64,000 nt of DNA from assembly GCA_000245075.1 (NCBI GenBank), contig JH599949.1:1-64000 (forward strand). The letters run 5' to 3'. The position numbers and the translations under genes were made by a program. The notes under the pieces were generated by a model that saw only the letters and a program-made list of their open reading frames with translations, had not been told where the DNA came from and made no database searches. Source of the DNA: Acetobacteraceae bacterium AT-5844 (GTDB lineage Bacteria; Pseudomonadota; Alphaproteobacteria; Acetobacterales; Acetobacteraceae). Shown in pieces: positions 1 to 64,000 of the stretch. Within the stretch, counting starts at the first letter, position 1. Every line of letters starts with the position of its first letter.

Positions 1-1559
1 GCCTCGGCCAGCGGCTTGCCGCCGCGCACGGCAGCGAGCAGGGCGGCGGCGCGTTCCTCCTGGCTGCGGCGGCGGGCATCGTTGAGGTAGGCGGCGCGCA
101 CCTGCTCCGCCACGGCCTCGAAGGGCTTCAGCGCGGAGGGAATGACTTCCTGCAACTCGAAGGCGTACAGGCCCGTCTGCCCGGCCTCGGCCAGACGCGG
201 AGCCTGCCCGGTCTCGGCGGCGAAGATGGCGCGCAGGGCGATGTCCCGCGCCGCGCCATCCATGTTCATGTTGGCGGCGGTGCCGTCCTGCTGCGTGCCA
301 CGCGCATCCACGGTGACGTTCGCGATGGGCAGGGCGAAGCGCTGGGCCACCTCGGCCAGGGTGGCGCCGCTGGCCAGTGAATCCTCCACCTCATTGGCCC
401 GCTCATAGGCCAGATCGGCTGCGCGCTCGCTCTTCAGCGCCATGGTCACGTCGTCCCGCGCTTCCTCGAAGCTGCGGGTGCTGCCAGGGGCGATCGCCGT
501 CACCTTGATGACGTGCCAGCCGAAGGGCGTCTGCACCGGTGCGCTCACGCCGTCCGCCGCCAGGGCGAAGGCAGCCTCGGCCAGCTCCGGCACCGGCAGA
601 GAGGCGCGGTCCATTTCGCCCAGGGTCAGGGCCTGGCCGCCGGCCGCCTGCGCCGCCGTCTCGATGGCAGCGAAATCGGCGCCGCCGCGCCACTGGGTGG
701 CGATGGCCTCGGCCGCTTCCTTGCTCTGCATCACGGCCTGTTCCAGCGTGCGGCGCTCGGCCGTCTCGTAGGTACCGCGATGTGCCTCGTACCAGGCGCG
801 CAGATCTTCCTCGGTCGGGTTGATCTCGCCCGCAACGGTGAGGGGGGAGAGGGTGACGACCGCGACCTTGCGATATTCGGGCGCCGAGAAACGGTCCGGA
901 TTGTTCTCGTGGAACCGGCGGAGCTGCGCCTCATCTGGCGCGGCGGGCTCCGGCGCATCGGCGAAGGGCAGGGCCACCAGATCGGCCACGCGCCGTTCCT
1001 GCTGCCATACGAGCAGCGGCTTGATGATGGAATCAGGGCCCGCCGCGCCGGAGCGGACGGCGCCGACAAGCTGCTGGCGCTGCAGGTCGGCGCGCAGCAG
1101 GTTGAGGAACTCGGCTTCGCTCAGGCTGTTCGTGCGCAGGAAGCTGTCCAGCGCCAGACGGTTGAAGCGACCATCGGCGCCCTGGAAGGCGGGAATGCTC
1201 CAGACATATTCCTGCAGTGCCTGGTCCGGGGTGGCGACGCCCAGGCGCGCGGCTTCCTGCCGCTGCACACGATCCATCACCAGCCCTTCCACCGCCTGCC
1301 GGGCGATAGCCTGGGACATTTGCGGCGTGATCTCGAAGGAGCCGCCGAGCTGCCGCTGCACGCGCGTGATCTCGCGCCGCGCGGCAAGCTGCGCCTCTGG
1401 CAGTTCGATCCGTTCCTCATCCACCCTGGCGAGCGAATTATCGGCGCCGAAATTCCGGACGATGTCCTCAATGCCCCAGATGGCGAAGGACAGGATCAGC
1501 AGCAGGAAGAGGGCCTTGGCGAACCAGGTACCAGCGAGGCGGCGCAGTGCGGTGAGCAT
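1..1559 (-). CDS. ppiD: Peptidyl-prolyl cis-trans isomerase PpiD / SurA-N-domain chaperone, C-terminus cut by window edge
   Basis: Inner-membrane-anchored periplasmic folding factor for outer-membrane and exported proteins. The ATG at 1559 gives a short basic start (LTALRRLAGTWFAK) and one membrane segment (about residues 16-30), then a long SurA/PpiD-type N-terminal helical region. A parvulin domain follows, ending in QTPFGWHVIKV near residues 343-353, and then a C-terminal region that runs off the window. About 519 codons are present, and PpiD proteins are usually 600-640 aa. It is divergent from tpiA with a 118-nt gap. The parvulin part may be weakly catalytic, as in other PpiD proteins. 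Identity is clear from architecture; only the 3' end is missing. Confidence 0.88.
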   Translation of the reverse strand, partial: MLTALRRLAGTWFAKALFLLLILSFAIWGIEDIVRNFGADNSLARVDEERIELPEAQLAARREITRVQRQLGGSFEITPQMSQAIARQAVEGLVMDRVQRQEAARLGVATPDQALQEYVWSIPAFQGADGRFNRLALDSFLRTNSLSEAEFLNLLRADLQRQQLVGAVRSGAAGPDSIIKPLLVWQQERRVADLVALPFADAPEPAAPDEAQLRRFHENNPDRFSAPEYRKVAVVTLSPLTVAGEINPTEEDLRAWYEAHRGTYETAERRTLEQAVMQSKEAAEAIATQWRGGADFAAIETAAQAAGGQALTLGEMDRASLPVPELAEAAFALAADGVSAPVQTPFGWHVIKVTAIAPGSTRSFEEARDDVTMALKSERAADLAYERANEVEDSLASGATLAEVAQRFALPIANVTVDARGTQQDGTAANMNMDGAARDIALRAIFAAETGQAPRLAEAGQTGLYAFELQEVIPSALKPFEAVAEQVRAAYLNDARRRSQEERAAALLAAVRGGKPLAE

Positions 1560-1677
1560 CGTATCCCACAAGAAGAGGAGGCGGGGCGGACCATAGGGAA
1601 AAGGGGGGCGGTTGCCAAACCCTGCCGTCACGGGTAGCGCCGGGAGCAGGAACCGAATCATACGAGAGGATGCCCAA

Positions 1678-2424
1678 ATGACCCCAGGCGTACGCCCCCT
1701 CATCGCCGGAAACTGGAAGATGCACGGCACCCTGGCCTCCGTGCGGGAGCTGGCGGAAGGGGTGGCCGCCGGCACGGCGCCGGGTGCCGACCTGCTGGTC
1801 TGCCCGGCCTTCGTGCACCTCTCGCCGGTCGCCGCCGCGCTTCAGGGCAAGGCCGTGGCGCTGGGCGCGCAGGACTGCCATGCCAATCCGAAGGGCGCGC
1901 ATACCGGCGACGTCTCCGCCCCCATGCTGGCCGATCTCGGCGCCAGCTTCGTCATCCTGGGCCACTCGGAGCGCCGCGCCGACCATGGCGAGACGGATGC
2001 CGAGGTGCGGGCCAAGGCGGAAGCGGGCCTGGCCAGCAAGCTGACGCCCGTGGTCTGCGTGGGCGAGAGCGAGGCGCAGCGTCTGGCGGGTGAGGCGGAA
2101 GAGGTTGTCGCCGGGCAGCTGACCGGTAGCCTTCCGGATGGATTCGCCGCTGCTGGCGGCGTTGTGGCCTATGAGCCCGTCTGGGCCATTGGCACCGGCC
2201 GCACGCCGACTGAGGAGGATATCGCCGCCATGCATGCGCGCATCCGCGCGGAGCTGGAGAAGCGCTTCGGCCAGGCCGGCAGCACGCTGCGCATCCTTTA
2301 TGGTGGCTCCGTGAAGCCGGGCAATGCCAAGGCCATCCTGGCGCTGCCGCATGTGGATGGCGCGCTGGTGGGCGGCGCGAGCCTGGTGGCGGCGGATTTC
2401 CTGGCCATCGCCGCCGCGGCCTGA
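1678..2424 (+). CDS. tpiA: Triosephosphate isomerase
   Basis: Interconverts dihydroxyacetone phosphate and glyceraldehyde 3-phosphate in the cytoplasm (glycolysis/gluconeogenesis). 248 aa, the usual family length. Visible motifs are the substrate-binding NWKMHG (residues 12-17), the catalytic-His segment GHSERR, the catalytic-Glu segment [11 protein letters not shown] and the phosphate-binding YGGSVKPGN. The ATG at 1678 is preceded by AGAGGA at good spacing; an in-frame upstream extension to 1612 lacks family similarity. In many alphaproteobacteria tpiA is followed by secG, but here an M20 peptidase follows after a strong hairpin. Confidence 0.98.
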
Positions 2425-2431
2425 CCGTGAA

Positions 2432-2453
2432 CGGGGCGGCTTGCGCCGCCCCG
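2432..2453 (+). terminator. Hairpin after tpiA
   Basis: Perfect 9-bp inverted repeat (CGGGGCGGC, loop TTGC, GCCGCCCCG) 7 nt after the tpiA stop. There is no U-tract, so it is either a weak terminator or an mRNA-stabilising hairpin between tpiA and the peptidase gene. Confidence 0.5.
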
Positions 2454-2479
2454 GCTTACGGCGCGAGACTGGGCGAACC

Positions 2480-3877
2480 ATGCCGAACGCTCAACTCGAA
2501 CAGGTCCTCGCCACGCTGGACGCGGCCAGGGCCGAAACCGAAGCCAGCCTCCTCGAATGGCTGCGCATCCCCAGCATCAGCGCCCAGACGGCGCATGCCC
2601 CCGACTGCCGGGCCGCCGCCACCTGGATGGGTGAGCAGCTCGCCGAACTCGGCTTCACCGTCGGGCTTCGAGAGACGCCGACGCATCCGGTGGTCATCGC
2701 CACCCATCCCGGCCCGGGGCCGGATGCGCCGCATATCCTCATTTACGGCCACTACGACGTGCAGCCGCCGGAGCCGCTGGAACTCTGGACCAGCCCGCCC
2801 TTCGAGCCGGCCATCGTCGATGGCCCCCACGGCCGCCGGGTCGTGGCACGTGGCGCGGTGGACGATAAGGGCCAGTGCCTGACCTGGCTTTCCGCCCTGC
2901 GCGCCTGGAACAAGGTGGCCGGCGGCCCGCCCGTGCGTATCACCGTGGTGGTGGAAGGCGAGGAAGAAGTCGGCAGCCCGAACCTCGACGCGGTGCTGGA
3001 AGCCGAGAAGCACATCCTCAAGGCTGATGTGGCGCTAATCAGCGACACCAGCATGTGGGGCTTCAATGAGCCCGCGTTGACCATCAGCCTGCGCGGCATG
3101 GTCTATGTGCAGATCGACCTGCGCGTCGGCGCGCGGGATTTGCATTCCGGCCTGTATGGCGGTTCTGCCGGTAATTCGCTGAACATCCTGACGAAGATGC
3201 TGGGTGAGCTGAAGGATGAGGATGGCCGCATCCAGATTCCTGGCTTCTATGACGGCGTCATTGAGCCCGGCGCCAACCAGCGCGCGGCATGGGATGCGCT
3301 GGGTTTCGACGAAGCGGCGTTCCTCGGCTCCCAGGGACTCTCCGTGCCCAGCGGCGAGAAGGGCCGATCCGCCCCCGAGCGCATGTGGGCGCGCCCGACA
3401 GCCGATATCAACGGCATCTGGGGCGGCTATATGGGCGAGGGCTCCAAAACCGTCATCGCCTGCGAGGGCCATGCCAAGCTGTCCTGCCGCCTCGTGCCGG
3501 GGCAGGAGCCGGCGAAGATCATCGAGGGCATCCGCCAGTTCGTTCAGGCGCGCATTCCGGCCGACGCCACCTTCGAGCTGCAGGTCTTCGCCAGCACGCC
3601 CGGCCTCTCGGTGCCCACGGATTCGCCTTACCTGGACGCCGCGCGGCATGCCCTGGCCGATGAATTCGGCAAGCCGGCGGTGCTCGCTGGTGGCGGCGGC
3701 TCAATTCCGGTGGTCGAGAGCCTGAAGCGCATCCTGGGGCTGGACAGCCTGCTGATGGGCTTCGGGCTGCATGACGACCAGGTGCATAGCCCGAACGAGA
3801 AGTTCGAGCTGGCTTGCCTGCATTCCGGGGCCCGCAGCCATGCGCGGCTCCTGGCCCGCCTGGGCGGGAAGGACTAA
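2480..3877 (+). CDS. M20 family dipeptidase (carnosinase/DUG1-like metallopeptidase)
   Basis: Predicted cytoplasmic di-zinc dipeptidase of the M20 family, in the DUG1/carnosine-dipeptidase subgroup. 465 aa. Metal ligands and catalytic residues are visible: GHYDVQP (His91, Asp93), the bridging Asp in RGAVDDKG (about 128), the general-base and ligand Glu pair in EGEEEVGS, the Asp in ISDTS, and the C-terminal His in DDQVHSPNE. The dimerisation insert begins near DLHSGLYGG. No signal peptide. The ATG at 2480 fits the family start; the frame is open further upstream inside tpiA, which I reject as an extension. The exact substrate is not deducible. Confidence 0.93.
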   Translation: MPNAQLEQVLATLDAARAETEASLLEWLRIPSISAQTAHAPDCRAAATWMGEQLAELGFTVGLRETPTHPVVIATHPGPGPDAPHILIYGHYDVQPPEPLELWTSPPFEPAIVDGPHGRRVVARGAVDDKGQCLTWLSALRAWNKVAGGPPVRITVVVEGEEEVGSPNLDAVLEAEKHILKADVALISDTSMWGFNEPALTISLRGMVYVQIDLRVGARDLHSGLYGGSAGNSLNILTKMLGELKDEDGRIQIPGFYDGVIEPGANQRAAWDALGFDEAAFLGSQGLSVPSGEKGRSAPERMWARPTADINGIWGGYMGEGSKTVIACEGHAKLSCRLVPGQEPAKIIEGIRQFVQARIPADATFELQVFASTPGLSVPTDSPYLDAARHALADEFGKPAVLAGGGGSIPVVESLKRILGLDSLLMGFGLHDDQVHSPNEKFELACLHSGARSHARLLARLGGKD

Positions 3878-3900
3878 GCCGCCAACGCGCAGCGGTGAAA

Positions 3901-3926
3901 GCTGGAAGGGCTCCGGCCCTTCCAGC
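3901..3926. terminator. Bidirectional terminator-like hairpin between convergent genes
   Basis: Perfect 11-bp inverted repeat (GCTGGAAGGGC, loop TCCG) between the convergent M20 peptidase and threonine aldolase genes. On the minus strand it is followed by TTTC. Placement and strength suggest it ends both transcripts. Confidence 0.7.
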
Positions 3927-3964
3927 ATGTCGAGCGATGGGCAAGACTTGAAAGCGTTTCCAGG

Positions 3965-5032
3965 CTACGCTTTCGCCACTGCTTCGCGAATGATCGACAG
4001 CGTCTCCTCCACCATGGCCGAGGTGACATCCAGATGCATGCAGGCGCGGATGCGTCCGCCCAGCATGGAAATCTGCACGCCCTGAAGGCGCAGGGCGGCA
4101 ACAAGACTGGCCGAAGGGAGCCCGGCGCCGCTGGTGTCGAAGAAAACCAGGTTGGTCTCCGGCTCCTCTACCGTCACGCCTGGGATCTGCCGCAGCCCAC
4201 GGGCGAGGGCCTTGGCGTTGGCGTGATCGTCGGCCAGCCGGTCGATATGGTGGTCCAGCGCGTGAAGGCAGCCGGCGGCACAGATGCCGGCCTGGCGCAT
4301 GGAACCACCCAGGCGCTGCTTCCACCGCCAAGCCTGACCGATGAATTCGCTGGAACCGGCCAGCACCGCGCCCAGCGGCGCGCCAAGGCCCTTGGTGAAA
4401 TCCAGCCAGACCGAGTCGAAGCCAGCCGCCATTTCGGCGGCCGGAATACCGGTGGCGACCACGGCGTTCATCAGGCGCGCACCGTCCATATGCGTGGACC
4501 AGCCCTCGGCCCTGGCCAGGGCGACGACGGCGTTCAGTTCCGCCTGTGGCCAGATGGCGCCGCCGCCGATATTGGCGGTTTGCTCCACTTCCAACAGGCG
4601 CTGCGGCGGGGCGTACCGGGTGTGAGGACGAATCGCCGCACGCAGCGTCTCCGCGCTGAACATGCCGCGCTCACCCTGCAAGGGATGGATCTGTGTCCCA
4701 GCCAGGGCAGCATGCACACCCCCTTCGCTGGAGAGGATGTGCGCCGTCTCATGTGCCAGCACCTCATCGCCAGGGCGGCAATGGGTCAGAATGGCGATCA
4801 CGTTGCACATAGTGCCGGAGGGCAGGAAGATCGCGGCCTGCTTGCCCATCAGCGCGGCCATGCGGTCGCACAGCGCATTCACAGTTGGGTCGTCGCCGAA
4901 CTGCTCGTCGCCCACCTCCGCCGCCATCATCGCATCACGCATCGCCGCGGTGGGCCGGGTCTGCGTGTCGGAATACAGGTTGATGCGGACCGGCGGCGCC
5001 CCAACGGGCGGGCGGGCGGGAGCATGGACCAT
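3965..5032 (-). CDS. ltaE: Low-specificity L-threonine aldolase
   Basis: PLP-dependent beta-eliminating aldolase that cleaves L-threonine/allo-threonine to glycine and acetaldehyde. 355 aa. The typical start INLYSDTQTRPT is present, with PSGTMCN, the aromatic/His-rich AHETAHIL, the substrate-side MDGARL, and the PLP lysine in DFTKGLGAP (Lys214). Start ATG at 5032, with an AGGG-like ribosome site about 10 nt upstream. It is the last minus-strand gene downstream of the lipA/COQ10/membrane-protein group with only a 37-nt gap, so it may be co-transcribed with them. Function is well supported; stereochemical preference is not. Confidence 0.93.
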   Translation of the reverse strand: MVHAPARPPVGAPPVRINLYSDTQTRPTAAMRDAMMAAEVGDEQFGDDPTVNALCDRMAALMGKQAAIFLPSGTMCNVIAILTHCRPGDEVLAHETAHILSSEGGVHAALAGTQIHPLQGERGMFSAETLRAAIRPHTRYAPPQRLLEVEQTANIGGGAIWPQAELNAVVALARAEGWSTHMDGARLMNAVVATGIPAAEMAAGFDSVWLDFTKGLGAPLGAVLAGSSEFIGQAWRWKQRLGGSMRQAGICAAGCLHALDHHIDRLADDHANAKALARGLRQIPGVTVEEPETNLVFFDTSGAGLPSASLVAALRLQGVQISMLGGRIRACMHLDVTSAMVEETLSIIREAVAKA

Positions 5033-5069
5033 GAAGCGATAACCCTCGTTCGGATGAACGGCGGGCTGG

Positions 5070-5300
5070 TCAGTCAGCCAGAGCCCGCCAGAATTGCTTC
5101 CATGCCCGGCGCAGGAACAGCAGCCCCGCGACGATGGCGAGCAACTCTAACGCCCGCCGGGCATAGGTCCAGGCCGGGGCGCCAGCTTCTGGCGTCCAGC
5201 TCAACCAGCCAACGCCATCGGCGCGAAGGTCGATGAGGGTTGGCAGGCCCCAGAACAGGGCAACCAAGAGTACGACAAAAATTGTGAGATAAATTCGCAC
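5070..5300 (-). CDS. Small two-segment membrane protein of unknown function
   Basis: 76 aa with a GTG start. Two hydrophobic segments (about residues 4-24 and 50-66) are separated by a polar, Trp-rich loop and followed by a basic tail (RRAWKQFW). I do not recognise a family. It lies between the COQ10-like gene (36-nt gap) and threonine aldolase (37-nt gap), same strand, so it looks like an operon member. An overlapping frame at 5074-5340 has no membrane pattern and is taken as a shadow. The reading frame is plausible but the start site is weakly supported. Confidence 0.55.
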   Translation of the reverse strand: MRIYLTIFVVLLVALFWGLPTLIDLRADGVGWLSWTPEAGAPAWTYARRALELLAIVAGLLFLRRAWKQFWRALAD

Positions 5301-5336
5301 AGCAAGCCGGATTTGGAGTGAGCCCAGGGGTGTTCA

Positions 5337-5819
5337 TCAACTCCGCGTGGCCGGATTACCGGCCGCGGGAGTCACGGAAGGGGCTGGCTTGCGTCCATAG
5401 AGGATCATCGCCCGCCTTTCGAAGCTGCGCACCATCAGGCGCACCGCCTCGTTGAAAACCACGCCGATCACGGCTTGCAGCAACGCACTGCGGAATTCGA
5501 AATCGACGAAGAAATCGACTTCCGTGCCGCCTTCGACCGGGGTGAACTTCCAGGTGTTGTTCAGGTACCGGAAGGGACCGTTCTCATACTGCACCCGCAC
5601 CTCGCGCGGACGGTCCAGCTGCACGCGGGAGCGGAAGGTTTCCCGGAACATCTTGAAACCGATGGTCAGGTCCGCCAGCAGTTCCGTATCAGTGTGGCTG
5701 ACGATGCGGGAGGCAACGCACCACGGCAGGAACTCCGGGTAGCGGCGTACATCCGCTACTAGGTCGAACATCTGCTCCGGCGTATAGCGCAGGACGCGCT
5801 TCTCGGCGTGGGTAGGCAT
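5337..5819 (-). CDS. COQ10/RatA-family START-like lipid-binding protein
   Basis: 160 aa helix-grip (polyketide cyclase / START-like) protein of the COQ10 family, whose members bind ubiquinone and support respiratory electron transfer. Some bacterial members are named RatA toxins, but that activity is not implied. The N-terminal signature RYTPEQMFDLVADVRRYPEFLPWC is characteristic, and a C-terminal helix (ALLQAVIGVVFNEAVRLM) closes the fold. Its ATG overlaps the lipA stop by one base (TGATG), so translation is coupled to lipA, a common alphaproteobacterial arrangement. Confidence 0.88.
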   Translation of the reverse strand: MPTHAEKRVLRYTPEQMFDLVADVRRYPEFLPWCVASRIVSHTDTELLADLTIGFKMFRETFRSRVQLDRPREVRVQYENGPFRYLNNTWKFTPVEGGTEVDFFVDFEFRSALLQAVIGVVFNEAVRLMVRSFERRAMILYGRKPAPSVTPAAGNPATRS

Positions 5820-6922
5820 CAGGCCGCGCTGGTCTTGACGGCGCCCTGGGGAAGGAGGCCCAGCTTGGCGTTACGCGCATCCCGCAGGGCCGCGAAATCC
5901 CGGTCCGCATGGTAGGAGGAGCGGGTGAGGGGCGTGGCCGAGACCAGCAGGAAACCCTTGCCGCGCGCAAGGCGGGCGTAATCCTCGAACTCGGCCGGCT
6001 CCACGAAGCGGTCTACCGCCGCGTGCTTCACGGTCGGCTGCAGGTACTGGCCGATGGTCAGGAAATCGATGTCGGCGCTGCGCATGTCGTCCATGACCTG
6101 CAGCACTTCGATCTTTGTCTCGCCCAGGCCGACCATCACGCCGGATTTGGTGAAGATGGAGGGGTCCAGCTCCTTCACCCGGTCCAGCAGGCGCAGGGAA
6201 TGGAAGTAGCGCGCGCCGGGGCGGATGCTCGGGTAGAGCTTCGGCACCGTCTCCAGATTGTGGTTGAAGACGTCCGGCTTGGCCTCGATCACGATTTCCA
6301 GCGCGCCATCCTTACGGAGGAAGTCAGGCGTCAGGATCTCGACGGTGGTCTCCGGCGCGGCCTTGCGGATAGCCGCGATGACCTCCGCGAAATGCCGCGC
6401 GCCGCCATCCTTCAGGTCGTCCCGATCCACGCTGGTGATCACCACATGGCGCAGGCCGAGCTGGGCCACGGCATCGGCCACGCGGCGCGGCTCGTCCGGG
6501 TCCAGATGCTTGGGCATGCCGGTGGTGATGTTGCAGAAGGAGCAGGCGCGGGTGCAGATCTCGCCCATGATCATCATGGTCGCGTGACGCTGGGACCAGC
6601 ACTCGCCGATATTCGGGCAGGCCGCTTCCTCGCACACCGTCACGAGCTTGTTCTCGCGCATCAGGTTGCGCGTCTCGTGATAGATGGGGTGAGTGGGCGC
6701 CTTTACCCGGATCCAGTCAGGCTTGCGCTTGATGGGATTATCCGGGCGGTGGGCCTTCTCCGGGTGACGGAGCGGCTTCTTGGCTTCCGGCGCGGGCTCG
6801 ACAGCCTCGACGGCGGCACGCAGATGTGCGGGCAACTCAACGGGAGCCACGGGCTTCGGGGTGCCGCCGGCATTGGAAACCGCGCCGCCGGCCCGGTGAT
6901 CGATCAGAATACGCGTGGCCAT
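5819..6922 (-). CDS. lipA: Lipoyl synthase
   Basis: Radical-SAM enzyme that inserts two sulfurs into protein-bound octanoyl groups. This makes the lipoyl cofactor needed by the PDH E2 and E1-beta subunits encoded just upstream. Two [4Fe-4S] motifs are visible: the auxiliary-cluster cysteines C97-x4-C102-x5-C108 and the SAM cluster C123-x3-C127-x2-C130 (CTRACSFC). The conserved RSSYHA near the C-terminus carries the auxiliary-cluster serine ligand. 367 aa, longer than the usual 290-330, because of a roughly 60-residue Pro/Ala/Lys-rich N-terminal extension. The true start could lie inside this extension. Confidence 0.97.
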
Positions 6923-6987
6923 CAGGAACCCCGGTACTGTTCAGGCAGCGGCTCAGCTTCGCCGCTAAACCCCTCTATAGGAGCAAT

Positions 6988-7017
6988 CGGGGCCTGGATG
7001 CGAGCATTCAGGCCCCG
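6988..7017 (-). terminator. Terminator-like hairpin downstream of lpdA
   Basis: Inverted repeat with arms CGGGGCCTGgATGC and GCATtCAGGCCCCG (one G:T mismatch) in the 101-nt gap between the lpdA stop and lipA. It probably separates the pdh-lpdA transcript from lipA, although the U-tract is poor and read-through is possible. Confidence 0.6.
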
Positions 7018-7023
7018 ACGGCC

Positions 7024-8418
7024 TTAGATGTGGATCACCCGGCCATAGGCATCAAGCACCGACTCATGCATGGCTTCCGAGACGGTGGGGTGGGGGAAGA
7101 CGGTGTGGATGAGCTCCGCCTCCGTCGTCTCCAGGGTACGCGCGATGGTGTAGCCCTGGATCATTTCGGTGACTTCCGGGCCCACCATGTGGGCGCCGAG
7201 CAGCGCACCGGTCTTCGCGTCGAAGACGGTCTTCACAAAGCCCTCGGGCTCGCCCATGGCGATGGCCTTGCCATTGCCGATGAAGGGGAAGCGGCCGACC
7301 TTCACGTCGTAGCCGGCTTCCTTGGCCTTGGCCTCGGTCAGGCCCACCGAGGCGACCTGTGGGCGGCAATAGGTGCAGCCCGGGATGTTGGAGACATCCA
7401 TGGCATGCGGGTGCAGCCCGGCAATGGCCTCCACCACGATGATGCCTTCATGGGAGGCCTTGTGCGCCAGCCAGGGCGCGCCGGTCAGGTCGCCGATGGC
7501 ATAGACGCCATCCTCACCCGTGCGCCCGTACTCGTCGGTGACGATGTGGGTCTTCTCGACTTTGATCTTCGTGCCTTCAAGGCCGAGATTCTCGACATTG
7601 CCGACGATGCCGACCGCGGAGATCAGCCGGTCCGCCGTCAGCTCCTGCACCTTGCCATCCACCTCGACGATCGCGGAGACGCCCTCGCCATTCTTCCGCA
7701 CGCCCTGCACCTTGGCGCCGGTGATGACCTTCATCTTCTGCTTCTCGAACGCCTTCTTCACGAAGGCCGAGACCTCGGCATCCTCGACGGGCAGCACGCG
7801 GTCCATCGCCTCGATCAACGTGACCTCGGCGCCCATGTTCAGGAAGAAGGACGCGAACTCACTGCCGATGGCGCCGGAGCCGATGACGATCAGCTTCTTC
7901 GGCATGATGTCGGGGGCGAGGGCCTCGCGGTAGGACCAGATCAGCTTGCCATCCGGCTCGATGCCCGGGATCACGCGGGCGCGAGCACCGGTGGCCAGGA
8001 TGATGTGCTTGGCCTCGATCTCAGCGACCGGCTTGTTGTCCTTGGTGACGGAGAGCTTGCCCTTGCCGGCCAGCTTGCCGTGGCCATCGAACACTGTGAC
8101 CTTGTTCTTCTTCAGCAGGCCCTTCACGCCGGAAGAGAGCTGCCCGGCCACCTGGCGGGAGCGCTTCACCACCTTGGCGAAATCGTAGCGGATGTTATCC
8201 GCCGCGAAGCCATAGGCGTCGAGATTGTGCAGCAGGTGATTGATTTCGCTGGCCCGCAGCAGCGCCTTGGTGGGGATGCAGCCCCAGTTGAGGCAGATGC
8301 CGCCCAGGTGCTCGCGCTCCACCAGCGCGACCTTCATTTTCAGCTGCGCGGCGCGGATGGCGGCGACATAGCCACCCGGGCCGCCACCCACCACCACCAG
8401 GTCGAACTGCTCGGCCAT
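7024..8418 (-). CDS. lpdA: Dihydrolipoyl dehydrogenase (E3)
   Basis: FAD- and NAD-dependent disulfide oxidoreductase that reoxidises dihydrolipoyl groups of PDH (and probably other 2-oxoacid dehydrogenases). 464 aa. It shows the FAD dinucleotide fold GGGPGGYVAAIRAAQL, the redox-active disulfide in GGICLNWGCIP, the NAD-binding GSGAIGSEFA, the second FAD motif YAIGDL and the C-terminal catalytic His in HPHPTVSEA. It is located 14 nt after the GNAT gene in the pdh operon. There is no N-terminal lipoyl domain. Confidence 0.97.
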   Translation of the reverse strand: MAEQFDLVVVGGGPGGYVAAIRAAQLKMKVALVEREHLGGICLNWGCIPTKALLRASEINHLLHNLDAYGFAADNIRYDFAKVVKRSRQVAGQLSSGVKGLLKKNKVTVFDGHGKLAGKGKLSVTKDNKPVAEIEAKHIILATGARARVIPGIEPDGKLIWSYREALAPDIMPKKLIVIGSGAIGSEFASFFLNMGAEVTLIEAMDRVLPVEDAEVSAFVKKAFEKQKMKVITGAKVQGVRKNGEGVSAIVEVDGKVQELTADRLISAVGIVGNVENLGLEGTKIKVEKTHIVTDEYGRTGEDGVYAIGDLTGAPWLAHKASHEGIIVVEAIAGLHPHAMDVSNIPGCTYCRPQVASVGLTEAKAKEAGYDVKVGRFPFIGNGKAIAMGEPEGFVKTVFDAKTGALLGAHMVGPEVTEMIQGYTIARTLETTEAELIHTVFPHPTVSEAMHESVLDAYGRVIHI

Positions 8419-8432
8419 GTTTCTCGTCCTCG

Positions 8433-8921
8433 TCAGCCTTGGGCGGCGAGCGCATGCAGCGCATCACCAGCCAGGCGTTGATCGGTCCATTCGTCCTGCC
8501 CGACCGCGCCGATCCGCCGATAAAAGGCGATGGCAGGCGCGTTCCAGTCGAGCACATTCCATTCCACACGGGCGTGGCCCTCAGCCACCGCGCGCTTCGC
8601 CACTTCTTTGAAGAAGGCGGAACCCACACCGAGGCGGCGATGCGCCGGATCGACGAACACATCCTCGATCCAGAGCCCGCCGCGGCCGGTGAAGGTGCTG
8701 AAGGTCTCGTACCAGAGGCAGAAGCCGATGGGTTCGCCATCGGCCTCCGCAATCAGACCCCGGATGCGCTTCGTCGCCAGTGCGCCGTAGAAATCCTGGG
8801 GCGAGGCCTTCACCTCGTGGCCCAGGTTTTCGTACTCGGCCAGCGCGGTGACGAGACGGTGGACCGTCTCGGCATCGCGTGGCTTGGCGTCGCGCAGGGT
8901 GAAGCCGGGATGCTGGCTCAC
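8433..8921 (-). CDS. GNAT family N-acetyltransferase, diamine-acetyltransferase-like
   Basis: 162 aa single GNAT domain. FSTFTGRGGLWIEDVFVDPAHRRLGVG resembles spermidine/spermine acetyltransferases, with the acetyl-CoA loop R-R-x-G-V-G and a C-terminal AIAFYRRIGA. It is embedded between pdhC (10-nt gap) and lpdA (14-nt gap), so it should be made with PDH. Substrate unknown; a polyamine or amino-group acceptor is the family-based guess. Confidence 0.85.
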   Translation of the reverse strand: MSQHPGFTLRDAKPRDAETVHRLVTALAEYENLGHEVKASPQDFYGALATKRIRGLIAEADGEPIGFCLWYETFSTFTGRGGLWIEDVFVDPAHRRLGVGSAFFKEVAKRAVAEGHARVEWNVLDWNAPAIAFYRRIGAVGQDEWTDQRLAGDALHALAAQG

Positions 8922-8931
8922 AAAGCTGGCC

Positions 8932-10254
8932 TCAGAGCATCAGGCTCAGCGGATCCTCGACGACCTTCTTGAAGGCCGCGATGAACTCGGCCGCCAGCGC
9001 GCCATCGACCACGCGGTGGTCGACGGAGAGGGTGCAGGTCATCACCGTGGCGATGGCCAGCGCGCCATTCTTCACCACGGGGCGCTGCTCCCCGGCGGAG
9101 ACCGCCAGGATGCCGGCCTGCGGCGGGTTGATGATGGCGGAGAAGTCTTTCACCCCATACATCCCCATGTTGGAGATGCTGAAGCCGCCGCCCTGGAACT
9201 CCTCGGGCTTCAGCTTGCCGGACTTGGCGCGGGCAGCGAGGTCCTTCATTTCGTTGCTGATCGCGGCGAGGCCCTTCTGGTCGGCCTTGCGGACGATCGG
9301 CGTGATCAGCCCATCGGGGATGGACACGGCCACCGAGATATCGACGTCGTGGTACTGGATGATCGCATCATCGGTCCAGGACGCGTTGACGTTCGGGAAC
9401 TGCCGCAGCACGCGGGCCGCTGCCTTGATGACAAGGTCGTTGACCGAGAGCTTGAACGCGCCCGGACCTTCCTTCGGCGCACGGGAGTTGAGGTCGGCAC
9501 GCAGCTTCAGCAGCGCATCGATCTCGATATCCATCGTGACGTAGAAGTGCGGAACGGTGGATTTGCTCTCGCTCAGGCGGCGAGCGATGACCTTGCGCAT
9601 GCTGCTGTTCGGCACAGCCGTATGCGGCGCGGTGATGGTGGGGGCAGGGGCCTTTGCCGGCGCGGCGGCGGGGGCCTGGGCCGCGGCGGGCTGAGGCTGG
9701 GCGGCCGGAGCGGCAGCCTGCTTCGGAGCGGCCGAAGCGCCTTCCACATCCGCCTTCACGATGCGGCCATTGGGGCCGGAGCCCTTGATGCCGGAAAGAT
9801 CGATGCCCGCCTGCTGCGCGATGCGGCGTGCCAGCGGAGAGGCGAAGACGCGGTCGCCCTTATCGGCGGCGGGAGCGGCGGGGGCCGGCTTGTTCTCGGG
9901 CGCCGTGGCCGCCTTCGGCTCCTGCTCGCCGGGACCGGTGGCCGGCTTGCTCTCCGGCGAGGTTTCCTGCTTCGGCGCCGCCTTGGGGGCATCGCCGGAG
10001 GGAACCTCCTCGCCTTCCTCGACCAGAATGGCGATGGGGGCGTTCACCTGAACGCCCTCTGTGCCATCCTTCACCAGGATCTTGCCGAGGATACCTTCAT
10101 CCACGGCTTCGACTTCCATGGTGGCCTTGTCGGTCTCGATCTCGGCGATCACGTCGCCCGCCTTAACCGCTTCGCCCTCTTTCTTCAGCCAGCGTGCCAA
10201 AGTCCCCTCGGTCATCGTCGGGGAGAGGGCGGGCATCAGGATGTTGGTGGCCAT
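8932..10254 (-). CDS. pdhC: Pyruvate dehydrogenase E2, dihydrolipoamide acetyltransferase
   Basis: Core of the PDH complex; transfers acetyl from lipoamide to CoA. 440 aa with three parts. The N-terminal lipoyl domain has its lipoylated Lys in [15 protein letters not shown] (about residue 43). Ala/Pro/Glu-rich linkers flank a peripheral-subunit-binding domain (VFASPLARRIAQQAGIDL). The C-terminal acyltransferase domain carries the catalytic SVDHRVVDGA. Start ATG at 10254, 14 nt after the pdhB stop. Confidence 0.97.
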   Translation of the reverse strand: MATNILMPALSPTMTEGTLARWLKKEGEAVKAGDVIAEIETDKATMEVEAVDEGILGKILVKDGTEGVQVNAPIAILVEEGEEVPSGDAPKAAPKQETSPESKPATGPGEQEPKAATAPENKPAPAAPAADKGDRVFASPLARRIAQQAGIDLSGIKGSGPNGRIVKADVEGASAAPKQAAAPAAQPQPAAAQAPAAAPAKAPAPTITAPHTAVPNSSMRKVIARRLSESKSTVPHFYVTMDIEIDALLKLRADLNSRAPKEGPGAFKLSVNDLVIKAAARVLRQFPNVNASWTDDAIIQYHDVDISVAVSIPDGLITPIVRKADQKGLAAISNEMKDLAARAKSGKLKPEEFQGGGFSISNMGMYGVKDFSAIINPPQAGILAVSAGEQRPVVKNGALAIATVMTCTLSVDHRVVDGALAAEFIAAFKKVVEDPLSLML

Positions 10255-10268
10255 CGTCCCGCTTCCTC

Positions 10269-11684
<1,416 letters not shown>

Positions 11685-11685
11685 C

Positions 11686-12747
11686 TCAGCGGGCCTCCAG
11701 CAGAACGTCAGTCCACAGCTCGCTCTCATCCGGCTCCGGAGAGGTCTGCGCGAACTCGGCGGCGTCGGCCACGATGGCCTTCACCTTGTCATCCACTTCC
11801 TTGATGCGGCTCTCATCCATGCCGTTGTCCAGCAGGAGCTTGCGCACCGTCTCGATGGGGTCGTGCTGCTCGCGCATCTTCTGCACTTCTTCGCGCGTGC
11901 GGTACTTCGCCGGGTCGGACATGGAGTGGCCGCGATAGCGGTAGGTCTTCATCTCCAGGATGTAGGGGCCGTTGCCCTCGCGGCAGTGCGCCACGGCGCG
12001 CATGCCGGCCTCGCGCACGGCCTGCACGTCCATGCCGTCCACCTGCTCGCCCGGGATGCCCCAGGGGCTGCCGTCCTTGGAACGGTCCTTGGAGGCGGAG
12101 GCACGGTCGGCGCTGGTGCCCATGCCGTACTTGTTGTTCTCGATGATGAAGATGACCGGCAGCTTCATCAGGGCCGCGAGGTTGTAGCTCTCGAAGACCT
12201 GGCCCTGGTTGGCCGCGCCGTCGCCGTAATAGGTCAGGCAGACCGAGCCGTCGTTGCGGTAGGCATTGGCGAAGGCCAGGCCGGTGCCGAGAGAGACCTG
12301 GGCGCCCACGATACCGTGTCCGCCGAAGAAGCCCTTCTCGCGGCTGAACATGTGCATCGAGCCGCCCTTGCCCTTGGAGTAGCCACCGCTACGCCCGGTC
12401 AGCTCGGCCATGACACCGCGGGACTCCATACCGGTGGCCAGCATATGGCCGTGGTCGCGGTAGGAGGTGATGACCTGGTCGCCCGGCTTCAGGCACATCT
12501 GCATGCCGACGACGACCGCTTCCTGGCCGATGTAAAGATGGCAGAAGCCGCCGATGAGCCCCATGCCATAAAGCTGGCCCGCCTTTTCCTCGAATCGGCG
12601 GATGAGGAGCATGTCGTCATAGGCCTGGAGCAGCTGCTCCTGCGTGAGGCCCTCATTCTTCCGCGAAGGCCCCGACTTCGAGGGAGATGGTGCCGGCCCC
12701 GGCCTGCCGCGACGCTTGGTGGTGCCTGCTTTGGCGCCTTGGACCAT
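11686..12747 (-). CDS. pdhA: Pyruvate dehydrogenase E1 alpha subunit
   Basis: ThDP-binding alpha subunit that decarboxylates pyruvate. 353 aa; first gene of the pdhABC-GNAT-lpdA operon. The ThDP motif ([21 protein letters not shown] ... ENNKYGMGT), the phosphorylation-loop region ([15 protein letters not shown]) and GGSMHMF are visible. A Lys/Arg/Pro-rich tail of about 30 residues precedes the domain. The ATG at 12747 has a good AGGAG ribosome site. A 261-nt AT-richer upstream region carries two candidate operators, described separately. Confidence 0.97.
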
Positions 12748-12884
12748 ACGGCTGCTCCTGACTTTAGAGATGGCGGGCGCCGCGCGGAATTGGCGGCGCC
12801 GCAGCCACGCAGATACGTGGCGTCAGGCCGGACTGCAAGTATCCGTTGTTTGCTAAGTTATTGATGCTGCGCTGCAATACGACA

Positions 12885-12905
12885 ATTAACCGAAACTCGG
12901 TTAAT
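12885..12905. promoter_or_regulatory. Perfect inverted repeat, candidate operator upstream of pdhA
   Basis: ATTAACCGA and TCGGTTAAT arms (9 bp, perfect) separated by AAC, 138-158 nt upstream of the pdhA start, within the AT-rich promoter region. Size and spacing suit a dimeric repressor (for example TetR or MarR type). It is not followed by T residues, so it is unlikely to be a terminator for hutI. Confidence 0.55.
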
Positions 12906-12915
12906 GTCATTCCTA

Positions 12916-12931
12916 GTCTTGTATAAGATAC
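12916..12931. promoter_or_regulatory. GntR-type operator candidate upstream of pdhA
   Basis: GTCTTGTATAAGATAC, matching at 15 of 16 positions the near-palindrome GTCTTGTATAAGACAC in front of the GntR gene at 26198. Arms GTCTT/AAGAY flank a GTAT core. This strongly suggests one regulator binds both places. An alternative is that part of it (TATAAG/TATACA) forms a -10 element. Confidence 0.6.
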
Positions 12932-13008
12932 TTCTTTGGGCGCGCCAAGTCGCGAAGACCTCTTTTTTGTCTTGGAAATGTCTCGGTAAAGACGGCGTGC
13001 CGAGGACT

Positions 13009-14205
13009 TCAACGGCCATTCACGACGCGCCCGCAGGCAGGGCTGCCACCGATCCAGTAGCAGAGCTCCGCCGGACGCCCGATGCGGAACAGCGCGAGGT
13101 CGCAGCGGGTGCCGGCGCGGAGCACGCCGCGATCCGCCATCCCCAGGGCTGCCGCGGCATGCCGCGTCACGCCGAGAAGGGCCTCTTCTACCGTCAGGCG
13201 GAACAGCGTGCAGCCGAGGTTGAGCATGAGCAGCAGCGAGCGCGCCGGTGACGAGCCGGGGTTCATGTCAGTGGACAGCGCCAGGCGAAGGCCTGCTTCC
13301 CGCATCGCTGCGATATCCGGAAGCTTCTTCTCCCGGAGGAAATAGGTGGCCCCAGGCAGGAGCACCGCAACGGTCCCGGCCTCCGCCATGGCCCGCAGCC
13401 CCTCGGGATTGGCATATTCGAGGTGGTCAGCCGATAACGCACCATACCGCGCCGCCAGCGCCGCGCCGCCGAGATCGGACAACTGGTCCGCATGCAGCTT
13501 CACCGGCAGGCCGGCGTTCCTGGCCGCATCGAAAACCCAACTGGTTTCCTCTGGGGAAAATGCAATTTTCTCACAGAAAGCGTCCACCGCATTGGCCAGG
13601 CCAGCGGCCGCTGGAATGATATACCATGCCACATGCCGGGCGAAGGCGGAGGTGCCGCCCTCATAGCCGGGCGGTACAGCATGCGCGGCCAGCAGGGTGG
13701 TCGTCACCTGCACGGCCTGCTTCTCGCCCAGCCGCCGGGCCACGCGCAGCATCTTCAGCTCATTCTCCAGATCCAGCCCATAGCCGGACTTGATCTCGAC
13801 CGTTGTCACGCCCTCCGCCATCAGCCCCTGCAGCCGGGGCAGGGCGGCCTCGTACAGCGCCTCCTCACTCGCGGCGCGCGTGGCGCGCACGCTGGAGAAG
13901 ATGCCGCCGCCCTCGCGGGCGATCTGCTCGTAGGTGGCACCGGCCAGGCGCTGCTCGAACTCGGCGGCACGGTTGCCGCCGAAGACGAGATGGGTATGGC
14001 AGTCAATCAACCCCGGAAGGATCCAGGCGCCGCCGCAATCGATAACCTCAGCCGCCGCATCCGGCGGCAAATCGGCGCGCCGGCCGACCCAGGCGATGCG
14101 GCCATCCTTCGAGGCGACGGCACCATCCGGGATCTGCCCGAGCGGCGCATCCGCCGGGCCGTCCATGGTGGCGAGATGTGCGTTCAGCCAGACCCGGTCG
14201 AACAT
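13009..14205 (-). CDS. hutI: Imidazolonepropionase
   Basis: Third step of histidine degradation: hydrolyses 4-imidazolone-5-propionate to N-formimino-L-glutamate. 398 aa amidohydrolase with the metal site [12 protein letters not shown], the substrate segment [28 protein letters not shown] and STDMNPGSS. The ATG at 14205 lies 3 nt after the hutH stop, so it is the last gene of hutC-U-H-I. Confidence 0.97.
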
Positions 14206-14208
14206 GTG

Positions 14209-15707
14209 TCAGACCCCGTCAGTGAAGTTGGCAAACATACCACGCTCGACCATCGCCTTCACGGCGGCGATGTCGGGCGCCATGTGGCGGTCCTCATCCC
14301 AGGGCGCGGCATGCTCCCGCACCAGCGCCACCGCTTGTTCAAGAGGAACGGATGAGGTGAGGGGGCGATGGAAGCCGATGCCCTGGGCGGCCGAGAGCAA
14401 CTCCACCGCCAGGATGCCCGCCGTGTTGTCGGCCATCTCGGCCAGGCGCAGCGCCGCGCCGGTCGCCATGCTGACATGGTCTTCCTGGTTGGCGCTGGTC
14501 GGCATGCTGTCCACGCTGCGCGGATGTGCGAGGGATTTGTTCTCGCTGGCCAGTGCCGCCGCCGTGACCTGCGCGATCATGAAGCCGGAATTCAGCCCGC
14601 CCTCACGCACAAGGAATGCCGGCAGGCCGGACAGCACGGGGTCCGTCAGCAGCGCGATGCGCCGCTCGGAAAGCGCGCCGATCTCGGCAATGGCGAGCGC
14701 GATGTTGTCCGCCGCGAAGGCCACCGGCTCCGCATGGAAGTTACCGCCGGAGAGCACTTCGCCCTCCGCCGTGACGAGGGGATTATCCGTCACCGCATTG
14801 GCCTCGCGCTCCAGCACCGTGGCGGCATGGGTAAGCTGATCGATGCAGGCACCCATCACCTGTGGCTGGCAGCGCAGGCAGTACGGGTCCTGCACGCGCG
14901 TGTCGCCAGTCCGGTGGCTTTCGCGAATGGCGCTGCCTTCCAGCAGGGCGCGCAAGGTGGCGGCGGCCTGGATCTGCCCCGGCTGGCCGCGCAGGGCGTG
15001 GATGCGAGGATCGAACGGCGTGTCGGAGCCGCGCGCGGCATCCACGCTCATGGCGCCCGCGGTCAGCGCGCTGCGCAGCAGGCCCTGGGCCTGGAACAGG
15101 CCAGAGAGGGCAAGGGCCGTGGAGACCTGCGTGCCATTCAGCAGCGCCAGCCCTTCCTTCGGGCCCAGCGCCAACGGCGCCAGGCCCAGCCGGTGCAATG
15201 CGGCGGCGCCGGTGATGATCTCACCATCGGCCAGGGCTTCTCCTTCGCCAATCAGCACGAGAGAGAGATGCGCAAGCGGCGCCAGATCGCCCGAGGCACC
15301 AACTGAGCCCTTGCTCGGAATGGCAGGCAGCACATTGGCATTGAGGAGCGCGAGCAGCGTCTCCACCACCACGGGCCGCACGGCGGATGCACCCCGCGCC
15401 AGGGACAGCGCCTTGAGCGCCAGGATCACGCGCACCACGGGCGCGGGCATGAAGGTCCCGAGGCCGGCAGCATGGCTGCGCAACAGGTTGAGTTGCAGTT
15501 TCGCCAGATCAGCACTGCCGATCCGCTGGCTCGCCAGCTTGCCGAAGCCGGTATTGACGCCATAGAGCGCCTCGCCCTGCCCGATGCGGGCGGCGAGGGC
15601 GGCCACTGAAGCCTCCATCGGCTGCTGCCAGCCTTCCGGCAATTGCAGCGCCTCGCCCTGCATGATGGCGCGAAGCTGCGCCAGGGTCGCGGTACTAGGG
15701 GCGATGA

Positions 15708-15711
<4 letters not shown>
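14209..15711 (-). CDS. hutH: Histidine ammonia-lyase
   Basis: Deaminates L-histidine to urocanate using a self-made MIO group. 500 aa. The MIO triad Ala-Ser-Gly is in [17 protein letters not shown], and the typical [27 protein letters not shown] and [10 protein letters not shown] segments are present. The ATG at 15711 overlaps the hutU stop by 4 nt (ATGA), giving coupled translation. The frame is open 75 codons upstream inside hutU, but that stretch is not HAL-like. Confidence 0.97.
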
Positions 15712-17384
<1,673 letters not shown>

Positions 17385-17398
17385 AGGTCTTGCTTCTT

Positions 17399-18118
17399 TC
17401 AACGCAAGGCACCGCCGAGGCGGTAGCGGCTTCCGGGATGGGTCAGCCAGGCCCGCGTCGCCACCAGGCGCCGCGACCAGGTGCGGCGGTGGATCAGCAG
17501 GCAGGGCTCGTCGGGAGAAATGTCCAGCGCGGCAGCAGCGGCCGCATCTGGGCGGATGGCTTCGACCACATGCTCCACACGTTCGGCCGGGGCGCAGGCC
17601 ATCAGGTGGGCATAGGGCGTGATGCGGGTGAAATCCTGCGCCAGATAGTTCGGCGCGATCAGGGGATTAACGAAACGATCCTCAAGCTGGACCGGCACGC
17701 CATTCTCCAGATGCACGACACGGCTGTGGAACAGCGGGCTGCCTTCCGGCACGCCAAAGGCAACGGCCAGGGTGGCATCGGCCGGGCGGCCTTCCAGGGA
17801 GAGCACGCGCGCGGTGTGGGTATGGCCGCGCTCGGTGATTTCCTCGGCGATATCGCGCAGTTCCAGCAGGGCGGATTGCGGCGGGCCGCCGGCGACGAAA
17901 GTGCCCACGCCTTGCACCCGCTTCAGCAGCCCGGCATCCGCCAGTTCCCGCAGGGCACGGCCCACGGTCACACGGGAATGGCCTGTCATTTTCACCAGCT
18001 CGTTTTCGGAGGGAACACGGTCCTCCGGGGACCATTCACCGCTCCGCACCCTGTCCAGGATGAAGCTCTTGATCTGCTGGTAGCGGGGGGCGGTAGGGTC
18101 GGCTTCCGTCATCGGCAT
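17399..18118 (-). CDS. hutC: HutC, GntR-family histidine-utilisation repressor
   Basis: 239 aa. The N-terminal GntR winged helix (residues about 12-75: [35 protein letters not shown]) is followed by a UTRA ligand-binding domain, which in HutC binds urocanate. First gene of the minus-strand hut operon and divergent from hutF, with a palindromic operator in between. Expected to repress both directions until urocanate accumulates, and autoregulated by position. A second in-frame ATG lies two codons in. Confidence 0.93.
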
Positions 18119-18129
18119 GGGTTGAGCAT

Positions 18130-18145
18130 GGTTGTATTGACAACC
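18130..18145. promoter_or_regulatory. HutC operator in the hutC/hutF divergent promoter
   Basis: Perfect palindrome GGTTGT-ATTG-ACAACC in the 78-nt gap between hutC (start 18118) and hutF (start 18197). It contains the TTGTAT-N2-ACAA pattern of GntR/HutC operators. Its position 12-27 nt from the hutC start fits direct blockage of both promoters. Confidence 0.75.
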
Positions 18146-18196
18146 TCAGTCAACCTGGAAACGATACATCTGCCGCCCAGAGGGGAACCGCTGCCC

Positions 18197-19576
18197 ATGA
18201 CGCTTTTCCACGCCGCCTCCGCCCTCCTGTCCAATGGCTGGGCGCACGATGTGCTGGTGGAGGCCGACGAGGGCGGCACCATCCGCGCCGTCACGCCGGG
18301 CATGGCCCCCGGCGAGGCGCGGCGGCTGCGGGGGGCGATTATTCCCGGCGTGCCCAACCTGCACTCCCATGCCTTTCAGCGGGCCATGGCCGGGCTGGCC
18401 GAGCGCCGCTCCCCACCGGAAGCGCGGGATGCCGAGGGCGGCGAGGACTCTTTCTGGACCTGGCGCCAGACCATGTACCGCTTCGTGCACCGCTTCACGC
18501 CGGAGGATGCGGAGGCCGTCGCCGCGCAGCTCTATGCCGAGTGCCTGGAATGGGGCTTCACGAGCATCGCGGAATTCCACTACCTGCACCACCAGCCGGA
18601 CGGCACGCCCTATGCCGCGCCGGCCGAGATGGCCCTGCGGCATCTGGAAGCCTCGCGGCAGGCCGGCATCGGCCTCACGATGCTGCCGAGCCTCTACCGT
18701 TATGGCGGGATTTTCGGAAAGGAGCCGGTTCCCGGGCAGCGCCGCTTCCTGAATGACCTCGATGGCTACTGGCGCATTGTCGAGGATATCCGCGCCGCCA
18801 TTGCGGGCGATTCACAGGCCGGTCTTGGCCTCGCGCCACACTCGCTTCGGGCGGTGTCGCCAGACATGCTGGCCGAGGTCTCCCGCTTCGAAGGGCCGAT
18901 CCACATCCACGCGGCGGAGCAGAGGCGGGAGGTGGCCGAGTGCCAAGCCGCGACCGGCGCCCGCCCGGTGGAATGGCTGCTGGCCAACATGCCGCTCGAC
19001 GAACGGTGGTGCCTGATCCACTCGACGCATATGACGGAGGAGGAAGCCACGGCCCTGGCACGCAGCGGTGCCGTGGCCGGGCTGTGCCCGACGACCGAGG
19101 CGTCGCTCGGGGATGGCATTTTCGGTTATCCGGCTTATGCGAAAGCAAACGGGCGGTTTGGTTTCGGCACTGACAGCCATGTCGGCACCTCGCCACGGGA
19201 CGAAATGCGCCAGTTGGAAACCAGCCAGCGCCTCGCTCACAACACCCGCTCTGTCGTGACGGATGTGGAGCGCCCGCATCCAGGCCGGAATCTGCTGGAG
19301 GCCGCTCTGCAAGGCGGCGCGCAGGTCAGCGCCCGGGCCATTGGCGGCATCGCCCCCGGCCTGCGCTGCGATCTGGTGGAACTCGACCACGAGCATCCCG
19401 CCCTGCTCGGCCTACATGAGGACAGGCTGCTGGACGCCTGGGTCTTCAACGGCCAGGGTAATCCAGTCCGCACGGTGGTCGTAGGCGGCCGGGTGGTGGT
19501 GGCCGATGGCCGCCATATCTTCCGCGAGGACATCGCCGCCCGCTTCCGCGCCGCCATGGAAAGGCTGACCGCATGA
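18197..19576 (+). CDS. hutF: Formimidoylglutamate deiminase
   Basis: Converts N-formimino-L-glutamate to N-formyl-L-glutamate and ammonia, the first step of the two-step HutF/HutG branch. 459 aa amidohydrolase with the metal site GVPNLHSHAFQRAM, IHIHAAEQ, LIHSTHM and GTDSHVGTSP. The ATG at 18197 follows GAGGGGAACC. The frame is open far upstream through hutC's complement, which is discarded. The next enzyme, HutG, is absent from the window; hutF instead overlaps a GNAT gene. Confidence 0.95.
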   Translation: MTLFHAASALLSNGWAHDVLVEADEGGTIRAVTPGMAPGEARRLRGAIIPGVPNLHSHAFQRAMAGLAERRSPPEARDAEGGEDSFWTWRQTMYRFVHRFTPEDAEAVAAQLYAECLEWGFTSIAEFHYLHHQPDGTPYAAPAEMALRHLEASRQAGIGLTMLPSLYRYGGIFGKEPVPGQRRFLNDLDGYWRIVEDIRAAIAGDSQAGLGLAPHSLRAVSPDMLAEVSRFEGPIHIHAAEQRREVAECQAATGARPVEWLLANMPLDERWCLIHSTHMTEEEATALARSGAVAGLCPTTEASLGDGIFGYPAYAKANGRFGFGTDSHVGTSPRDEMRQLETSQRLAHNTRSVVTDVERPHPGRNLLEAALQGGAQVSARAIGGIAPGLRCDLVELDHEHPALLGLHEDRLLDAWVFNGQGNPVRTVVVGGRVVVADGRHIFREDIAARFRAAMERLTA

Positions 19577-20412
19577 CGCTCCCTATCCGTGTCGCGTCCC
19601 AGGCCGATCTGGACCGCATGGTCGATTGGGCGGCGCGAGAGGGATGGAACCCCGGGCTCTCCGACGCCGTGGCCTTCTTCACCGCCGACCCGGGCGGCTT
19701 CCTGGTGGCGGAAGACGAGGCCGGCATGGCCGGCTGTATTTCGGCCGTGCGTTACGGCGCCGGCTTCGGCTTCATCGGCTTCTACATCGTCCGAGCCGAG
19801 CTTCGCGGGCGGGGGATCGGCATCGCCCTCTGGCGCGAGGCCATGGAGAGGCTGAAGGGAAGGGCCGTCGGGCTGGATGGCGTGGTCGCGCAGCAGGCGA
19901 ATTACCGGCGCTCGGGCTTTGAGCTCGCGTGGCGGAATGTCCGCTACGGCGCTGCTGCGCCGCGTCAGGTCGAGGGCGGTACGGGCGAGATTGTCCCCGC
20001 CTCGGCCGTGCCGGCGGAGGCGATAGCGGCACTGGATGCGACGGTCTTCCCCGCGCCGCGTGCCGATTTCCTGCGGGCCTGGCTTTCGGCGCCGGGGCAC
20101 CGTGCCCTGGCGGTGATGCGGGCTGGCGAACTGGCCGCGTTCGGCGTGATCCGCCGCTGCCGGGAGGGCGCCAAGATCGGACCGCTCACGGCCGTTGATG
20201 CGGCCGCCGCGCGGGCCCTGTTCAACGCCCTGATCGAAGGTGCCACTGGCCCGCTCTTTCTCGACCTGCCGCAACCCAATGCGGAGGCCGTGGCACTCGC
20301 GGAGGCTGCCGGCATGGAACCCGTCTTCGAAACAGCGCGGATGTATGCCGGCAACCCGCCCGCCGTGATGCGGGAGCGCATCTTCGGCGTGGCGAGCTTC
20401 GAGCTGGGCTGA
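19573..20412 (+). CDS. GNAT family N-acetyltransferase with YitH-like C-terminal domain
   Basis: 279 aa. Residues 1-130 form a GNAT domain with the acetyl-CoA loop ELRGRGIGIALW and ANYRRSGFE. Residues about 140-279 form a second, GNAT-related half (GELAAFGVIRRCREGAKIGPL) as in YitH-type proteins. The start ATGA overlaps the hutF stop by 4 nt, so the two are translationally coupled and probably share HutC control. Substrate unknown; context suggests a compound met during histidine catabolism, but that is inference. Confidence 0.85.
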   Translation: MTLPIRVASQADLDRMVDWAAREGWNPGLSDAVAFFTADPGGFLVAEDEAGMAGCISAVRYGAGFGFIGFYIVRAELRGRGIGIALWREAMERLKGRAVGLDGVVAQQANYRRSGFELAWRNVRYGAAAPRQVEGGTGEIVPASAVPAEAIAALDATVFPAPRADFLRAWLSAPGHRALAVMRAGELAAFGVIRRCREGAKIGPLTAVDAAAARALFNALIEGATGPLFLDLPQPNAEAVALAEAAGMEPVFETARMYAGNPPAVMRERIFGVASFELG

Positions 20413-20429
20413 GCGGCGCGGGCTCAGCC
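20407..20429. terminator. Hairpin spanning convergent stop codons
   Basis: GGCTGAGC / GCTCAGCC (8-bp perfect arms, 7-nt loop) covers the end of the GNAT gene and the end of the convergent dipeptidase gene, which are only 11 nt apart. Likely a shared bidirectional terminator; there is no U-tract. Confidence 0.5.
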
Positions 20430-21449
20430 GCCTGCTGCCACCCCTTCGGCGGCGCGCATGCAGCGCAGGAAGTTGCCCGACCAGAGCTGGCCAATCTGCA
20501 ACGGGTCGTAGCCCCGGCGCAGAAGTTCTGCTGTGAGGTTCAGGCTCTCCGACGCATCCCGCCAGCCTTCGACGCCACCACCGCCGTCGAAATCGGAGGA
20601 GATGCCCACATGCTCCAGCCCGATACGCTTCACGGCGTAATCCACATGGTCCGCCATATCGGCGACGCTGGCGCGGTGGCGGCCATCGGCATCGGCATTG
20701 CGCAGGAAGGCCGGCACGGCGGTGACCTGCACGACCCCGCCCACCGAGGCGATGGCGTCGAGCTGCTCGTCATCCAGGTTGCGCGGATGGTCGCGCAGCG
20801 TGCGGCAGCAAGTGTGGGTGGCTACGACGGGCGATTGGGAGAGGGCCACCGCTTCCATCATGGCGCTCTTGGCGACATGGGAGATGTCCACCAGCAGCCC
20901 CAGCTTGTTCATCTCGGCAATGGCAGCGCGGCCAAGCGGCGACAGGCCGCCATGCAGAGTGGGGGCGTCACCCAGGCCCGGCAGCGGAATGGCGGAGTCG
21001 GCAAGCTGGTTGTGCCCGTTATGCGTCAGGGTGACGTAGCAGGCACCCAGCCCCCGCCACAGCGCCAGGCGGGAGATATCCTCACCCATCGCATAGCCGT
21101 TCTCGACCGCCAGCAGCACCGCGGTGCCGGGCTGGGCACGTGCGAATTCCACGTCCGTCGAGCGGCTGGCGATGCGGCGGTCCCCGCCCGCTGCCGTGTC
21201 GCGGATGGTGCGCAGCATCGCCTCGGCACGGGCACCGGCGGCCTGATATCCCTCCGCAGTGCGGGGGCCCTGCGGCAGATAGGCGGCGAAGACCACCGCC
21301 TTCAGCCCGCCCTTGGTCATCTTCGGGTAGTCCACGCAGCGTGACGTCTCGCCGCGTGGGTCCGGGGTCTCCGGCCAGGGGATATCGACATGCGTGTCGA
21401 GAGTCAGCGTCGCCGCGTGTAGCTCAGCCAGCTTCTGGGTCTCGGGCAT
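20424..21449 (-). CDS. M19 family (renal-type) dipeptidase
   Basis: Zinc dipeptidase that typically cleaves dipeptides, including those with a C-terminal D-residue. 341 aa with no signal peptide, so predicted cytoplasmic. M19 motifs: DTHVDIPW (His-x-Asp ligands), the bridging Glu in AVENGYAMG, THNGHN, DISHVA, ATHTCC and SSDFDGGGG. It lies 81 nt after the C39-like gene in a same-strand group with a peptide-binding protein and a beta-lactamase-like hydrolase. Confidence 0.93.
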   Translation of the reverse strand: MPETQKLAELHAATLTLDTHVDIPWPETPDPRGETSRCVDYPKMTKGGLKAVVFAAYLPQGPRTAEGYQAAGARAEAMLRTIRDTAAGGDRRIASRSTDVEFARAQPGTAVLLAVENGYAMGEDISRLALWRGLGACYVTLTHNGHNQLADSAIPLPGLGDAPTLHGGLSPLGRAAIAEMNKLGLLVDISHVAKSAMMEAVALSQSPVVATHTCCRTLRDHPRNLDDEQLDAIASVGGVVQVTAVPAFLRNADADGRHRASVADMADHVDYAVKRIGLEHVGISSDFDGGGGVEGWRDASESLNLTAELLRRGYDPLQIGQLWSGNFLRCMRAAEGVAAGG

Positions 21450-21530
21450 CGGGTGAGGGTCCGGCGCTTTTTTGTCAGACCCAAGCCATCCACCGCCCGT
21501 GCCGGGCCGTCAACTCCCGCGACACTTTTA

Positions 21531-22550
21531 TCAGCCAGGCTGTATCGGCAGGATGACAGCGGCGCGGTAAGCCGGCTCCCCAAACCAGGCCATGTCCTCG
21601 AGCGTCGCGGTGCGGATAGGCAGGTGCTCCGCATCGGCCGGGCCTTCCATCCGGCCCGGCTCGGTCCAGGGATCGTTCACCAGGAACCAGTCGTCCTGAT
21701 GGTGATGCAGCACGATCCAATGCGGCGTATGCCGCCCATGGGTGAGGAACTGGTCGATCAACAGCAGTGCGACGCCGCCCGCCGCCACCGGCGCCGCCAG
21801 TTCCGCGACCGTGAAATCGCGCTGCTCGATGGGGATGCGGGCCTCTTCCGTGCGAAGGCGGAAATCGGTCTGCACGAACTCGATCAATTCCCGCTTTTCG
21901 TCTGTATCCACCCGCTCCAACAGCATGGCCCGGCTGGTGCTGGTAAGCACGCGGGGGGCATAGCCGCGTGCCTGAGCCGCCAGGGCTAGGCCGAACGGAT
22001 CGCAGCCACCGGGGCCGGTGAGCCCCGCGATGCTGGAAGCCTCCCGCCACAGGGCGATTTCCTCTCGCCGTTCGGAGCAGGGCTGCCCCAGCACGCCGAA
22101 GCTCATCAAGAGGGAGGCTGGCCCACAGGTGAAGCGCGTGGTCTGGCGATACAGCGGCACATGCTGCCGGGGGCTCGCCGAGACATTGCCCAGCCAGGTT
22201 TCGGTATAGGGCAAGGCCAATGGCGGCAGGCCGAGGAGAGGCAGGAGGTCGGCATCCAGCAGCGCGGCGTCGGCGGCGGCTGCCCGCAGGAGGAACACTT
22301 CCTCCCGCCGCGCGGCGGCGAGAAGCTGCTCCGCCAGCGAGGCCGCCACGGCTTGGCGCCGCGGGCCGGGCTGCACCTGGAAGGCGACGACCCTGAACAG
22401 CGCGCCTGTTGGCCGCCGCAGCGCCAGCAGCACGCCTTCTGGTGCCTCGGCGGGGCCGTGGGTCAGCAGCAGGCTACCCTTGTATTCGCGCAGCGCGGCG
22501 ATGCGCTGGGCGAGCAGGTCGGGAACGGCGTCCAGCATCTCGGCGGTCAT
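21531..22550 (-). CDS. C39-like cysteine peptidase with degenerate N-terminal GNAT domain
   Basis: 339 aa. Residues about 30-112 read like a GNAT fold that has lost the R/Q-x-x-G-x-G/A acetyl-CoA loop (QVQPGPRRQAVAASLAEQ). Residues about 125-330 are peptidase C39-like: catalytic Cys142 in RQTTRFTCGPASLLM, His277 in HWIVLH and Asp293 in VNDPW. GNAT/C39 fusions are known in proteobacteria, usually near a RimK-type ligase, but none is here. No signal peptide. The start ATG overlaps the binding-protein stop by 4 nt, so the two are coupled. Whether it cleaves peptides is not known. Confidence 0.78.
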   Translation of the reverse strand: MTAEMLDAVPDLLAQRIAALREYKGSLLLTHGPAEAPEGVLLALRRPTGALFRVVAFQVQPGPRRQAVAASLAEQLLAAARREEVFLLRAAAADAALLDADLLPLLGLPPLALPYTETWLGNVSASPRQHVPLYRQTTRFTCGPASLLMSFGVLGQPCSERREEIALWREASSIAGLTGPGGCDPFGLALAAQARGYAPRVLTSTSRAMLLERVDTDEKRELIEFVQTDFRLRTEEARIPIEQRDFTVAELAAPVAAGGVALLLIDQFLTHGRHTPHWIVLHHHQDDWFLVNDPWTEPGRMEGPADAEHLPIRTATLEDMAWFGEPAYRAAVILPIQPG

Positions 22551-24130
22551 GAGGTTTTCTCGACATTCCAGAACAGCGACACCGGGCTCGGGACGATCCC
22601 GGTGAGCTTCGTATTATACGCGTTCGGCACGAAATATTGGCCAATCGGGATGACGGGCGGCTCCTGGAAGGCCAGGGCCTGCATCTGCCGCGTGATGGCG
22701 GCTTGTTCCCCCGTATCCGGCGCGGCGAACCATGCGTCCCGCAGCGCCTCCATCTTCGGGTTGGGGGAGGTGCCATAGAGATGGATGTGGCTGATGGGGT
22801 TGGTGATCCACATGCCGCCCCAGGCCACGGTATAGGCGTGCCAGGTGCCGCGCTCAGCCGCGTTGGAAGCCAGGGCGCGGCTGAGCAGGCTGCCCCAGTC
22901 CATGCTCTGGTAATCCACGCTCAGGCCGATATCGCGCATCATCTGCGCCGCCACCGGAGACATGGCGGCGGCGGAGGCCAGATCGGTCGCCGCCATCTGG
23001 ATAACTGGCTCGCCCTTGTAGCCTGACTCCTTCACGAGCTGGCGCGCACGCTCGATGCTGCGGGGGCCGGTAAGGGCCTCCATGCCCACATCACTGGCGG
23101 CAGGCGAGCCGGGCAGGAAGAAGCCCACCTTGTCGCGGAACAGCGCAGGGTCGTCGCCCACCAGCGCCTGCATGTAGTCCGCCTGCTGGATGGCGGGCAG
23201 CAGTGCCCGGGCCAGCGCCGGGTTGTTGAAGGGCGGCGCGCTGACATTCAGCCGGATCTGGGACCAGAAGCCGAAGGGGTCCAGCGCCTCCACCTTGATA
23301 TCCCGCCGCCCCCGCAGCGTCGGCAGCAGGTCTGCGATCGGCCGCTCCAGCCAATCCACCTCGCCGGTTTGCAGGGCAGCGATGGCGGTGGCGGGGTCGG
23401 GGAGGATCTTCCACTCGATACGGGCGATCTTCGCGACCTTGCCGCCGGCCCACATGTCCGGCTTTTCCTGCCTCGGCACGTAGCGCTCATTGCGGATGAA
23501 GACGGCCTGGGAGCCCGCCACCCATTCATCGCCTTTGAAGATGAAGGGGCCGCTGCCGACGTAATCCGTCACCGCCGTGCTGGCCGGCGTGGCGCTCGCG
23601 ACCCGCTCCGGCATCACGAAGCAGGAGGTGGCGCCGAAGCCGTAGAGGAGCTGGGGGAAGGGCGCCTTCAGCCGGATCTCGAAGCTGCGATCGTCTGTCG
23701 CCCGGATCTCCTCCTGCAAGGCCGCGAGGCGGCGGCCGAACAGGTCCCGCTGCGCCCAGCGGTTGATCGAGGCGATGGCATCGGCCGCGCGCACCTTCTC
23801 CCCGTCGTGGAAGAGAAGGCCGTCGCGCAGCCTGAAGGTCCAGCGCAGTTTGTCGTCGGAAAGAGTATAGGACTCGACCATCTGCGGCTGCGGAACCAGC
23901 TTGCTATCGAGCGCGAAGAGCTGGTCCCAGATGGCCATCGCCGCCGTCAGCGCGATCAGCGCGCTGGATTGCAGCGAGTCCAGCGAGGAGAGATTGGCGT
24001 GCGGTACGATCCGCAGCGGTGCCGCGCTGGCCTGCGCCAGGGCAGGGCGGCCGAGCAGGCCCGCCGAAGCGGCACCTGCACTTCCTTGCAGCAGTGAGCG
24101 GCGGGAAAAGGCATTCACGGAACCAGCCAT
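22547..24130 (-). CDS. Peptide/nickel-type ABC transporter substrate-binding protein (SBP_bac_5)
   Basis: Periplasmic solute receptor of the DppA/OppA class, 527 aa. The N-terminus is a Tat-type signal (SRRSLLQG, hydrophobic run, RPALAQA cleavage region). Family features include VESYTLSDDKLRWTFRLRDGLLFHDGEKVRAADAI (residues about 70-105) and LPDPATAIAALQTGEVDW. The ATG at 24130 is preceded by AAGG; a longer start at 24166 is possible. No permease or ATPase gene is in the window, so it is an orphan or works with a transporter elsewhere. It overlaps the C39-like gene. Confidence 0.9.
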   Translation of the reverse strand: MAGSVNAFSRRSLLQGSAGAASAGLLGRPALAQASAAPLRIVPHANLSSLDSLQSSALIALTAAMAIWDQLFALDSKLVPQPQMVESYTLSDDKLRWTFRLRDGLLFHDGEKVRAADAIASINRWAQRDLFGRRLAALQEEIRATDDRSFEIRLKAPFPQLLYGFGATSCFVMPERVASATPASTAVTDYVGSGPFIFKGDEWVAGSQAVFIRNERYVPRQEKPDMWAGGKVAKIARIEWKILPDPATAIAALQTGEVDWLERPIADLLPTLRGRRDIKVEALDPFGFWSQIRLNVSAPPFNNPALARALLPAIQQADYMQALVGDDPALFRDKVGFFLPGSPAASDVGMEALTGPRSIERARQLVKESGYKGEPVIQMAATDLASAAAMSPVAAQMMRDIGLSVDYQSMDWGSLLSRALASNAAERGTWHAYTVAWGGMWITNPISHIHLYGTSPNPKMEALRDAWFAAPDTGEQAAITRQMQALAFQEPPVIPIGQYFVPNAYNTKLTGIVPSPVSLFWNVEKTS

Positions 24131-24195
24131 GGCCAACCTTCCGGTTTTTGCCCTGGCAGCGTGCAACCTCTCTCCCGCCGCGACAACCCGCTTCG

Positions 24196-25281
24196 TTACG
24201 CCTTGATGGCAGCCGTCACTTTGCCCAGCGCCTCCGGTAGCATGGCCGGATTCAGCCAGCGGAACACGCCCACCAGGTCATGGGCGGGGTCGATCCAGAT
24301 GACGTTGCCGCCGGCGCCAAGGGCGAAGAAGCTCTCCCGGCTGGCGTCCGGATAGCGGCCCTGGCCGTTGAGCCACCACAGCAGCCCGTAATCCTTGTTC
24401 AGCGCGCTCGGCGCCGTGCAGGCGGCTACCCAGCCGGCCGGCAGCACCTGGCGGCCGTTCCAGACGCCATTCTGCAGCATGAGCTGCCCGATGCGCGCCT
24501 GGTCCTCCGCATGCGTCACCACGCCGCCGCCCCAGTGGCCGCCGCCGGAGACGGAGGGCATGCGCTGGCCGTCGATCTCGACGAAGCTGGTGGAATAGCC
24601 ATTCCACTGCCAGTCCGAGCTCGCGCCGATGGGGTTCATGATCCGCTCGGCGAAGACTTCTGGCAGCGGGCGACGGAAGCGGTGCAGCAGGCCCAGCGAG
24701 AGGGCGTTCACCCGGATGTCGTTATATTCCCAGTAGGTGCCCGGAGCCTTGAGCGGGCGCTCCATGCCTTTCGGCCCGGCGCCCTCGCGCTTCAGGTCGC
24801 GTCCGCGGTCGATGCGGTCGGCCTTGCCGAACAGCGTGCCTTCCCATTCGCTGGTCTGGTCCAGCAGCATCCGCCAGGTGATGGCGCCGTTCCGCTCGCC
24901 GCTGAAGGCGGGGTCCTGCACGCTGGCGGAAACCTTCTCGTCCAGATCGCGAATCAGCCCATCGCCCAGCGCCAGCCCGGCCAGGAGGGCGAGATAGCTC
25001 TTGGCGACGCTGAAGGTCATGTCCGCCTGCCGGGTGTTGCCCCAGGCGGCGACCTTCCGCCCGCCCCGCAGCAGCAGTCCATTCGGTGCCCCGCGCGGGA
25101 AGACGGGGCCAAGCACCTCATTATCGGGCGGCGGCTCGAAATAGCCGGCATCGAGATGCGAGCGGATATCGCGCGGGAAGGGCGAATCGCTGGCTTCTAT
25201 AAAGGAGACGGCATCCGCCAGGGCCGCGGCGTCGAAGCCGGCCTCGGCGGGGGAGAGGGCAGGGGCGGTGTCGGTGGTCAT
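24196..25281 (-). CDS. Beta-lactamase-family serine hydrolase
   Basis: 361 aa with a class C beta-lactamase/esterase-like fold. Ser-x-x-Lys is SVAK at residues 91-94 (TFSVAKSYLALLAG), the Tyr motif is YND in YWEYNDIRVNALS, and the third motif region is HWGGGV. No signal peptide from the ATG at 25281, so it is probably cytoplasmic and not a drug-resistance enzyme. The frame is open upstream to 25476, overlapping msrA, and is rejected there. It is followed by the peptide-binding protein after 65 nt, and a D-aminopeptidase or esterase role is plausible but unproven. Confidence 0.85.
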   Translation of the reverse strand: MTTDTAPALSPAEAGFDAAALADAVSFIEASDSPFPRDIRSHLDAGYFEPPPDNEVLGPVFPRGAPNGLLLRGGRKVAAWGNTRQADMTFSVAKSYLALLAGLALGDGLIRDLDEKVSASVQDPAFSGERNGAITWRMLLDQTSEWEGTLFGKADRIDRGRDLKREGAGPKGMERPLKAPGTYWEYNDIRVNALSLGLLHRFRRPLPEVFAERIMNPIGASSDWQWNGYSTSFVEIDGQRMPSVSGGGHWGGGVVTHAEDQARIGQLMLQNGVWNGRQVLPAGWVAACTAPSALNKDYGLLWWLNGQGRYPDASRESFFALGAGGNVIWIDPAHDLVGVFRWLNPAMLPEALGKVTAAIKA

Positions 25282-25384
25282 GAAAGCCACGGTGGGGCCT
25301 GCCGGAAGGGCGGGCAAGAGGGGGGATGCGGGAAGGCCTCCGGCACACCATCTTGGCCACAACCGCTTCTTCACGGAGATGTCC

Positions 25385-25942
25385 ATGCCGAGTGATTCCA
25401 CGGCCCAGACCGCCATCATTGCCGGCGGCTGCTTCTGGTGCATCGACGCTGCCTTCCGCGACCTGAAAGGTGTCAACGAAGTGGTCTCCGGCTATGCCGG
25501 CGGCCATGTGGACCACCCGACCTATGAGCAGGTCTGCAGCAAGCAGACCGGCCACGCCGAGGCGGTGAAGGTGGTCTTCGACCCCGCGGTGCTGAGCTAT
25601 GCCGACCTGCTGCGGATCTTCTTCACCCTGCACGACCCGACCACCAAGGACCGCCAGGGCGCCGATGTCGGTCCGCAATACCGCAGCGCCATATTCCCGC
25701 TGGACGAGGCGCAGGCGGAGACGGCCCGTTCGGTGATCGCGGAGTTGGATGCCGCCGATCTGTGGCCGGCGCCGATCGTCACCACGATCGAGAAGCCGGG
25801 CACCTTCTGGCCGGCCGAGCCGGAGCATCAGGACTATTTCGCCCGCAATCCATGGTCTGGCTACTGCCGCGCGGTGGTCGCGCCGAAGGTGGCCAAGTTC
25901 CGCAAGAACTTCGCGAGTCGGCTGAAATCGCACGCGGCGTGA
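25385..25942 (+). CDS. msrA: Peptide-methionine (S)-S-oxide reductase
   Basis: Repairs oxidised methionine (S-epimer) with thioredoxin. 185 aa; catalytic Cys in GGCFWC, with EPEHQDYF and NPWSGYCRAVVAPK near the C-terminus. Two ATGs are close (25379 and 25385). The GGAG at 25375-25378 is 6 nt from the second and directly abuts the first, so 25385 is chosen. It is divergent from the serine hydrolase with a 103-nt gap. Confidence 0.96.
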   Translation: MPSDSTAQTAIIAGGCFWCIDAAFRDLKGVNEVVSGYAGGHVDHPTYEQVCSKQTGHAEAVKVVFDPAVLSYADLLRIFFTLHDPTTKDRQGADVGPQYRSAIFPLDEAQAETARSVIAELDAADLWPAPIVTTIEKPGTFWPAEPEHQDYFARNPWSGYCRAVVAPKVAKFRKNFASRLKSHAA

Positions 25943-26078
25943 GGGATGAGGGGGGAAGATTCACGCGGACGGCGCCAGGGCTAACAAGCCCGGCGCCGTC
26001 AAACGCGCGTCCCCTTGCGGGATCTTTCCTCCCCAAACTCGGCCTGCAGCGCAATCCGAGAGAGCACCCTCTTAGCAG

Positions 26079-26094
26079 GTCTTGTATAAGACAC
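26079..26094. promoter_or_regulatory. GntR-type operator candidate upstream of the GntR gene
   Basis: GTCTTGTATAAGACAC; the first 14 nt are a near-palindrome with perfect 5-bp arms (GTCTT/AAGAC). It lies 104-119 nt upstream of the GntR start in a 255-nt gap. The same sequence with one change occurs before pdhA, so it is read as an autoregulatory operator. Confidence 0.65.
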
Positions 26095-26197
26095 AAGTCT
26101 GTTTCGACGCTGCCGCCTTGATCGCGCCGCAAGGATCGGGAAAACAATGAACGACGCTCCGCGAGGGGCCCTTGCTGCTGGACATTTGTGACCCTTC

Positions 26198-26944
26198 ATG
26201 CCGACGAGCGCCCCCACACCATCGCCCGAGCGCCTCGACGCCCGGCCACTTTACCAACAAGTCGAATCCGTTCTGATCAGCCGGATCGCCAGTGGAGCCT
26301 GGCCCCCCGGCCATTCATTGCCCGCGGAGCCTGAGCTGGCCGCCGAGCTGGGCGTCTCCCAGGGCACGGTGCGCAAGGCGCTGGCGGAGCTGGAGCGTCG
26401 CAATCTGATCGAGCGGCGGCAGGGGCGGGGCACCACCGTGCTTCGCCACACCGGCGATACCGCCCGATTCCATTTCTACAGGTTGCGGGATGTCGAGGGG
26501 CGGGAGGTCCAGTCCCGCATCGTCGTGCTCTCCTGCGTTCCCGCCGAGGCCGATGCCGAGGAAGCGGCGGCGCTGAAGCTGCCCGAGGGCACGCCCGTCC
26601 ATCGCCTGCGCCGGATTCGCCTGGTGGATGGCGTGCCCCGAATCTTCGAGCGCTGCACCCTGGTGGCCGAGCGTCTGCCGGGCTTCCACCTGCCGGAGGG
26701 CGAGTTCTCCACCGAGCTCTATGTCCATTTCCAGCGCGCCCATGGCGTGACGATCGAGCACGCCCAGGAGGATCTCTCCGCCCAGGCCGCAGGGCCGGAA
26801 GAGGCGGATTTGCTGGGCGTTGCGGTCGGAAAGCCCTTGTTGATGGTGGAGCGGATCGCCTATGACATCGCCCGCCGTGTGGTGGAGCATCGTGTCTCGC
26901 TGATCGACACCGAACGGTATCGTTACGCCGTTCTGCTCGACTGA
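26198..26944 (+). CDS. GntR-family (HutC subfamily, UTRA domain) transcriptional regulator
   Basis: 248 aa. The winged helix at about residues 15-82 (RPLYQQVESVLISRI, LPAEPELAAELGVSQGTVRKALAELERR) is followed by a UTRA effector domain (IERRQGRGTTV, VHRLRRIRLVDGVPRIFE, ending DTERYRYAVLL). No obvious catabolic target is adjacent. Candidate operators occur upstream of itself and of the pdhA operon, which makes central carbon metabolism a plausible target. It precedes rpmF-plsX-fabH on the same strand with a 115-nt gap. Effector unknown. Confidence 0.9.
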   Translation: MPTSAPTPSPERLDARPLYQQVESVLISRIASGAWPPGHSLPAEPELAAELGVSQGTVRKALAELERRNLIERRQGRGTTVLRHTGDTARFHFYRLRDVEGREVQSRIVVLSCVPAEADAEEAAALKLPEGTPVHRLRRIRLVDGVPRIFERCTLVAERLPGFHLPEGEFSTELYVHFQRAHGVTIEHAQEDLSAQAAGPEEADLLGVAVGKPLLMVERIAYDIARRVVEHRVSLIDTERYRYAVLLD

Positions 26945-27059
26945 ACGGTTGCGAATCAGGCAGCAATGCTTGCACCCCCGAAGGGGCGGTGGTAATGGCC
27001 CCGCCTTCCTTATTGACCGCTGACGACTACAGCACGACCAGAGAGAGAGGCCCGGCGCC

Positions 27060-27263
27060 ATGGCCGTTCCGAAGAAGAAAGTTTCGCCGTCCCGCCGTGG
27101 CATGCGTCGCAGCCATGAAGCGCTCAGCGCTCAGGCTTATTGCGAATGCGGCAACTGCGGTGAGCTGAAGCGCCCGCACCACATCTGCGCCTCCTGCGGC
27201 CATTACGATGGCCGTGAAGTCGCGCCGGCCGGTAAGGCCCTGAAGGCCGCGGTGCGCGTCTGA
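27060..27263 (+). CDS. rpmF: 50S ribosomal protein L32
   Basis: 67 aa, start [22 protein letters not shown] as in all L32 proteins. Four cysteines (CECGNC ... CASCGHY) form the zinc-ribbon type rather than the C-minus form. Followed by plsX after 35 nt, the widespread rpmF-plsX-fabH linkage between ribosome and membrane lipid synthesis. Confidence 0.98.
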
Positions 27264-27298
27264 TTGGCTGACTGCGCCCAGGACGGATCGCCAGGACC

Positions 27299-28390
27299 TT
27301 GTCTCAGGTAGCCTCCTCCCTGGGCGACGCTGCTCAGAAGCCAGCAACCGGTGCGTTTGATCTGGCCATCGATGCGATGGGCGGGGATCACGCGCCGGTT
27401 TCCGTGCTGGATGGCCTGGAAATCGCCGCGGAGCGCCACCCCCAGGCGCGATTCCTCCTGGTGGGCGATGAGGCGAAGCTGGCTCCGCTGCTGGCCAAGC
27501 GCCCGCGTGCGACCAAGGCCTGCACGCTGCGTCATGCTCCGGAAGTCATCTCCGGCGATTTGAAGCCCACGGCCGCTCTGCGCGTCCGCAATTCCTCTAT
27601 GCGCATCGCCATTGATGCCGTCGCGGCGGAAGAGGCGGCGGGTGTCGTGTCCGCCGGCAATACCGGCGCGCTGATGGCGCTCGGCAAGATCGTGGTGAAA
27701 TCCCTGCCGGAGATCGACCGGCCGGCGCTGGCGGCCATCGGCCCCTCGGCGCGTGGCGACGTCGTTTTGCTGGATCTGGGCGCCAATGTCGCCTGCGATG
27801 CGCGCAACCTGGTGGAATTCGCCGTGATGGGCGATGCCTTCGCCCGCGCCGTGCTCGGCCTGCCCAACCCCTCCCTCGGGCTGATGAATGTCGGCAGCGA
27901 GGAGCTGAAGGGCGATGAGCGCGTCCGGCTCGCGGCCGAGATGTTGAAAGCCTCCCCCCTGGCCAAGAATTTCCATGGCTTCGTGGAGGGGCACGACATC
28001 ACCGCCGGCACGGTGGACGTCATCGTCATGGATGGCTTCACCGGCAATGTCGCGCTGAAGACGGGTGAGGGGGCATTGAAGCTGTTCGGCGGCCTGCTGA
28101 AGCAAAGCTTCACCTCCTCCATCCTGGCCAAGATCGGCTACCTCTTCGCCAAGCCCGCGCTGGAGCGGCTGCGGGAGTGGATGGACCCCCGCCGCTACAA
28201 CGGTGCGGTGCTCATCGGGCTTAACGGGCTGGTCGTGAAGAGCCATGGCGGCACGGATGCGCTGGGCTTCGCCCATGCCGTCGATGTGGCGATGGACATG
28301 GTGACCAACCGGGTTAATGACCGTATCCGGCAAGGGCTGGCGAGCATGCCCTCCTTGAGCCCTGCCGGCGCAAACCTTCCCACCAGTTGA
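27299..28390 (+). CDS. plsX: Phosphate acyltransferase PlsX
   Basis: Makes acyl-phosphate from acyl-ACP for phospholipid synthesis at the membrane. 363 aa from a TTG start at 27299, because the conserved FDLAIDAMGGDHAP lies at residues 20-33 and no ATG precedes it. Other landmarks are VSAGNTGALMALG, MNVGSE and MDGFTGNVALKTGEG. AGGA is upstream of the TTG. Start codon choice is the only uncertainty. Confidence 0.95.
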   Translation: MSQVASSLGDAAQKPATGAFDLAIDAMGGDHAPVSVLDGLEIAAERHPQARFLLVGDEAKLAPLLAKRPRATKACTLRHAPEVISGDLKPTAALRVRNSSMRIAIDAVAAEEAAGVVSAGNTGALMALGKIVVKSLPEIDRPALAAIGPSARGDVVLLDLGANVACDARNLVEFAVMGDAFARAVLGLPNPSLGLMNVGSEELKGDERVRLAAEMLKASPLAKNFHGFVEGHDITAGTVDVIVMDGFTGNVALKTGEGALKLFGGLLKQSFTSSILAKIGYLFAKPALERLREWMDPRRYNGAVLIGLNGLVVKSHGGTDALGFAHAVDVAMDMVTNRVNDRIRQGLASMPSLSPAGANLPTS

Positions 28391-28446
28391 TTCCATGGGC
28401 GTTGAGCGGCTTGCCGCCAGGGCCCGCCTCGCGGATATCTGCTCCC

Positions 28447-29412
28447 ATGACCTCCTCCTCTCCGGACATTCGCGCCGTTATCGCCGGGACCGGCGGCTAT
28501 CTGCCGGAGGAGGTTCTGGATAACGAGGCGATCGCCGCCCGCTACAATCTCGACACCTCCGACGCCTGGATCGTGGAGCGGACCGGCATCCGCCGCCGCC
28601 ATCTGGCCGCGCCGGGGCAGATGGCCAGCGACATGGCGGCTGAAGCCGCGCGGGCCGCGCTGGCCCAGGCGGGCATCGATGTCTCCGAGGTCGATGCCAT
28701 CATCGTGGCGACGGCGACGCCGGATTCGGCCTTCCCCTCCACGGCCGCCCGCGTGCAGGCCAAGCTGGGCGTGAAGAAGGGCTTTGCCTTCGACATTTCC
28801 GTGGCCTGCACCGGCTTCGTCTATGCCCTCTCCGTCGCCAACGCGATGCTGAAGGCCGGGCAGGGGCGTTGCGCGCTGGTCATCGGTGCCGAGGTCTTCA
28901 GCCGCATCCTGGATTGGACTGACCGCGGTACCTGCGTGCTGTTCGGCGATGGTGCCGGCGCCGTGGTGCTCAAGGCCGAGCAGGGCGGGGAGCGCGGCGT
29001 GCTCTCCACCCATCTGCATGCTGATGGCACCCATGGCGATATCCTGAATGTCGATGAAGTGGCTGGCGTCGTCCGCATGACGGGGCGGGAAGTGTTCCGC
29101 CATGCCGTCTCCAAGCTGGCCTCGGTGGTGGACGAAGCGTTGGAGGCCAACGCGCTCGACAAGTCGGACGTGAAGTGGCTGGTGCCGCACCAGGCCAACC
29201 GGCGCATCATCGAAGCGATGGGCCGTAAGCTGGGCCTGCCAGCGGAGCAGGTGGTAATGACCGTGGACCGCCACGCCAACACCTCAGCCGCATCAATTCC
29301 GCTCGCCCTGGCCGAAGCCACCCGCGACGGCCGAATCCAGAAAGGCGATCTGGTGTTGATGGAGGCCATCGGCGGCGGCCTGACCTGGGGCGCGGCACTG
29401 GCCCGCTTCTGA
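28447..29412 (+). CDS. fabH: Beta-ketoacyl-ACP synthase III
   Basis: Initiates fatty acid synthesis by condensing acetyl-CoA with malonyl-ACP. 321 aa. Catalytic Cys121 (SVACTGFVYALS), His in LVPHQANRRI and Asn in RHANTSAASIPLAL. The ATG at 28447 gives the standard N-terminus; an in-frame TTG at 28387 overlapping plsX is less likely. The ihfA gene often found after fabH in proteobacteria is absent. Confidence 0.97.
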   Translation: MTSSSPDIRAVIAGTGGYLPEEVLDNEAIAARYNLDTSDAWIVERTGIRRRHLAAPGQMASDMAAEAARAALAQAGIDVSEVDAIIVATATPDSAFPSTAARVQAKLGVKKGFAFDISVACTGFVYALSVANAMLKAGQGRCALVIGAEVFSRILDWTDRGTCVLFGDGAGAVVLKAEQGGERGVLSTHLHADGTHGDILNVDEVAGVVRMTGREVFRHAVSKLASVVDEALEANALDKSDVKWLVPHQANRRIIEAMGRKLGLPAEQVVMTVDRHANTSAASIPLALAEATRDGRIQKGDLVLMEAIGGGLTWGAALARF

Positions 29413-29613
29413 TCGGCCGGTGCAATTTCCTGCCCTCTGCTTGGTCAATTTGACGAAAAGTCATGCAGAACAACGCTTTGTGGGCGGATTTTCATTTCAA
29501 ATCTATCTGCGCGACCCCTTTGCTTTGTAAGGGTCTCGACTGTATGTTCCGCCGCGCCCAGCGAGGGGTGAGCCCAACAGGCTGCTCCTCCAGAGGCCGG
29601 GGGATCAAGTTCA
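29413..29613 (+). promoter_or_regulatory. AT-richer region upstream of dksA
   Basis: 201 nt without a gene between fabH and dksA. It contains a TTGACG hexamer (29450-29455) without a convincing -10 box. It also contains an imperfect hairpin GACCCCTT/AAGGGTC (29513-29535, one bulge) that could end fabH or shape the dksA leader. Probably holds the dksA promoter. Confidence 0.4.
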
Positions 29614-30030
29614 ATGCTGATCACATTGCCGCCTGATTACAGGCCCTCGGAAACCGAGGAATTCATGAGCCCCCTGCAGCAGGAATACTTCCGCCAGAAG
29701 CTGTTACGCTGGCGCCAGGACCTGCTGCGTGAGGCTGGCGACACCCTGGCGAGCTTGAGCAAGGGTGGGATCTCCGAGGCCGATCTGACGGATCGTGCCA
29801 GCGTGGAGACCGATCGTGCCCTGGAATTGCGGACGCGGGACCGCGCACGCAAGCTGATCTCGAAGATCGACCAGGCGCTGGAGCGGATTGCCAACGGCAC
29901 TTACGGCTACTGCGAGGAAACCGGCGAGCCCATTGGCCTTCGCCGCCTCGAAGCCCGCCCGATCGCCACCATGTCGATCGAGGCGCAGGAGCGCCATGAG
30001 AGAATGGAGCGCGTTCACCGGGACGATTGA
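29614..30030 (+). CDS. dksA: RNA polymerase-binding transcription factor DksA, single-cysteine type
   Basis: 138 aa; binds the RNA polymerase secondary channel and acts with ppGpp in the stringent response. It has an N-terminal helix, a coiled coil with the tip region (SKGGISEADLTDRASVETDRA, acidic tip) and the C-terminal globular region. The zinc-finger positions C-x2-C-x17-C-x2-C are here C100, T103, S121 and A124, so the canonical zinc site is lost. Such zinc-independent DksA proteins are known in alphaproteobacteria. A strong terminator follows immediately. Confidence 0.93.
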   Translation: MLITLPPDYRPSETEEFMSPLQQEYFRQKLLRWRQDLLREAGDTLASLSKGGISEADLTDRASVETDRALELRTRDRARKLISKIDQALERIANGTYGYCEETGEPIGLRRLEARPIATMSIEAQERHERMERVHRDD

Positions 30031-30032
30031 AG

Positions 30033-30056
30033 ATGGGGGGAGTGGCCCCCATTTTT
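30033..30056 (+). terminator. Rho-independent terminator of dksA
   Basis: ATGGGGG / CCCCCAT 7-bp stem, 6-nt loop, followed by TTTTT, starting 3 nt after the dksA stop. Textbook structure. Confidence 0.9.
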
Positions 30057-30402
30057 CGTTTCGGATGTCCGCGAAGGCGAGCGAGAATGCCGCTTCACGC
30101 CGGACAGGGGCATGGCGAGCAGCTCGGACGGCCTTACTGCTTGCAATGAGGCACGATCCAGGGCATGTGCCGCCCCCATGGCCGGCTTCCGGATGACTCG
30201 CCTCGGCGGGTAGCGGAACGACAGGCCGCCGCGACGGTCCCCCGTTGATGGCCGCCAGGGTCCTGCCCCTGGTGCCTTGGCTCCGACGGTTGCGGCGACC
30301 GGGCTAGAGAAGGTTAAAGCGAGGACGCGGCCACGGGAAGCCGCGACTGGCTTGCATCATGATTCCCGCGCGGCTCGCGCCGCGACGCGTATGGAGGCCC
30401 AC
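30057..30402 (+). promoter_or_regulatory. fusA upstream region / leader
   Basis: About 346 nt with no recognised gene, tRNA or known riboswitch. It must carry the fusA promoter since a strong terminator precedes it. A small GC hairpin (CGCGGC, loop TCGC, GCCGCG; 30369-30384) lies just before the fusA ribosome site GGAGG (30393-30397) and could affect initiation. An open frame from 30277 runs into fusA but resembles nothing. Confidence 0.45.
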
Positions 30403-32484
30403 GTGGCGCGCACCCCGCTCGAAAAGATCCGCAATATCGGTATTACGGCGCATATTGACGCCGGCAAGACGACCACCACCGAGCGGATCCTGTATTACAC
30501 CGGTAAGTCCCACAAGATTGGTGAGGTCCACGAGGGCAACACCACGACCGACTACATGGAGCAGGAGCGTGAGCGCGGCATCACGATTACCTCCGCTGCC
30601 GTGACGGCCGAGTGGAAGGGCCACCGGATCAACGTCATCGACACCCCGGGCCACATCGACTTCAACATCGAGGTGAACCGCTCTCTGCGCGTGCTCGATG
30701 GCGCGGTGTTCGTGATCGAGGGCGTGGCCGGCGTGCAGCCGCAGTCCGAGACCAACTGGCGCCTGGCCGACCGCTACAACGTTCCGCGCATCATCTACAT
30801 CAACAAGCTGGACCGCACCGGCGCCGATTTCTATCGCGCCGCGGAGACGCTGACCGAGAAGCTGGGCATCAACTGGGTCGCCCTGCAGCTGCCGATCGGC
30901 ATCGAGGATAACCTGAAGGGTATCGTCGATCTGGTCGAGATGAAGGCCTATATCTGGGAAGGCGACGAGCTGGGCGCCAAGTACCACGAGGCCCCGATCC
31001 CCGACGACCTGAAGGACAAGGCGGCCGAGTTCCGCCAGACCCTGCTGGACACCGCCCTGTCCGTCGATGACGCGGCGATGGAAGAGTACTTCGACAAGGG
31101 CGACGTTGCTGTCGAGACCCTGAAGAAGTGCATCAAGAAGGGCACGATCGCCGGCACCTTCCGCCCGGTCGTCTGCGGCTCCTCCTTCAAGAACAAGGGC
31201 GTGCAGCTGCTGCTGGACGCCGTGATCGACTACCTGCCGAGCCCGGTGGAAGTCGAAGGCATCATGGTCGCCCCCGAGGAAGGCCAGGATGAGACGACCC
31301 CGCGCCGCATCATCGAGGTGAGCGAGACCGCGCCGTTCTCCGCGCTCGCCTTCAAGATGATCAACGACAAGTATGGCAACCTGACCTTCATCCGTGTTTA
31401 TGCCGGCGTTGTGCGCCAGGGCGACACCGTCCTGAACACCGCGAAGGGCAACAAGGAACGCATCGGCCGCATGTTCCAGATGCATGCCGACAAGCGTGAG
31501 GAAGTGAAGGAAGTCTACGCCGGCGATATCGTCGCCATCGTGGGCCTGAAGGACACCCTGACGGGTGATACCCTGGCCGACCCGGCGGACCCGGTGGTGC
31601 TGGAGCGGATGGCCTTCCCGGTGCCGGTGATCGACATCTCCGTCGAGCCGAAGACCAAGGACGGCGTCGAGAAGATGACCCTCGGCCTGCAGAAGCTGGC
31701 TGGCGAGGACCCGTCCCTGCGCCTGAAGACCGACCAGGAAACCGGCCAGACCATCCTGTCCGGCATGGGCGAGCTGCACCTCGAGATCATCATCGACCGC
31801 CTGAAGCGCGAGTATGGCGTGGACGCCAACATCGGCGCGCCGCAGGTGGCCTATCGTGAGACGATCACCCGCGCGCACACCGAGACCTATACCCACAAGA
31901 AGCAGTCCGGTGGTTCGGGTCAGTTCGCCGAGGTGAAGATTGTGTTCGAGCCGCTGGAGCGGAACCAGGGCATCGAATTCGTCAACGGCGTCGTCGGCGG
32001 TTCCGTGCCGAAGGAATACATCCCGGCCGTCGACAAGGGCATCAAGGTGCAGGCCGAGACGGGCGTGCTGGCCGGCTTCCCCACGGTGGACTTCAAGTTC
32101 TCCCTGGTGGACGGCAAGTACCACGACGTCGACTCCAGCGCCTTGGCGTTCGAAATCGCCGCCAAGGCCTGCTTCCGCGAGGGTATGCAGAAGGCCGGCC
32201 CGGTGATCCTCGAGCCGATCATGGACGTGGAAGTCACCACCCCGCAGGATCACGTCGGTGACGTCGTGGGCGACCTGAACCGTCGCCGCGGCATCATCCA
32301 GAGCCAGGACATGGCGGGCACCTCCGTCATCGTGCGCGCTCACGTGCCGCTGAAGGAGATGTTCGGCTACATCTCCAACCTGCGTGGCATGACGAAGGGC
32401 CGTGCGTCCTTCTCCATGTCCTTCCACCACTACGATCCGGTGCCGCGCAACGTGGCCGACGAGATCACCAAGAAGAGCGCCTGA
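30403..32484 (+). CDS. fusA: Translation elongation factor G
   Basis: GTPase that drives ribosomal translocation. 693 aa from a GTG at 30403, chosen because GGAGG lies 5 nt upstream and the protein then starts [14 protein letters not shown] as EF-G does. G1 [13 protein letters not shown]3 DTPGHIDF and G4 NKLDR are visible, and domains II-V follow to [17 protein letters not shown]. It stands alone rather than with rpsL-rpsG-tuf, so it may be relocated or a second copy. The sequence looks fully functional. Confidence 0.97.
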
Positions 32485-32493
32485 GGCAGCAAT

Positions 32494-32515
32494 CGGGGCG
32501 GTTAAAGCCGCCCCG
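32494..32515 (+). terminator. Hairpin after fusA (first)
   Basis: CGGGGCGG / CCGCCCCG 8-bp perfect stem with TTAAAG loop, 10 nt after the fusA stop. No U-tract; may act with the stronger hairpin further down. Confidence 0.5.
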
Positions 32516-32540
32516 GCAGCTCCAGCAGTGTGGATTGCGG

Positions 32541-32580
32541 CGACGCGGGCGAGATCATCTCGCCCGCGTCGTTTGCGTTT
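32541..32580 (+). terminator. Strong terminator after fusA
   Basis: CGACGCGGGCGAG paired with CTCGCCCGCGTCG (13 bp, perfect) around an ATCAT loop, followed by TTTGCGTTTT. It lies between fusA and the convergent amidohydrolase gene, whose stop is 6 nt away, so it mainly stops fusA transcripts. Confidence 0.85.
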
Positions 32581-32585
32581 TGGGA

Positions 32586-34073
32586 TCAGTCGGCCTTCAG
32601 CAGGCGCCGCACGCGGGTAAAGCCGCCGGCCATGGCGCGGCAGTGGCAGGCCACATGCGGCGCGATCTTGTCGCACCATTCCCGCGTGGCGGCATTGGCG
32701 GCGGTGAGGCGCGCAGCGGCTTCGCGGGCTTCGCGCGCCAGCTTCGCCTCGTCCAGCCCCAGCACCTTCCCATCCCGCAGCTTCCAGGCGCCGCCGACCA
32801 TGACGTCGCGCACCGCGCTGCCATCCTCGGTCCAGACGAGCTGGTTCGCCACGTTGTTCAGCGGCAGCCAGTTGATGTGATCGAGATCGAGGAAGGCGAG
32901 GTCCGCCAGCTTGCCGGGCACGATCACGCCCGCATCGATACCCATGATGGCGGCGGAGCCCGCCGTGGCCAGCCGCACCGTCTCGGCGGTGCCAAGCCAT
33001 TCGTCGTCCTCGGCACCTTCCCACAGGCGGGAAGCGAAGGCGGCCAGACGCATCGCCTCGAACATGTTCTGGTTGTCGGCGGAGGAGGAGCCGTCGGTGC
33101 CGATGCCGACGGTTACTCCCGCCTCGATGGCAGCCCGCGCCGGCGCGATGCCGGAGGCCAGGCGCATATTGGCGCCCGCATTATGCGCCAGCCCGGCGCC
33201 GCGCTTTGCCAGCAGCGCCAGATCCTCCGGCGTCAGCCACACGCCATGCGCCACGCTGAAGCGCGGGGTCACGAGGCCAAGGCGGTCCATATGGGCCAGC
33301 AGGGTGGAGCCATAAGCGATCTCGCCGCCGGCCGCCTGATAGCGGGCCTCCGAGACGTGGGTTTGCATGCGCAGGCCGAACTCGTCCGCCAGCTTCTGGC
33401 AGCCTTGCATGAAGGCATCCGTACAATGCAGCGGGATGGTGGGCGCGATGCCGAGCGTGATACCAGCCGCGCCGTGTTTCCAACTTCGCGCCACGCCCTC
33501 CAGCGTGCGGAGGATGTCCTCCATGCCGGCCATGCGCATGGCGGCGGCCCGCTCCCGGTGTTCCTCGGGGAGAGCCTCGACCAGCCCGGGCGTCGCCTGG
33601 AAGAAGGTCTTGTCTGCGATCATCGGCGCCAGCACGGCACGCAGCCCAGCCTCGGCATAGGCCTCGGCGATGCTGTCCAGACCGTCGGCGGTGGGGCCAG
33701 GGAACTCGGCATGCAGGTCGAAGGCCGCGGTGCAGCCCTTCTTCAGCATCTCCACCGCGTTCAGCGTCGTGGAAAGGCGCTTCTCGTGCAGCCCACGCCC
33801 GCCGCCGACCCAGGGCGCATGCGCCAGCAGAAGAGCCAGGTCCCACTTATCGCCCGCACCCTTGGCCAGAGCACCATGGCCATGGGTGTGGGCATTGATC
33901 AGCCCAGGGATGACGAGGCGCCCCGAGGCATCATGGGTGGCGGCGTCCTCCACCTTGGCATCGGCGGGGAGCACGGCGGCGATGCGGTCTCCCTCGATGA
34001 GAAGGGAGGCGAGGGGGGCGTCGTCGGCTTCCGGGTTCAGCACCCGGGCGCCGGTGATCAGCAAACGTGTCAT
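32586..34073 (-). CDS. Amidohydrolase of the TRZ/ATZ (chlorohydrolase / SAH deaminase-like) family
   Basis: 495 aa metal-dependent deaminase/hydrolase. Metal site GLINAHTHGHGALAKG, second His in QTHVSEARYQ, third His in VAHGVWLTPED and catalytic Asp in GIGTDGSSSADNQNMFEAM. Members include guanine deaminase, SAH/MTA deaminase and triazine hydrolases; the pattern is closest to the SAH/MTA deaminase-like group, but substrate cannot be assigned. Start chosen at 34073 (MTRLLITGARVL); an ATG at 34082 is an alternative. Convergent with fusA. Confidence 0.88.
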   Translation of the reverse strand: MTRLLITGARVLNPEADDAPLASLLIEGDRIAAVLPADAKVEDAATHDASGRLVIPGLINAHTHGHGALAKGAGDKWDLALLLAHAPWVGGGRGLHEKRLSTTLNAVEMLKKGCTAAFDLHAEFPGPTADGLDSIAEAYAEAGLRAVLAPMIADKTFFQATPGLVEALPEEHRERAAAMRMAGMEDILRTLEGVARSWKHGAAGITLGIAPTIPLHCTDAFMQGCQKLADEFGLRMQTHVSEARYQAAGGEIAYGSTLLAHMDRLGLVTPRFSVAHGVWLTPEDLALLAKRGAGLAHNAGANMRLASGIAPARAAIEAGVTVGIGTDGSSSADNQNMFEAMRLAAFASRLWEGAEDDEWLGTAETVRLATAGSAAIMGIDAGVIVPGKLADLAFLDLDHINWLPLNNVANQLVWTEDGSAVRDVMVGGAWKLRDGKVLGLDEAKLAREAREAAARLTAANAATREWCDKIAPHVACHCRAMAGGFTRVRRLLKAD

Positions 34074-34157
34074 GGCTGCCATCCGTCCAGAGGCCAGGAT
34101 GAATGGCAAGCCCTCTCATGCGCGGCTATATCCCGCCGCTGCGCAGCGGAGATCGGA

Positions 34158-35639
34158 ATGACAGTCGGAATCGATATGGGCAGCACCAATACGGGCGCCC
34201 CGGCCATCCTCGACCTGGAGGAATTGCTGGCGACCCGGCTGCTGGTGCAGGGCAATTCCGGTTCCGGCAAGTCCCACCTGTTGCGCCGCCTGCTGGAGCA
34301 ATCCGCGGCCTGGGTGCAGCAGGCCATCATCGACCCCGAAGGCGATTTCGTCACCCTGGCCGACCGCTACGGCCATCTGGTGATCGACGCGGCGGAGCAT
34401 ACCGAGGCCGCCTTGCAGCGGGCGGCGGACCGCGTGCGCACGCATCGCATCTCGGTCGTGCTGAATCTGGAAGGGCTGGATGCGGATGGGCAGATGCGCC
34501 ACGCCGCTGCCTTCCTCGGCGGGCTGTTCGATGCCGATCGCGACCACTGGGCGCCAATGCTGGTGGTGGTGGACGAGGCGCAGCTCTTCGCGCCTGCCGC
34601 CGCCGGCGAGGTATCGGATGAAGCGCGCCGGGCCTCGCTGGGCGCCATGGCCAACCTCATGTCGCGTGGCCGCAAGCGCGGTCTGGCGGGTATCATCGCC
34701 ACGCAGCGCCTGGCGAAGCTGGCCAAGAACGTTGCCGCCGAGGCCAGCAACTTCCTGATGGGCCGCACCTTCCTCGATATCGACATGGCACGTGCGGCGG
34801 ACCTGCTCGGCATGGAGCGGCGCCAGGCCGAGATGTTCCGGGATCTGCCGCGTGGCAGCTTCGTCGCGCTCGGCCCGGCGCTGTCCCGCCGCCCGATGCC
34901 GGTGAAGATCGGCGCCGTGGAGACGGAGTCGCGCGGCACCAACCCGTCGCTCATTCCCCTGCCGCAGACGGCGCCGGAAGACGCAAGGGAGTTGGTGATG
35001 AGTGCGGTGGCTGAGCCGGCCCGGGTTCGCCTGCCGCCTCGCCGTGCGCCCGCCGCGCCGCCGCCGGATATCCTGGCGCAGCTCGCCCAGGCGCGCCCGG
35101 CCATCTCCCAGCCGCGCGTGGAGCCGCCGCCCACCGCGGAGGAAGCCGCTGCGCGCAAGCGGAAGCTGGAAGAGATTCTGCGGCAGATCCTGGCGGAGCC
35201 GGAGGCGGCGTTCCGGAACGTGTCCGTGCTGTACCAGGATTTCCTGGTGCGTCTGCGCATCCATGCCGTGCCGGGCAAGCCGCCCGAGATTCCGGCATTC
35301 CGCCGCATGCTGGCCGTGGCGCGGGCAGGCGTCTCCGCCGAGGCCGCGGAAGGCGACGAATGGCAGCGTGTGCAGGCTCGCGCCTCCCTCCTGCCGGAGG
35401 ATGTGCAGGGTGTCTTCCTGCTGCTGGCCCGTGCCGCGCTGGAGAAGGGGCCGTGTCCCTCGGACACGGTTATCGCCCAGGCCTATGGCACACGATCCGT
35501 GGGCCGGGCGCGGAGGCTGCTGTCCTATATGGAAGAGCAGGGGGCCATCGTCTGCCGGCCAGACGCCGTCGGGCGGCGTATCGTCGCGCTGGTGGAGCTG
35601 GGCTGGGAAACGGCGCCGGGCGACCCGAACGCCATCTGA
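34158..35639 (+). CDS. HerA-like hexameric ATPase (DUF87/FtsK-HerA superfamily)
   Basis: 493 aa. Residues 1-260 form a HerA/FtsK-type ATPase: Walker A QGNSGSGKSHLL (32-39), Walker B MLVVVDEAQLF (134-144) and GRKRGLAGIIATQRL with a sensor/arginine-finger-like segment. A Pro/Ala-rich linker (about 275-335) and a helical, winged-helix-like C-terminal region follow. Start ATG 34158 with GGAG at 6-nt spacing. No NurA, SIR2 or other nuclease gene is adjacent, so its partner is unknown. Role in DNA processing or defence is a family-based possibility only. Confidence 0.82.
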   Translation: MTVGIDMGSTNTGAPAILDLEELLATRLLVQGNSGSGKSHLLRRLLEQSAAWVQQAIIDPEGDFVTLADRYGHLVIDAAEHTEAALQRAADRVRTHRISVVLNLEGLDADGQMRHAAAFLGGLFDADRDHWAPMLVVVDEAQLFAPAAAGEVSDEARRASLGAMANLMSRGRKRGLAGIIATQRLAKLAKNVAAEASNFLMGRTFLDIDMARAADLLGMERRQAEMFRDLPRGSFVALGPALSRRPMPVKIGAVETESRGTNPSLIPLPQTAPEDARELVMSAVAEPARVRLPPRRAPAAPPPDILAQLAQARPAISQPRVEPPPTAEEAAARKRKLEEILRQILAEPEAAFRNVSVLYQDFLVRLRIHAVPGKPPEIPAFRRMLAVARAGVSAEAAEGDEWQRVQARASLLPEDVQGVFLLLARAALEKGPCPSDTVIAQAYGTRSVGRARRLLSYMEEQGAIVCRPDAVGRRIVALVELGWETAPGDPNAI

Positions 35640-35665
35640 AACTCAACCGCGCATTCGGTTTCGCG

Positions 35666-36211
35666 TCAGGGCGGGGTGACGCCCCGTACCACAGCCTCGA
35701 ATTCCGGCCGGCGCTGCGGGAAGTCCGCTTTCTCCGCGACGCAGACGATATGGGTACGGCCGCGTGGCGTCTCCATCAGGCCAAAGAATGTGGTGATCTG
35801 CTGTGCGCGGGGCGGCAGATCGGGGCGCGGCTTGAAACTGCCTTGCATCATGACAGCGCGGAACAGGCCGTAATCCACCGTTCTGGCGCCCGATAGATCG
35901 TAGAGCGTACTCAGCGCCCGCCGGGCCGCACTCTGCCAGGCCTCGCTGGCCATGGCGGCGTTGATGTCCTGCTGGCTCATCCCGGCATTCTGCGGCGCCG
36001 GGGAATAGGCCACCTGACAGCCCAGTTCGGTATCCTGTGGACGCTGCACACTGATGCGTGCGGCCTGGCGCTGGCCGGGTGTTACGTGCTTGGCCACATA
36101 GCCGGGCGGCGGCTCCACGGTCAGGCCCGTGGTGCTATCGCGGAGCGGAGCGGCCATGGCCGTGCCGGCCAGCAGGCCAGTGGCCAGGAAGGTGGTAAGG
36201 CGGAGGCTCAA
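35666..36211 (-). CDS. Secreted protein of unknown function
   Basis: 181 aa from a TTG start at 36211, with GGGAG 7 nt upstream. The N-terminus SLRLTTFLATGLLAGTAMA is a clear Sec signal peptide with an AMA cleavage site. The mature part contains STTGLTVEPPPGYVAK and two cysteines. I recognise no family. An ATG-based start further upstream would destroy the signal peptide position. It converges on the HerA-like gene with 26 nt between stops. Confidence 0.7.
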   Translation of the reverse strand: MSLRLTTFLATGLLAGTAMAAPLRDSTTGLTVEPPPGYVAKHVTPGQRQAARISVQRPQDTELGCQVAYSPAPQNAGMSQQDINAAMASEAWQSAARRALSTLYDLSGARTVDYGLFRAVMMQGSFKPRPDLPPRAQQITTFFGLMETPRGRTHIVCVAEKADFPQRRPEFEAVVRGVTPP

Positions 36212-36222
36212 GGCGTATCTCC

Positions 36223-36243
36223 CGTTATCCAGAGGAGATAACG
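36223..36243. promoter_or_regulatory. Inverted repeat upstream of the secreted-protein gene
   Basis: CGTTATC and GATAACG arms (7 bp, perfect) separated by 7 nt, starting 12 nt upstream of the TTG start and overlapping its leader. Could be an operator; not followed by a U-tract. Confidence 0.4.
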
Positions 36244-36344
36244 CGGCCCGTACCGCCCCGCAGTCACTTCTGGCGGATTTGTGCGTGGGGCGCCGCCAGG
36301 AGAGAGGCGCGCCGGGGGAGGGTCTCCCCAGGCGCGGGACTGTA

Positions 36345-37361
36345 TCAGACCTGGCGCTCAGAGGCCGGCGGCAGGAACTTGTCGGTAAACATGCTGGCGG
36401 CGGCGGGCGGGTTCTGAATGCCATAGGCCTCGGCATTTACCTTCACCAGCATCTCGGCGCGGGCCATGTCCAGATAGCCGAAGCCGTGCTGCTTCACATT
36501 CGGCGTCAGGATGCAGCGGTCGCGCGTCATGGCGAAGCGGCGGGCTTCCAGCGCTTCGTCGAACAAAGGCTCGCGCTTCTTCAGCGCGGCAAGGCCGGCC
36601 GGAATGTCCGCCAGCAGCGCACGCAGGCCGAGGATGGAGGATTTCACGAAGGCCGCGGCGGCTTGCGGGTTCTTCTCCAGCCACTCCGCGCGGGCGACGA
36701 CGGCGCTGCCATAGAGGTCGAGGCCGTTCTCGGCATAGGGCCAAGCGACGATATCGTCTTCCTTGATGCCGACGCCGACGAGGTTGAAATAGGTGGTGAA
36801 CAGGAAGCCTGTCACCGCATCGACCTGCCCCTGGGCGAGCATGGTATCGCGCAGGTTCGCCGCCATGCTGGTCCACTGGATCTTGCCGGTGGAGATGTTG
36901 GCCGCGCGGGCGAAGGCGGGGAAGATCATGCGGCTGGCCTCGCCTTCCGGCGCACCCAGCTTCTTGCCGTCCAGCCCTTGCAGGGTGGTGATGCCGCTAC
37001 GCTTGGTGGTGATCACCGCCGCCGCCGTGCGGTCGAACACCTGGTAGATGGAGACGAGGCGCTTCTCCGGATTGTCGGCGTTCAGCTTCACGGCGGTGCT
37101 GATATCGGTGAAGCCGATGTCATAGGCGCCCGAAGCCACCTTCACCGCCGTATCGCCGGAGCCGAAGCCGCGATCCATGCGGACGGAGAGGCCGTTCTCG
37201 CGGAAGATGCCCCTGTCCTCGGCCAGTGCCCACATGCCGTGGTTGCCCTGCAACGCCCAGTCCAGGGTGAAGCGGATTTGCGTGGTCTGAGCATAGGAAG
37301 GCCGGATGGCCGGCATGGCGAGGGCCGCGCCGGCGGCCGTGAGGAAGTGGCGACGCTGCAT
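36345..37361 (-). CDS. NMT1/THI5-like ABC transporter substrate-binding protein
   Basis: 338 aa periplasmic receptor of the SsuA/TauA/ThiY class. Signal with Tat-like MQRRHFLTAAGAALAMP and cleavage near SYAQ. Family hallmarks: IRFTLDWALQGNHGMWALAEDRGIFRENGL and the binding segment GSGDTAVKVASGAYDIGF. Ligand could be a pyrimidine precursor, sulfonate or nitrile-type solute; not assignable. No permease or ATPase lies next to it. Start at the second ATG (37361), which begins the signal peptide. Confidence 0.9.
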   Translation of the reverse strand: MQRRHFLTAAGAALAMPAIRPSYAQTTQIRFTLDWALQGNHGMWALAEDRGIFRENGLSVRMDRGFGSGDTAVKVASGAYDIGFTDISTAVKLNADNPEKRLVSIYQVFDRTAAAVITTKRSGITTLQGLDGKKLGAPEGEASRMIFPAFARAANISTGKIQWTSMAANLRDTMLAQGQVDAVTGFLFTTYFNLVGVGIKEDDIVAWPYAENGLDLYGSAVVARAEWLEKNPQAAAAFVKSSILGLRALLADIPAGLAALKKREPLFDEALEARRFAMTRDRCILTPNVKQHGFGYLDMARAEMLVKVNAEAYGIQNPPAAASMFTDKFLPPASERQV

Positions 37362-37521
37362 GAGTGGGAGCCTCCGTTTCCGTGCAGCAAAACGGAGCAG
37401 GCTGGGCAGCGTCAAGCGTATAGCGGGGGTAAAAACAGCAGCTTAGGCGGTGTTTGCCGCTTGTTTGTGCAAATCCTGCCCCCGTTTCGTCCAGGGAGAC
37501 CGCTGGGGTGCAGCCGTCAGT

Positions 37522-38244
37522 TCACCCTTTATCGGGAGACGGATTTGCAGGGGCCTGTTCAGCCGGCAGCGGGGTCCGCAGCGCATCCCGCACCACCGAA
37601 CGGAACTCCCGCCTGTGCAGTTCGGAGACGACGAGGATGCTGCTGAGAATCAGCGCCACCGGGTGCACGATCCAGGCGAGACCGGCGAGCCCGAAGTAAT
37701 AGGCGCGCAGGCCGGTGTTGAAGTGACGTGCGCCGCGGTTGGCCACTTCCGCCGCCACATTGGCCTGTGGCGTCCATTCCGGCCCCTGGCCCAGCCCGCC
37801 AATGCAAATGCTGCAATAGTTGAACTGCCGCAGCGCCCAGGTCAGCTCGAAGAAGGCGCGGACAAAGATGAAGACCAGGAGGAACAGCCGCAACTCCCAG
37901 GCGACCGGGTTCTCCGGCACGGCCGCGAAGGGCACGGCGCCGAATACCCGGCGCCCGATATCCGGGGCGCCCAACAACGCCACCAGGCCACCCAGAATGA
38001 AGATGCTGGTATTGGCCAGGAAGGAGGTGCTCGTCATCAGATTGCCGATGATGCTGATGTCGGCAATCCGGTTTTCCCGCCCAGGCACGGTGCGCATCCA
38101 GCGGCGCCGGTGCTCGTCCATGGCGGCGATAACGCTGCGCGCGCGGATGGCGGGGACACGGTCCACCACCGTCGCATAGCCTGCCCAGCACAGCACGAAG
38201 ACGGCTATGGCAATCCAGTCCAGAAGGGTCATCGGCAGCGTCAT
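37522..38244 (-). CDS. DUF599 family membrane protein
   Basis: About 240 aa with four predicted membrane segments (about 5-25, 70-95, 112-135 and 190-215 from the ATG at 38244). The segment RENRIADISIIGNLMTSTSFLANTSIF and the motif FNYCSICIG are typical of DUF599. Function of the family is unknown. Three ATGs at 38256, 38244 and 38232 compete; none has a strong ribosome site. Confidence 0.82.
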   Translation of the reverse strand: MTLPMTLLDWIAIAVFVLCWAGYATVVDRVPAIRARSVIAAMDEHRRRWMRTVPGRENRIADISIIGNLMTSTSFLANTSIFILGGLVALLGAPDIGRRVFGAVPFAAVPENPVAWELRLFLLVFIFVRAFFELTWALRQFNYCSICIGGLGQGPEWTPQANVAAEVANRGARHFNTGLRAYYFGLAGLAWIVHPVALILSSILVVSELHRREFRSVVRDALRTPLPAEQAPANPSPDKG

Positions 38245-38327
38245 GCAGGGGCGCATAACACGGCGCTAGCCGGGCCGGCAGGGTTTCCTGCGCCACGGCG
38301 AGGGCCGCGGCGCAAGGCTGGCCCGCA

Positions 38328-39299
38328 TTATTGCAGCGGCTTGATCAACCCGGCCTTGGAAGCTTCGGCCCAGCGTGTGTCTTCCTGCCGCAGATGGGCG
38401 GCGAAATCCTTGGGCCCCAGCATGCGAAGATCCGCGCCAAGCTCGATGAAGCGGTTGCGGTACTGAGGAAGGGCGGCCGCCTTCAAATTCGCCGCATGAA
38501 TGGCCTCGGCCATCTCTGCCTTCATGCCGACGGGGCCGAGCATCCCATACCAGCCGGAGAACGCGTAGGCGGGGAGCCCGGACTCGGCGGCGGTCGGAAT
38601 GCCGGGCTGGAGCGGAGAACGCTCGGCGGAGGTAACGGCCAGGATGCGGATGCGGTCGTTCTGGAAGTAGGGGCCGGCGGAGAGGATGCTGGTCCAGCCC
38701 AGGGGAAGATTGCCGGCGACGATGTCGTTCATCAGCGGCGAGCCGCCACGATAGGCGACCTCTTCCATCTTGATATCGGCGAGGCGGGAAAACTCATTGC
38801 CGGTGAAGGAGGTGGCGCCATCCGAGGTGCCGAAATTGACCTCGCCCGGGTGGGCCTTCGCATAGGCGATCAGCCCGGCGACGTCCTTGAACGGCGCATT
38901 GACCGAGGTCGCGATGACCATCGGGAAGCTGGAGAGCAGACTGATGGGCGTGAAGTCGTTCACCGCGTCGAACGGCACGGACTGCATCAGATACTTGTTC
39001 ATCGTGTGGGTGCTGGTGACGACCGCCAGCGAATTCCCGTCCGGGTCGGAGCGCGAGACCTGCTGAGAGCCGATCACGCCATTTCCGCCCGCGCGGTTCT
39101 CGATCACCATGGTCTGGCCTGTCACGCTCCGCAGGCCCTCGGCCATGAGCCGGGCGAAGACGTCAGTGCCGCCGCCGGGCGAGTAGGGCACGGTGAGATG
39201 AACCGTGCGGCTGGGCCAGCTGGCCTGGGCCGTGGCGGCGCGGCTGACAAACGGCAGGCTCAGCCCGCCCAGCAAAATGCCGCGGCGACGAAACGTCAT
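38328..39299 (-). CDS. Bug-family (TctC) tripartite tricarboxylate transporter substrate-binding protein
   Basis: 323 aa. N-terminal signal MTFRRRGILLGGLSLPFVSRAATAQA. Bug hallmarks: WPSRTVHLTVPYSPGGGTDVFARLMAEGL, VIENRAGGNGVIGSQQV and PFKDVAGLIAYAKAHPGEVNFGTS. Bug proteins bind carboxylates or amides, and most are orphans without TctA/TctB, as here. A LacI-type operator sits 82-95 nt upstream. Ligand unknown. Confidence 0.93.
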   Translation of the reverse strand: MTFRRRGILLGGLSLPFVSRAATAQASWPSRTVHLTVPYSPGGGTDVFARLMAEGLRSVTGQTMVIENRAGGNGVIGSQQVSRSDPDGNSLAVVTSTHTMNKYLMQSVPFDAVNDFTPISLLSSFPMVIATSVNAPFKDVAGLIAYAKAHPGEVNFGTSDGATSFTGNEFSRLADIKMEEVAYRGGSPLMNDIVAGNLPLGWTSILSAGPYFQNDRIRILAVTSAERSPLQPGIPTAAESGLPAYAFSGWYGMLGPVGMKAEMAEAIHAANLKAAALPQYRNRFIELGADLRMLGPKDFAAHLRQEDTRWAEASKAGLIKPLQ

Positions 39300-39380
39300 T
39301 CCGGATGATCCCCTATCCCTTACTGGCCGCCATCTCCGACGGGGCCGTTGCGGGACGTATAGGATTGCGCTGGCGATTCA

Positions 39381-39394
39381 TGCAAGCGATTGCA
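39381..39394. promoter_or_regulatory. LacI-family operator candidate upstream of the Bug binding protein
   Basis: TGCAAGCGATTGCA matches the LacI/GalR-family pattern TGCAA-N-CG-N-TTGCA with the central CG. It is located between icd's end (39479) and the Bug gene start (39299) on the minus strand. No LacI-family gene is in the window, so the regulator would act from elsewhere. Confidence 0.55.
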
Positions 39395-39415
39395 CGGAAC
39401 AATTCGCGGTGCCGA

Positions 39416-39449
39416 CAAAAGAAAAGGCGGGGCGCCGAAGCACCCCGCC
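39416..39449 (-). terminator. Rho-independent terminator of icd
   Basis: On the minus strand a 10-bp stem (GGCGGGGTGC with GCGCCCCGCC, one T:G pair) closed by a TTCG tetraloop is followed by TTTTCTTTT, 29 nt after the icd stop. Very strong terminator structure. Confidence 0.9.
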
Positions 39450-39478
39450 CGATCTCATCTCAGAAGGGAAGGAGGCGT

Positions 39479-40690
39479 TCAGCCCATCTTCTTCTTCAGG
39501 TTCTCGTCCAGCTTGGAGAGGAAGTTCTGGGTGTTCAGCCAGGGCTGGTCCTTGCCGATCAGCACGGCCAGATCCTTCGTCATGTAGCCGGACTCGACGG
39601 TCTCGATGCAGACCTGCTCCAGCGCGTTGGCGAAGTCGGTCACGTCCTGCGTGCCGTCGAACTTGCCGCGATAGGCCAGGCCGCGGGTCCAGGCGAAGAT
39701 CGAGGCGATCGGGTTCGTGGAGGTCTCGCGGCCCTTCTGGTGCTCGCGGTAGTGGCGGGTGACGGTGCCGTGCGCGGCCTCGGACTCAACGGTGTTGCCG
39801 TCCGGGGAGAGCAGCACGGAGGTCATCAGGCCCAGCGAGCCGAAGCCCTGCGCCACGATGTCGGACTGCACGTCGCCATCGTAGTTCTTGCAGGCCCAGA
39901 TGTAGCCGCCTTCCCACTTCAGGGCGGAGGCCACCATGTCGTCGATCAGGCGGTCTTCATAGGTCAGGCCGCGCTTCTCGAACTCCGCCTTGAATTCGGC
40001 GTCGTAGATGCTGCGGAAGATGTCCTTGAAGTTGCCGTCATAGGCCTTGAGGATGGTGTTCTTGTGCGAGAAGTACACCGAGTAGTTGCGCGCCAGGCCG
40101 TAGTTGAAGGAGGCGCGGGCAAAGCCCTCGATCGACTTGTTCAGGTTGTGCTGCATCATGGCAGCGCCAGCGCCCTTGAAGACGAACTCGCCGATTTCCT
40201 GCGGCTCGCCGTTCTCGGCAATGTAGGTCATCTTGACGGTGCCGGGGCCGGGCACCTTCATTTCCACCGCGCGGTAGATGTCGCCATAGGCATGGCGGCC
40301 CACGACGATCGGCTTGGACCAGTGCGGCACCAGGCGGGGCACGTTCTGGCAGATGATCGGCTCGCGGAAAATCGTGCCGTCCAGGATGTTGCGGATGGTC
40401 CCGTTGGGAGACTTCCACATCTTCTTCAGGCCGAATTCCTTCACCCGGGCCTCGTCCGGGGTGATGGTGGCGCACTTCACGCCCACGCCGTACTGCTTGA
40501 TGGCGTTGGCGGCGTCGATCGTGACCTGGTCGTCCGTCTGGTCACGGTACTGGATGCCGAGGTCGTAATACTTCAGGTCGACGTCCAGGTAGGGGGTGAT
40601 CAGCTTGTCCTTGATGAACCCCCAGATGATGCGGGTCATCTCATCGCCGTCGAGCTCGACGACGGGGTTCTTTACCTTGATCTTGGCCAT
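39479..40690 (-). CDS. icd: NADP-dependent isocitrate dehydrogenase (eukaryote-like homodimeric type)
   Basis: TCA-cycle enzyme giving 2-oxoglutarate, CO2 and NADPH. 403 aa. The N-terminus [22 protein letters not shown], the isocitrate-binding [23 protein letters not shown] and the NADP-type [12 protein letters not shown] are those of the type II (IDH1-like) family. Start ATG at 40690; the 33 upstream open codons are non-homologous. It has its own terminator, so it is monocistronic. Confidence 0.97.
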
Positions 40691-40872
40691 GCCGATCCTC
40701 GTCTGGACAGTGTGCGTATCCGCCCCGCCAGGGCGTGCCCCGGCGGTCTGAATGGGGCGGACCATCGCATCCGGGCGCGCGCGGGGCAAGGGAGGGGGGC
40801 GACACCAGCGGTTCTCGCGCGAGCAAAAACATTCTATCAGCGGCGCATCTCTCGCCGCTTGGTGCCCGTCTC
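40691..40872. promoter_or_regulatory. Divergent promoter region of icd and the ABC exporter
   Basis: 182 nt between the icd start and the ABC exporter start. Nothing gene-like; no clear operator or promoter boxes that I would assign. Confidence 0.35.
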
Positions 40873-42600
40873 ATGTTGAAGCGCTTCTTCGCCTACTACC
40901 GGCCGCACCGGCGCCTGTTCGCGCTGGATTTCGGCTGCGCGGTGCTCTCGGGCCTGCTGGAACTCGGCTTCCCCCTCGCGGTGCGGGCCTTCGTGGACCA
41001 GCTGCTGCCCGGGCAGGACTGGGTGCTGATCCTGCTCGCTTCCGCCGCGCTGCTGGCCGTCTATCTCATCAATACGGGATTGATGATGGTCGTGGTCTAT
41101 TGGGGCCATGCGCTGGGCATCAATATCGAGACGGAGATGCGCCGCAAGGCGTTCGACCATCTCCAGAAGCTCTCCTTCCGTTTCTACGACAACCAGAAGA
41201 CGGGCCATCTCGTCGCCCGGGTGACGAAGGATCTGGAGGAAGTCGGCGAGGTCGCCCATCACGGGCCGGAAGACCTGTTCATCGCGGTGATGACCTTCAT
41301 CGGCGCCTTCGCGCTGATGTTCATGGTGCACCCGCCGCTGGCCTTCCTCACCGCCATCATCGTGCCGCTGACCGCCTGGCTCTCCAGCCACTATGGCAGC
41401 CGCATGACGGCCACCTGGCGCGCCATCTATGGCCGCGTGGGTGCCTTCAATGCGCGCATCGAGGAGAATGTCGGCGGCATGCGTGTCGTGCAGGCCTTCG
41501 CCAATGAGGAGCACGAGAAGGCGCTCTTCGCGGAGGACAATGCCAAGTACCGCACGACCAAGCTGCAGGCCTACAAGATCATGGCCGCCAGCACGACCAT
41601 CAGCTATCTGGGCATGCGGCTGACCCAGATGGTGGTGATGATCGCGGGCAGCTACTTCGTCATCAGGGGCGACCTGACGGCGGGCGGCTTCGTCGGCTTC
41701 CTGCTGCTGGTCGGCGTGTTCTTCCGCCCGGTCGAGAAGATCAACGCCGTGCTGGAAACCTACCCCAAGGGCATCGCCGGCTTCCGCCGCTATTGCGAGC
41801 TACTGGACACCGCGCCGGATATCACGGACGCGCCGGACGCCATCACCGCGCCGGCCTTGCGCGGCGACATCCGCTACGAGCACGTCTCCTTCGGTTATGG
41901 CGAGGGCAAGACGGTGCTGAAGGACATCTCGCTGGAGATCAAGGCCGGCGAGACCGTGGCCTTCGTCGGCCCCTCCGGCGCGGGCAAGACCACCATCTGC
42001 TCGCTGCTGCCCCGCTTCTACGAAGCCGATGCCGGGCGCATCACCATCGATGGCATCGACATCCGCAAGATGACCCTGGCCTCGCTCCGCAGCCAGATCG
42101 GTATCGTGCAGCAGGATGTGTTCCTCTTCGCGGGCACCATGCGAGAGAACATCGCCTATGGCCGCCTGGGCGCCAGGGAGGCGGAGATCGTCGAGGCTGC
42201 CCGTCGTGCCAAGCTGGATACGGTCATCGCCGGGCTGCCTGCGGGGCTGGATACGGTTGTGGGCGAACGCGGCGTGAAGCTCTCGGGCGGGCAGAAGCAG
42301 CGCCTCGCCATCGCGCGCATCTTCCTGAAGAACCCGCCCATCCTGATCCTGGACGAGGCTACCAGCGCGCTCGACACCGAAACCGAGCGGGCCATCCAGC
42401 AATCGCTCGCCGAGCTCTCGAAGGGTCGGACCACGCTGACCATCGCGCACCGGCTTGCCACCATCCGCAATGCGGACCGGATTGTGGTGGTGGATTCCAC
42501 CGGCATCGCCGAGCAGGGGCGGCACCAGGAGCTGGTGGCCGCTGGCGGCCTCTATCGCCGGCTGCACGAGGCCCAGTCGGGCGTGCAGCAGGCTTCCTGA
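40873..42600 (+). CDS. ABC exporter, fused permease and ATPase (MsbA/multidrug type)
   Basis: 575 aa half-transporter acting as a homodimer in the inner membrane. Six-segment transmembrane domain (residues about 15-310), then nucleotide-binding domain: Walker A GPSGAGKTT, Q-loop IGIVQQDVFLF, signature LSGGQKQR, Walker B LILDEATSALD and the H-loop AHRL. The ATG at 40873 (MLKRFFAYYRPHRR) is preferred over upstream open codons. Substrate unknown: lipid or drug export are the family options. Confidence 0.93.
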   Translation: MLKRFFAYYRPHRRLFALDFGCAVLSGLLELGFPLAVRAFVDQLLPGQDWVLILLASAALLAVYLINTGLMMVVVYWGHALGINIETEMRRKAFDHLQKLSFRFYDNQKTGHLVARVTKDLEEVGEVAHHGPEDLFIAVMTFIGAFALMFMVHPPLAFLTAIIVPLTAWLSSHYGSRMTATWRAIYGRVGAFNARIEENVGGMRVVQAFANEEHEKALFAEDNAKYRTTKLQAYKIMAASTTISYLGMRLTQMVVMIAGSYFVIRGDLTAGGFVGFLLLVGVFFRPVEKINAVLETYPKGIAGFRRYCELLDTAPDITDAPDAITAPALRGDIRYEHVSFGYGEGKTVLKDISLEIKAGETVAFVGPSGAGKTTICSLLPRFYEADAGRITIDGIDIRKMTLASLRSQIGIVQQDVFLFAGTMRENIAYGRLGAREAEIVEAARRAKLDTVIAGLPAGLDTVVGERGVKLSGGQKQRLAIARIFLKNPPILILDEATSALDTETERAIQQSLAELSKGRTTLTIAHRLATIRNADRIVVVDSTGIAEQGRHQELVAAGGLYRRLHEAQSGVQQAS

Positions 42601-42611
42601 AGCGTGACCGG

Positions 42612-42634
42612 GCCGGGGCCTTACCAGCCCCGGC
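42612..42634. terminator. Hairpin between the ABC exporter and the lipoprotein gene
   Basis: GCCGGGGC / GCCCCGGC (8 bp, perfect) around a 7-nt loop that includes the stop codon of the convergent lipoprotein gene. Likely a bidirectional terminator without a U-tract. Confidence 0.5.
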
Positions 42635-42881
42635 GGTTATAGTAGCCGCGGTGATAATGGCGCGGCGGCGGTCCGTAATAGCCCCGGTCGTAATAGCGGC
42701 CACGGCGGTAGCGCGGCCCATCGTCACTGGCCGCGCCGGCGACCAGCGCGGTGGCGATGCCCACACCCGCGCCGAGTGCCAGGGTGCTGCCCCAGTCGGT
42801 CGAGCCATCCGGATTCTGGCAGGCACCCAACAGCAGGCTGCCGGCCAAGGCGAGGATCGGAAGGGTGCGATGGCGGATCAT
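42621..42881 (-). CDS. Small lipoprotein with glycine-rich segment and Arg/Tyr-rich tail
   Basis: 86 aa. Signal peptide with lipobox LLLGAC (Cys about residue 20). A short hydrophobic Gly/Ala segment (ALGAGVGIATALVAGAA) could cross or associate with a membrane. The C-terminal 30 residues are very rich in Arg, Tyr, Gly and Pro (RRGRYYDRGYYGPPPR). Similar small lipoproteins are common in alphaproteobacteria with no known function. Confidence 0.8.
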   Translation of the reverse strand: MIRHRTLPILALAGSLLLGACQNPDGSTDWGSTLALGAGVGIATALVAGAASDDGPRYRRGRYYDRGYYGPPPRHYHRGYYNRRGW

Positions 42882-42984
42882 GTGCTGTTCCTCCTAGGTT
42901 GAGAAACATGACGATCCGGCAAGGCGTTGCAGCGCCGTAATCAGGGCGATTCGATGACCAATTGCGGCAATTGAGGCGGCGCGA

Positions 42985-43239
42985 TTACTCGCGGTTGGCC
43001 GAGAAGGCGTTGAAGGTCTGCAAAGTATACGTGTCCTTCACGCCGGGGACGCTCTGTACACATTCCACCACAAACAGCCCGATATCCTGGTCCGTCCCCA
43101 GGTAGAACTTGCCGAGCAGATCGTACTGGCCGGAAACGGAGTGCATTTCCGACAGCTCCTCGATCGTATCCGCCATTTCCCGCGCCACTTCATAGGCGCG
43201 GCCCATCTCGCATTTGATCATGACGAATATGGCGCGCAT
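42985..43239 (-). CDS. Stand-alone Lrp/AsnC effector-binding (RAM) domain protein
   Basis: 84 aa from the ATG at 43239. The whole protein is the alpha-beta ligand domain of Lrp/AsnC regulators (AIFVMIKCEMGRAYEVA ... SVSGQYDLLGKFY ... VQSVPGVKDTYTLQTF) without the DNA-binding helix-turn-helix. Such proteins may sense amino acids or form mixed oligomers with full-length Lrp proteins. Divergent from the ThDP enzyme with a 140-nt gap. Confidence 0.88.
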   Translation of the reverse strand: MRAIFVMIKCEMGRAYEVAREMADTIEELSEMHSVSGQYDLLGKFYLGTDQDIGLFVVECVQSVPGVKDTYTLQTFNAFSANRE

Positions 43240-43379
43240 GGCTGGGCCTCCTGCCTGATGTTGCGCCCGCTGTGCCACAGCAAGGCCGCCGAAGGGAAGG
43301 GGGCGGCTGGCCGCTTCCGCCCCGCTGCGCTAGCCTCCGCGCCATCGCATAACAAGCGGGCAAGGAAACGGTCTCTACC

Positions 43380-45077
43380 ATGGACGGAATGAATCAACGC
43401 GGCCAGCTGAAGCAGCGCACGGGCGGCCAGATGCTGGCGGATGCGCTCGTCGCCCAGGGCGTGACCCATGCCTTCTGTGTCCCTGGTGAATCCTACCTGG
43501 ACCTGCTCGATGGCCTCTACGCCAATGGCGACAAGATCGAGCTGGTGACCTGCCGCTTCGAGGCGGGCGCGGTGAACATGGCCGAGGCCCATGGCAAGCT
43601 GACCGGCCGCCCCGGCGTCGCGCTGGTCACGCGCGGCCCCGGCGCCTGCCACGCCGCCATCGGCGTGCATGTCGCGATGCAGGACAGCACGCCGCTGGTG
43701 CTCATCGTCGGCCAAATTCCCTTCGAGGAAACGGACCGCGAGAGCTTCCAGGAAGTCGACTACCGCCGGATGTTCGGCTCCGTCGCCAAATGGGTGACGC
43801 AGATCGACGACACCGCCCGCATCCCCGAGTTGATGGCCCACGCCTTCGATGTCGCGACCTCCGGCCGCCCTGGCCCGGTGGTGGTCGCCATCAGCGAGGA
43901 GATGCAGAAGCGCAGCGTGGCCATGCCGGATATCGGCCCGGCCGATGTCGCGCCCGCCCACCCGTCGCCCGCCGCGATGGAGAAGATGCTGGCGATGCTG
44001 GAGAAGGCGGAGCGCCCGCTCGTTGTCCTTGGCGGTTCCCGCTGGACGGATGAGACCCGCCGCATCATCCGCGAGTTCTGCGTGGCGCGGGACCTGCCGG
44101 TCGCCGTCGGCTTCCGCCGGCAGAGCCTTTATGACTGCACCCTGCCGAACTATGCCGGCGACCTCGGCGTGGGCGCCGATGCCGGGCTGGTGGCCAAGGC
44201 CAAGCAGGCCGACCTCATCCTCGCCTTCGGCACGCGCATCGGCGAGCCGGTCAGCCAGGGCTACACGCTGTTCGACATGGCAGGCGCCACGCCCATCGTT
44301 CATGTCTATCCGGACCAGGCCGAGATCGGCCGTGTCTATCGCCCGGCGCTGGGCATCACCGCCGAGATCAACGCTTTCGCGAGTGCCCTGGCTAGGCTGC
44401 CCGCCCCCGCCGGTGCGCCCCGCTGGTCCGCCTGGACCAAGGAAGTGCACGCCGCTCGGGTCGAGCAGGCCAAGGCGCCCGAGTATGGAGGGCCCTTGAA
44501 CCTCGCCCGGGAATTGCAGGCGCTCGAAAAGGTGCTGCCGGACGATGCCATCTTCACCTGCGATGCCGGCAACTTCGCCACCTGGCCCAACCGCTTCATG
44601 CATATGACGGAGAAGCAGGAGTTCCTGGGCCCGACCAACGGCGCCATGGGCTACGCGGTGCCCTCCGCCATCGGCGCCAAGATCACCTATCCGGACCGCG
44701 CCTGCATCGCGCTGGTGGGCGATGGCGGCTTCCTGATGACGGGGCAGGAAATCGCGACCGCCTTCCAGGCGGGCGTGGCGCCGATCGTGATGGTGTTCAA
44801 CAACGGCATGTACGGCACCATCCGCATGTATCAGGAGCGCGTCTATCCCGGCCGCGTCTCCGGCACGAAGCTCACCAACCCGGACTTCACGAAGTTCATC
44901 GAGAGCTTCGGCGGCCATGGCGAGGTGGTGGAGAAGAATGGGGAGCTGGTGCCTGCCTTCCAGCGCGCCGTCGCCAGCGGCAAGCCCGCCGTCATTGAAA
45001 TCCGGATGAACCCGGAGCAGGTGACCAACCGGGCGACCATTGCCCAGCTGCGCGCACAGGCCGCGAAGAAGGGCTGA
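43380..45077 (+). CDS. Thiamine pyrophosphate-binding enzyme, acetolactate-synthase-like
   Basis: 565 aa ThDP enzyme with the three usual domains. The catalytic Glu is in TCRFEAGAVNMAEAHGKLTG, with VTRGPGACHAAIG in the N-terminal domain. The middle domain contains AKAKQADLILAFGTRIG. The ThDP/Mg motif is GDGGFLMTGQEI ... NNGMYGTI. Could be acetolactate synthase large subunit-like, or another 2-oxoacid decarboxylase; no small regulatory subunit gene is adjacent, so anabolic IlvB is less likely. Confidence 0.85.
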   Translation: MDGMNQRGQLKQRTGGQMLADALVAQGVTHAFCVPGESYLDLLDGLYANGDKIELVTCRFEAGAVNMAEAHGKLTGRPGVALVTRGPGACHAAIGVHVAMQDSTPLVLIVGQIPFEETDRESFQEVDYRRMFGSVAKWVTQIDDTARIPELMAHAFDVATSGRPGPVVVAISEEMQKRSVAMPDIGPADVAPAHPSPAAMEKMLAMLEKAERPLVVLGGSRWTDETRRIIREFCVARDLPVAVGFRRQSLYDCTLPNYAGDLGVGADAGLVAKAKQADLILAFGTRIGEPVSQGYTLFDMAGATPIVHVYPDQAEIGRVYRPALGITAEINAFASALARLPAPAGAPRWSAWTKEVHAARVEQAKAPEYGGPLNLARELQALEKVLPDDAIFTCDAGNFATWPNRFMHMTEKQEFLGPTNGAMGYAVPSAIGAKITYPDRACIALVGDGGFLMTGQEIATAFQAGVAPIVMVFNNGMYGTIRMYQERVYPGRVSGTKLTNPDFTKFIESFGGHGEVVEKNGELVPAFQRAVASGKPAVIEIRMNPEQVTNRATIAQLRAQAAKKG

Positions 45078-45108
45078 GATAGCCTGGGCGGGAGAGGGCC
45101 TCTCCCGC

Positions 45109-45489
45109 CTAGCGGATTTCCTGGCAGGTCGCGGCCGGGCCGCCGGTACTGCCCTCGGCCCGGACGGAAGAGAGGCGGACCTCGCCGCCTTTCTCCCACC
45201 ATTCCAGGTCGCCCGCGACATAACGCGCACCGCTTCCCGAAATGACATTCACGAACACCCGGACCCCATCCGTGAAGGGGACGAGCGCCAGGCTGTTCTG
45301 CCCCGCGTTGTGATAGGTCACCTGCACCAGGCTCGAGGGCAGCTTCAGCGCAGTGGTGGCGCCGGTGCAGCGATAGGTCGTGTTAACGATCTCGCCGCGC
45401 GGCACGCCCTCCAGCATCAGGGCTGACTGCGCATGGGCACCTCCGGCCAGGAGGCCCAGCACAGCCACCGCAGGGATCAGGCGTTTCAT
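45109..45489 (-). CDS. MliC-like C-type lysozyme inhibitor domain protein
   Basis: 126 aa. Sec signal peptide (KRLIPAVAVLGLLAGGAHA). The mature part matches the MliC fold pattern: NTTYRCTG, VQVTYHNAGQNSLALV, GSGARYVAGDLEWWEKGGEV and a C-terminal TCQ, with the two Cys likely disulfide-bonded. No lipobox, so it is periplasmic rather than lipid-anchored. It starts 3 nt after ggt ends, so the two form an operon. Confidence 0.82.
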   Translation of the reverse strand: MKRLIPAVAVLGLLAGGAHAQSALMLEGVPRGEIVNTTYRCTGATTALKLPSSLVQVTYHNAGQNSLALVPFTDGVRVFVNVISGSGARYVAGDLEWWEKGGEVRLSSVRAEGSTGGPAATCQEIR

Positions 45490-45492
45490 GGC

Positions 45493-47235
45493 TCAGTCTC
45501 CGATGGCCACGCCTTCGCGCCGGGGATCGGCGCCGCCCAGCAGGCCGTTGGGGGTGATGATGATGGCCTGCAGCCCGGAATTCATCTCCCGCACATCCAC
45601 TTGATGCCCGCGCGCCTGCATGGCGGTGGCGAGGGAGGCAGCGGGGGTACCGGCCTCCAGTTCCAGCCGCGTGCCGACCGTGCCCACATGCGGCAGCGAA
45701 ACCGCCGCCTGCGGGTCCAGCCGCCAATCCAGCAGCCCCACCAGCGTCTGCGCCACATAGCCGATGATGCGCGCCCCGCCCGGTGAGCCCAGCGTGGCGA
45801 AGAGCGTGCCGTCGCGGTTGAACACCAGTGTGGGTGACATGGAGGAACGCGGCCGCTTGCCGCCCTGCACCCGGTTGGCCACCGGGCGGCCGTCGACTTC
45901 GGGGCGGAAGGAGAAATCCGTCAGCTCATTGTTCAGGATAAAGCCGCCGACCATCAGCCGGGCGCCGAACGCATCCTCGACCGTAGTGGTCATGGAAACG
46001 GCGTTGCCCGCGGCGTCGACGATGGAGATGTGGCTCGTGCCGTATTCCGGTTGCAGCGGCTGAGGCGCCAGATTCCTGGCCTCCCGCCAGCGGGGGTTGC
46101 CGGCGCGCGGGGCCTCGATCGCCCGGTTCAGATCCACGAGCTGGGCGCGCATGGTCAGGTAGGTTGGCTCCACCAGCCCCCGCAGCGGCACCGGCACGAA
46201 ATCAGCGTCGGCCAGGTAGAGATTGCGGTCCGCGAAGGCGAGCCGCCCGGCCTCGCCGATCAGATGCGCCGCATCGGCGCCGCGCGGGTCGAGGCGGGAG
46301 ACGGAGAAATGCTCCAGCACGCCCAGGATCTCAGCCACAGCCACGCCGCCGGAACTGGGCGGGGGGAAGCCGCAGACGATGAACAGCCTGTACGGCCCGC
46401 AGAGCGGTTCCCGCTGCTTGGGCGCATAGCCGGCGAGATCGCCCGTGGTCATGCCATTGCCCTGGCCGCCATGGCGGCCGACCGCCTCGGCGATCTGCGC
46501 GGCGATAGGCCCGGTTTGCAGGGCCGCCGCGCCGCGCTCGGCCAGGGCGCGCAGCGTGGCGGCCAGGGCGGGGTTCTTCAGCACATGTCCTTCGGGCCAG
46601 GGCTTCCCGTCGGGGTCGAGGAAATAGGCTGCGGCGGTCGGGTCGCGTTTCAGCCGCTCCGCCTCCGTGCCGATCAGCGCCGCCAGCCGCGCCGAGACCG
46701 GGAAGCCTTCCTCCGCCAGCTTGATGGCAGGGGCAAAGAGGTCGGACCAGGGGAGGCGCCCTTCGGCGGCATGCGCGGCGGCCAGCATCGGCATCACCCC
46801 CGGCACGCCGACGCTGCGGCCGGAGAGCACGGCCTCATAAAAGCCGAGCGGCGTGCCGTCCGGCTTCAGGAACAGGGAGGGGGTGGCGGCGGTCGGCGCG
46901 GTCTCGCGCCCGTCCCAGGCGGAGACATTCCGGCGCGCGGCGTTCCAGTGCATCAGCAGCGCGCCGCCGCCGATACCCGAGGATTGCGGTTCCACCAGGG
47001 TCAGCACGGCCTGCACGGCGATGGCGGCATCCACCGCTGTCCCGCCCTTGCGCAGCATCTCCAGCCCTGCCTGCGCGGCCAGCGGGTGTGCGGCGGCGAC
47101 CATCTGGCGCGTGGCGTGGGCGGCGGGTGGCGCGCCGCTGCTCAGGCTGGGCGCGGCCGGCGGCGCGATGACGGCCTGTCCCAGCGCAGGGGAAGCGCCG
47201 GCGAGCAGCAGAAGGGCCAGGGCGATGGGCCGCAT
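45493..47235 (-). CDS. ggt: Gamma-glutamyltransferase (Ntn hydrolase)
   Basis: Periplasmic enzyme that cleaves gamma-glutamyl bonds of glutathione and related compounds. 580 aa with signal peptide (MRPIALALLLLAGASPALG). The autocatalytic cleavage site and nucleophile Thr400 is in PEYGTSHISIVDAAGNAVSMTTT. Other features: AAHPLAAQAGLEMLRKGGTAVDAAIA, GIGGGALLMHW and LGSPGGARI. The ATG at 47235 is the one that exposes the signal peptide. Confidence 0.95.
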   Translation of the reverse strand: MRPIALALLLLAGASPALGQAVIAPPAAPSLSSGAPPAAHATRQMVAAAHPLAAQAGLEMLRKGGTAVDAAIAVQAVLTLVEPQSSGIGGGALLMHWNAARRNVSAWDGRETAPTAATPSLFLKPDGTPLGFYEAVLSGRSVGVPGVMPMLAAAHAAEGRLPWSDLFAPAIKLAEEGFPVSARLAALIGTEAERLKRDPTAAAYFLDPDGKPWPEGHVLKNPALAATLRALAERGAAALQTGPIAAQIAEAVGRHGGQGNGMTTGDLAGYAPKQREPLCGPYRLFIVCGFPPPSSGGVAVAEILGVLEHFSVSRLDPRGADAAHLIGEAGRLAFADRNLYLADADFVPVPLRGLVEPTYLTMRAQLVDLNRAIEAPRAGNPRWREARNLAPQPLQPEYGTSHISIVDAAGNAVSMTTTVEDAFGARLMVGGFILNNELTDFSFRPEVDGRPVANRVQGGKRPRSSMSPTLVFNRDGTLFATLGSPGGARIIGYVAQTLVGLLDWRLDPQAAVSLPHVGTVGTRLELEAGTPAASLATAMQARGHQVDVREMNSGLQAIIITPNGLLGGADPRREGVAIGD

Positions 47236-47319
47236 CGGGGGAGGTCTCCTCGGTCTGGGCAGGAAACTTGCATCCGCGCCCGCCAATGTCACCTATTGGA
47301 CAGCGTCAGGAGATCGCGC

Positions 47320-47976
47320 ATGGCGGAGAAAGACCCCCCGGGCATACGGCAGAAGCTGGTGGAGACGAAGCAGGCCTGGGCGCGGGAAGGTCGCCTGCTC
47401 ACGGGCCATACCGCCAGCCATGAGCAGCGCCTGCCCCCCGGCCAGCGGCTGGTGAAGGATTTCCCCGTGCTCGATCTCGGCATCCAGCCCGATGTGAGCA
47501 CCGAGGCCTTCCGCCTGCGGGTCGATGGGCTGGTGGAGAACCCGGTGACGCTCGACTGGGCGTGGTTCAATGAACTGCCGCAGGAAGAGCGCCTCAACGA
47601 CATTCACTGCGTGACCCAATGGTCCCGCTATGACAACCGCTGGACCGGCGTGCCGGTGATGGCGCTGATAGAACTCGCCCGGCTGAAGCCCGGCGCGCGC
47701 TTCATCACCTTCGAGGCGTATGACGGCTACACCACCAACCTGACACTGGAGGATTTCGCCCGCCCGGAGAACCTCCTGGCCCATTCCTGGGAGGGAAAAC
47801 CTTTGACCCGCCAGCATGGCGGACCCCTTCGCGTCGTGGTGCCGCATCTCTATCTGTGGAAGAGCACCAAATGGGTGCGGCGCATCACCTTCACGGCCAG
47901 GAATGAGCCCGGCTTCTGGGAAGTTCGGGGCTATCATGACCGTGGAGACCCCTGGCTGGAGGAACGCTATGGCTGA
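47320..47976 (+). CDS. Sulfite oxidase-like molybdopterin oxidoreductase
   Basis: 218 aa of the sulfite oxidase/YedY molybdenum-binding fold. The Mo-coordinating cysteine is C97 in NDIHCVTQWSRYDNRWTG. Further landmarks are FEAYDGYTTNLTLED, HGGPLRVVVPHLY and EVRGYHDRGDPW. No signal peptide, unlike MsrP/YedY, so it is probably cytoplasmic with unknown substrate. Ribosome site AGGAG. Its end overlaps the start of the glutathione peroxidase gene by 8 nt. Confidence 0.9.
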   Translation: MAEKDPPGIRQKLVETKQAWAREGRLLTGHTASHEQRLPPGQRLVKDFPVLDLGIQPDVSTEAFRLRVDGLVENPVTLDWAWFNELPQEERLNDIHCVTQWSRYDNRWTGVPVMALIELARLKPGARFITFEAYDGYTTNLTLEDFARPENLLAHSWEGKPLTRQHGGPLRVVVPHLYLWKSTKWVRRITFTARNEPGFWEVRGYHDRGDPWLEERYG

Positions 47977-48490
47977 GCTCTCACGGCGCCTGCTCCTGGC
48001 CGGCATGCCACTGGCGCTGATGGCGGCGGCGCCCGCCGGCAGCGCCCATGATTTCCGCTTTCCCGCCATCGAGGGCGGGGAGATCAACCTCGCCGACCAC
48101 CGGGGCAAACCGATCCTGGTGGTGAACACGGCCAGCTTCTGTGGCTTCGCCCCGCAATTCGCGGCGCTGCAAAAGCTGCATGAGCGATTCGCGCCGGAAG
48201 GGTTGCTGGTGGTCGGCGTGCCCTCCAACGACTTCAATCAGGAAGCCGCCGACAACGAGGCCGTGAAGGAATTCTGCGAGGCGGAGTTCGGCGTCGATTT
48301 CCCGATGGCGGCCATCAGCCATGTGAAGGGTGCCCAGGCGCATCCCTTCTTTGCCTGGGCGGGCGAGCCCGGGTGGAACTTCTACAAATACCTCATTGGG
48401 AAGGATGGATCGCTCATCCAGTCCTTCCCCAGCCGGGTGACGCCCGATTCCCCGGAGCTGCTGCGGCTGATCGAGGCCAGCCTGTCCTGA
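47969..48490 (+). CDS. Glutathione peroxidase family protein with exported N-terminus
   Basis: 173 aa. Cys-type thiol peroxidase with catalytic Cys58 (VNTASFCGFAPQF), Gln91 (NDFNQE) and Trp136-Asn137 (WNFYKYL). The first 26 residues (ELSRRLLLAGMPLALMAAAPAGSA) look like a Tat/Sec signal, so it should act in the periplasm against peroxides. Most bacterial glutathione peroxidases are cytoplasmic. The ATG at 47969 lies inside the preceding gene (8-nt overlap), so the two are co-expressed. Confidence 0.9.
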   Translation: MAELSRRLLLAGMPLALMAAAPAGSAHDFRFPAIEGGEINLADHRGKPILVVNTASFCGFAPQFAALQKLHERFAPEGLLVVGVPSNDFNQEAADNEAVKEFCEAEFGVDFPMAAISHVKGAQAHPFFAWAGEPGWNFYKYLIGKDGSLIQSFPSRVTPDSPELLRLIEASLS

Positions 48491-48561
48491 TGTCCGTTTC
48501 GTAATGGCGTGATTCGGCCCGTGGCGTGCTTATTGGCGCCGCGGGCCTTCGCCGCACGACG

Positions 48562-49842
48562 ATGACGGACTTCCCCCCCATGCAGCAGAGTACCGGCGCC
48601 GCCTCCGCCCCGGCGGCCGCAGTCCCGGAGGAGCCACGCCTCCTCAGCCAGCCCAATCTCCTGGCCTTCCTCGGCAGCAGAAGCCTCTCCGCCCTGGCCT
48701 ACCAGATGCAGACGGTGGCCGTCGGCTGGCAGATCTATGAGCTGACACGCAGCGCCATGGCGCTGGGGCTGGTGGGCCTGGCGCAATTCCTGCCCATGGT
48801 GCTGCTGGTCTTCGTCTCCGGCCAGGTGGTGGACAGGTTCGACCGGCGGCGAATCGCCGCCATCTGCCAGGGGCTTTCCGCCCTCTGCGCCGTGGCCTTC
48901 GCCTATGCCTCCTTCACCAACGCCATCACGCCCGCGATGATCTATGTGCTCATCGCATTGTTCGGCGTCGCCAAGGCCTTCGAGGGCCCGAGCCTCCAGG
49001 CGCTGCTGCCCGGGCTGGTGCCGCCGGCCATCTTCTCCCGCGCGGCCGCGCTCTCGGCGTCCTGCTTCCAGACTGTCACCATCATCGGCCCCTCGGCGGG
49101 CGGCCTGCTCTACGGGCTGGGGGCGGGGGTGGTGTATTCCATCGTCGCCGCCATCTTCGCGCTCGCGGCCCTCTCCGCCAGCCTGATCCGCATGCGCCAG
49201 CCCGCCCGGCCGAGAGACAAGGTGACGCTGGAGGCGGTGTTCGGCGGGCTGCGCTTCATCCGCTCCCGCCCTGAGATCATGGGCGCCATCTCGCTCGACA
49301 TGTTCGCCGTGCTGCTGGGCGGGGCGGTGGCGATGATGCCGCTCTATGCGCACGACATCCTGCATGCCGGCCCCTGGGGCCTCGGCATTCTGCGCGGGGC
49401 GCCGGCGGTGGGGGCACTGGCCGTTTCCATCCTGCTCGCGCGGAAGCCCATCAAGCGCCATGCGGGGCTGCTGATGTTCGGCGCGGTGGCGGTGTTCGGG
49501 CTGGCCAACATCGCTTTCGGCTTCTCCACCTGGCTGCCGCTCTCGGCACTGGCGCTGGCGGTGGCGGGCGGCGCGGATGTGGTGAGCGTCGTCGTCCGCT
49601 CCACCCTGGTTCAGCTGCGCACGCCGGATGACATGCGGGGCAGGGTGGCGGCGGTGAACATGCTGTTCATCGGCACCTCCAACCAACTCGGTGAGTTCCG
49701 CAGCGGCACGCTGGCGGCGGGTATCGGCCCCGTGGCCTCGGTGGTGCTCGGCGGGGTCGGCACGGTGGTCGTGGCCGGGGTCTGGATGAAGCTTTTCCCG
49801 AAGCTGCGGAACTTGCAGCGGCTGGATGAGGAGGTGGCCTGA
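48562..49842 (+). CDS. MFS transporter (enterobactin-exporter / MFS_3 type)
   Basis: 426 aa from the ATG at 48562, with a 40-residue Ala/Pro-rich cytoplasmic lead and about 11-12 membrane segments. VGWQIYELTRSAMALGLVGLAQFLP, the loop-2/3 motif VVDRFDRRR and QLRTPDDMRGRVAAVNMLF are typical of the EntS-like efflux group. Substrate unknown. It converges on parC with 18 nt between stops. Confidence 0.9.
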   Translation: MTDFPPMQQSTGAASAPAAAVPEEPRLLSQPNLLAFLGSRSLSALAYQMQTVAVGWQIYELTRSAMALGLVGLAQFLPMVLLVFVSGQVVDRFDRRRIAAICQGLSALCAVAFAYASFTNAITPAMIYVLIALFGVAKAFEGPSLQALLPGLVPPAIFSRAAALSASCFQTVTIIGPSAGGLLYGLGAGVVYSIVAAIFALAALSASLIRMRQPARPRDKVTLEAVFGGLRFIRSRPEIMGAISLDMFAVLLGGAVAMMPLYAHDILHAGPWGLGILRGAPAVGALAVSILLARKPIKRHAGLLMFGAVAVFGLANIAFGFSTWLPLSALALAVAGGADVVSVVVRSTLVQLRTPDDMRGRVAAVNMLFIGTSNQLGEFRSGTLAAGIGPVASVVLGGVGTVVVAGVWMKLFPKLRNLQRLDEEVA

Positions 49843-49860
49843 GGCCACCCCCTTCCGGCA

Positions 49861-52095
49861 TCAGTCGCCGAAGCGGTTGCTCTTCGGGAAGCCGTTCGGC
49901 GCCTGCTTGCCGGCGCCGGCACGGTTGCCGCGCCAGGTGGTGAGGTCCGTCTCCAGCCGTGTCCGCTCGCCGAGGCGCCAGGTCAGGCCTTCCTTGGCGG
50001 TGAACACCTTCACATCCGCCATGCCGCCATCGCGGTAGCCTTGCAGGGCCACGCCACGGCCGCGCACCATCTCCGGCAGCTGCTCGACGGGAAAGACGAG
50101 CAGCTTGCGGTTCTGGCCCACCACCGCGACGGTATCGCCATCGGCGGGGATGCAGGTGGCGGCCTCATTCGGGCTGTCCACCACCAGCACCTGCTTGCCG
50201 GTGCGCTTCTCGGCCACCAGATCCTCGCTCTTCACGAGGAAGCCGCGCCCGTCCGTCGAGGCGACGAGATGCTTCACGCCCTCCTGCCAGACGAAGAGGG
50301 TGACGACATCATCCTCATTGGTCAGGTCCACCATCAGACGCACCGGCTGGCCATCGCCACGGCCGCGCGGCAGGGCCTCGGCCTTCAGGGTGAAGCACTT
50401 GCCGTTGGTGGCGAAGAGGCACAGCCGATCCGTCGTCTGCGCATGCAGCAGGAATTTGAGCTTGTCGCCTTCCTTGAACCGCTGCTCCGTCTCCGGCGAG
50501 ATGTGGCCCTTCAGCGCGCGGATCCAGCCCTTCTCGGAGAGGATGACCGTGATGGGCTCCTTCTCCACGAAGGCACTCTCATCGATGATGACGGCGGCGG
50601 GGGCGGTGTCCAGCGTCGTGCGGCGCCGGCCGATCTCGGTCTCCTCGCCATACTTCTCCCGCGTTTTCTCGATTTCCTCGGCGATCTTGTTCCAGCGCTT
50701 CGTCTCGCTGGACAGCAGGCCCTGGAGGGATTTCTGTTCCGCCGAGAGCTTCTTGTGCTCCTTGCGGATTTCCATCTCCTCGAGCTTGCGCAGGGCGCGC
50801 AGCCGCATGTTGAGGATGGCCTCGGCCTGCATCTCGGTCAGGTCGAAGGTGGCGATCAGCGCCTGCTTCGGATGATCCTCCTCACGGACGATGCGGATCA
50901 CCTCATCCAGGTTCAGGTAGACGATGAGGTAGCCGTCCAGGATCTCCAGCCGGCGGGCGATGGCATCCAGCCGGTGCTGGCTGCGGCGCACCAGCACCTC
51001 GTGCCGGTGGTTCAGCCAGGACCGCAGTACCTGCTTCAGCCCCATCACCTGCGGCGTGCGGCTGGCATCCAGCACGTTCATGTTGAGGGGGAAGCGATTT
51101 TCCAACGGCGTGGCGCGGAACAGCGTCTCCATCATCACCGCCGGGTCGATGTTCCGGTTCTTCGGCTCCAGCACGATGCGGACGATATCGGTGCTCTCAT
51201 CCCGGACATCCGCCAGCAGGGGGAGCTTCTTTTCCTCCAGCAGCGCGGCGATCTTCTCGATCAGCCCGGATTTCTGCACCTGATAGGGAATCTCCGTGAC
51301 GACCACCTGCCAGGTGCCGTTCTTCAGCGATTCCTTCTCCCACCGCGCACGTATGCGGAAGCCGCCGCGCCCGGTGGCATAAGCCTCGCGCACCGCTTCT
51401 GCCGGTTCCACCAGAATGCCGCCCGTCGGGAAATCGGGGCCCGGCATGTGGAGCAACAGGTCGTCCAGCTCCGCCTTGGGGTTGCGGATCAGCTCCAGCG
51501 CGGCCGCGCACAGCTCGCCCGCGTTATGCGGGGGGATGGAGGTGGCCATGCCGACCGCGATGCCCGCCGCGCCATTGGCCAGCAGGTTGGGGAAGGCGGC
51601 GGGGAGCACGATGGGCTCCTGCTCCTCGCCATCATAGGTGGCGCGGAAATCGACCGCGTTCTCCTCGATGCCTTCCAGCATGGACTGGGCGATGGCCGTC
51701 AGCCGCGCCTCGGTATACCGCATGGCGGCGGCGTTATCGCCGTCGATATTGCCGAAATTGCCCTGGCCCTCGACCAGCGTGTACCGGGCCGCGAATTCCT
51801 GGGCGAGCCGCACCATGGCCTCGTAGATCGAGGCGTCGCCATGGGGGTGATACTTACCCATCACGTCGCCGACGATGCGGGCGCATTTCTTGAAGCCGCC
51901 ATTGGGGTCCAGCCGGAGCTGGTGCATGGCCCAGAGCAGGCGGCGGTGCACCGGCTTCAGCCCGTCCCGCACATCCGGCAGGGAGCGTGCCGTGATGGTG
52001 GACATGGCATAGGCCAGGTAGCGCTCGGACAGGGCGGCGGTGAAGTTCGTCGGGATCTCGCCGTCCTGCGGCAGAGTGGTCAGGTCATCGGGCAT
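49861..52095 (-). CDS. parC: DNA topoisomerase IV subunit A
   Basis: Breakage-reunion subunit that decatenates daughter chromosomes. 744 aa. Start [27 protein letters not shown], the quinolone-determining region [12 protein letters not shown] with the wild-type-like Ser and Glu, and catalytic Tyr in [10 protein letters not shown]. The C-terminal beta-propeller is short (about 230 residues), fitting ParC rather than GyrA, and no GyrA-box is seen. In many relatives parC follows recO, but here the two are separated. Confidence 0.95.
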
Positions 52096-52309
52096 GCTGG
52101 GCTCCCTGGCAGGTCGGACGGGCGCAGACAGGCCAGCGCGAGGGCTGGGCCGTCATGCGGGGGCTAGCGCATTGCGGGCCGCGACGCCAGAGGATGAGAA
52201 CATTACAGAAACAGGGAAGCGCGCCAGCCTGGGCGGCGACAACCCGTTCGCCACCTTGAGCGTTAGGCGCGGGACGGCCTGGAACGGCCGCATTCAAGGA
52301 GTGACGCCC

Positions 52310-52774
52310 ATGAGCATCTTCGGTTCCATCCTGACCAAAATTTTCGGTCAATCACCGGCCGCGGCGCAAGAGGCGGCTCAGGCACCCAGTGCGGCGGCGC
52401 CCTCCGCCGCCCCCTCCATGCCGCCGCCTGGCGCGCCCCTTCCCACCGGCGACGTCGCGCCCACGCCTGCGCCCGGGGGCACCGCGGCCTCCGCCGCCGC
52501 GGCGGCTCCGCCGCAGCAGGGGGACGTCAATGCCGTGCTGACCGAGATGGCGGCCAAGAACGGGCAGAAGCTGAACTGGAAGCAATCCATCGTGGACCTG
52601 ATGAAGCTGCTGGGGCTCGACAGCAGCCTGGAGGCCCGCAAGGAACTCGCCAGGGAACTCAACTACTCCGGCGACACCAACGATTCCGCCACCATGAACA
52701 TCTGGCTGCATAAGCAGGTCATGGCCAAGCTGGCGGAAAACGGGGGCATCGTGCCGCCTGAACTGCGGAGCTGA
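52310..52774 (+). CDS. DUF3597 domain protein, long form
   Basis: 154 aa. N-terminal motif MSIFGSILTKIFG, then a low-complexity Ala/Pro/Gly linker (about residues 15-68). A C-terminal DUF3597 domain follows (VNAVLTEMAAKNGQKLNWKQSIVDLMKLLGLDSS ... LAENGGIVPPELRS). Function of DUF3597 is not established; the domain resembles a LysM-associated or scaffold helical bundle in other proteins. No signal peptide. Paralogue of the next gene. Confidence 0.85.
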   Translation: MSIFGSILTKIFGQSPAAAQEAAQAPSAAAPSAAPSMPPPGAPLPTGDVAPTPAPGGTAASAAAAAPPQQGDVNAVLTEMAAKNGQKLNWKQSIVDLMKLLGLDSSLEARKELARELNYSGDTNDSATMNIWLHKQVMAKLAENGGIVPPELRS

Positions 52775-52974
52775 CAGTCTGCGCCGGCCGCCTCGCTGAG
52801 AAGGGTGCGGCCGGTTGGCTCGAAGCAATGGCTGCTGTTCCCCAGCGCCTCGAACCGATTCGGAAACGCTTGCCGGAAATCCGACATGGCACCCCTGCCG
52901 CCGAGAACCGGGGCGGGGGCGCTGCTGTTGTACCCTGAGAGGCAAGAAAGACCCGCTAAGAGGGAGAGAGGCCG

Positions 52975-53301
52975 ATGAGCGTGCTTGGCTCGATCATGTC
53001 CAAGGTCTTCCATGGCCCGCATGTGGAGGCCGGGCAGCAGGTGGACCTGCCCGTGTTGCTGGACCGCATGGCGGAAGAACGGCCGATTCTGGAACCCCTG
53101 GATTGGGGGCGGTCCATCGTGGATCTGCTGAAGCTGCTGAACCTGGACAGCGGCCCCGATGCCCGCCGGGCATTGGCGCTGGAACTGCGCTACTCGGGAG
53201 ACCCCAACCACATCCTGCAGCTCAACCAATGGCTCCATCGTGAGGTCATGAACAAGCTGGCGGAGAAGGGGGCGAAGGTTCCGCCGGAGCTGCGTCACTG
53301 A
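52975..53301 (+). CDS. DUF3597 domain protein, short form
   Basis: 108 aa with the same N-terminal motif (MSVLGSIMSKVFHG) and the same C-terminal domain (LDWGRSIVDLLKLLNLDSGPDARRALALELRYSG ... LAEKGAKVPPELRH) as its neighbour but without the Ala/Pro linker. Tandem duplication is clear. Ribosome site GGGAGAGAGG upstream. Function unknown; predicted cytoplasmic. Confidence 0.85.
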   Translation: MSVLGSIMSKVFHGPHVEAGQQVDLPVLLDRMAEERPILEPLDWGRSIVDLLKLLNLDSGPDARRALALELRYSGDPNHILQLNQWLHREVMNKLAEKGAKVPPELRH

Positions 53302-53320
53302 CCGCAGGCAGGGATGCGAC

Positions 53321-53344
53321 GCCTGCCGCCGGGTTGCGGCGGGC
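53321..53344 (+). terminator. Hairpin after the DUF3597 pair
   Basis: GCCTGCCGC / GCGGCGGGC (9 bp with one T:G pair, 6-nt loop) 20 nt after the second DUF3597 gene. No U-tract. Confidence 0.45.
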
Positions 53345-53499
53345 GCTGCCGTAGCTGCTTCGGACGCCAGTCGACGCATCCTCACAAAGCCGCAAGCGTC
53401 GGACAGCCGGGGTAGCGCTCCCCGCATTCCTGGCCATAGTCGTCAGGCAACCGCCGCCGAGAATAACAAGACGGGCGGCAGACGGGAGAAGAGACAGGA

Positions 53500-54918
53500 A
53501 TGAGCGCCCATTTGGAGGCTGTCGCGCGCCGGGAGGCCGTACAGCCGGAGGACCCCTATCGCCTTACGCAGGACGGCATTCTGGAGCCGCCGGTCGGCTG
53601 GAAACATTCACTCAAGCATCTTGGGCCGGGCCTCATCCTCAGCGCTTCCATCGTCGGCTCTGGCGAATTGATCGTCACGACCACCCTGGGCGCCACGGTC
53701 GGCTTCGCGCTGCTGTGGATGGTCATCTTCAGCACCTTCGTAAAGGTCGCCGTGCAGGTTGAGTTGGCGCGCTGGTGCATCTCAACCGGCCAGCCAGCGC
53801 TCACCGGCTACAACAAGGTTGGCCCGCATGTCGGGCGCCTTAGCTGGATCAACTTACTCTGGGCGCTGATGGCGCTTTCGAAGGTGATGCAGATGGGCGG
53901 CGTGGTCGGCGGTGTCGCCCTCGCACTCAGCATCATCATGCCGCTGGGCGGAGACCCCCTGGGCACGACCTCCCTCACCATCTGGACGGTGATCGTCGTC
54001 GTCACCAGCATCCTTCTGCTCTACAGCAACAGTTATAGCCGCATTGAACGCGGGGCCGGCTTCGCGGTGGTGGTGTTCTCCTTCATCACCATCGGCATCG
54101 CGCTGGGCCTGCCATTCACGCCCTTCGCCTATTCCATGGACGATATTGCCAGCGGCCTTTCGCTGGCCATTCCGGCCGGTGCCATCGGTGCCGCCATCGC
54201 CATGTTCGGCATCACGGGCGTCGGCGCGGATGAGCTGACCTTCTACACCTACTGGTGCATCGAGAAGGGCTATGCCCGCCATGTCGGCCCGAATGACGGC
54301 AGCGAGGCCTGGCAGCGCCGCGCCAAGGGCTGGATCAGCGTCATGTACAAGGACGCCTTCCTCTCCTGGGTGATCTACACCTTCGGTACCATTGCCTTCT
54401 TCATCATGGGCGCGGCGGTGCTGCATCCGCAGGGCGTCGTCCCGCAGGGCAATGAGATGATCACCGCCCTTTCGCGCATGTACACGGATACGCTGGGCGA
54501 GTGGGCGGGCCTGCTGTTCCTGGTGGGCGCGGTGGTGGTGCTGGGCTCCACGCTCTGGGCCGCCGTGCCGAGCTGGTCCCGCATGTATACCAACCTGCTG
54601 TCGGAAATGGGGGTGCTGAACTGGCACGATACCGCCACGCGCCTGCGCTGGATCCGTGCCTTTACTGTGGGCCTGCCGTTGATCTGGGGCCTGGCCTATC
54701 TCTTCGTCCGCTCGCCGGTCGTGATGGTGCAGATTGGCGGCATCGCCACCGGCATCTTCCTGCTGGCCGTGGTGGTCGCCGTCTGGCACCTGAGGCGGAC
54801 GGAGACGGACCCACGGCTCTATGGCGGTGGCGCATTCAACGCGCTGCTGGTGGTCAGCAGCATCGCCATCGTGCTGCTCGGCGTCTACACTGGGCTCAGC
54901 GCCTTCAAGCTGGTCTGA
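53500..54918 (+). CDS. Nramp-superfamily transporter lacking the metal-binding motif
   Basis: 472 aa with about 11 membrane segments in an Nramp-like LeuT fold. In the first segment the canonical metal motif Asp-Pro-Gly-Asn is replaced (GLILSASIVGSGELI, residues 45-58). In the sixth, the Met-Pro-His motif is replaced by GITGVGADE (237-245). The protein is therefore unlikely to be a classical Mn/Fe importer; the GSGE/ADE residues suggest a different cation or solute. GGAGAAGAGACAGGA before the ATG is a good ribosome site. Confidence 0.85.
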   Translation: MSAHLEAVARREAVQPEDPYRLTQDGILEPPVGWKHSLKHLGPGLILSASIVGSGELIVTTTLGATVGFALLWMVIFSTFVKVAVQVELARWCISTGQPALTGYNKVGPHVGRLSWINLLWALMALSKVMQMGGVVGGVALALSIIMPLGGDPLGTTSLTIWTVIVVVTSILLLYSNSYSRIERGAGFAVVVFSFITIGIALGLPFTPFAYSMDDIASGLSLAIPAGAIGAAIAMFGITGVGADELTFYTYWCIEKGYARHVGPNDGSEAWQRRAKGWISVMYKDAFLSWVIYTFGTIAFFIMGAAVLHPQGVVPQGNEMITALSRMYTDTLGEWAGLLFLVGAVVVLGSTLWAAVPSWSRMYTNLLSEMGVLNWHDTATRLRWIRAFTVGLPLIWGLAYLFVRSPVVMVQIGGIATGIFLLAVVVAVWHLRRTETDPRLYGGGAFNALLVVSSIAIVLLGVYTGLSAFKLV

Positions 54919-54927
54919 GCAAAACCG

Positions 54928-54948
54928 GGGAGGGGCAATACCCCTCCC
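54928..54948. terminator. Bidirectional terminator between Nramp-like gene and mug
   Basis: GGGAGGGG / CCCCTCCC (8 bp, perfect) with a CAATA loop; on the minus strand it is followed by CGGTTTT, so it suits mug termination best and may also stop the convergent transporter transcript. Confidence 0.7.
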
Positions 54949-54955
54949 TGGGGCT

Positions 54956-55486
54956 TCAGAGTATAGCCCCGCCGCTCTGTGGCGTGGCATGGAACCAGGC
55001 GCCGAGGGCATGCCACGGCCTGTCGTCCCAGAAGCGACTCGCTTGCCCCGAGGTCGAGGGCAGGACCCAGAGGGGCGGGAAGTCCAGCGGACCTTCCACC
55101 CGCCCATAGCGCAGCGCGGCTGTACGTCGCCCCAGAAAGGCCGCTGCCGGTGCCTTGGCAGTGAAGGCAACCGCCGCCGGCTTCACGGCGAGGATGCGCG
55201 CCGCGAAATCCGCCGGGTCATAGGCGTCCGGCGGCAATTCGTCGTCGTTGCCGCTCGCATGCTTGGCCATGTCGGTCAGGCCGATGCCGAGCTTCAGCAA
55301 CTCCGGATACTCGGCCGGCGCAAGGCGGCGCGGTGTCAGCCCGGATTCATGCAGCACCCGCCAGAACCGGTTGCCGGGGTGGGCATAATAGGCCCCTCTT
55401 GCCGCCGAGACGGCCCCCGGCGCGCTGCCACAGAACACCAGCCGCAGCCCAGGCCGCAGGAGGTCCGGCAGTACCGGCTGCCTCAT
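54956..55486 (-). CDS. mug: Mismatch-specific uracil/thymine DNA glycosylase
   Basis: Removes U or T mispaired with G and etheno-cytosine. 176 aa. Family motifs: LVFCGSAPGAVSAARGAYYAHPGNRFW (residues 16-42, with the catalytic-region Asn in GNRFW), GIGLTDMAK and the DNA-wedge region LPSTSGQASRFW. The ATG overlaps the recO stop by 4 nt, so it is the last gene of lepB-rnc-era-recO-mug. Confidence 0.93.
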   Translation of the reverse strand: MRQPVLPDLLRPGLRLVFCGSAPGAVSAARGAYYAHPGNRFWRVLHESGLTPRRLAPAEYPELLKLGIGLTDMAKHASGNDDELPPDAYDPADFAARILAVKPAAVAFTAKAPAAAFLGRRTAALRYGRVEGPLDFPPLWVLPSTSGQASRFWDDRPWHALGAWFHATPQSGGAIL

Positions 55487-56214
55487 GCCGCCATATCCGC
55501 CACGCGATGTTCTAGCCGCTCCCGCGCGGGAGGAACCGGGCGGTGGCGGGCGCCAAAGGCATCCCGTGCCAGGAAGTGGCCGGTCAGGCGCAGGCCCTGC
55601 AGCCAGGCGGCCGGGTCCCGCTCCGCCTGGGCGCCGTGGAGGAAGCTGGGAAGCGGCAACAGCCGCCCGGCATAAGGCGCCGCGGCCTCCTCCGACACAG
55701 CGCGGCCGGTGCGGGGGGAGACCCAGTTCAGATCCTCTTTCCCACCCGTGGCGGCGCAGCGGGAGAGGTCCAGCCCATAGCCCAGCGCCTCCAGCAGCAG
55801 CATCTCCCAGCGGACATACTCCGCCAGCATCTCCTGCCCGCCCTGTTGCAGATGGGCGAGCAGCGGCAGCATCGCGGCGAAGACGGCGGGCTGGGGCTCA
55901 CGCTCCGGTAGGGCATCGGCGGCCAGGGCGCAGGCTGAGCTGAGCAGGTCCAGTGCCAGCGGGTCGTCCATGGCGAGCGCCGCGGTGGGGTGCACCATCT
56001 CGCCTGTCATATGGCCCAGCTGGTCCGGCAGGCGGCCCACCCAGCGGACCTCTACTAGGTTTCCCGGCTGCCATAGCCCGGACTGCGCGCGGGAGAAGCC
56101 CCCCCGCACCAGCCCGGCGTAACGCCCGTGCTCAGCCGTCAAGACGGAGACGATGGCTCCGCCTTCGCCATAGGGGCGAGCCTCCAGCACAACGGCAGGG
56201 GCTTCCCACTCCAT
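55483..56214 (-). CDS. recO: DNA repair protein RecO
   Basis: Recombination mediator that works with RecF/RecR to load RecA. 243 aa. N-terminal OB fold starting MEWEAPAVVLEARPYGEGGAIVSVLTAEHGRYAGLVRGG. The helical C-terminal part has two Cys only, not the zinc-binding four of some homologues. Start ATG at 56214, 10 nt after the era stop; upstream open codons are inside era. Confidence 0.94.
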   Translation of the reverse strand: MEWEAPAVVLEARPYGEGGAIVSVLTAEHGRYAGLVRGGFSRAQSGLWQPGNLVEVRWVGRLPDQLGHMTGEMVHPTAALAMDDPLALDLLSSACALAADALPEREPQPAVFAAMLPLLAHLQQGGQEMLAEYVRWEMLLLEALGYGLDLSRCAATGGKEDLNWVSPRTGRAVSEEAAAPYAGRLLPLPSFLHGAQAERDPAAWLQGLRLTGHFLARDAFGARHRPVPPARERLEHRVADMAA

Positions 56215-56224
56215 CGCAATGGCC

Positions 56225-57163
56225 TCAGCCGATATCTTCCAGGCCGATGGCACGGATGCGGGCGCGCTCTTCGTCCCAGCCCTGGCGTTCCTTGACGTTG
56301 AGGAACAGGTGGACGCGGCGCTCCAGCAGCTTCTCCAGCTCACTCCGCGCCCGGCGGCCGATTTCCTTCACCTTCGCACCGCCATCGCCGATGATGATGG
56401 CCTTCTGCGAGGCGCGGCCGACATAGATGGTGCAGTCGATCCGCACAGAACCATCCCGCCGCTCTTCCCACTGCTCGGTTTCCACAGTGGTGTGGTGCGG
56501 CACTTCCTCATGCGTCTGGCGCAGGATCTGCTCGCGCACGATCTCGGCCGCCAGCATCCGGTCCGGCAGGTCGGAGAGGTCGTCCTCGGGGAAGAGGTAT
56601 GGCCCGTAAGGCACGCGCCCAGCCATCAGGTCCAGCATCCGCTCCACGCCATCGCCCGTCTCGGCGCTGACCATCAGCGTTTCCTCGAACTGCAGCTGTT
56701 CGTTGAGCGCGGCGGTCAGCGGCAGCAGGCGCTTGGTGTCGATCAGGTCGGTCTTGTTCAGCACCAGCCAGACGGGGACCTTGGATCGCTTCAGCACCGA
56801 GACGATGGATTGCAGCGCCTCGGTCAGCCCGGCGCGGGCATCGACCACCAGCATGGCGAGGTCGGCATCCTGGGTGCTTTCCCAGGCGGCGGCCACCATG
56901 GCGCGGTCCAGCCGCCGGCGCGGGCTGAAGATGCCTGGCGTGTCCGCCAGCACCAGCTGCGCGTCGTTATGCATCACCACGGCGCGGATGCGGAAGCGCG
57001 TCGTCTGCGGCTTGGGCGAGACGATGGAGACCTTGCTGCCCGCCAGGCGGTTCACCAGGGTGGACTTGCCGGCATTCGGCGCGCCCACCACGGCGATGAT
57101 GCCGCAGCGGGTCTGCGTGGGAGTGTCGTCGCCGGCGGGAGCGGGTGCAGGGGTGTCGGTCAT
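56225..57163 (-). CDS. era: GTPase Era
   Basis: GTPase that helps 30S ribosome assembly and 16S rRNA maturation. 312 aa. G1 GAPNAGKST (27-35), G2/G3 region RFRIRAVV ... DTPGIF, G4 NKTD; C-terminal KH domain with QKAIIIGDGGAKVKEIG. A 20-residue Pro/Asp/Thr-rich lead is unusual but short. It follows rnc after 9 nt. Confidence 0.96.
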   Translation of the reverse strand: MTDTPAPAPAGDDTPTQTRCGIIAVVGAPNAGKSTLVNRLAGSKVSIVSPKPQTTRFRIRAVVMHNDAQLVLADTPGIFSPRRRLDRAMVAAAWESTQDADLAMLVVDARAGLTEALQSIVSVLKRSKVPVWLVLNKTDLIDTKRLLPLTAALNEQLQFEETLMVSAETGDGVERMLDLMAGRVPYGPYLFPEDDLSDLPDRMLAAEIVREQILRQTHEEVPHHTTVETEQWEERRDGSVRIDCTIYVGRASQKAIIIGDGGAKVKEIGRRARSELEKLLERRVHLFLNVKERQGWDEERARIRAIGLEDIG

Positions 57164-57172
57164 CTCTCTTCT

Positions 57173-57838
57173 TTAAATTCCGGCCAGCCAGGCTTCGGCG
57201 GCAGCCTGCTCGGCGGCTCGCTTGGACTCGCCGCTGCCTTGTGCCTCTCGTCCCGCCGCGCGGACCGCGACGACGAAAACCGGCATATGGGAAGGCCCGG
57301 TGGTCGAGACCAGCCGGTATTCCGGCAGACCCTCCGCCCGGCCCAAAGTATATTCCTGCAGCCGGCTCTTGGCGGACATCGGCGGCGTCGGGTCAGCCGC
57401 GATGTGCTCGGCCCATTCACGGCGCACGAAGTTCCGCGCCACCTCAAGCCCGGCATCCAGATACAGGGCGCCGATCAGCGCCTCCGTGGCATCGGCGATG
57501 ACGGTCGCTCGCCCGCGCAGGCCCGTGCGGCCCTCGGCCGGGGGGATGCGCAGCGCGGCGGGCAGGCCGATGGCCTCGCCCACCTTGGCCAGCGTCTCGG
57601 CGGCCACCAGCACGGCCAGGCGCTTGCCCAGGGCGCCCTCCCGCTCCTGCGGGAAGCGCTCGGAAAGCCACTCGGCCATCACCAGGGCCAGCACGCGGTC
57701 GCCCAGGAACTCCAGCCGCTCATTGGAATCGAGCATGTCCCGCCGCGGATCGGCGGCGGAACGGTGGGTCAGCGCCTGTTCCAGCAGCGCCGCATTGGCG
57801 AAGCTATGGCCGAGGCGCGCCTTGAAGCCGCCGCTCAC
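57173..57838 (-). CDS. rnc: Ribonuclease III
   Basis: Double-strand RNase for rRNA and mRNA processing. 221 aa from a GTG at 57838. This start overlaps the lepB stop by 4 nt (GTGA) and gives the normal N-terminus (FKARLGHSFANAALLEQALTHRS). An ATG at 57883 would add 15 residues encoded inside lepB. The signature NERLEFLGDRVL, the second acidic motif DATEALIGALYLD and the C-terminal dsRNA-binding domain (SRLQEYTLGRAEGLPEYRL ... KRAAEQAAAEAWL) are intact. Confidence 0.95.
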   Translation of the reverse strand: MSGGFKARLGHSFANAALLEQALTHRSAADPRRDMLDSNERLEFLGDRVLALVMAEWLSERFPQEREGALGKRLAVLVAAETLAKVGEAIGLPAALRIPPAEGRTGLRGRATVIADATEALIGALYLDAGLEVARNFVRREWAEHIAADPTPPMSAKSRLQEYTLGRAEGLPEYRLVSTTGPSHMPVFVVAVRAAGREAQGSGESKRAAEQAAAEAWLAGI

Positions 57839-58593
57839 CGAACGGCCGTGAACAGGCGGTTCCAGCGAATGGCGAACGGCCATCCCCACACCTCCCACCA
57901 GGCGGCGCTGCCATCGACGGAGAAGAAGATCATCTCCGCCCGGCCCACCAGATTCTCCAGCGGCACGAAGCCGACGCCGCTGATCATATCGCGGCTGTCG
58001 AGGCTGTTGTCGCGATTATCGCCCATGGCGAAGACATGGCCCTCGGGCACCAGGAATTCGGGCGTGTTGTCGTAGGGCCCGTCATCCGTGGCTTCCAGGA
58101 TCTCGTGCGAGGTCGGGCTGCCATCGGGCGAGGCGGGCAGGTTCTCCCGGTAGCGGCGCACGGTGATCCGGGGGCCATCGCCCTCCACCGTGTACAGGCC
58201 GAGGGATTCGCGGGGCACTTCCTGGCGGTTCACGAACAGCCGGCCATTGCGCACCTGGATGCGGTCCCCCGGCAGGCCGATGATACGCTTGATGTAGTCC
58301 GTGGTGTTGTCCCGCGGGAACTTGAACACCGCCACATCGCCGCGCTCCGGCAGCGAGCCGAAGATCCGGCCCTCGAACAGGTCCGGGCTGAAGGGCAGGG
58401 AGTGGCGGGAATAGCCATAGGCATATTTCGAGACGAACAGGTAATCGCCCACCAGCAGCGTGGGGATCATGCTGCCCGAGGGAATGTTGAAGGGCTCGAA
58501 CGCCACGGTCCGGATGCCCACGGCGATCAGCCCGGCATAGACAATGGTCTTGATGCTCTCGAGCCAGCCGCCCGGTTTCTTCTTCGTCGTCAT
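57835..58593 (-). CDS. lepB: Signal peptidase I
   Basis: Inner-membrane serine protease that removes Sec and Tat signal peptides. 252 aa. One N-terminal membrane segment (about 13-31), catalytic Ser in NIPSGSMIPTL, catalytic Lys in DYIKRIIGLPGD and box E GDNRDNSLDSR. First gene of the lepB-rnc-era-recO-mug operon. Upstream acpS/pdxJ, common in relatives, are not here. Confidence 0.96.
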   Translation of the reverse strand: MTTKKKPGGWLESIKTIVYAGLIAVGIRTVAFEPFNIPSGSMIPTLLVGDYLFVSKYAYGYSRHSLPFSPDLFEGRIFGSLPERGDVAVFKFPRDNTTDYIKRIIGLPGDRIQVRNGRLFVNRQEVPRESLGLYTVEGDGPRITVRRYRENLPASPDGSPTSHEILEATDDGPYDNTPEFLVPEGHVFAMGDNRDNSLDSRDMISGVGFVPLENLVGRAEMIFFSVDGSAAWWEVWGWPFAIRWNRLFTAVR

Positions 58594-58684
58594 GTCTGGG
58601 ATTGCGCGAGGCCCCGCTTCGGTCCGCCGCGCCTGCCGCCGCGACCACGATGGTGCGGGGTAGAGCGCGCGGCGGGCCTGGATG

Positions 58685-59710
58685 TCAAGAAAGCGCCGCT
58701 GGAGTCAGGCCAAAGGCCTCCGCCAGCAGGCGGACGGATTGGCGCCGCGCGCCAGGATCGTGGATGGGAGAGAGGACAGCGATCTCCTGTACCTCCAACT
58801 CTGTGGCCAGGGTGGTCAGGCGGTCCCGCACCTGCTCGGGCGTGCCGATGATGGCACGGGCGCGGATGCGTTCCAGATGCGCCGTCTCTGCCTCGGAATA
58901 GGGGTAGGCCTCGGCTTCCTCCACGCTCGGCAGCGGGGGGAAGATGCCGCTGTCCCGCGAGAGGCGCCACAACTCCCGTGAGCGATACAGGCGCCGGGCC
59001 TCGGCCTCGGTGGGCGCGCAGAGCGCGAAGACGCCGATGGCACCATAGGGCGCCGCGATCCGGCCTGGATGCGCGATGAACTCCCGCCGGTAGCGGGCCA
59101 TGGCCTCGGCCGCGCCCCGGCCATCCGTAATGAAGTAGGCGAAGCAGTAGGGCAGGCCCAGCACGGCCGCCAGCCGGGCGCCATAGTCGGAACTGCCGAG
59201 CATCCACACCTCTGGCGCTGTCGGCACCTCCGGCTGGGCGCGGATGGCCCGGAAAGGGTGATCCACAGGCAGCCCTTCGCCGAGCCAGCCCAGCACGTCC
59301 TGCACCTGACGTGGGAAATCATCGGCGGACTGGGCGGCGTTGGGGTTGAGGGCGTAGGCGGTGCGGCCGTCGCTGCCCGGCGCGCGGCCAACGCCGAGAT
59401 CGATCCGCCCGGGCGCGATGGCCTCCAGCATGCGGAACTGCTCGGCCACCTTCAGCGCCGCGTAATGTGGCAGCATCACCCCGGCGGAGCCGACCCGGAT
59501 GCGCTTGGTCGTGGCCGCGATGGCGGAGATGAGGATTTCCGGCGCGGCCCCCGCATGGCTGGCGCTGTTATGGTGCTCCGCCAGCCAGTAACGGGCATAG
59601 CCCAGCTCATCCGCGAGCTGTGCCAGCGAGAGCGTCTCCCGCACCGCTTCATCCGCGCCCCGGCCGGAGGCGATGGTGGATTGGTCCAGGATGGAGAGTG
59701 CGAGCGCCAT
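58685..59710 (-). CDS. LLM-class flavin-dependent oxidoreductase (luciferase-like monooxygenase)
   Basis: 341 aa, bacterial luciferase-like fold using FMN. N-terminus LALSILDQSTIASGRGADEAVRETLSLAQLADELGYARYWLAEHHN. PEILISAIAATTKRIRVGSAGVMLPHYAALKVAEQFRMLEAIAPGRIDLGVGRAPGSD is characteristic of the YhbW-type subfamily. Substrate unknown. It lies 71 nt after epmB on the same strand; the gap is AT-rich and may hold its promoter. Confidence 0.92.
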   Translation of the reverse strand: MALALSILDQSTIASGRGADEAVRETLSLAQLADELGYARYWLAEHHNSASHAGAAPEILISAIAATTKRIRVGSAGVMLPHYAALKVAEQFRMLEAIAPGRIDLGVGRAPGSDGRTAYALNPNAAQSADDFPRQVQDVLGWLGEGLPVDHPFRAIRAQPEVPTAPEVWMLGSSDYGARLAAVLGLPYCFAYFITDGRGAAEAMARYRREFIAHPGRIAAPYGAIGVFALCAPTEAEARRLYRSRELWRLSRDSGIFPPLPSVEEAEAYPYSEAETAHLERIRARAIIGTPEQVRDRLTTLATELEVQEIAVLSPIHDPGARRQSVRLLAEAFGLTPAALS

Positions 59711-59781
59711 GGGCTCAGGTTAACGCATTCGCCGCGAAGCGAAAGGGTCTGCTCTGCTCAGGCTTCTGTGATGATAATTGT

Positions 59782-60870
59782 TTAAAATTCAGCTTCTTGT
59801 GACGTTTTCTTCAGGTCTGGATAGGCGTAGTCGGCCCGATCCAGTGGGCCATCCACCACCCAGCCCTCAGCAACTTCATGGGCGAAGTCCGGACCCAGCG
59901 GTGCCTTGCCCGCGCCACGCGGCAGATCGAGCACATAAGTCGGCCAGGCGAGGCCGGAGAGCCGGCCGCGCAATTGCCGCAGCAATTGACGCCCCTCCGC
60001 GATGGGAACCTCGAAGCGCGCGGTGCCGGGGGCGCGGTCGAGTTGGTGCAGGTAATAGGGTTTCACCTGCGAAGCCAGCATGGCGCGGAAAAGGTTTTCA
60101 AGGTCTTGTTGGGTGTTGTTCACGCCACGCAGGAGGACGCTTTGGCCGAGAAGCGAGACCCCGCCCCGCGTCAGGAGCCGCAGCCCGGCCTTCGCGACAG
60201 GTGAAAACTCCCGCGCATGATTGGCATGAACACATAGGAAGAGCGCCTTCTCGCTCTGCAGGGCATCGACGAGGGCGGCATTCACCCGCTCCGGCGCCGC
60301 GACCGGCACGCGGGAATGCAACCGGATAATATCGAGATGCGAGATGGCCGAGAGCCGCTGGACGATATGGGCCAGGCGGCGCGGTGAGAGCATCAGCGGG
60401 TCGCCACCCGTCAGCACGGCTTCCCGCACCTGCGGGGTGGCGGCAAACCAGTCCAGCGCCGCGTCCAGCTCCGCCTCGGTCAGAAGCCCCCCATCGGGCC
60501 CTACAACTTCCCGCCGGAAGCAGAAGCGGCAATAAACCGGGCAGGCGAGCAACGGCTTCAGCAGCGCGCGATCCGGGTAACGGTGGACCACGCCCTTCAC
60601 AGGAGTGAAGGGGGCATCGCTGGTGGGATCGCTGCGTTCGGCCGGGAGGGTGGTCAGCTCCGCGACATCGGGCAGGTATTGCCGGGCGATGGGGTCGGCG
60701 GGGTCGGAGGGGTCGATCAGTGCCTGCACCGCCGGCGTCACGGCGATGGCGTATTGTTCCGCCACCTGGCGCAGGCCGGGCTCGGCCTCGGGCGGCACCA
60801 GTCGGGCTTCGACCAGGGCTGCCGGGTCGCGCAGCGTGCGCGGCTTCAAAAGAGGGACACCGTCGGGCAT
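59782..60870 (-). CDS. epmB: EF-P-(lysine) 2,3-aminomutase EpmB, KamA-family radical SAM protein
   Basis: Isomerises L-alpha-lysine to beta-lysine for elongation factor P modification. 362 aa. SAM cluster C110-x3-C114-x2-C117 (CPVYCRFCFRR), the PLP/SAM regions AVLTGGDPLML and RLHSRVPVAAPER, and YLHQLDRAPGTARFEV near the end. Short form without the long C-terminal extension of catabolic lysine aminomutase. Divergent from epmA by 38 nt, which supports the EF-P role over catabolism. Confidence 0.92.
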   Translation of the reverse strand: MPDGVPLLKPRTLRDPAALVEARLVPPEAEPGLRQVAEQYAIAVTPAVQALIDPSDPADPIARQYLPDVAELTTLPAERSDPTSDAPFTPVKGVVHRYPDRALLKPLLACPVYCRFCFRREVVGPDGGLLTEAELDAALDWFAATPQVREAVLTGGDPLMLSPRRLAHIVQRLSAISHLDIIRLHSRVPVAAPERVNAALVDALQSEKALFLCVHANHAREFSPVAKAGLRLLTRGGVSLLGQSVLLRGVNNTQQDLENLFRAMLASQVKPYYLHQLDRAPGTARFEVPIAEGRQLLRQLRGRLSGLAWPTYVLDLPRGAGKAPLGPDFAHEVAEGWVVDGPLDRADYAYPDLKKTSQEAEF

Positions 60871-60908
60871 GGTCGCGCCGCCTTACGCCTGGAAGTACCG
60901 GAACCGCA
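60871..60908. promoter_or_regulatory. Short divergent promoter between epmB and epmA
   Basis: Only 38 nt separate the two start codons, so the two promoters must overlap the opposite genes. No operator seen. Confidence 0.4.
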
Positions 60909-61970
60909 ATGCCCGATGATGCGACCCTGACCCCCGAATGGTCCCCGGAGCGCCTGGCCGCCCGCCTGCCGGCGCTGCGGCGACGGTCGCAGCTACTGGC
61001 CGATACACGGCGGTTCTTCGGGGAGCGGGGCTATACCGAGGTGGAAACCCCCGCCCTTGTGCCGGTGCCGGGCATGGAGGTGCATCTCCAGGGTTTCCGC
61101 AGCCTGTTCCGCCCCATGCTGGGGGGCGAGGAGCAGGCGCTTTGGCTGCGGACTTCGCCCGAACTGGCCATCAAGCGTCTGCTGGTCGCGGGCGCGGGGC
61201 CGGTGTTTGAAATCGCCCGGGTCTGGCGCAATGGCGAGGTCTCCACACGCCATGGCCCGGAATTCACCATGCTGGAATGGTACCGCCCCGGCGCGGGGCT
61301 GGACGATCTCATGGCGGAGACCGAGGCCTTCCTGCGGAGCGTGTTGCCGCCGCGCGTCTCACATGCCGGGATTGCCACCGACCTCACCCAGCCCTTCGAA
61401 CGGCTGACCTTGGCGGAGGCCTTCAGGCGCCACTGCAACGGGCTGGACATCCTGGCCACGCTGGATGACGAGGGTGAGGGCGATGCCGCCGCCCTGCATC
61501 AGGCCGCGCGTGTCGCCGGCTACGCGCCACGCGATGGGGAGGGGTGGGAAGATCTCTTCTTCCGCCTGCTGCTGGAGCATATCGAGCCCGCCCTGGGGCG
61601 TGAACGCGCGACCTTCCTCACCCATTGGCCGGCCCCGCAGGCGGCCCTGGCGCGGCGGGACCCGACGGACCCCCGTGTGGCCCTGCGCTTCGAACTCTTC
61701 GTCGCAGGCATCGAACTGGCGAATGCCTTCGACGAACTGACGGATGCGGAGGAGCAAGCCAGCCGCTTCGCCCGCGACGTGGCCGAACGCCACCGCCTCT
61801 ATGGCGAGGGCTGGCCGGTGGATGAGGATTTCCTGGCGGCGCTGCGCCACGGTATGCCGGCCACGGCAGGAATCGCGCTGGGTTTCGACCGGCTGGCCAT
61901 GCTGGCAGCGGGGGCGGAGAGCATCGAGCAGGTGCTCTGGCTCGGCCGGTGGCCTTACTCGGTGGGCTGA
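60909..61970 (+). CDS. epmA: Elongation factor P--(R)-beta-lysine ligase
   Basis: Class II lysyl-tRNA-synthetase paralogue that attaches beta-lysine to a conserved Lys of EF-P. 353 aa, lacking the tRNA anticodon-binding domain. Motif 2 FEIARVWRNGE with HGPEFTMLEWY, motif 3 GIALGFDRLAML, and ELANAFDELTD. Start ATG 60909. Its 3' end overlaps the convergent bpt gene by 16 nt. The efp gene itself is not in the window. Confidence 0.95.
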   Translation: MPDDATLTPEWSPERLAARLPALRRRSQLLADTRRFFGERGYTEVETPALVPVPGMEVHLQGFRSLFRPMLGGEEQALWLRTSPELAIKRLLVAGAGPVFEIARVWRNGEVSTRHGPEFTMLEWYRPGAGLDDLMAETEAFLRSVLPPRVSHAGIATDLTQPFERLTLAEAFRRHCNGLDILATLDDEGEGDAAALHQAARVAGYAPRDGEGWEDLFFRLLLEHIEPALGRERATFLTHWPAPQAALARRDPTDPRVALRFELFVAGIELANAFDELTDAEEQASRFARDVAERHRLYGEGWPVDEDFLAALRHGMPATAGIALGFDRLAMLAAGAESIEQVLWLGRWPYSVG

Positions 61971-62701
61971 ACCAGATCGCTCTCCTGCATCCGGCGCCAA
62001 TGGCCGCCGGTGAGGATCTCGCTGGGCTGGAAGCGGGCCTTGTAGGTCATCTTCCGGCTCTGGGGCACCCAGTAGCCGAGATAGACATAGGGCAGGCGGA
62101 GGGCGAGGGCCCGCCGCACCAGCCACAGCACCATGTACGTGCCCAGCGACTGCCGCTCCAGCGCCGGGTCGTAGAAGGAGTAGACGGCGGAAAGCCCGTC
62201 GCTCAGCCAATCCGTCAGGCAGGCGGCGACCAGCCTTTCCTCCTCATCGCGGAATTCCACGATGCCGGTGGTGATCGGCGTGTCCTCCACCATGGCGCGG
62301 TAGTCGTAGAAGCCCATCGAGGCCATGTCGCCATCATTGTGGCGAGCCTGCTGGTAGCGCTGGAACAGGCTGAACTGTTCGGCCGTTGCGCGGCAGGTGG
62401 CCTCATGCACGCGCAGGCCGGCATTCCAGCGCGCCACCCGGCGCTGCGTGCGGTCCGGCTCGAAATGCTGGCAAAGGATGCGGATGGGAATGCAGGCCTG
62501 GCAGCCTGGGCAGACGGGCGAGTAGGCGATGTTGTGGCTGCGGCGGAAGCCGGCGCGGGAAAGCCGGTCGTGCAGCTTCTCGGAATCCGGGCCGGTCAGC
62601 TCGGTCACGATCTTCCGCTCCGTGCGGCCGGCCAGATAGGGGCAGGGCATCGGGGCGGTGGTGTAGAAAAACTGCGGGCGGCGTGTGGTGCGGTGGAGCA
62701 T
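61955..62701 (-). CDS. bpt: Aspartate/glutamate leucyltransferase (N-end rule), Bpt/ATE family
   Basis: Transfers Leu from tRNA to N-terminal Asp/Glu of proteins to mark them for ClpAP. 248 aa. The N-terminal Cys-rich region FYTTAPMPCPYL, CPGCQACIPIR, then RRVARWN and the C-terminal GNAT-like part YVYLGYWVPQSRKMTYKARFQP are those of the ATE/Bpt family. Start at 62701 (MLHRTTRRPQFF); ten more codons upstream are open but not conserved. Convergent with epmA. Confidence 0.93.
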   Translation of the reverse strand: MLHRTTRRPQFFYTTAPMPCPYLAGRTERKIVTELTGPDSEKLHDRLSRAGFRRSHNIAYSPVCPGCQACIPIRILCQHFEPDRTQRRVARWNAGLRVHEATCRATAEQFSLFQRYQQARHNDGDMASMGFYDYRAMVEDTPITTGIVEFRDEEERLVAACLTDWLSDGLSAVYSFYDPALERQSLGTYMVLWLVRRALALRLPYVYLGYWVPQSRKMTYKARFQPSEILTGGHWRRMQESDLVQPTE

Positions 62702-62814
62702 GACCTTCCTGGCTACACTCTCCCCGGCCATGCCGCAGGAAGCAACAGGCGAGTGTGTGTTTCAACGCACCCGACGGCTCCGACGAGGCGGGAACGGCGA
62801 GATTTCTCTGCAAG

Positions 62815-62844
62815 GGGCGCCTGCCCTGGAGCGGGAAGGCGCCC
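62815..62844 (-). terminator. Terminator-like hairpin after the penicillin acylase gene
   Basis: GGGCGCC / GGCGCCC (7 bp, perfect) around a 16-nt loop, 26 nt past the acylase stop and upstream of bpt. Long loop and no U-tract make it weak. Confidence 0.4.
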
Positions 62845-62869
62845 GTGAGACAAGTGCGTTCCTGGTTTG

Positions 62870-64000
62870 CTACCGGGGCTCGAGCCGGAGAGTGCCGGTG
62901 CTGCCCGCCGGCACGGCGCTGAGCGGCAGCAGCAGGCCGCCATCCGGCGCGCGCCCGGCCCAGATGGGCGTCTGATCCGACCATTGCCCGGAAAGCGGGT
63001 TGCCCGACTGTCCCGTGCCGATGACGGCCATTGCTCCCTGTGGGGAAGCGAGATCGAACACCGAACGCAGCCCGGGGCCCTGGGTGTTGGTGAAGCTGCG
63101 GGGCCCGGTCTCGGCACGGTCCACCGTCTCGCCGTCGCCGCTGCGTGGCGTGGTGATGCGCGTCCAATCCCGCAGAACGGGGATGAAGCGCAGCAACGGA
63201 TGCTCGAAGCGCGCCTGATGGGCGGTACCCCAGCGCCAGGAGGCCGGATCGGGGCCATAGCTTTCCGACAACCGCGCGACAGTCTCCTCCAGCGCCTTGG
63301 CGGAGAGGGCGGCACAGGCATCGGTGTTCGTGGCGGGCTCGCCGGCGGGTTGGCACCAGTGGGCGCCGCGCCCGTCCTCGGCCAGGACGAAGCGCAGGAA
63401 TTCAGGCGTGGCAGGCCATGCCCCTTCCGGCACGCCGCCCGCCGCCAGTGCCAGACGGGCAGCGGCGGGCCACCAGGCGTTGAAGATCAGCGGCTGCGGC
63501 AGGTCGGCGCTCATCTCGCCATCCCAGCTCAGTAGCAGATCGCGTGCCGCGCCGGCCGGCCCCTCCGGCCGTGGGATGCGGCGGAGGGCGGGAAGGATGT
63601 CGCGGGCAAACAGGCTTAGCGTGTCGCGCTGGATGGCGGCGAAGTCCTCCGGGGCATGCTTCTCGCGCTGCCCGAGCAGGCTGTGGATACGCCGGAAGCG
63701 CCAATCCCCGAACCAGTCGCGGCCGAGATAAGGCTCGGCGCCCGCCGGCTGCACGCGGTTGTTGGCGTTGACCAGCACGCCGCTTGGCGGGTTTTCGCTG
63801 TGGGGCATGGCATCGAAGGGCACCCAGCCGGTCCAGTCGTGGCTGCCATCCCAGCCCGGAGCGGGCAGGGTGCCATCGCCCTCGCGGCGGATCGGGGTGC
63901 GCCCGGTCAGGAACATGCCGATGCCGCCATCCACCGCGGCCACCATCATGTTCTGCGCGGGGGCGGTGATGAGGGCGGCCGCCGCCCGTGCCTCGGCCAG
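62870..64000 (-). CDS. Penicillin acylase family protein, 5' part cut by window edge
   Basis: C-terminal about 376 residues of an Ntn-hydrolase amidase (penicillin/AHL acylase family). The frame is open to the window edge. Beta-subunit features are visible: PAQNMMVAAVDGGIGMFLTGRTPIRR, DWTGWVPFDAMPHSENPPSG, the oxyanion-region NANNRV, WGTAHQARFEHPL and PLSGQWSDQTPIW. The signal peptide, alpha subunit and N-terminal catalytic Ser lie outside the window. Substrate (beta-lactam, acyl-homoserine lactone or other amide) cannot be told. Confidence 0.9.
   Translation of the reverse strand: MAEARAAAALITAPAQNMMVAAVDGGIGMFLTGRTPIRREGDGTLPAPGWDGSHDWTGWVPFDAMPHSENPPSGVLVNANNRVQPAGAEPYLGRDWFGDWRFRRIHSLLGQREKHAPEDFAAIQRDTLSLFARDILPALRRIPRPEGPAGAARDLLLSWDGEMSADLPQPLIFNAWWPAAARLALAAGGVPEGAWPATPEFLRFVLAEDGRGAHWCQPAGEPATNTDACAALSAKALEETVARLSESYGPDPASWRWGTAHQARFEHPLLRFIPVLRDWTRITTPRSGDGETVDRAETGPRSFTNTQGPGLRSVFDLASPQGAMAVIGTGQSGNPLSGQWSDQTPIWAGRAPDGGLLLPLSAVPAGSTGTLRLEPR

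Follow-up and report, generated by a model that had tools for sequence, protein, structure and literature searches.

What does a HerA/FtsK-type ATPase do when no partner is encoded beside it? Such a gene lies in a contig of Acetobacteraceae bacterium AT-5844, within the stretch of 64,000 nucleotides analysed in this work (the window). A preliminary description of this DNA had read the product as an ATPase with intact Walker motifs and a C-terminal tail that might recruit a nuclease, and had considered an uncharacterised housekeeping or phage-defence role. Judged from alignments and a predicted model, the 493-residue protein is a HerA/FtsK-superfamily motor with intact catalytic motifs, and a part in chromosome maintenance seems likelier for it than one in phage defence. 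Coordinates of the features are collected in Table 1.

Table 1. Features of the gene and its two direct neighbours (positions in the window).
Feature	Residues	Positions	Strand	Basis
Complete gene: stand-alone HerA/FtsK-type ATPase, tail helical and winged-helix (C-terminal)	493 aa	34158..35639	+	ORF, translation, full-length orthologues
RecA-like HerA/FtsK motor core without HAS barrel or four-helix bundle	1-256	34158..34925	+	Pfam DUF87, VIA-align to SsoHerA 4d2i_A
Walker A GNSGSGKS	32-39	34251..34274	+	21 aligned sequences: S36 nearly invariant, others invariant
Walker B LVVVDE	135-140	34560..34577	+	D139, E140 invariant in 21 sequences
Arginine-finger region R170-G-R172-K173 and sensor-1 Q183	170-184	34665..34709	+	Invariant (21 sequences); lines up with GRK and SQR/TQR in HerA structures
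Pro-rich linker	257-324	34926..35129	+	Low-confidence model, low conservation
Helical part of tail	325-409	35130..35384	+	Tail model
Winged helix	410-482	35385..35603	+	VIA-align to LexA, weak hhalign to FtsK gamma
Amidohydrolase, divergent neighbour		32586..34109	-	PF01979, E 1.6e-51
Putative secreted protein, convergent neighbour		35666..36436	-	No Pfam match

The gene and its annotation

The reading frame opens with the ATG at 34158 and closes with the stop codon at 35637-35639. Relatives share the amino end of the protein, and some of them have in-frame stops close upstream, at 4, 10, 12, and 13 codons (loci L071, L012, L066, and L027, respectively); this indicated that the start at 34158 is correct and that no amino-terminal domain was missed. 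The gene is single copy in its own genome, where the remaining matches have E values of 0.5 and worse and correspond to a 567-codon frame of contig C150 carrying an FtsK gamma domain. Apart from this gene, the genome encodes a true FtsK with its gamma domain.

"ATP-binding protein" was the sole name in the three annotated full-length orthologue records examined. No description of the 493-residue protein was found in a literature search of titles and abstract openings on HerA, COG0433, MADS/Mad8, TIGR03862/YhiN, Tn-seq, and winged-helix topics; the family may have been named already in the 2004 FtsK-HerA census. Neither a literature match nor a phenotype was obtained for SMc00484, which from gene order we take to be the locus tag of an orthologue.

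A reduced HerA/FtsK-type motor

The early assignment to HerA/FtsK-type ATPases with intact Walker A and B motifs held: an alignment of 21 sequences shows no variation at K38, S39, D139, and E140, and the Pfam family DUF87 (HerA central domain) was matched above cut-off (E 1e-7). The clade is described as carrying a sensor-1 glutamine at the end of core strand 4 and an arginine finger upstream, before this strand (outlined in PMC10853773). Walker A (G32-S39), D139/E140, R170/R172, and Q183 occupy the corresponding places here, according to the 21 sequences and the alignment to HerA chains. Among PADLOC profiles the best was mad8 (E 2.3e-15, profile positions 14-314 of 314), with several HerA profiles ranking behind; the mad8 match stops at residue 266, ahead of the tail. 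The packaging ATPase family phrog_2666 was also matched (E 1.2e-15), and NCBIfam HerA equivalog models were matched far below their cut-offs. A PDB search with the alignment profile returned no chain at E <= 0.001, whereas the single-sequence search did give matches.

The full-length predicted model (pLDDT 79.1) was aligned by VIA-align to Sulfolobus HerA 4d2i_A (Z 25.5, rmsd 2.6, 239 residues aligned), with lower values for FtsK 2iut (Z 18.8, 219 aligned) and for B204 of STIV2 (4kfu; Z 18.2, 196 aligned). The fold of the motor and the GRK and TQR/SQR motifs are thus shared with HerA of the HerA-NurA pairs of Sulfolobus, Thermococcus, and Deinococcus. HerA is described as composed of a HAS barrel, a RecA-like core, and a four-helix bundle (PMC11291478), the HAS domain being presented as the contact surface for NurA and DUF4297 (PMC12977600, PMC11291478). 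In the AT-5844 protein only the core of this architecture is predicted, followed by the extra helical/winged-helix tail. Model residue 1 pairs with residue 117 of 4d2i, and with residues 111-153 of those listed HerA-type chains whose alignment starts there; since the upstream stops of relatives fix the amino end, the N-terminal HAS barrel is missing. The four-helix bundle, an insertion in the motor of HerA, is missing as well, because the two Walker motifs are about 100 residues apart, as compared with about 290 in 8ziq, and no four-helix insert was present in the predicted model. A minimal motor core, of around 205 residues, is likewise found in the viral packaging NTPase B204, which in contrast has no tail.

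Linker and C-terminal tail

The proline-rich linker and the helical, winged-helix-like tail proposed at first were both recovered by structure prediction. Values of pLDDT were mostly below 55 across residues 251-320 of the full model, and the tail (residues 325-493), predicted alone from 32 sequences, was well folded (pLDDT 91.5, pTM 0.83). Its winged helix aligned to LexA 1jhh_A (VIA-align; Z 8.7, rmsd 2.3, 71 residues aligned), and a similarity to the LexA DNA-binding family of Pfam stayed under the cut-off (E 0.04). By hhalign, the FtsK gamma domain gave a weak match to the recognition helix and wing, over only 29 columns (probability 63%, E 7e-5); the score of 30.1 was not reached in any of 200 column shuffles, the sole control (maximum 18.7). 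With E values of up to 10 allowed, Pfam did not list FtsK_gamma for either the protein or its tail, and Foldseek returned no match for the tail at E <= 0.001 in PDB or BFVD. Residues 325-409 had no clear match and were barely covered by any structural match. The winged-helix matches are generic: since a Z of 7-8 can reflect a common arrangement and Foldseek gave no match at this threshold, they speak of fold and not of function. The model thus places a DNA-binding-type winged-helix fold at the end of the tail, as a statement about fold only.

In FtsK the order of parts is motor, linker, and winged helix, and the gamma domain loads or steers the motor. The AT-5844 protein has a like order, although it starts at the motor, has no N-terminal membrane domain, and its motor is nearer to HerA in the comparisons above; we use the likeness as an analogy and claim no membership.

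Genomic neighbourhood and candidate partners

As first described, the two direct neighbours, an amidohydrolase and a putative secreted protein, are encoded on the opposite strand. The amidohydrolase gene accompanies the gene within about 1.5 kb in five of 15 congeners and in two relatives of other genera, making 7 of 26 relatives in all, and a relative of the secreted-protein gene lies within 1.5 kb in 13 of the 15 congeners checked. A Pfam scan of eight flanking genes in the window gave metabolic, transport, regulatory, translation, or unmatched products, with no MADS-like gene and no nuclease, SIR2, or other effector, in agreement with the preliminary description. NurA (PF09376) was not found in the AT-5844 genome by a search that was positive in 6 of 14 control genomes, and it occurred in one of 150 Acetobacteraceae genomes; this sole NurA (L261, G434:C507:26575-27486) belongs to a genome without a match to the gene.

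These observations bear on the idea that the protein serves as motor in a DNA-end-processing machine whose two halves are unlinked: the ring would feed DNA to a nuclease encoded elsewhere, outside the NurA family, and recruited by the tail. HerA-NurA stands within the same motor class, the motor carries no fused effector, and a housekeeping nuclease could serve as partner, since HerA of D. radiodurans is said to stimulate RecJ (PMC12977600); however, the HAS barrel is absent, NurA is nearly so from the family, no recurrent nuclease was found beside the gene in relatives among the families listed, and the last part of the tail has a DNA-binding-type fold. We regard such a machine as unlikely. 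The more specific suggestion that the tail recruits a HerA-type nuclease is unsupported, because the surface that contacts NurA and DUF4297 is lacking and NurA was not found in the genome.

Clustering of neighbours (80 named loci; 99 loci) gave lineage-bound synteny, except for a TIGR03862 flavoprotein (HI0933 family) in Acetobacteraceae. Over the 99 loci no other same-strand neighbour kept its position constant in more than four; the flavoprotein was directly upstream in 16 (15 within 300 bp), and rpsD followed the gene in four rhizobial loci. Motor and flavoprotein occurred together in 61 of the 150 Acetobacteraceae genomes, the motor only in 6, the flavoprotein only in 38, and neither in 45 (Fisher 2e-9, a value that ignores relatedness). 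They were adjacent on one strand, with the flavoprotein upstream, in 29 genomes. An operon partner was sought and the idea rejected; the pairing with the flavoprotein may be inherited synteny, and in AT-5844 the two genes are on different contigs. YhiN of E. coli, of the same HI0933 family, is an rRNA dihydrouridine synthase. "Solitary," the term of the preliminary description, holds for the gene in AT-5844 and also in relatives, save for the flavoprotein that lies next to it in some Acetobacteraceae.

Direct neighbours in relatives were also compared with PADLOC. From 51 of the 99 loci, 97 mechanically called ORFs of 100-900 residues were picked, one per side, and 95 of them were used; the two neighbours of L195, one of which overlapped the gene, were left out. 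At E <= 1e-10 no family recurred among the 95, each listed family having one member, and the commonest Pfam family among the best 25 of 101 was HI0933_like, present in six.

Distribution, selection, and descent

An orthologue was present in 15 of 16 congeneric genomes, in 2 of 5 other members of the family, and in 1 of 16 other members of the class in one sample; the lone congener without a match is a 71%-complete genome, and in another (G009) the match is split in two pieces. Larger samples gave matches at E <= 0.001 in 73 of the 150 Acetobacteraceae genomes (67 with E < 1e-50, a count that takes in the broken or partial copies of G409, G502, G520, G526, and G530), and in 37 of 385 genomes of the class (20 at E < 1e-100; at most four candidates were scored per genome). 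Among 398 genomes of the phylum there were 55 matches, 53 of them strong, and all fell in the own genome, the same family, or the same class, in a listing that names a minority of the genomes without a match. With 67 of 150 genomes of the family and 20 of 385 of the class, the gene is not needed by the whole class. Presence is near-complete and context shared within the genus, occurrence in the family is patchy, and no constant partner was found. Both genomes with the broken copies G520 and G530 are of 2.0 Mb, and the gene is retained in several genomes of 1.9-2.2 Mb (e.g., G431, G466, and G497). Among the 53 strong matches, that of L293 (G609:C1:255194-256177; genome of 1.5 Mb, family code f174) has decayed and contains many stop codons. 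In another genome a second, motor-only relative (residues 5-283, E 2e-82) lies in a 637-codon frame beside the full-length gene (G803:C1:4056737-4057579).

Orthologues with the same tail also occur in rhizobia, bradyrhizobia, azospirilla, Methylobacterium, and Sphingobium. A search of named species gave at least 565 relatives among 595 candidate stretches, and the best 80, which were kept, include Roseomonas, Acidocella, Azospirillum, Bradyrhizobium, Rhodopseudomonas, Mesorhizobium, Ochrobactrum/Brucella, Microvirga, and Xanthobacter. A record named Frankia sp. RB7 (L153, JAUEPE010000007.1) holds a 67%-identical, Bradyrhizobium-like copy and may be mislabelled or contaminated. Another one (L161, CP090106.1), titled pSymB of S. 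meliloti, looks like a mislabelled chromosome, because of its length of 3.7 Mb and because the neighbours of the gene there include isocitrate dehydrogenase, murI, and rpsD.

Selection is purifying in core, linker, and tail. Median dN/dS over 91 pairs of 14 congeners was 0.055, 0.215, and 0.217, respectively, so that within the genus the tail is under no tighter constraint than the linker. Mean pairwise identity in the 21 sequences was 80% for the core, 42% for the linker (residues 251-324), 42% for the helical part, and 53% for the winged helix, so that between genera the helical part is no better conserved than the linker. Comparison of Acetobacteraceae with other families gave 80% identity for the core and 60% for EF-G, the core exceeding EF-G in 196 of 196 pairs; among Acetobacteraceae themselves the values were 83 and 86%, with the core higher in 23 of 91 pairs. 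A motor better conserved between families than EF-G, under strong purifying selection, is annotated in the three records examined as "ATP-binding protein" only. In a tree of 28 sequences two outside genomes fell among the Acetobacteraceae with weak support, and Acetobacteraceae as one clade was not rejected (p-AU 0.261). The tree and the small growth of distances between families may reflect old transfers; alternatively, most sites may be fixed and the rest saturated.

A phage-defence ATPase akin to Mad8, Sir2-HerA, or DUF4297-HerA, as contemplated in the preliminary description, would fit the mad8 profile as best PADLOC match, the short HerA-type core in common with Mad8 of MADS, and the occurrence of a short motor relative near a DpdA-like gene on a sphingomonad plasmid (L163). 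In contrast, the gene is kept in nearly all congeners with shared neighbours and under purifying selection, PADLOC families do not recur among the 95 direct neighbours of relatives, and it differs from MADS in its neighbours and in the tail beyond the mad8 match, and from Sir2-HerA and DUF4297-HerA in lacking an effector gene among the eight flanking genes, a HAS barrel, and a four-helix bundle. A defence role is therefore improbable.

The sphingomonad plasmid relatives (L163:7881-14946, L235, and L236) are proteins of 401-404 residues with a different tail. One such DUF87 protein (WP_010408937.1, 401 residues) is 46% identical over 285 motor columns, with no tail similarity found to the AT-5844 protein, and its next gene encodes a multi-HTH protein. 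In L163 the motor relative is followed by a multi-HTH protein with weak Myb/GcrA matches and, further on, by HATPase-like and DpdA-like genes; judging from these matches, this is possibly a DNA-modification or plasmid-maintenance cluster.

Plasmid matches numbered 58 in 72,556 records, of which 21 hold at least 80% of the protein, including those of Methylobacterium and Sphingobium. Two of 50,697 phage records matched, in the motor only. Viral contigs gave no match to the single protein and three to the alignment, with the gene at the contig edge in each; links to phages are thus almost absent. Least probable of all is a domesticated plasmid or phage motor for DNA transfer or packaging, now serving the cell in DNA export or uptake: the minimal motor like B204, the phrog_2666 match, the short relatives on mobilizable plasmids, and the precedent of TdtA, described as an orphan HerA-type motor in DNA donation by Thermus (PMC5365140), would agree with it, but the 21 plasmid records that contain the bulk of the protein measure 0.69-4.6 Mb, one of those examined being typed conjugative, and no transfer gene recurs beside the gene among the families listed.

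Proposed mode of action

Our preferred reading, in which we place about even confidence, is that of a soluble, probably hexameric, tail-directed translocase of double-stranded DNA for maintenance of the host chromosome. We infer the hexamer, translocation, DNA binding and loading by the tail, and the cellular role. Duplex DNA would be encircled by six motor cores, which would pump it at the expense of ATP with the conserved residues of the Walker motifs, the arginine finger, and sensor 1. On flexible Pro-rich linkers, the six tails may touch the DNA through their winged helices, and this contact would load or steer the ring. In the cell, the pump would clear or move DNA in segregation or repair, rather than in defence. 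If it were a chromosome translocase besides FtsK, HerA-type motors would work without HAS barrel or nuclease. Orthologues are found in workable genera (Sinorhizobium, Azospirillum, Bradyrhizobium, and Sphingobium).

Upstream sequence signals

SOS control was considered and rejected: GTTC-N7-GTTC boxes with up to one mismatch were present upstream in 15 of 99 loci as compared with 28 of 297 random stretches, a small excess that is not a signal. GANTC (CcrM) sites were found in the 100 bp upstream of 47.5% of 99 genes vs. 17.2% of 1,158 control genes when stretches were unfiltered (30.8% of 39 vs. 13.9% of 466 controls in Acetobacteraceae). In ORF-free upstream stretches the frequencies were 30/52 vs. 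85/350 outside Acetobacteraceae and 4/19 vs. 25/192 inside. According to our own grouping of loci, sites were present in 11 of 13 of the xanthobacter/bradyrhizobium type (p 0.0002), 9 of 14 rhizobial loci (p 0.011), and 5 of 7 azospirilla (p 0.02), with 4 of 13 in sphingomonads (p 0.45), 2 of 7 in f70 (p 1), and 3 of 5 in the others (p 0.06). Control by GANTC/CcrM remains a lead, because close relatives in the first two groups share one leader and the upstream stretch in our window has no GANTC site.

Still more tentatively, and with doubt outweighing confidence, the gene may define a class of soluble "FtsK-like" pumps in alphaproteobacteria that has no name yet, in which a stripped HerA motor, steered by sequence-reading winged helices of its own, would act on the chromosome beside FtsK, coupled to the flavoprotein in some Acetobacteraceae and perhaps to the CcrM cycle in rhizobia.

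In orthologues of Bradyrhizobium/Mesorhizobium type (L085, L086, L094, L111, L207, L284, L285, L292, and L294-L299), a common leader contains a TTGnTAAGCC-like element and GAGTC, a site of CcrM (GANTC) type, 8-12 bases ahead of the start.
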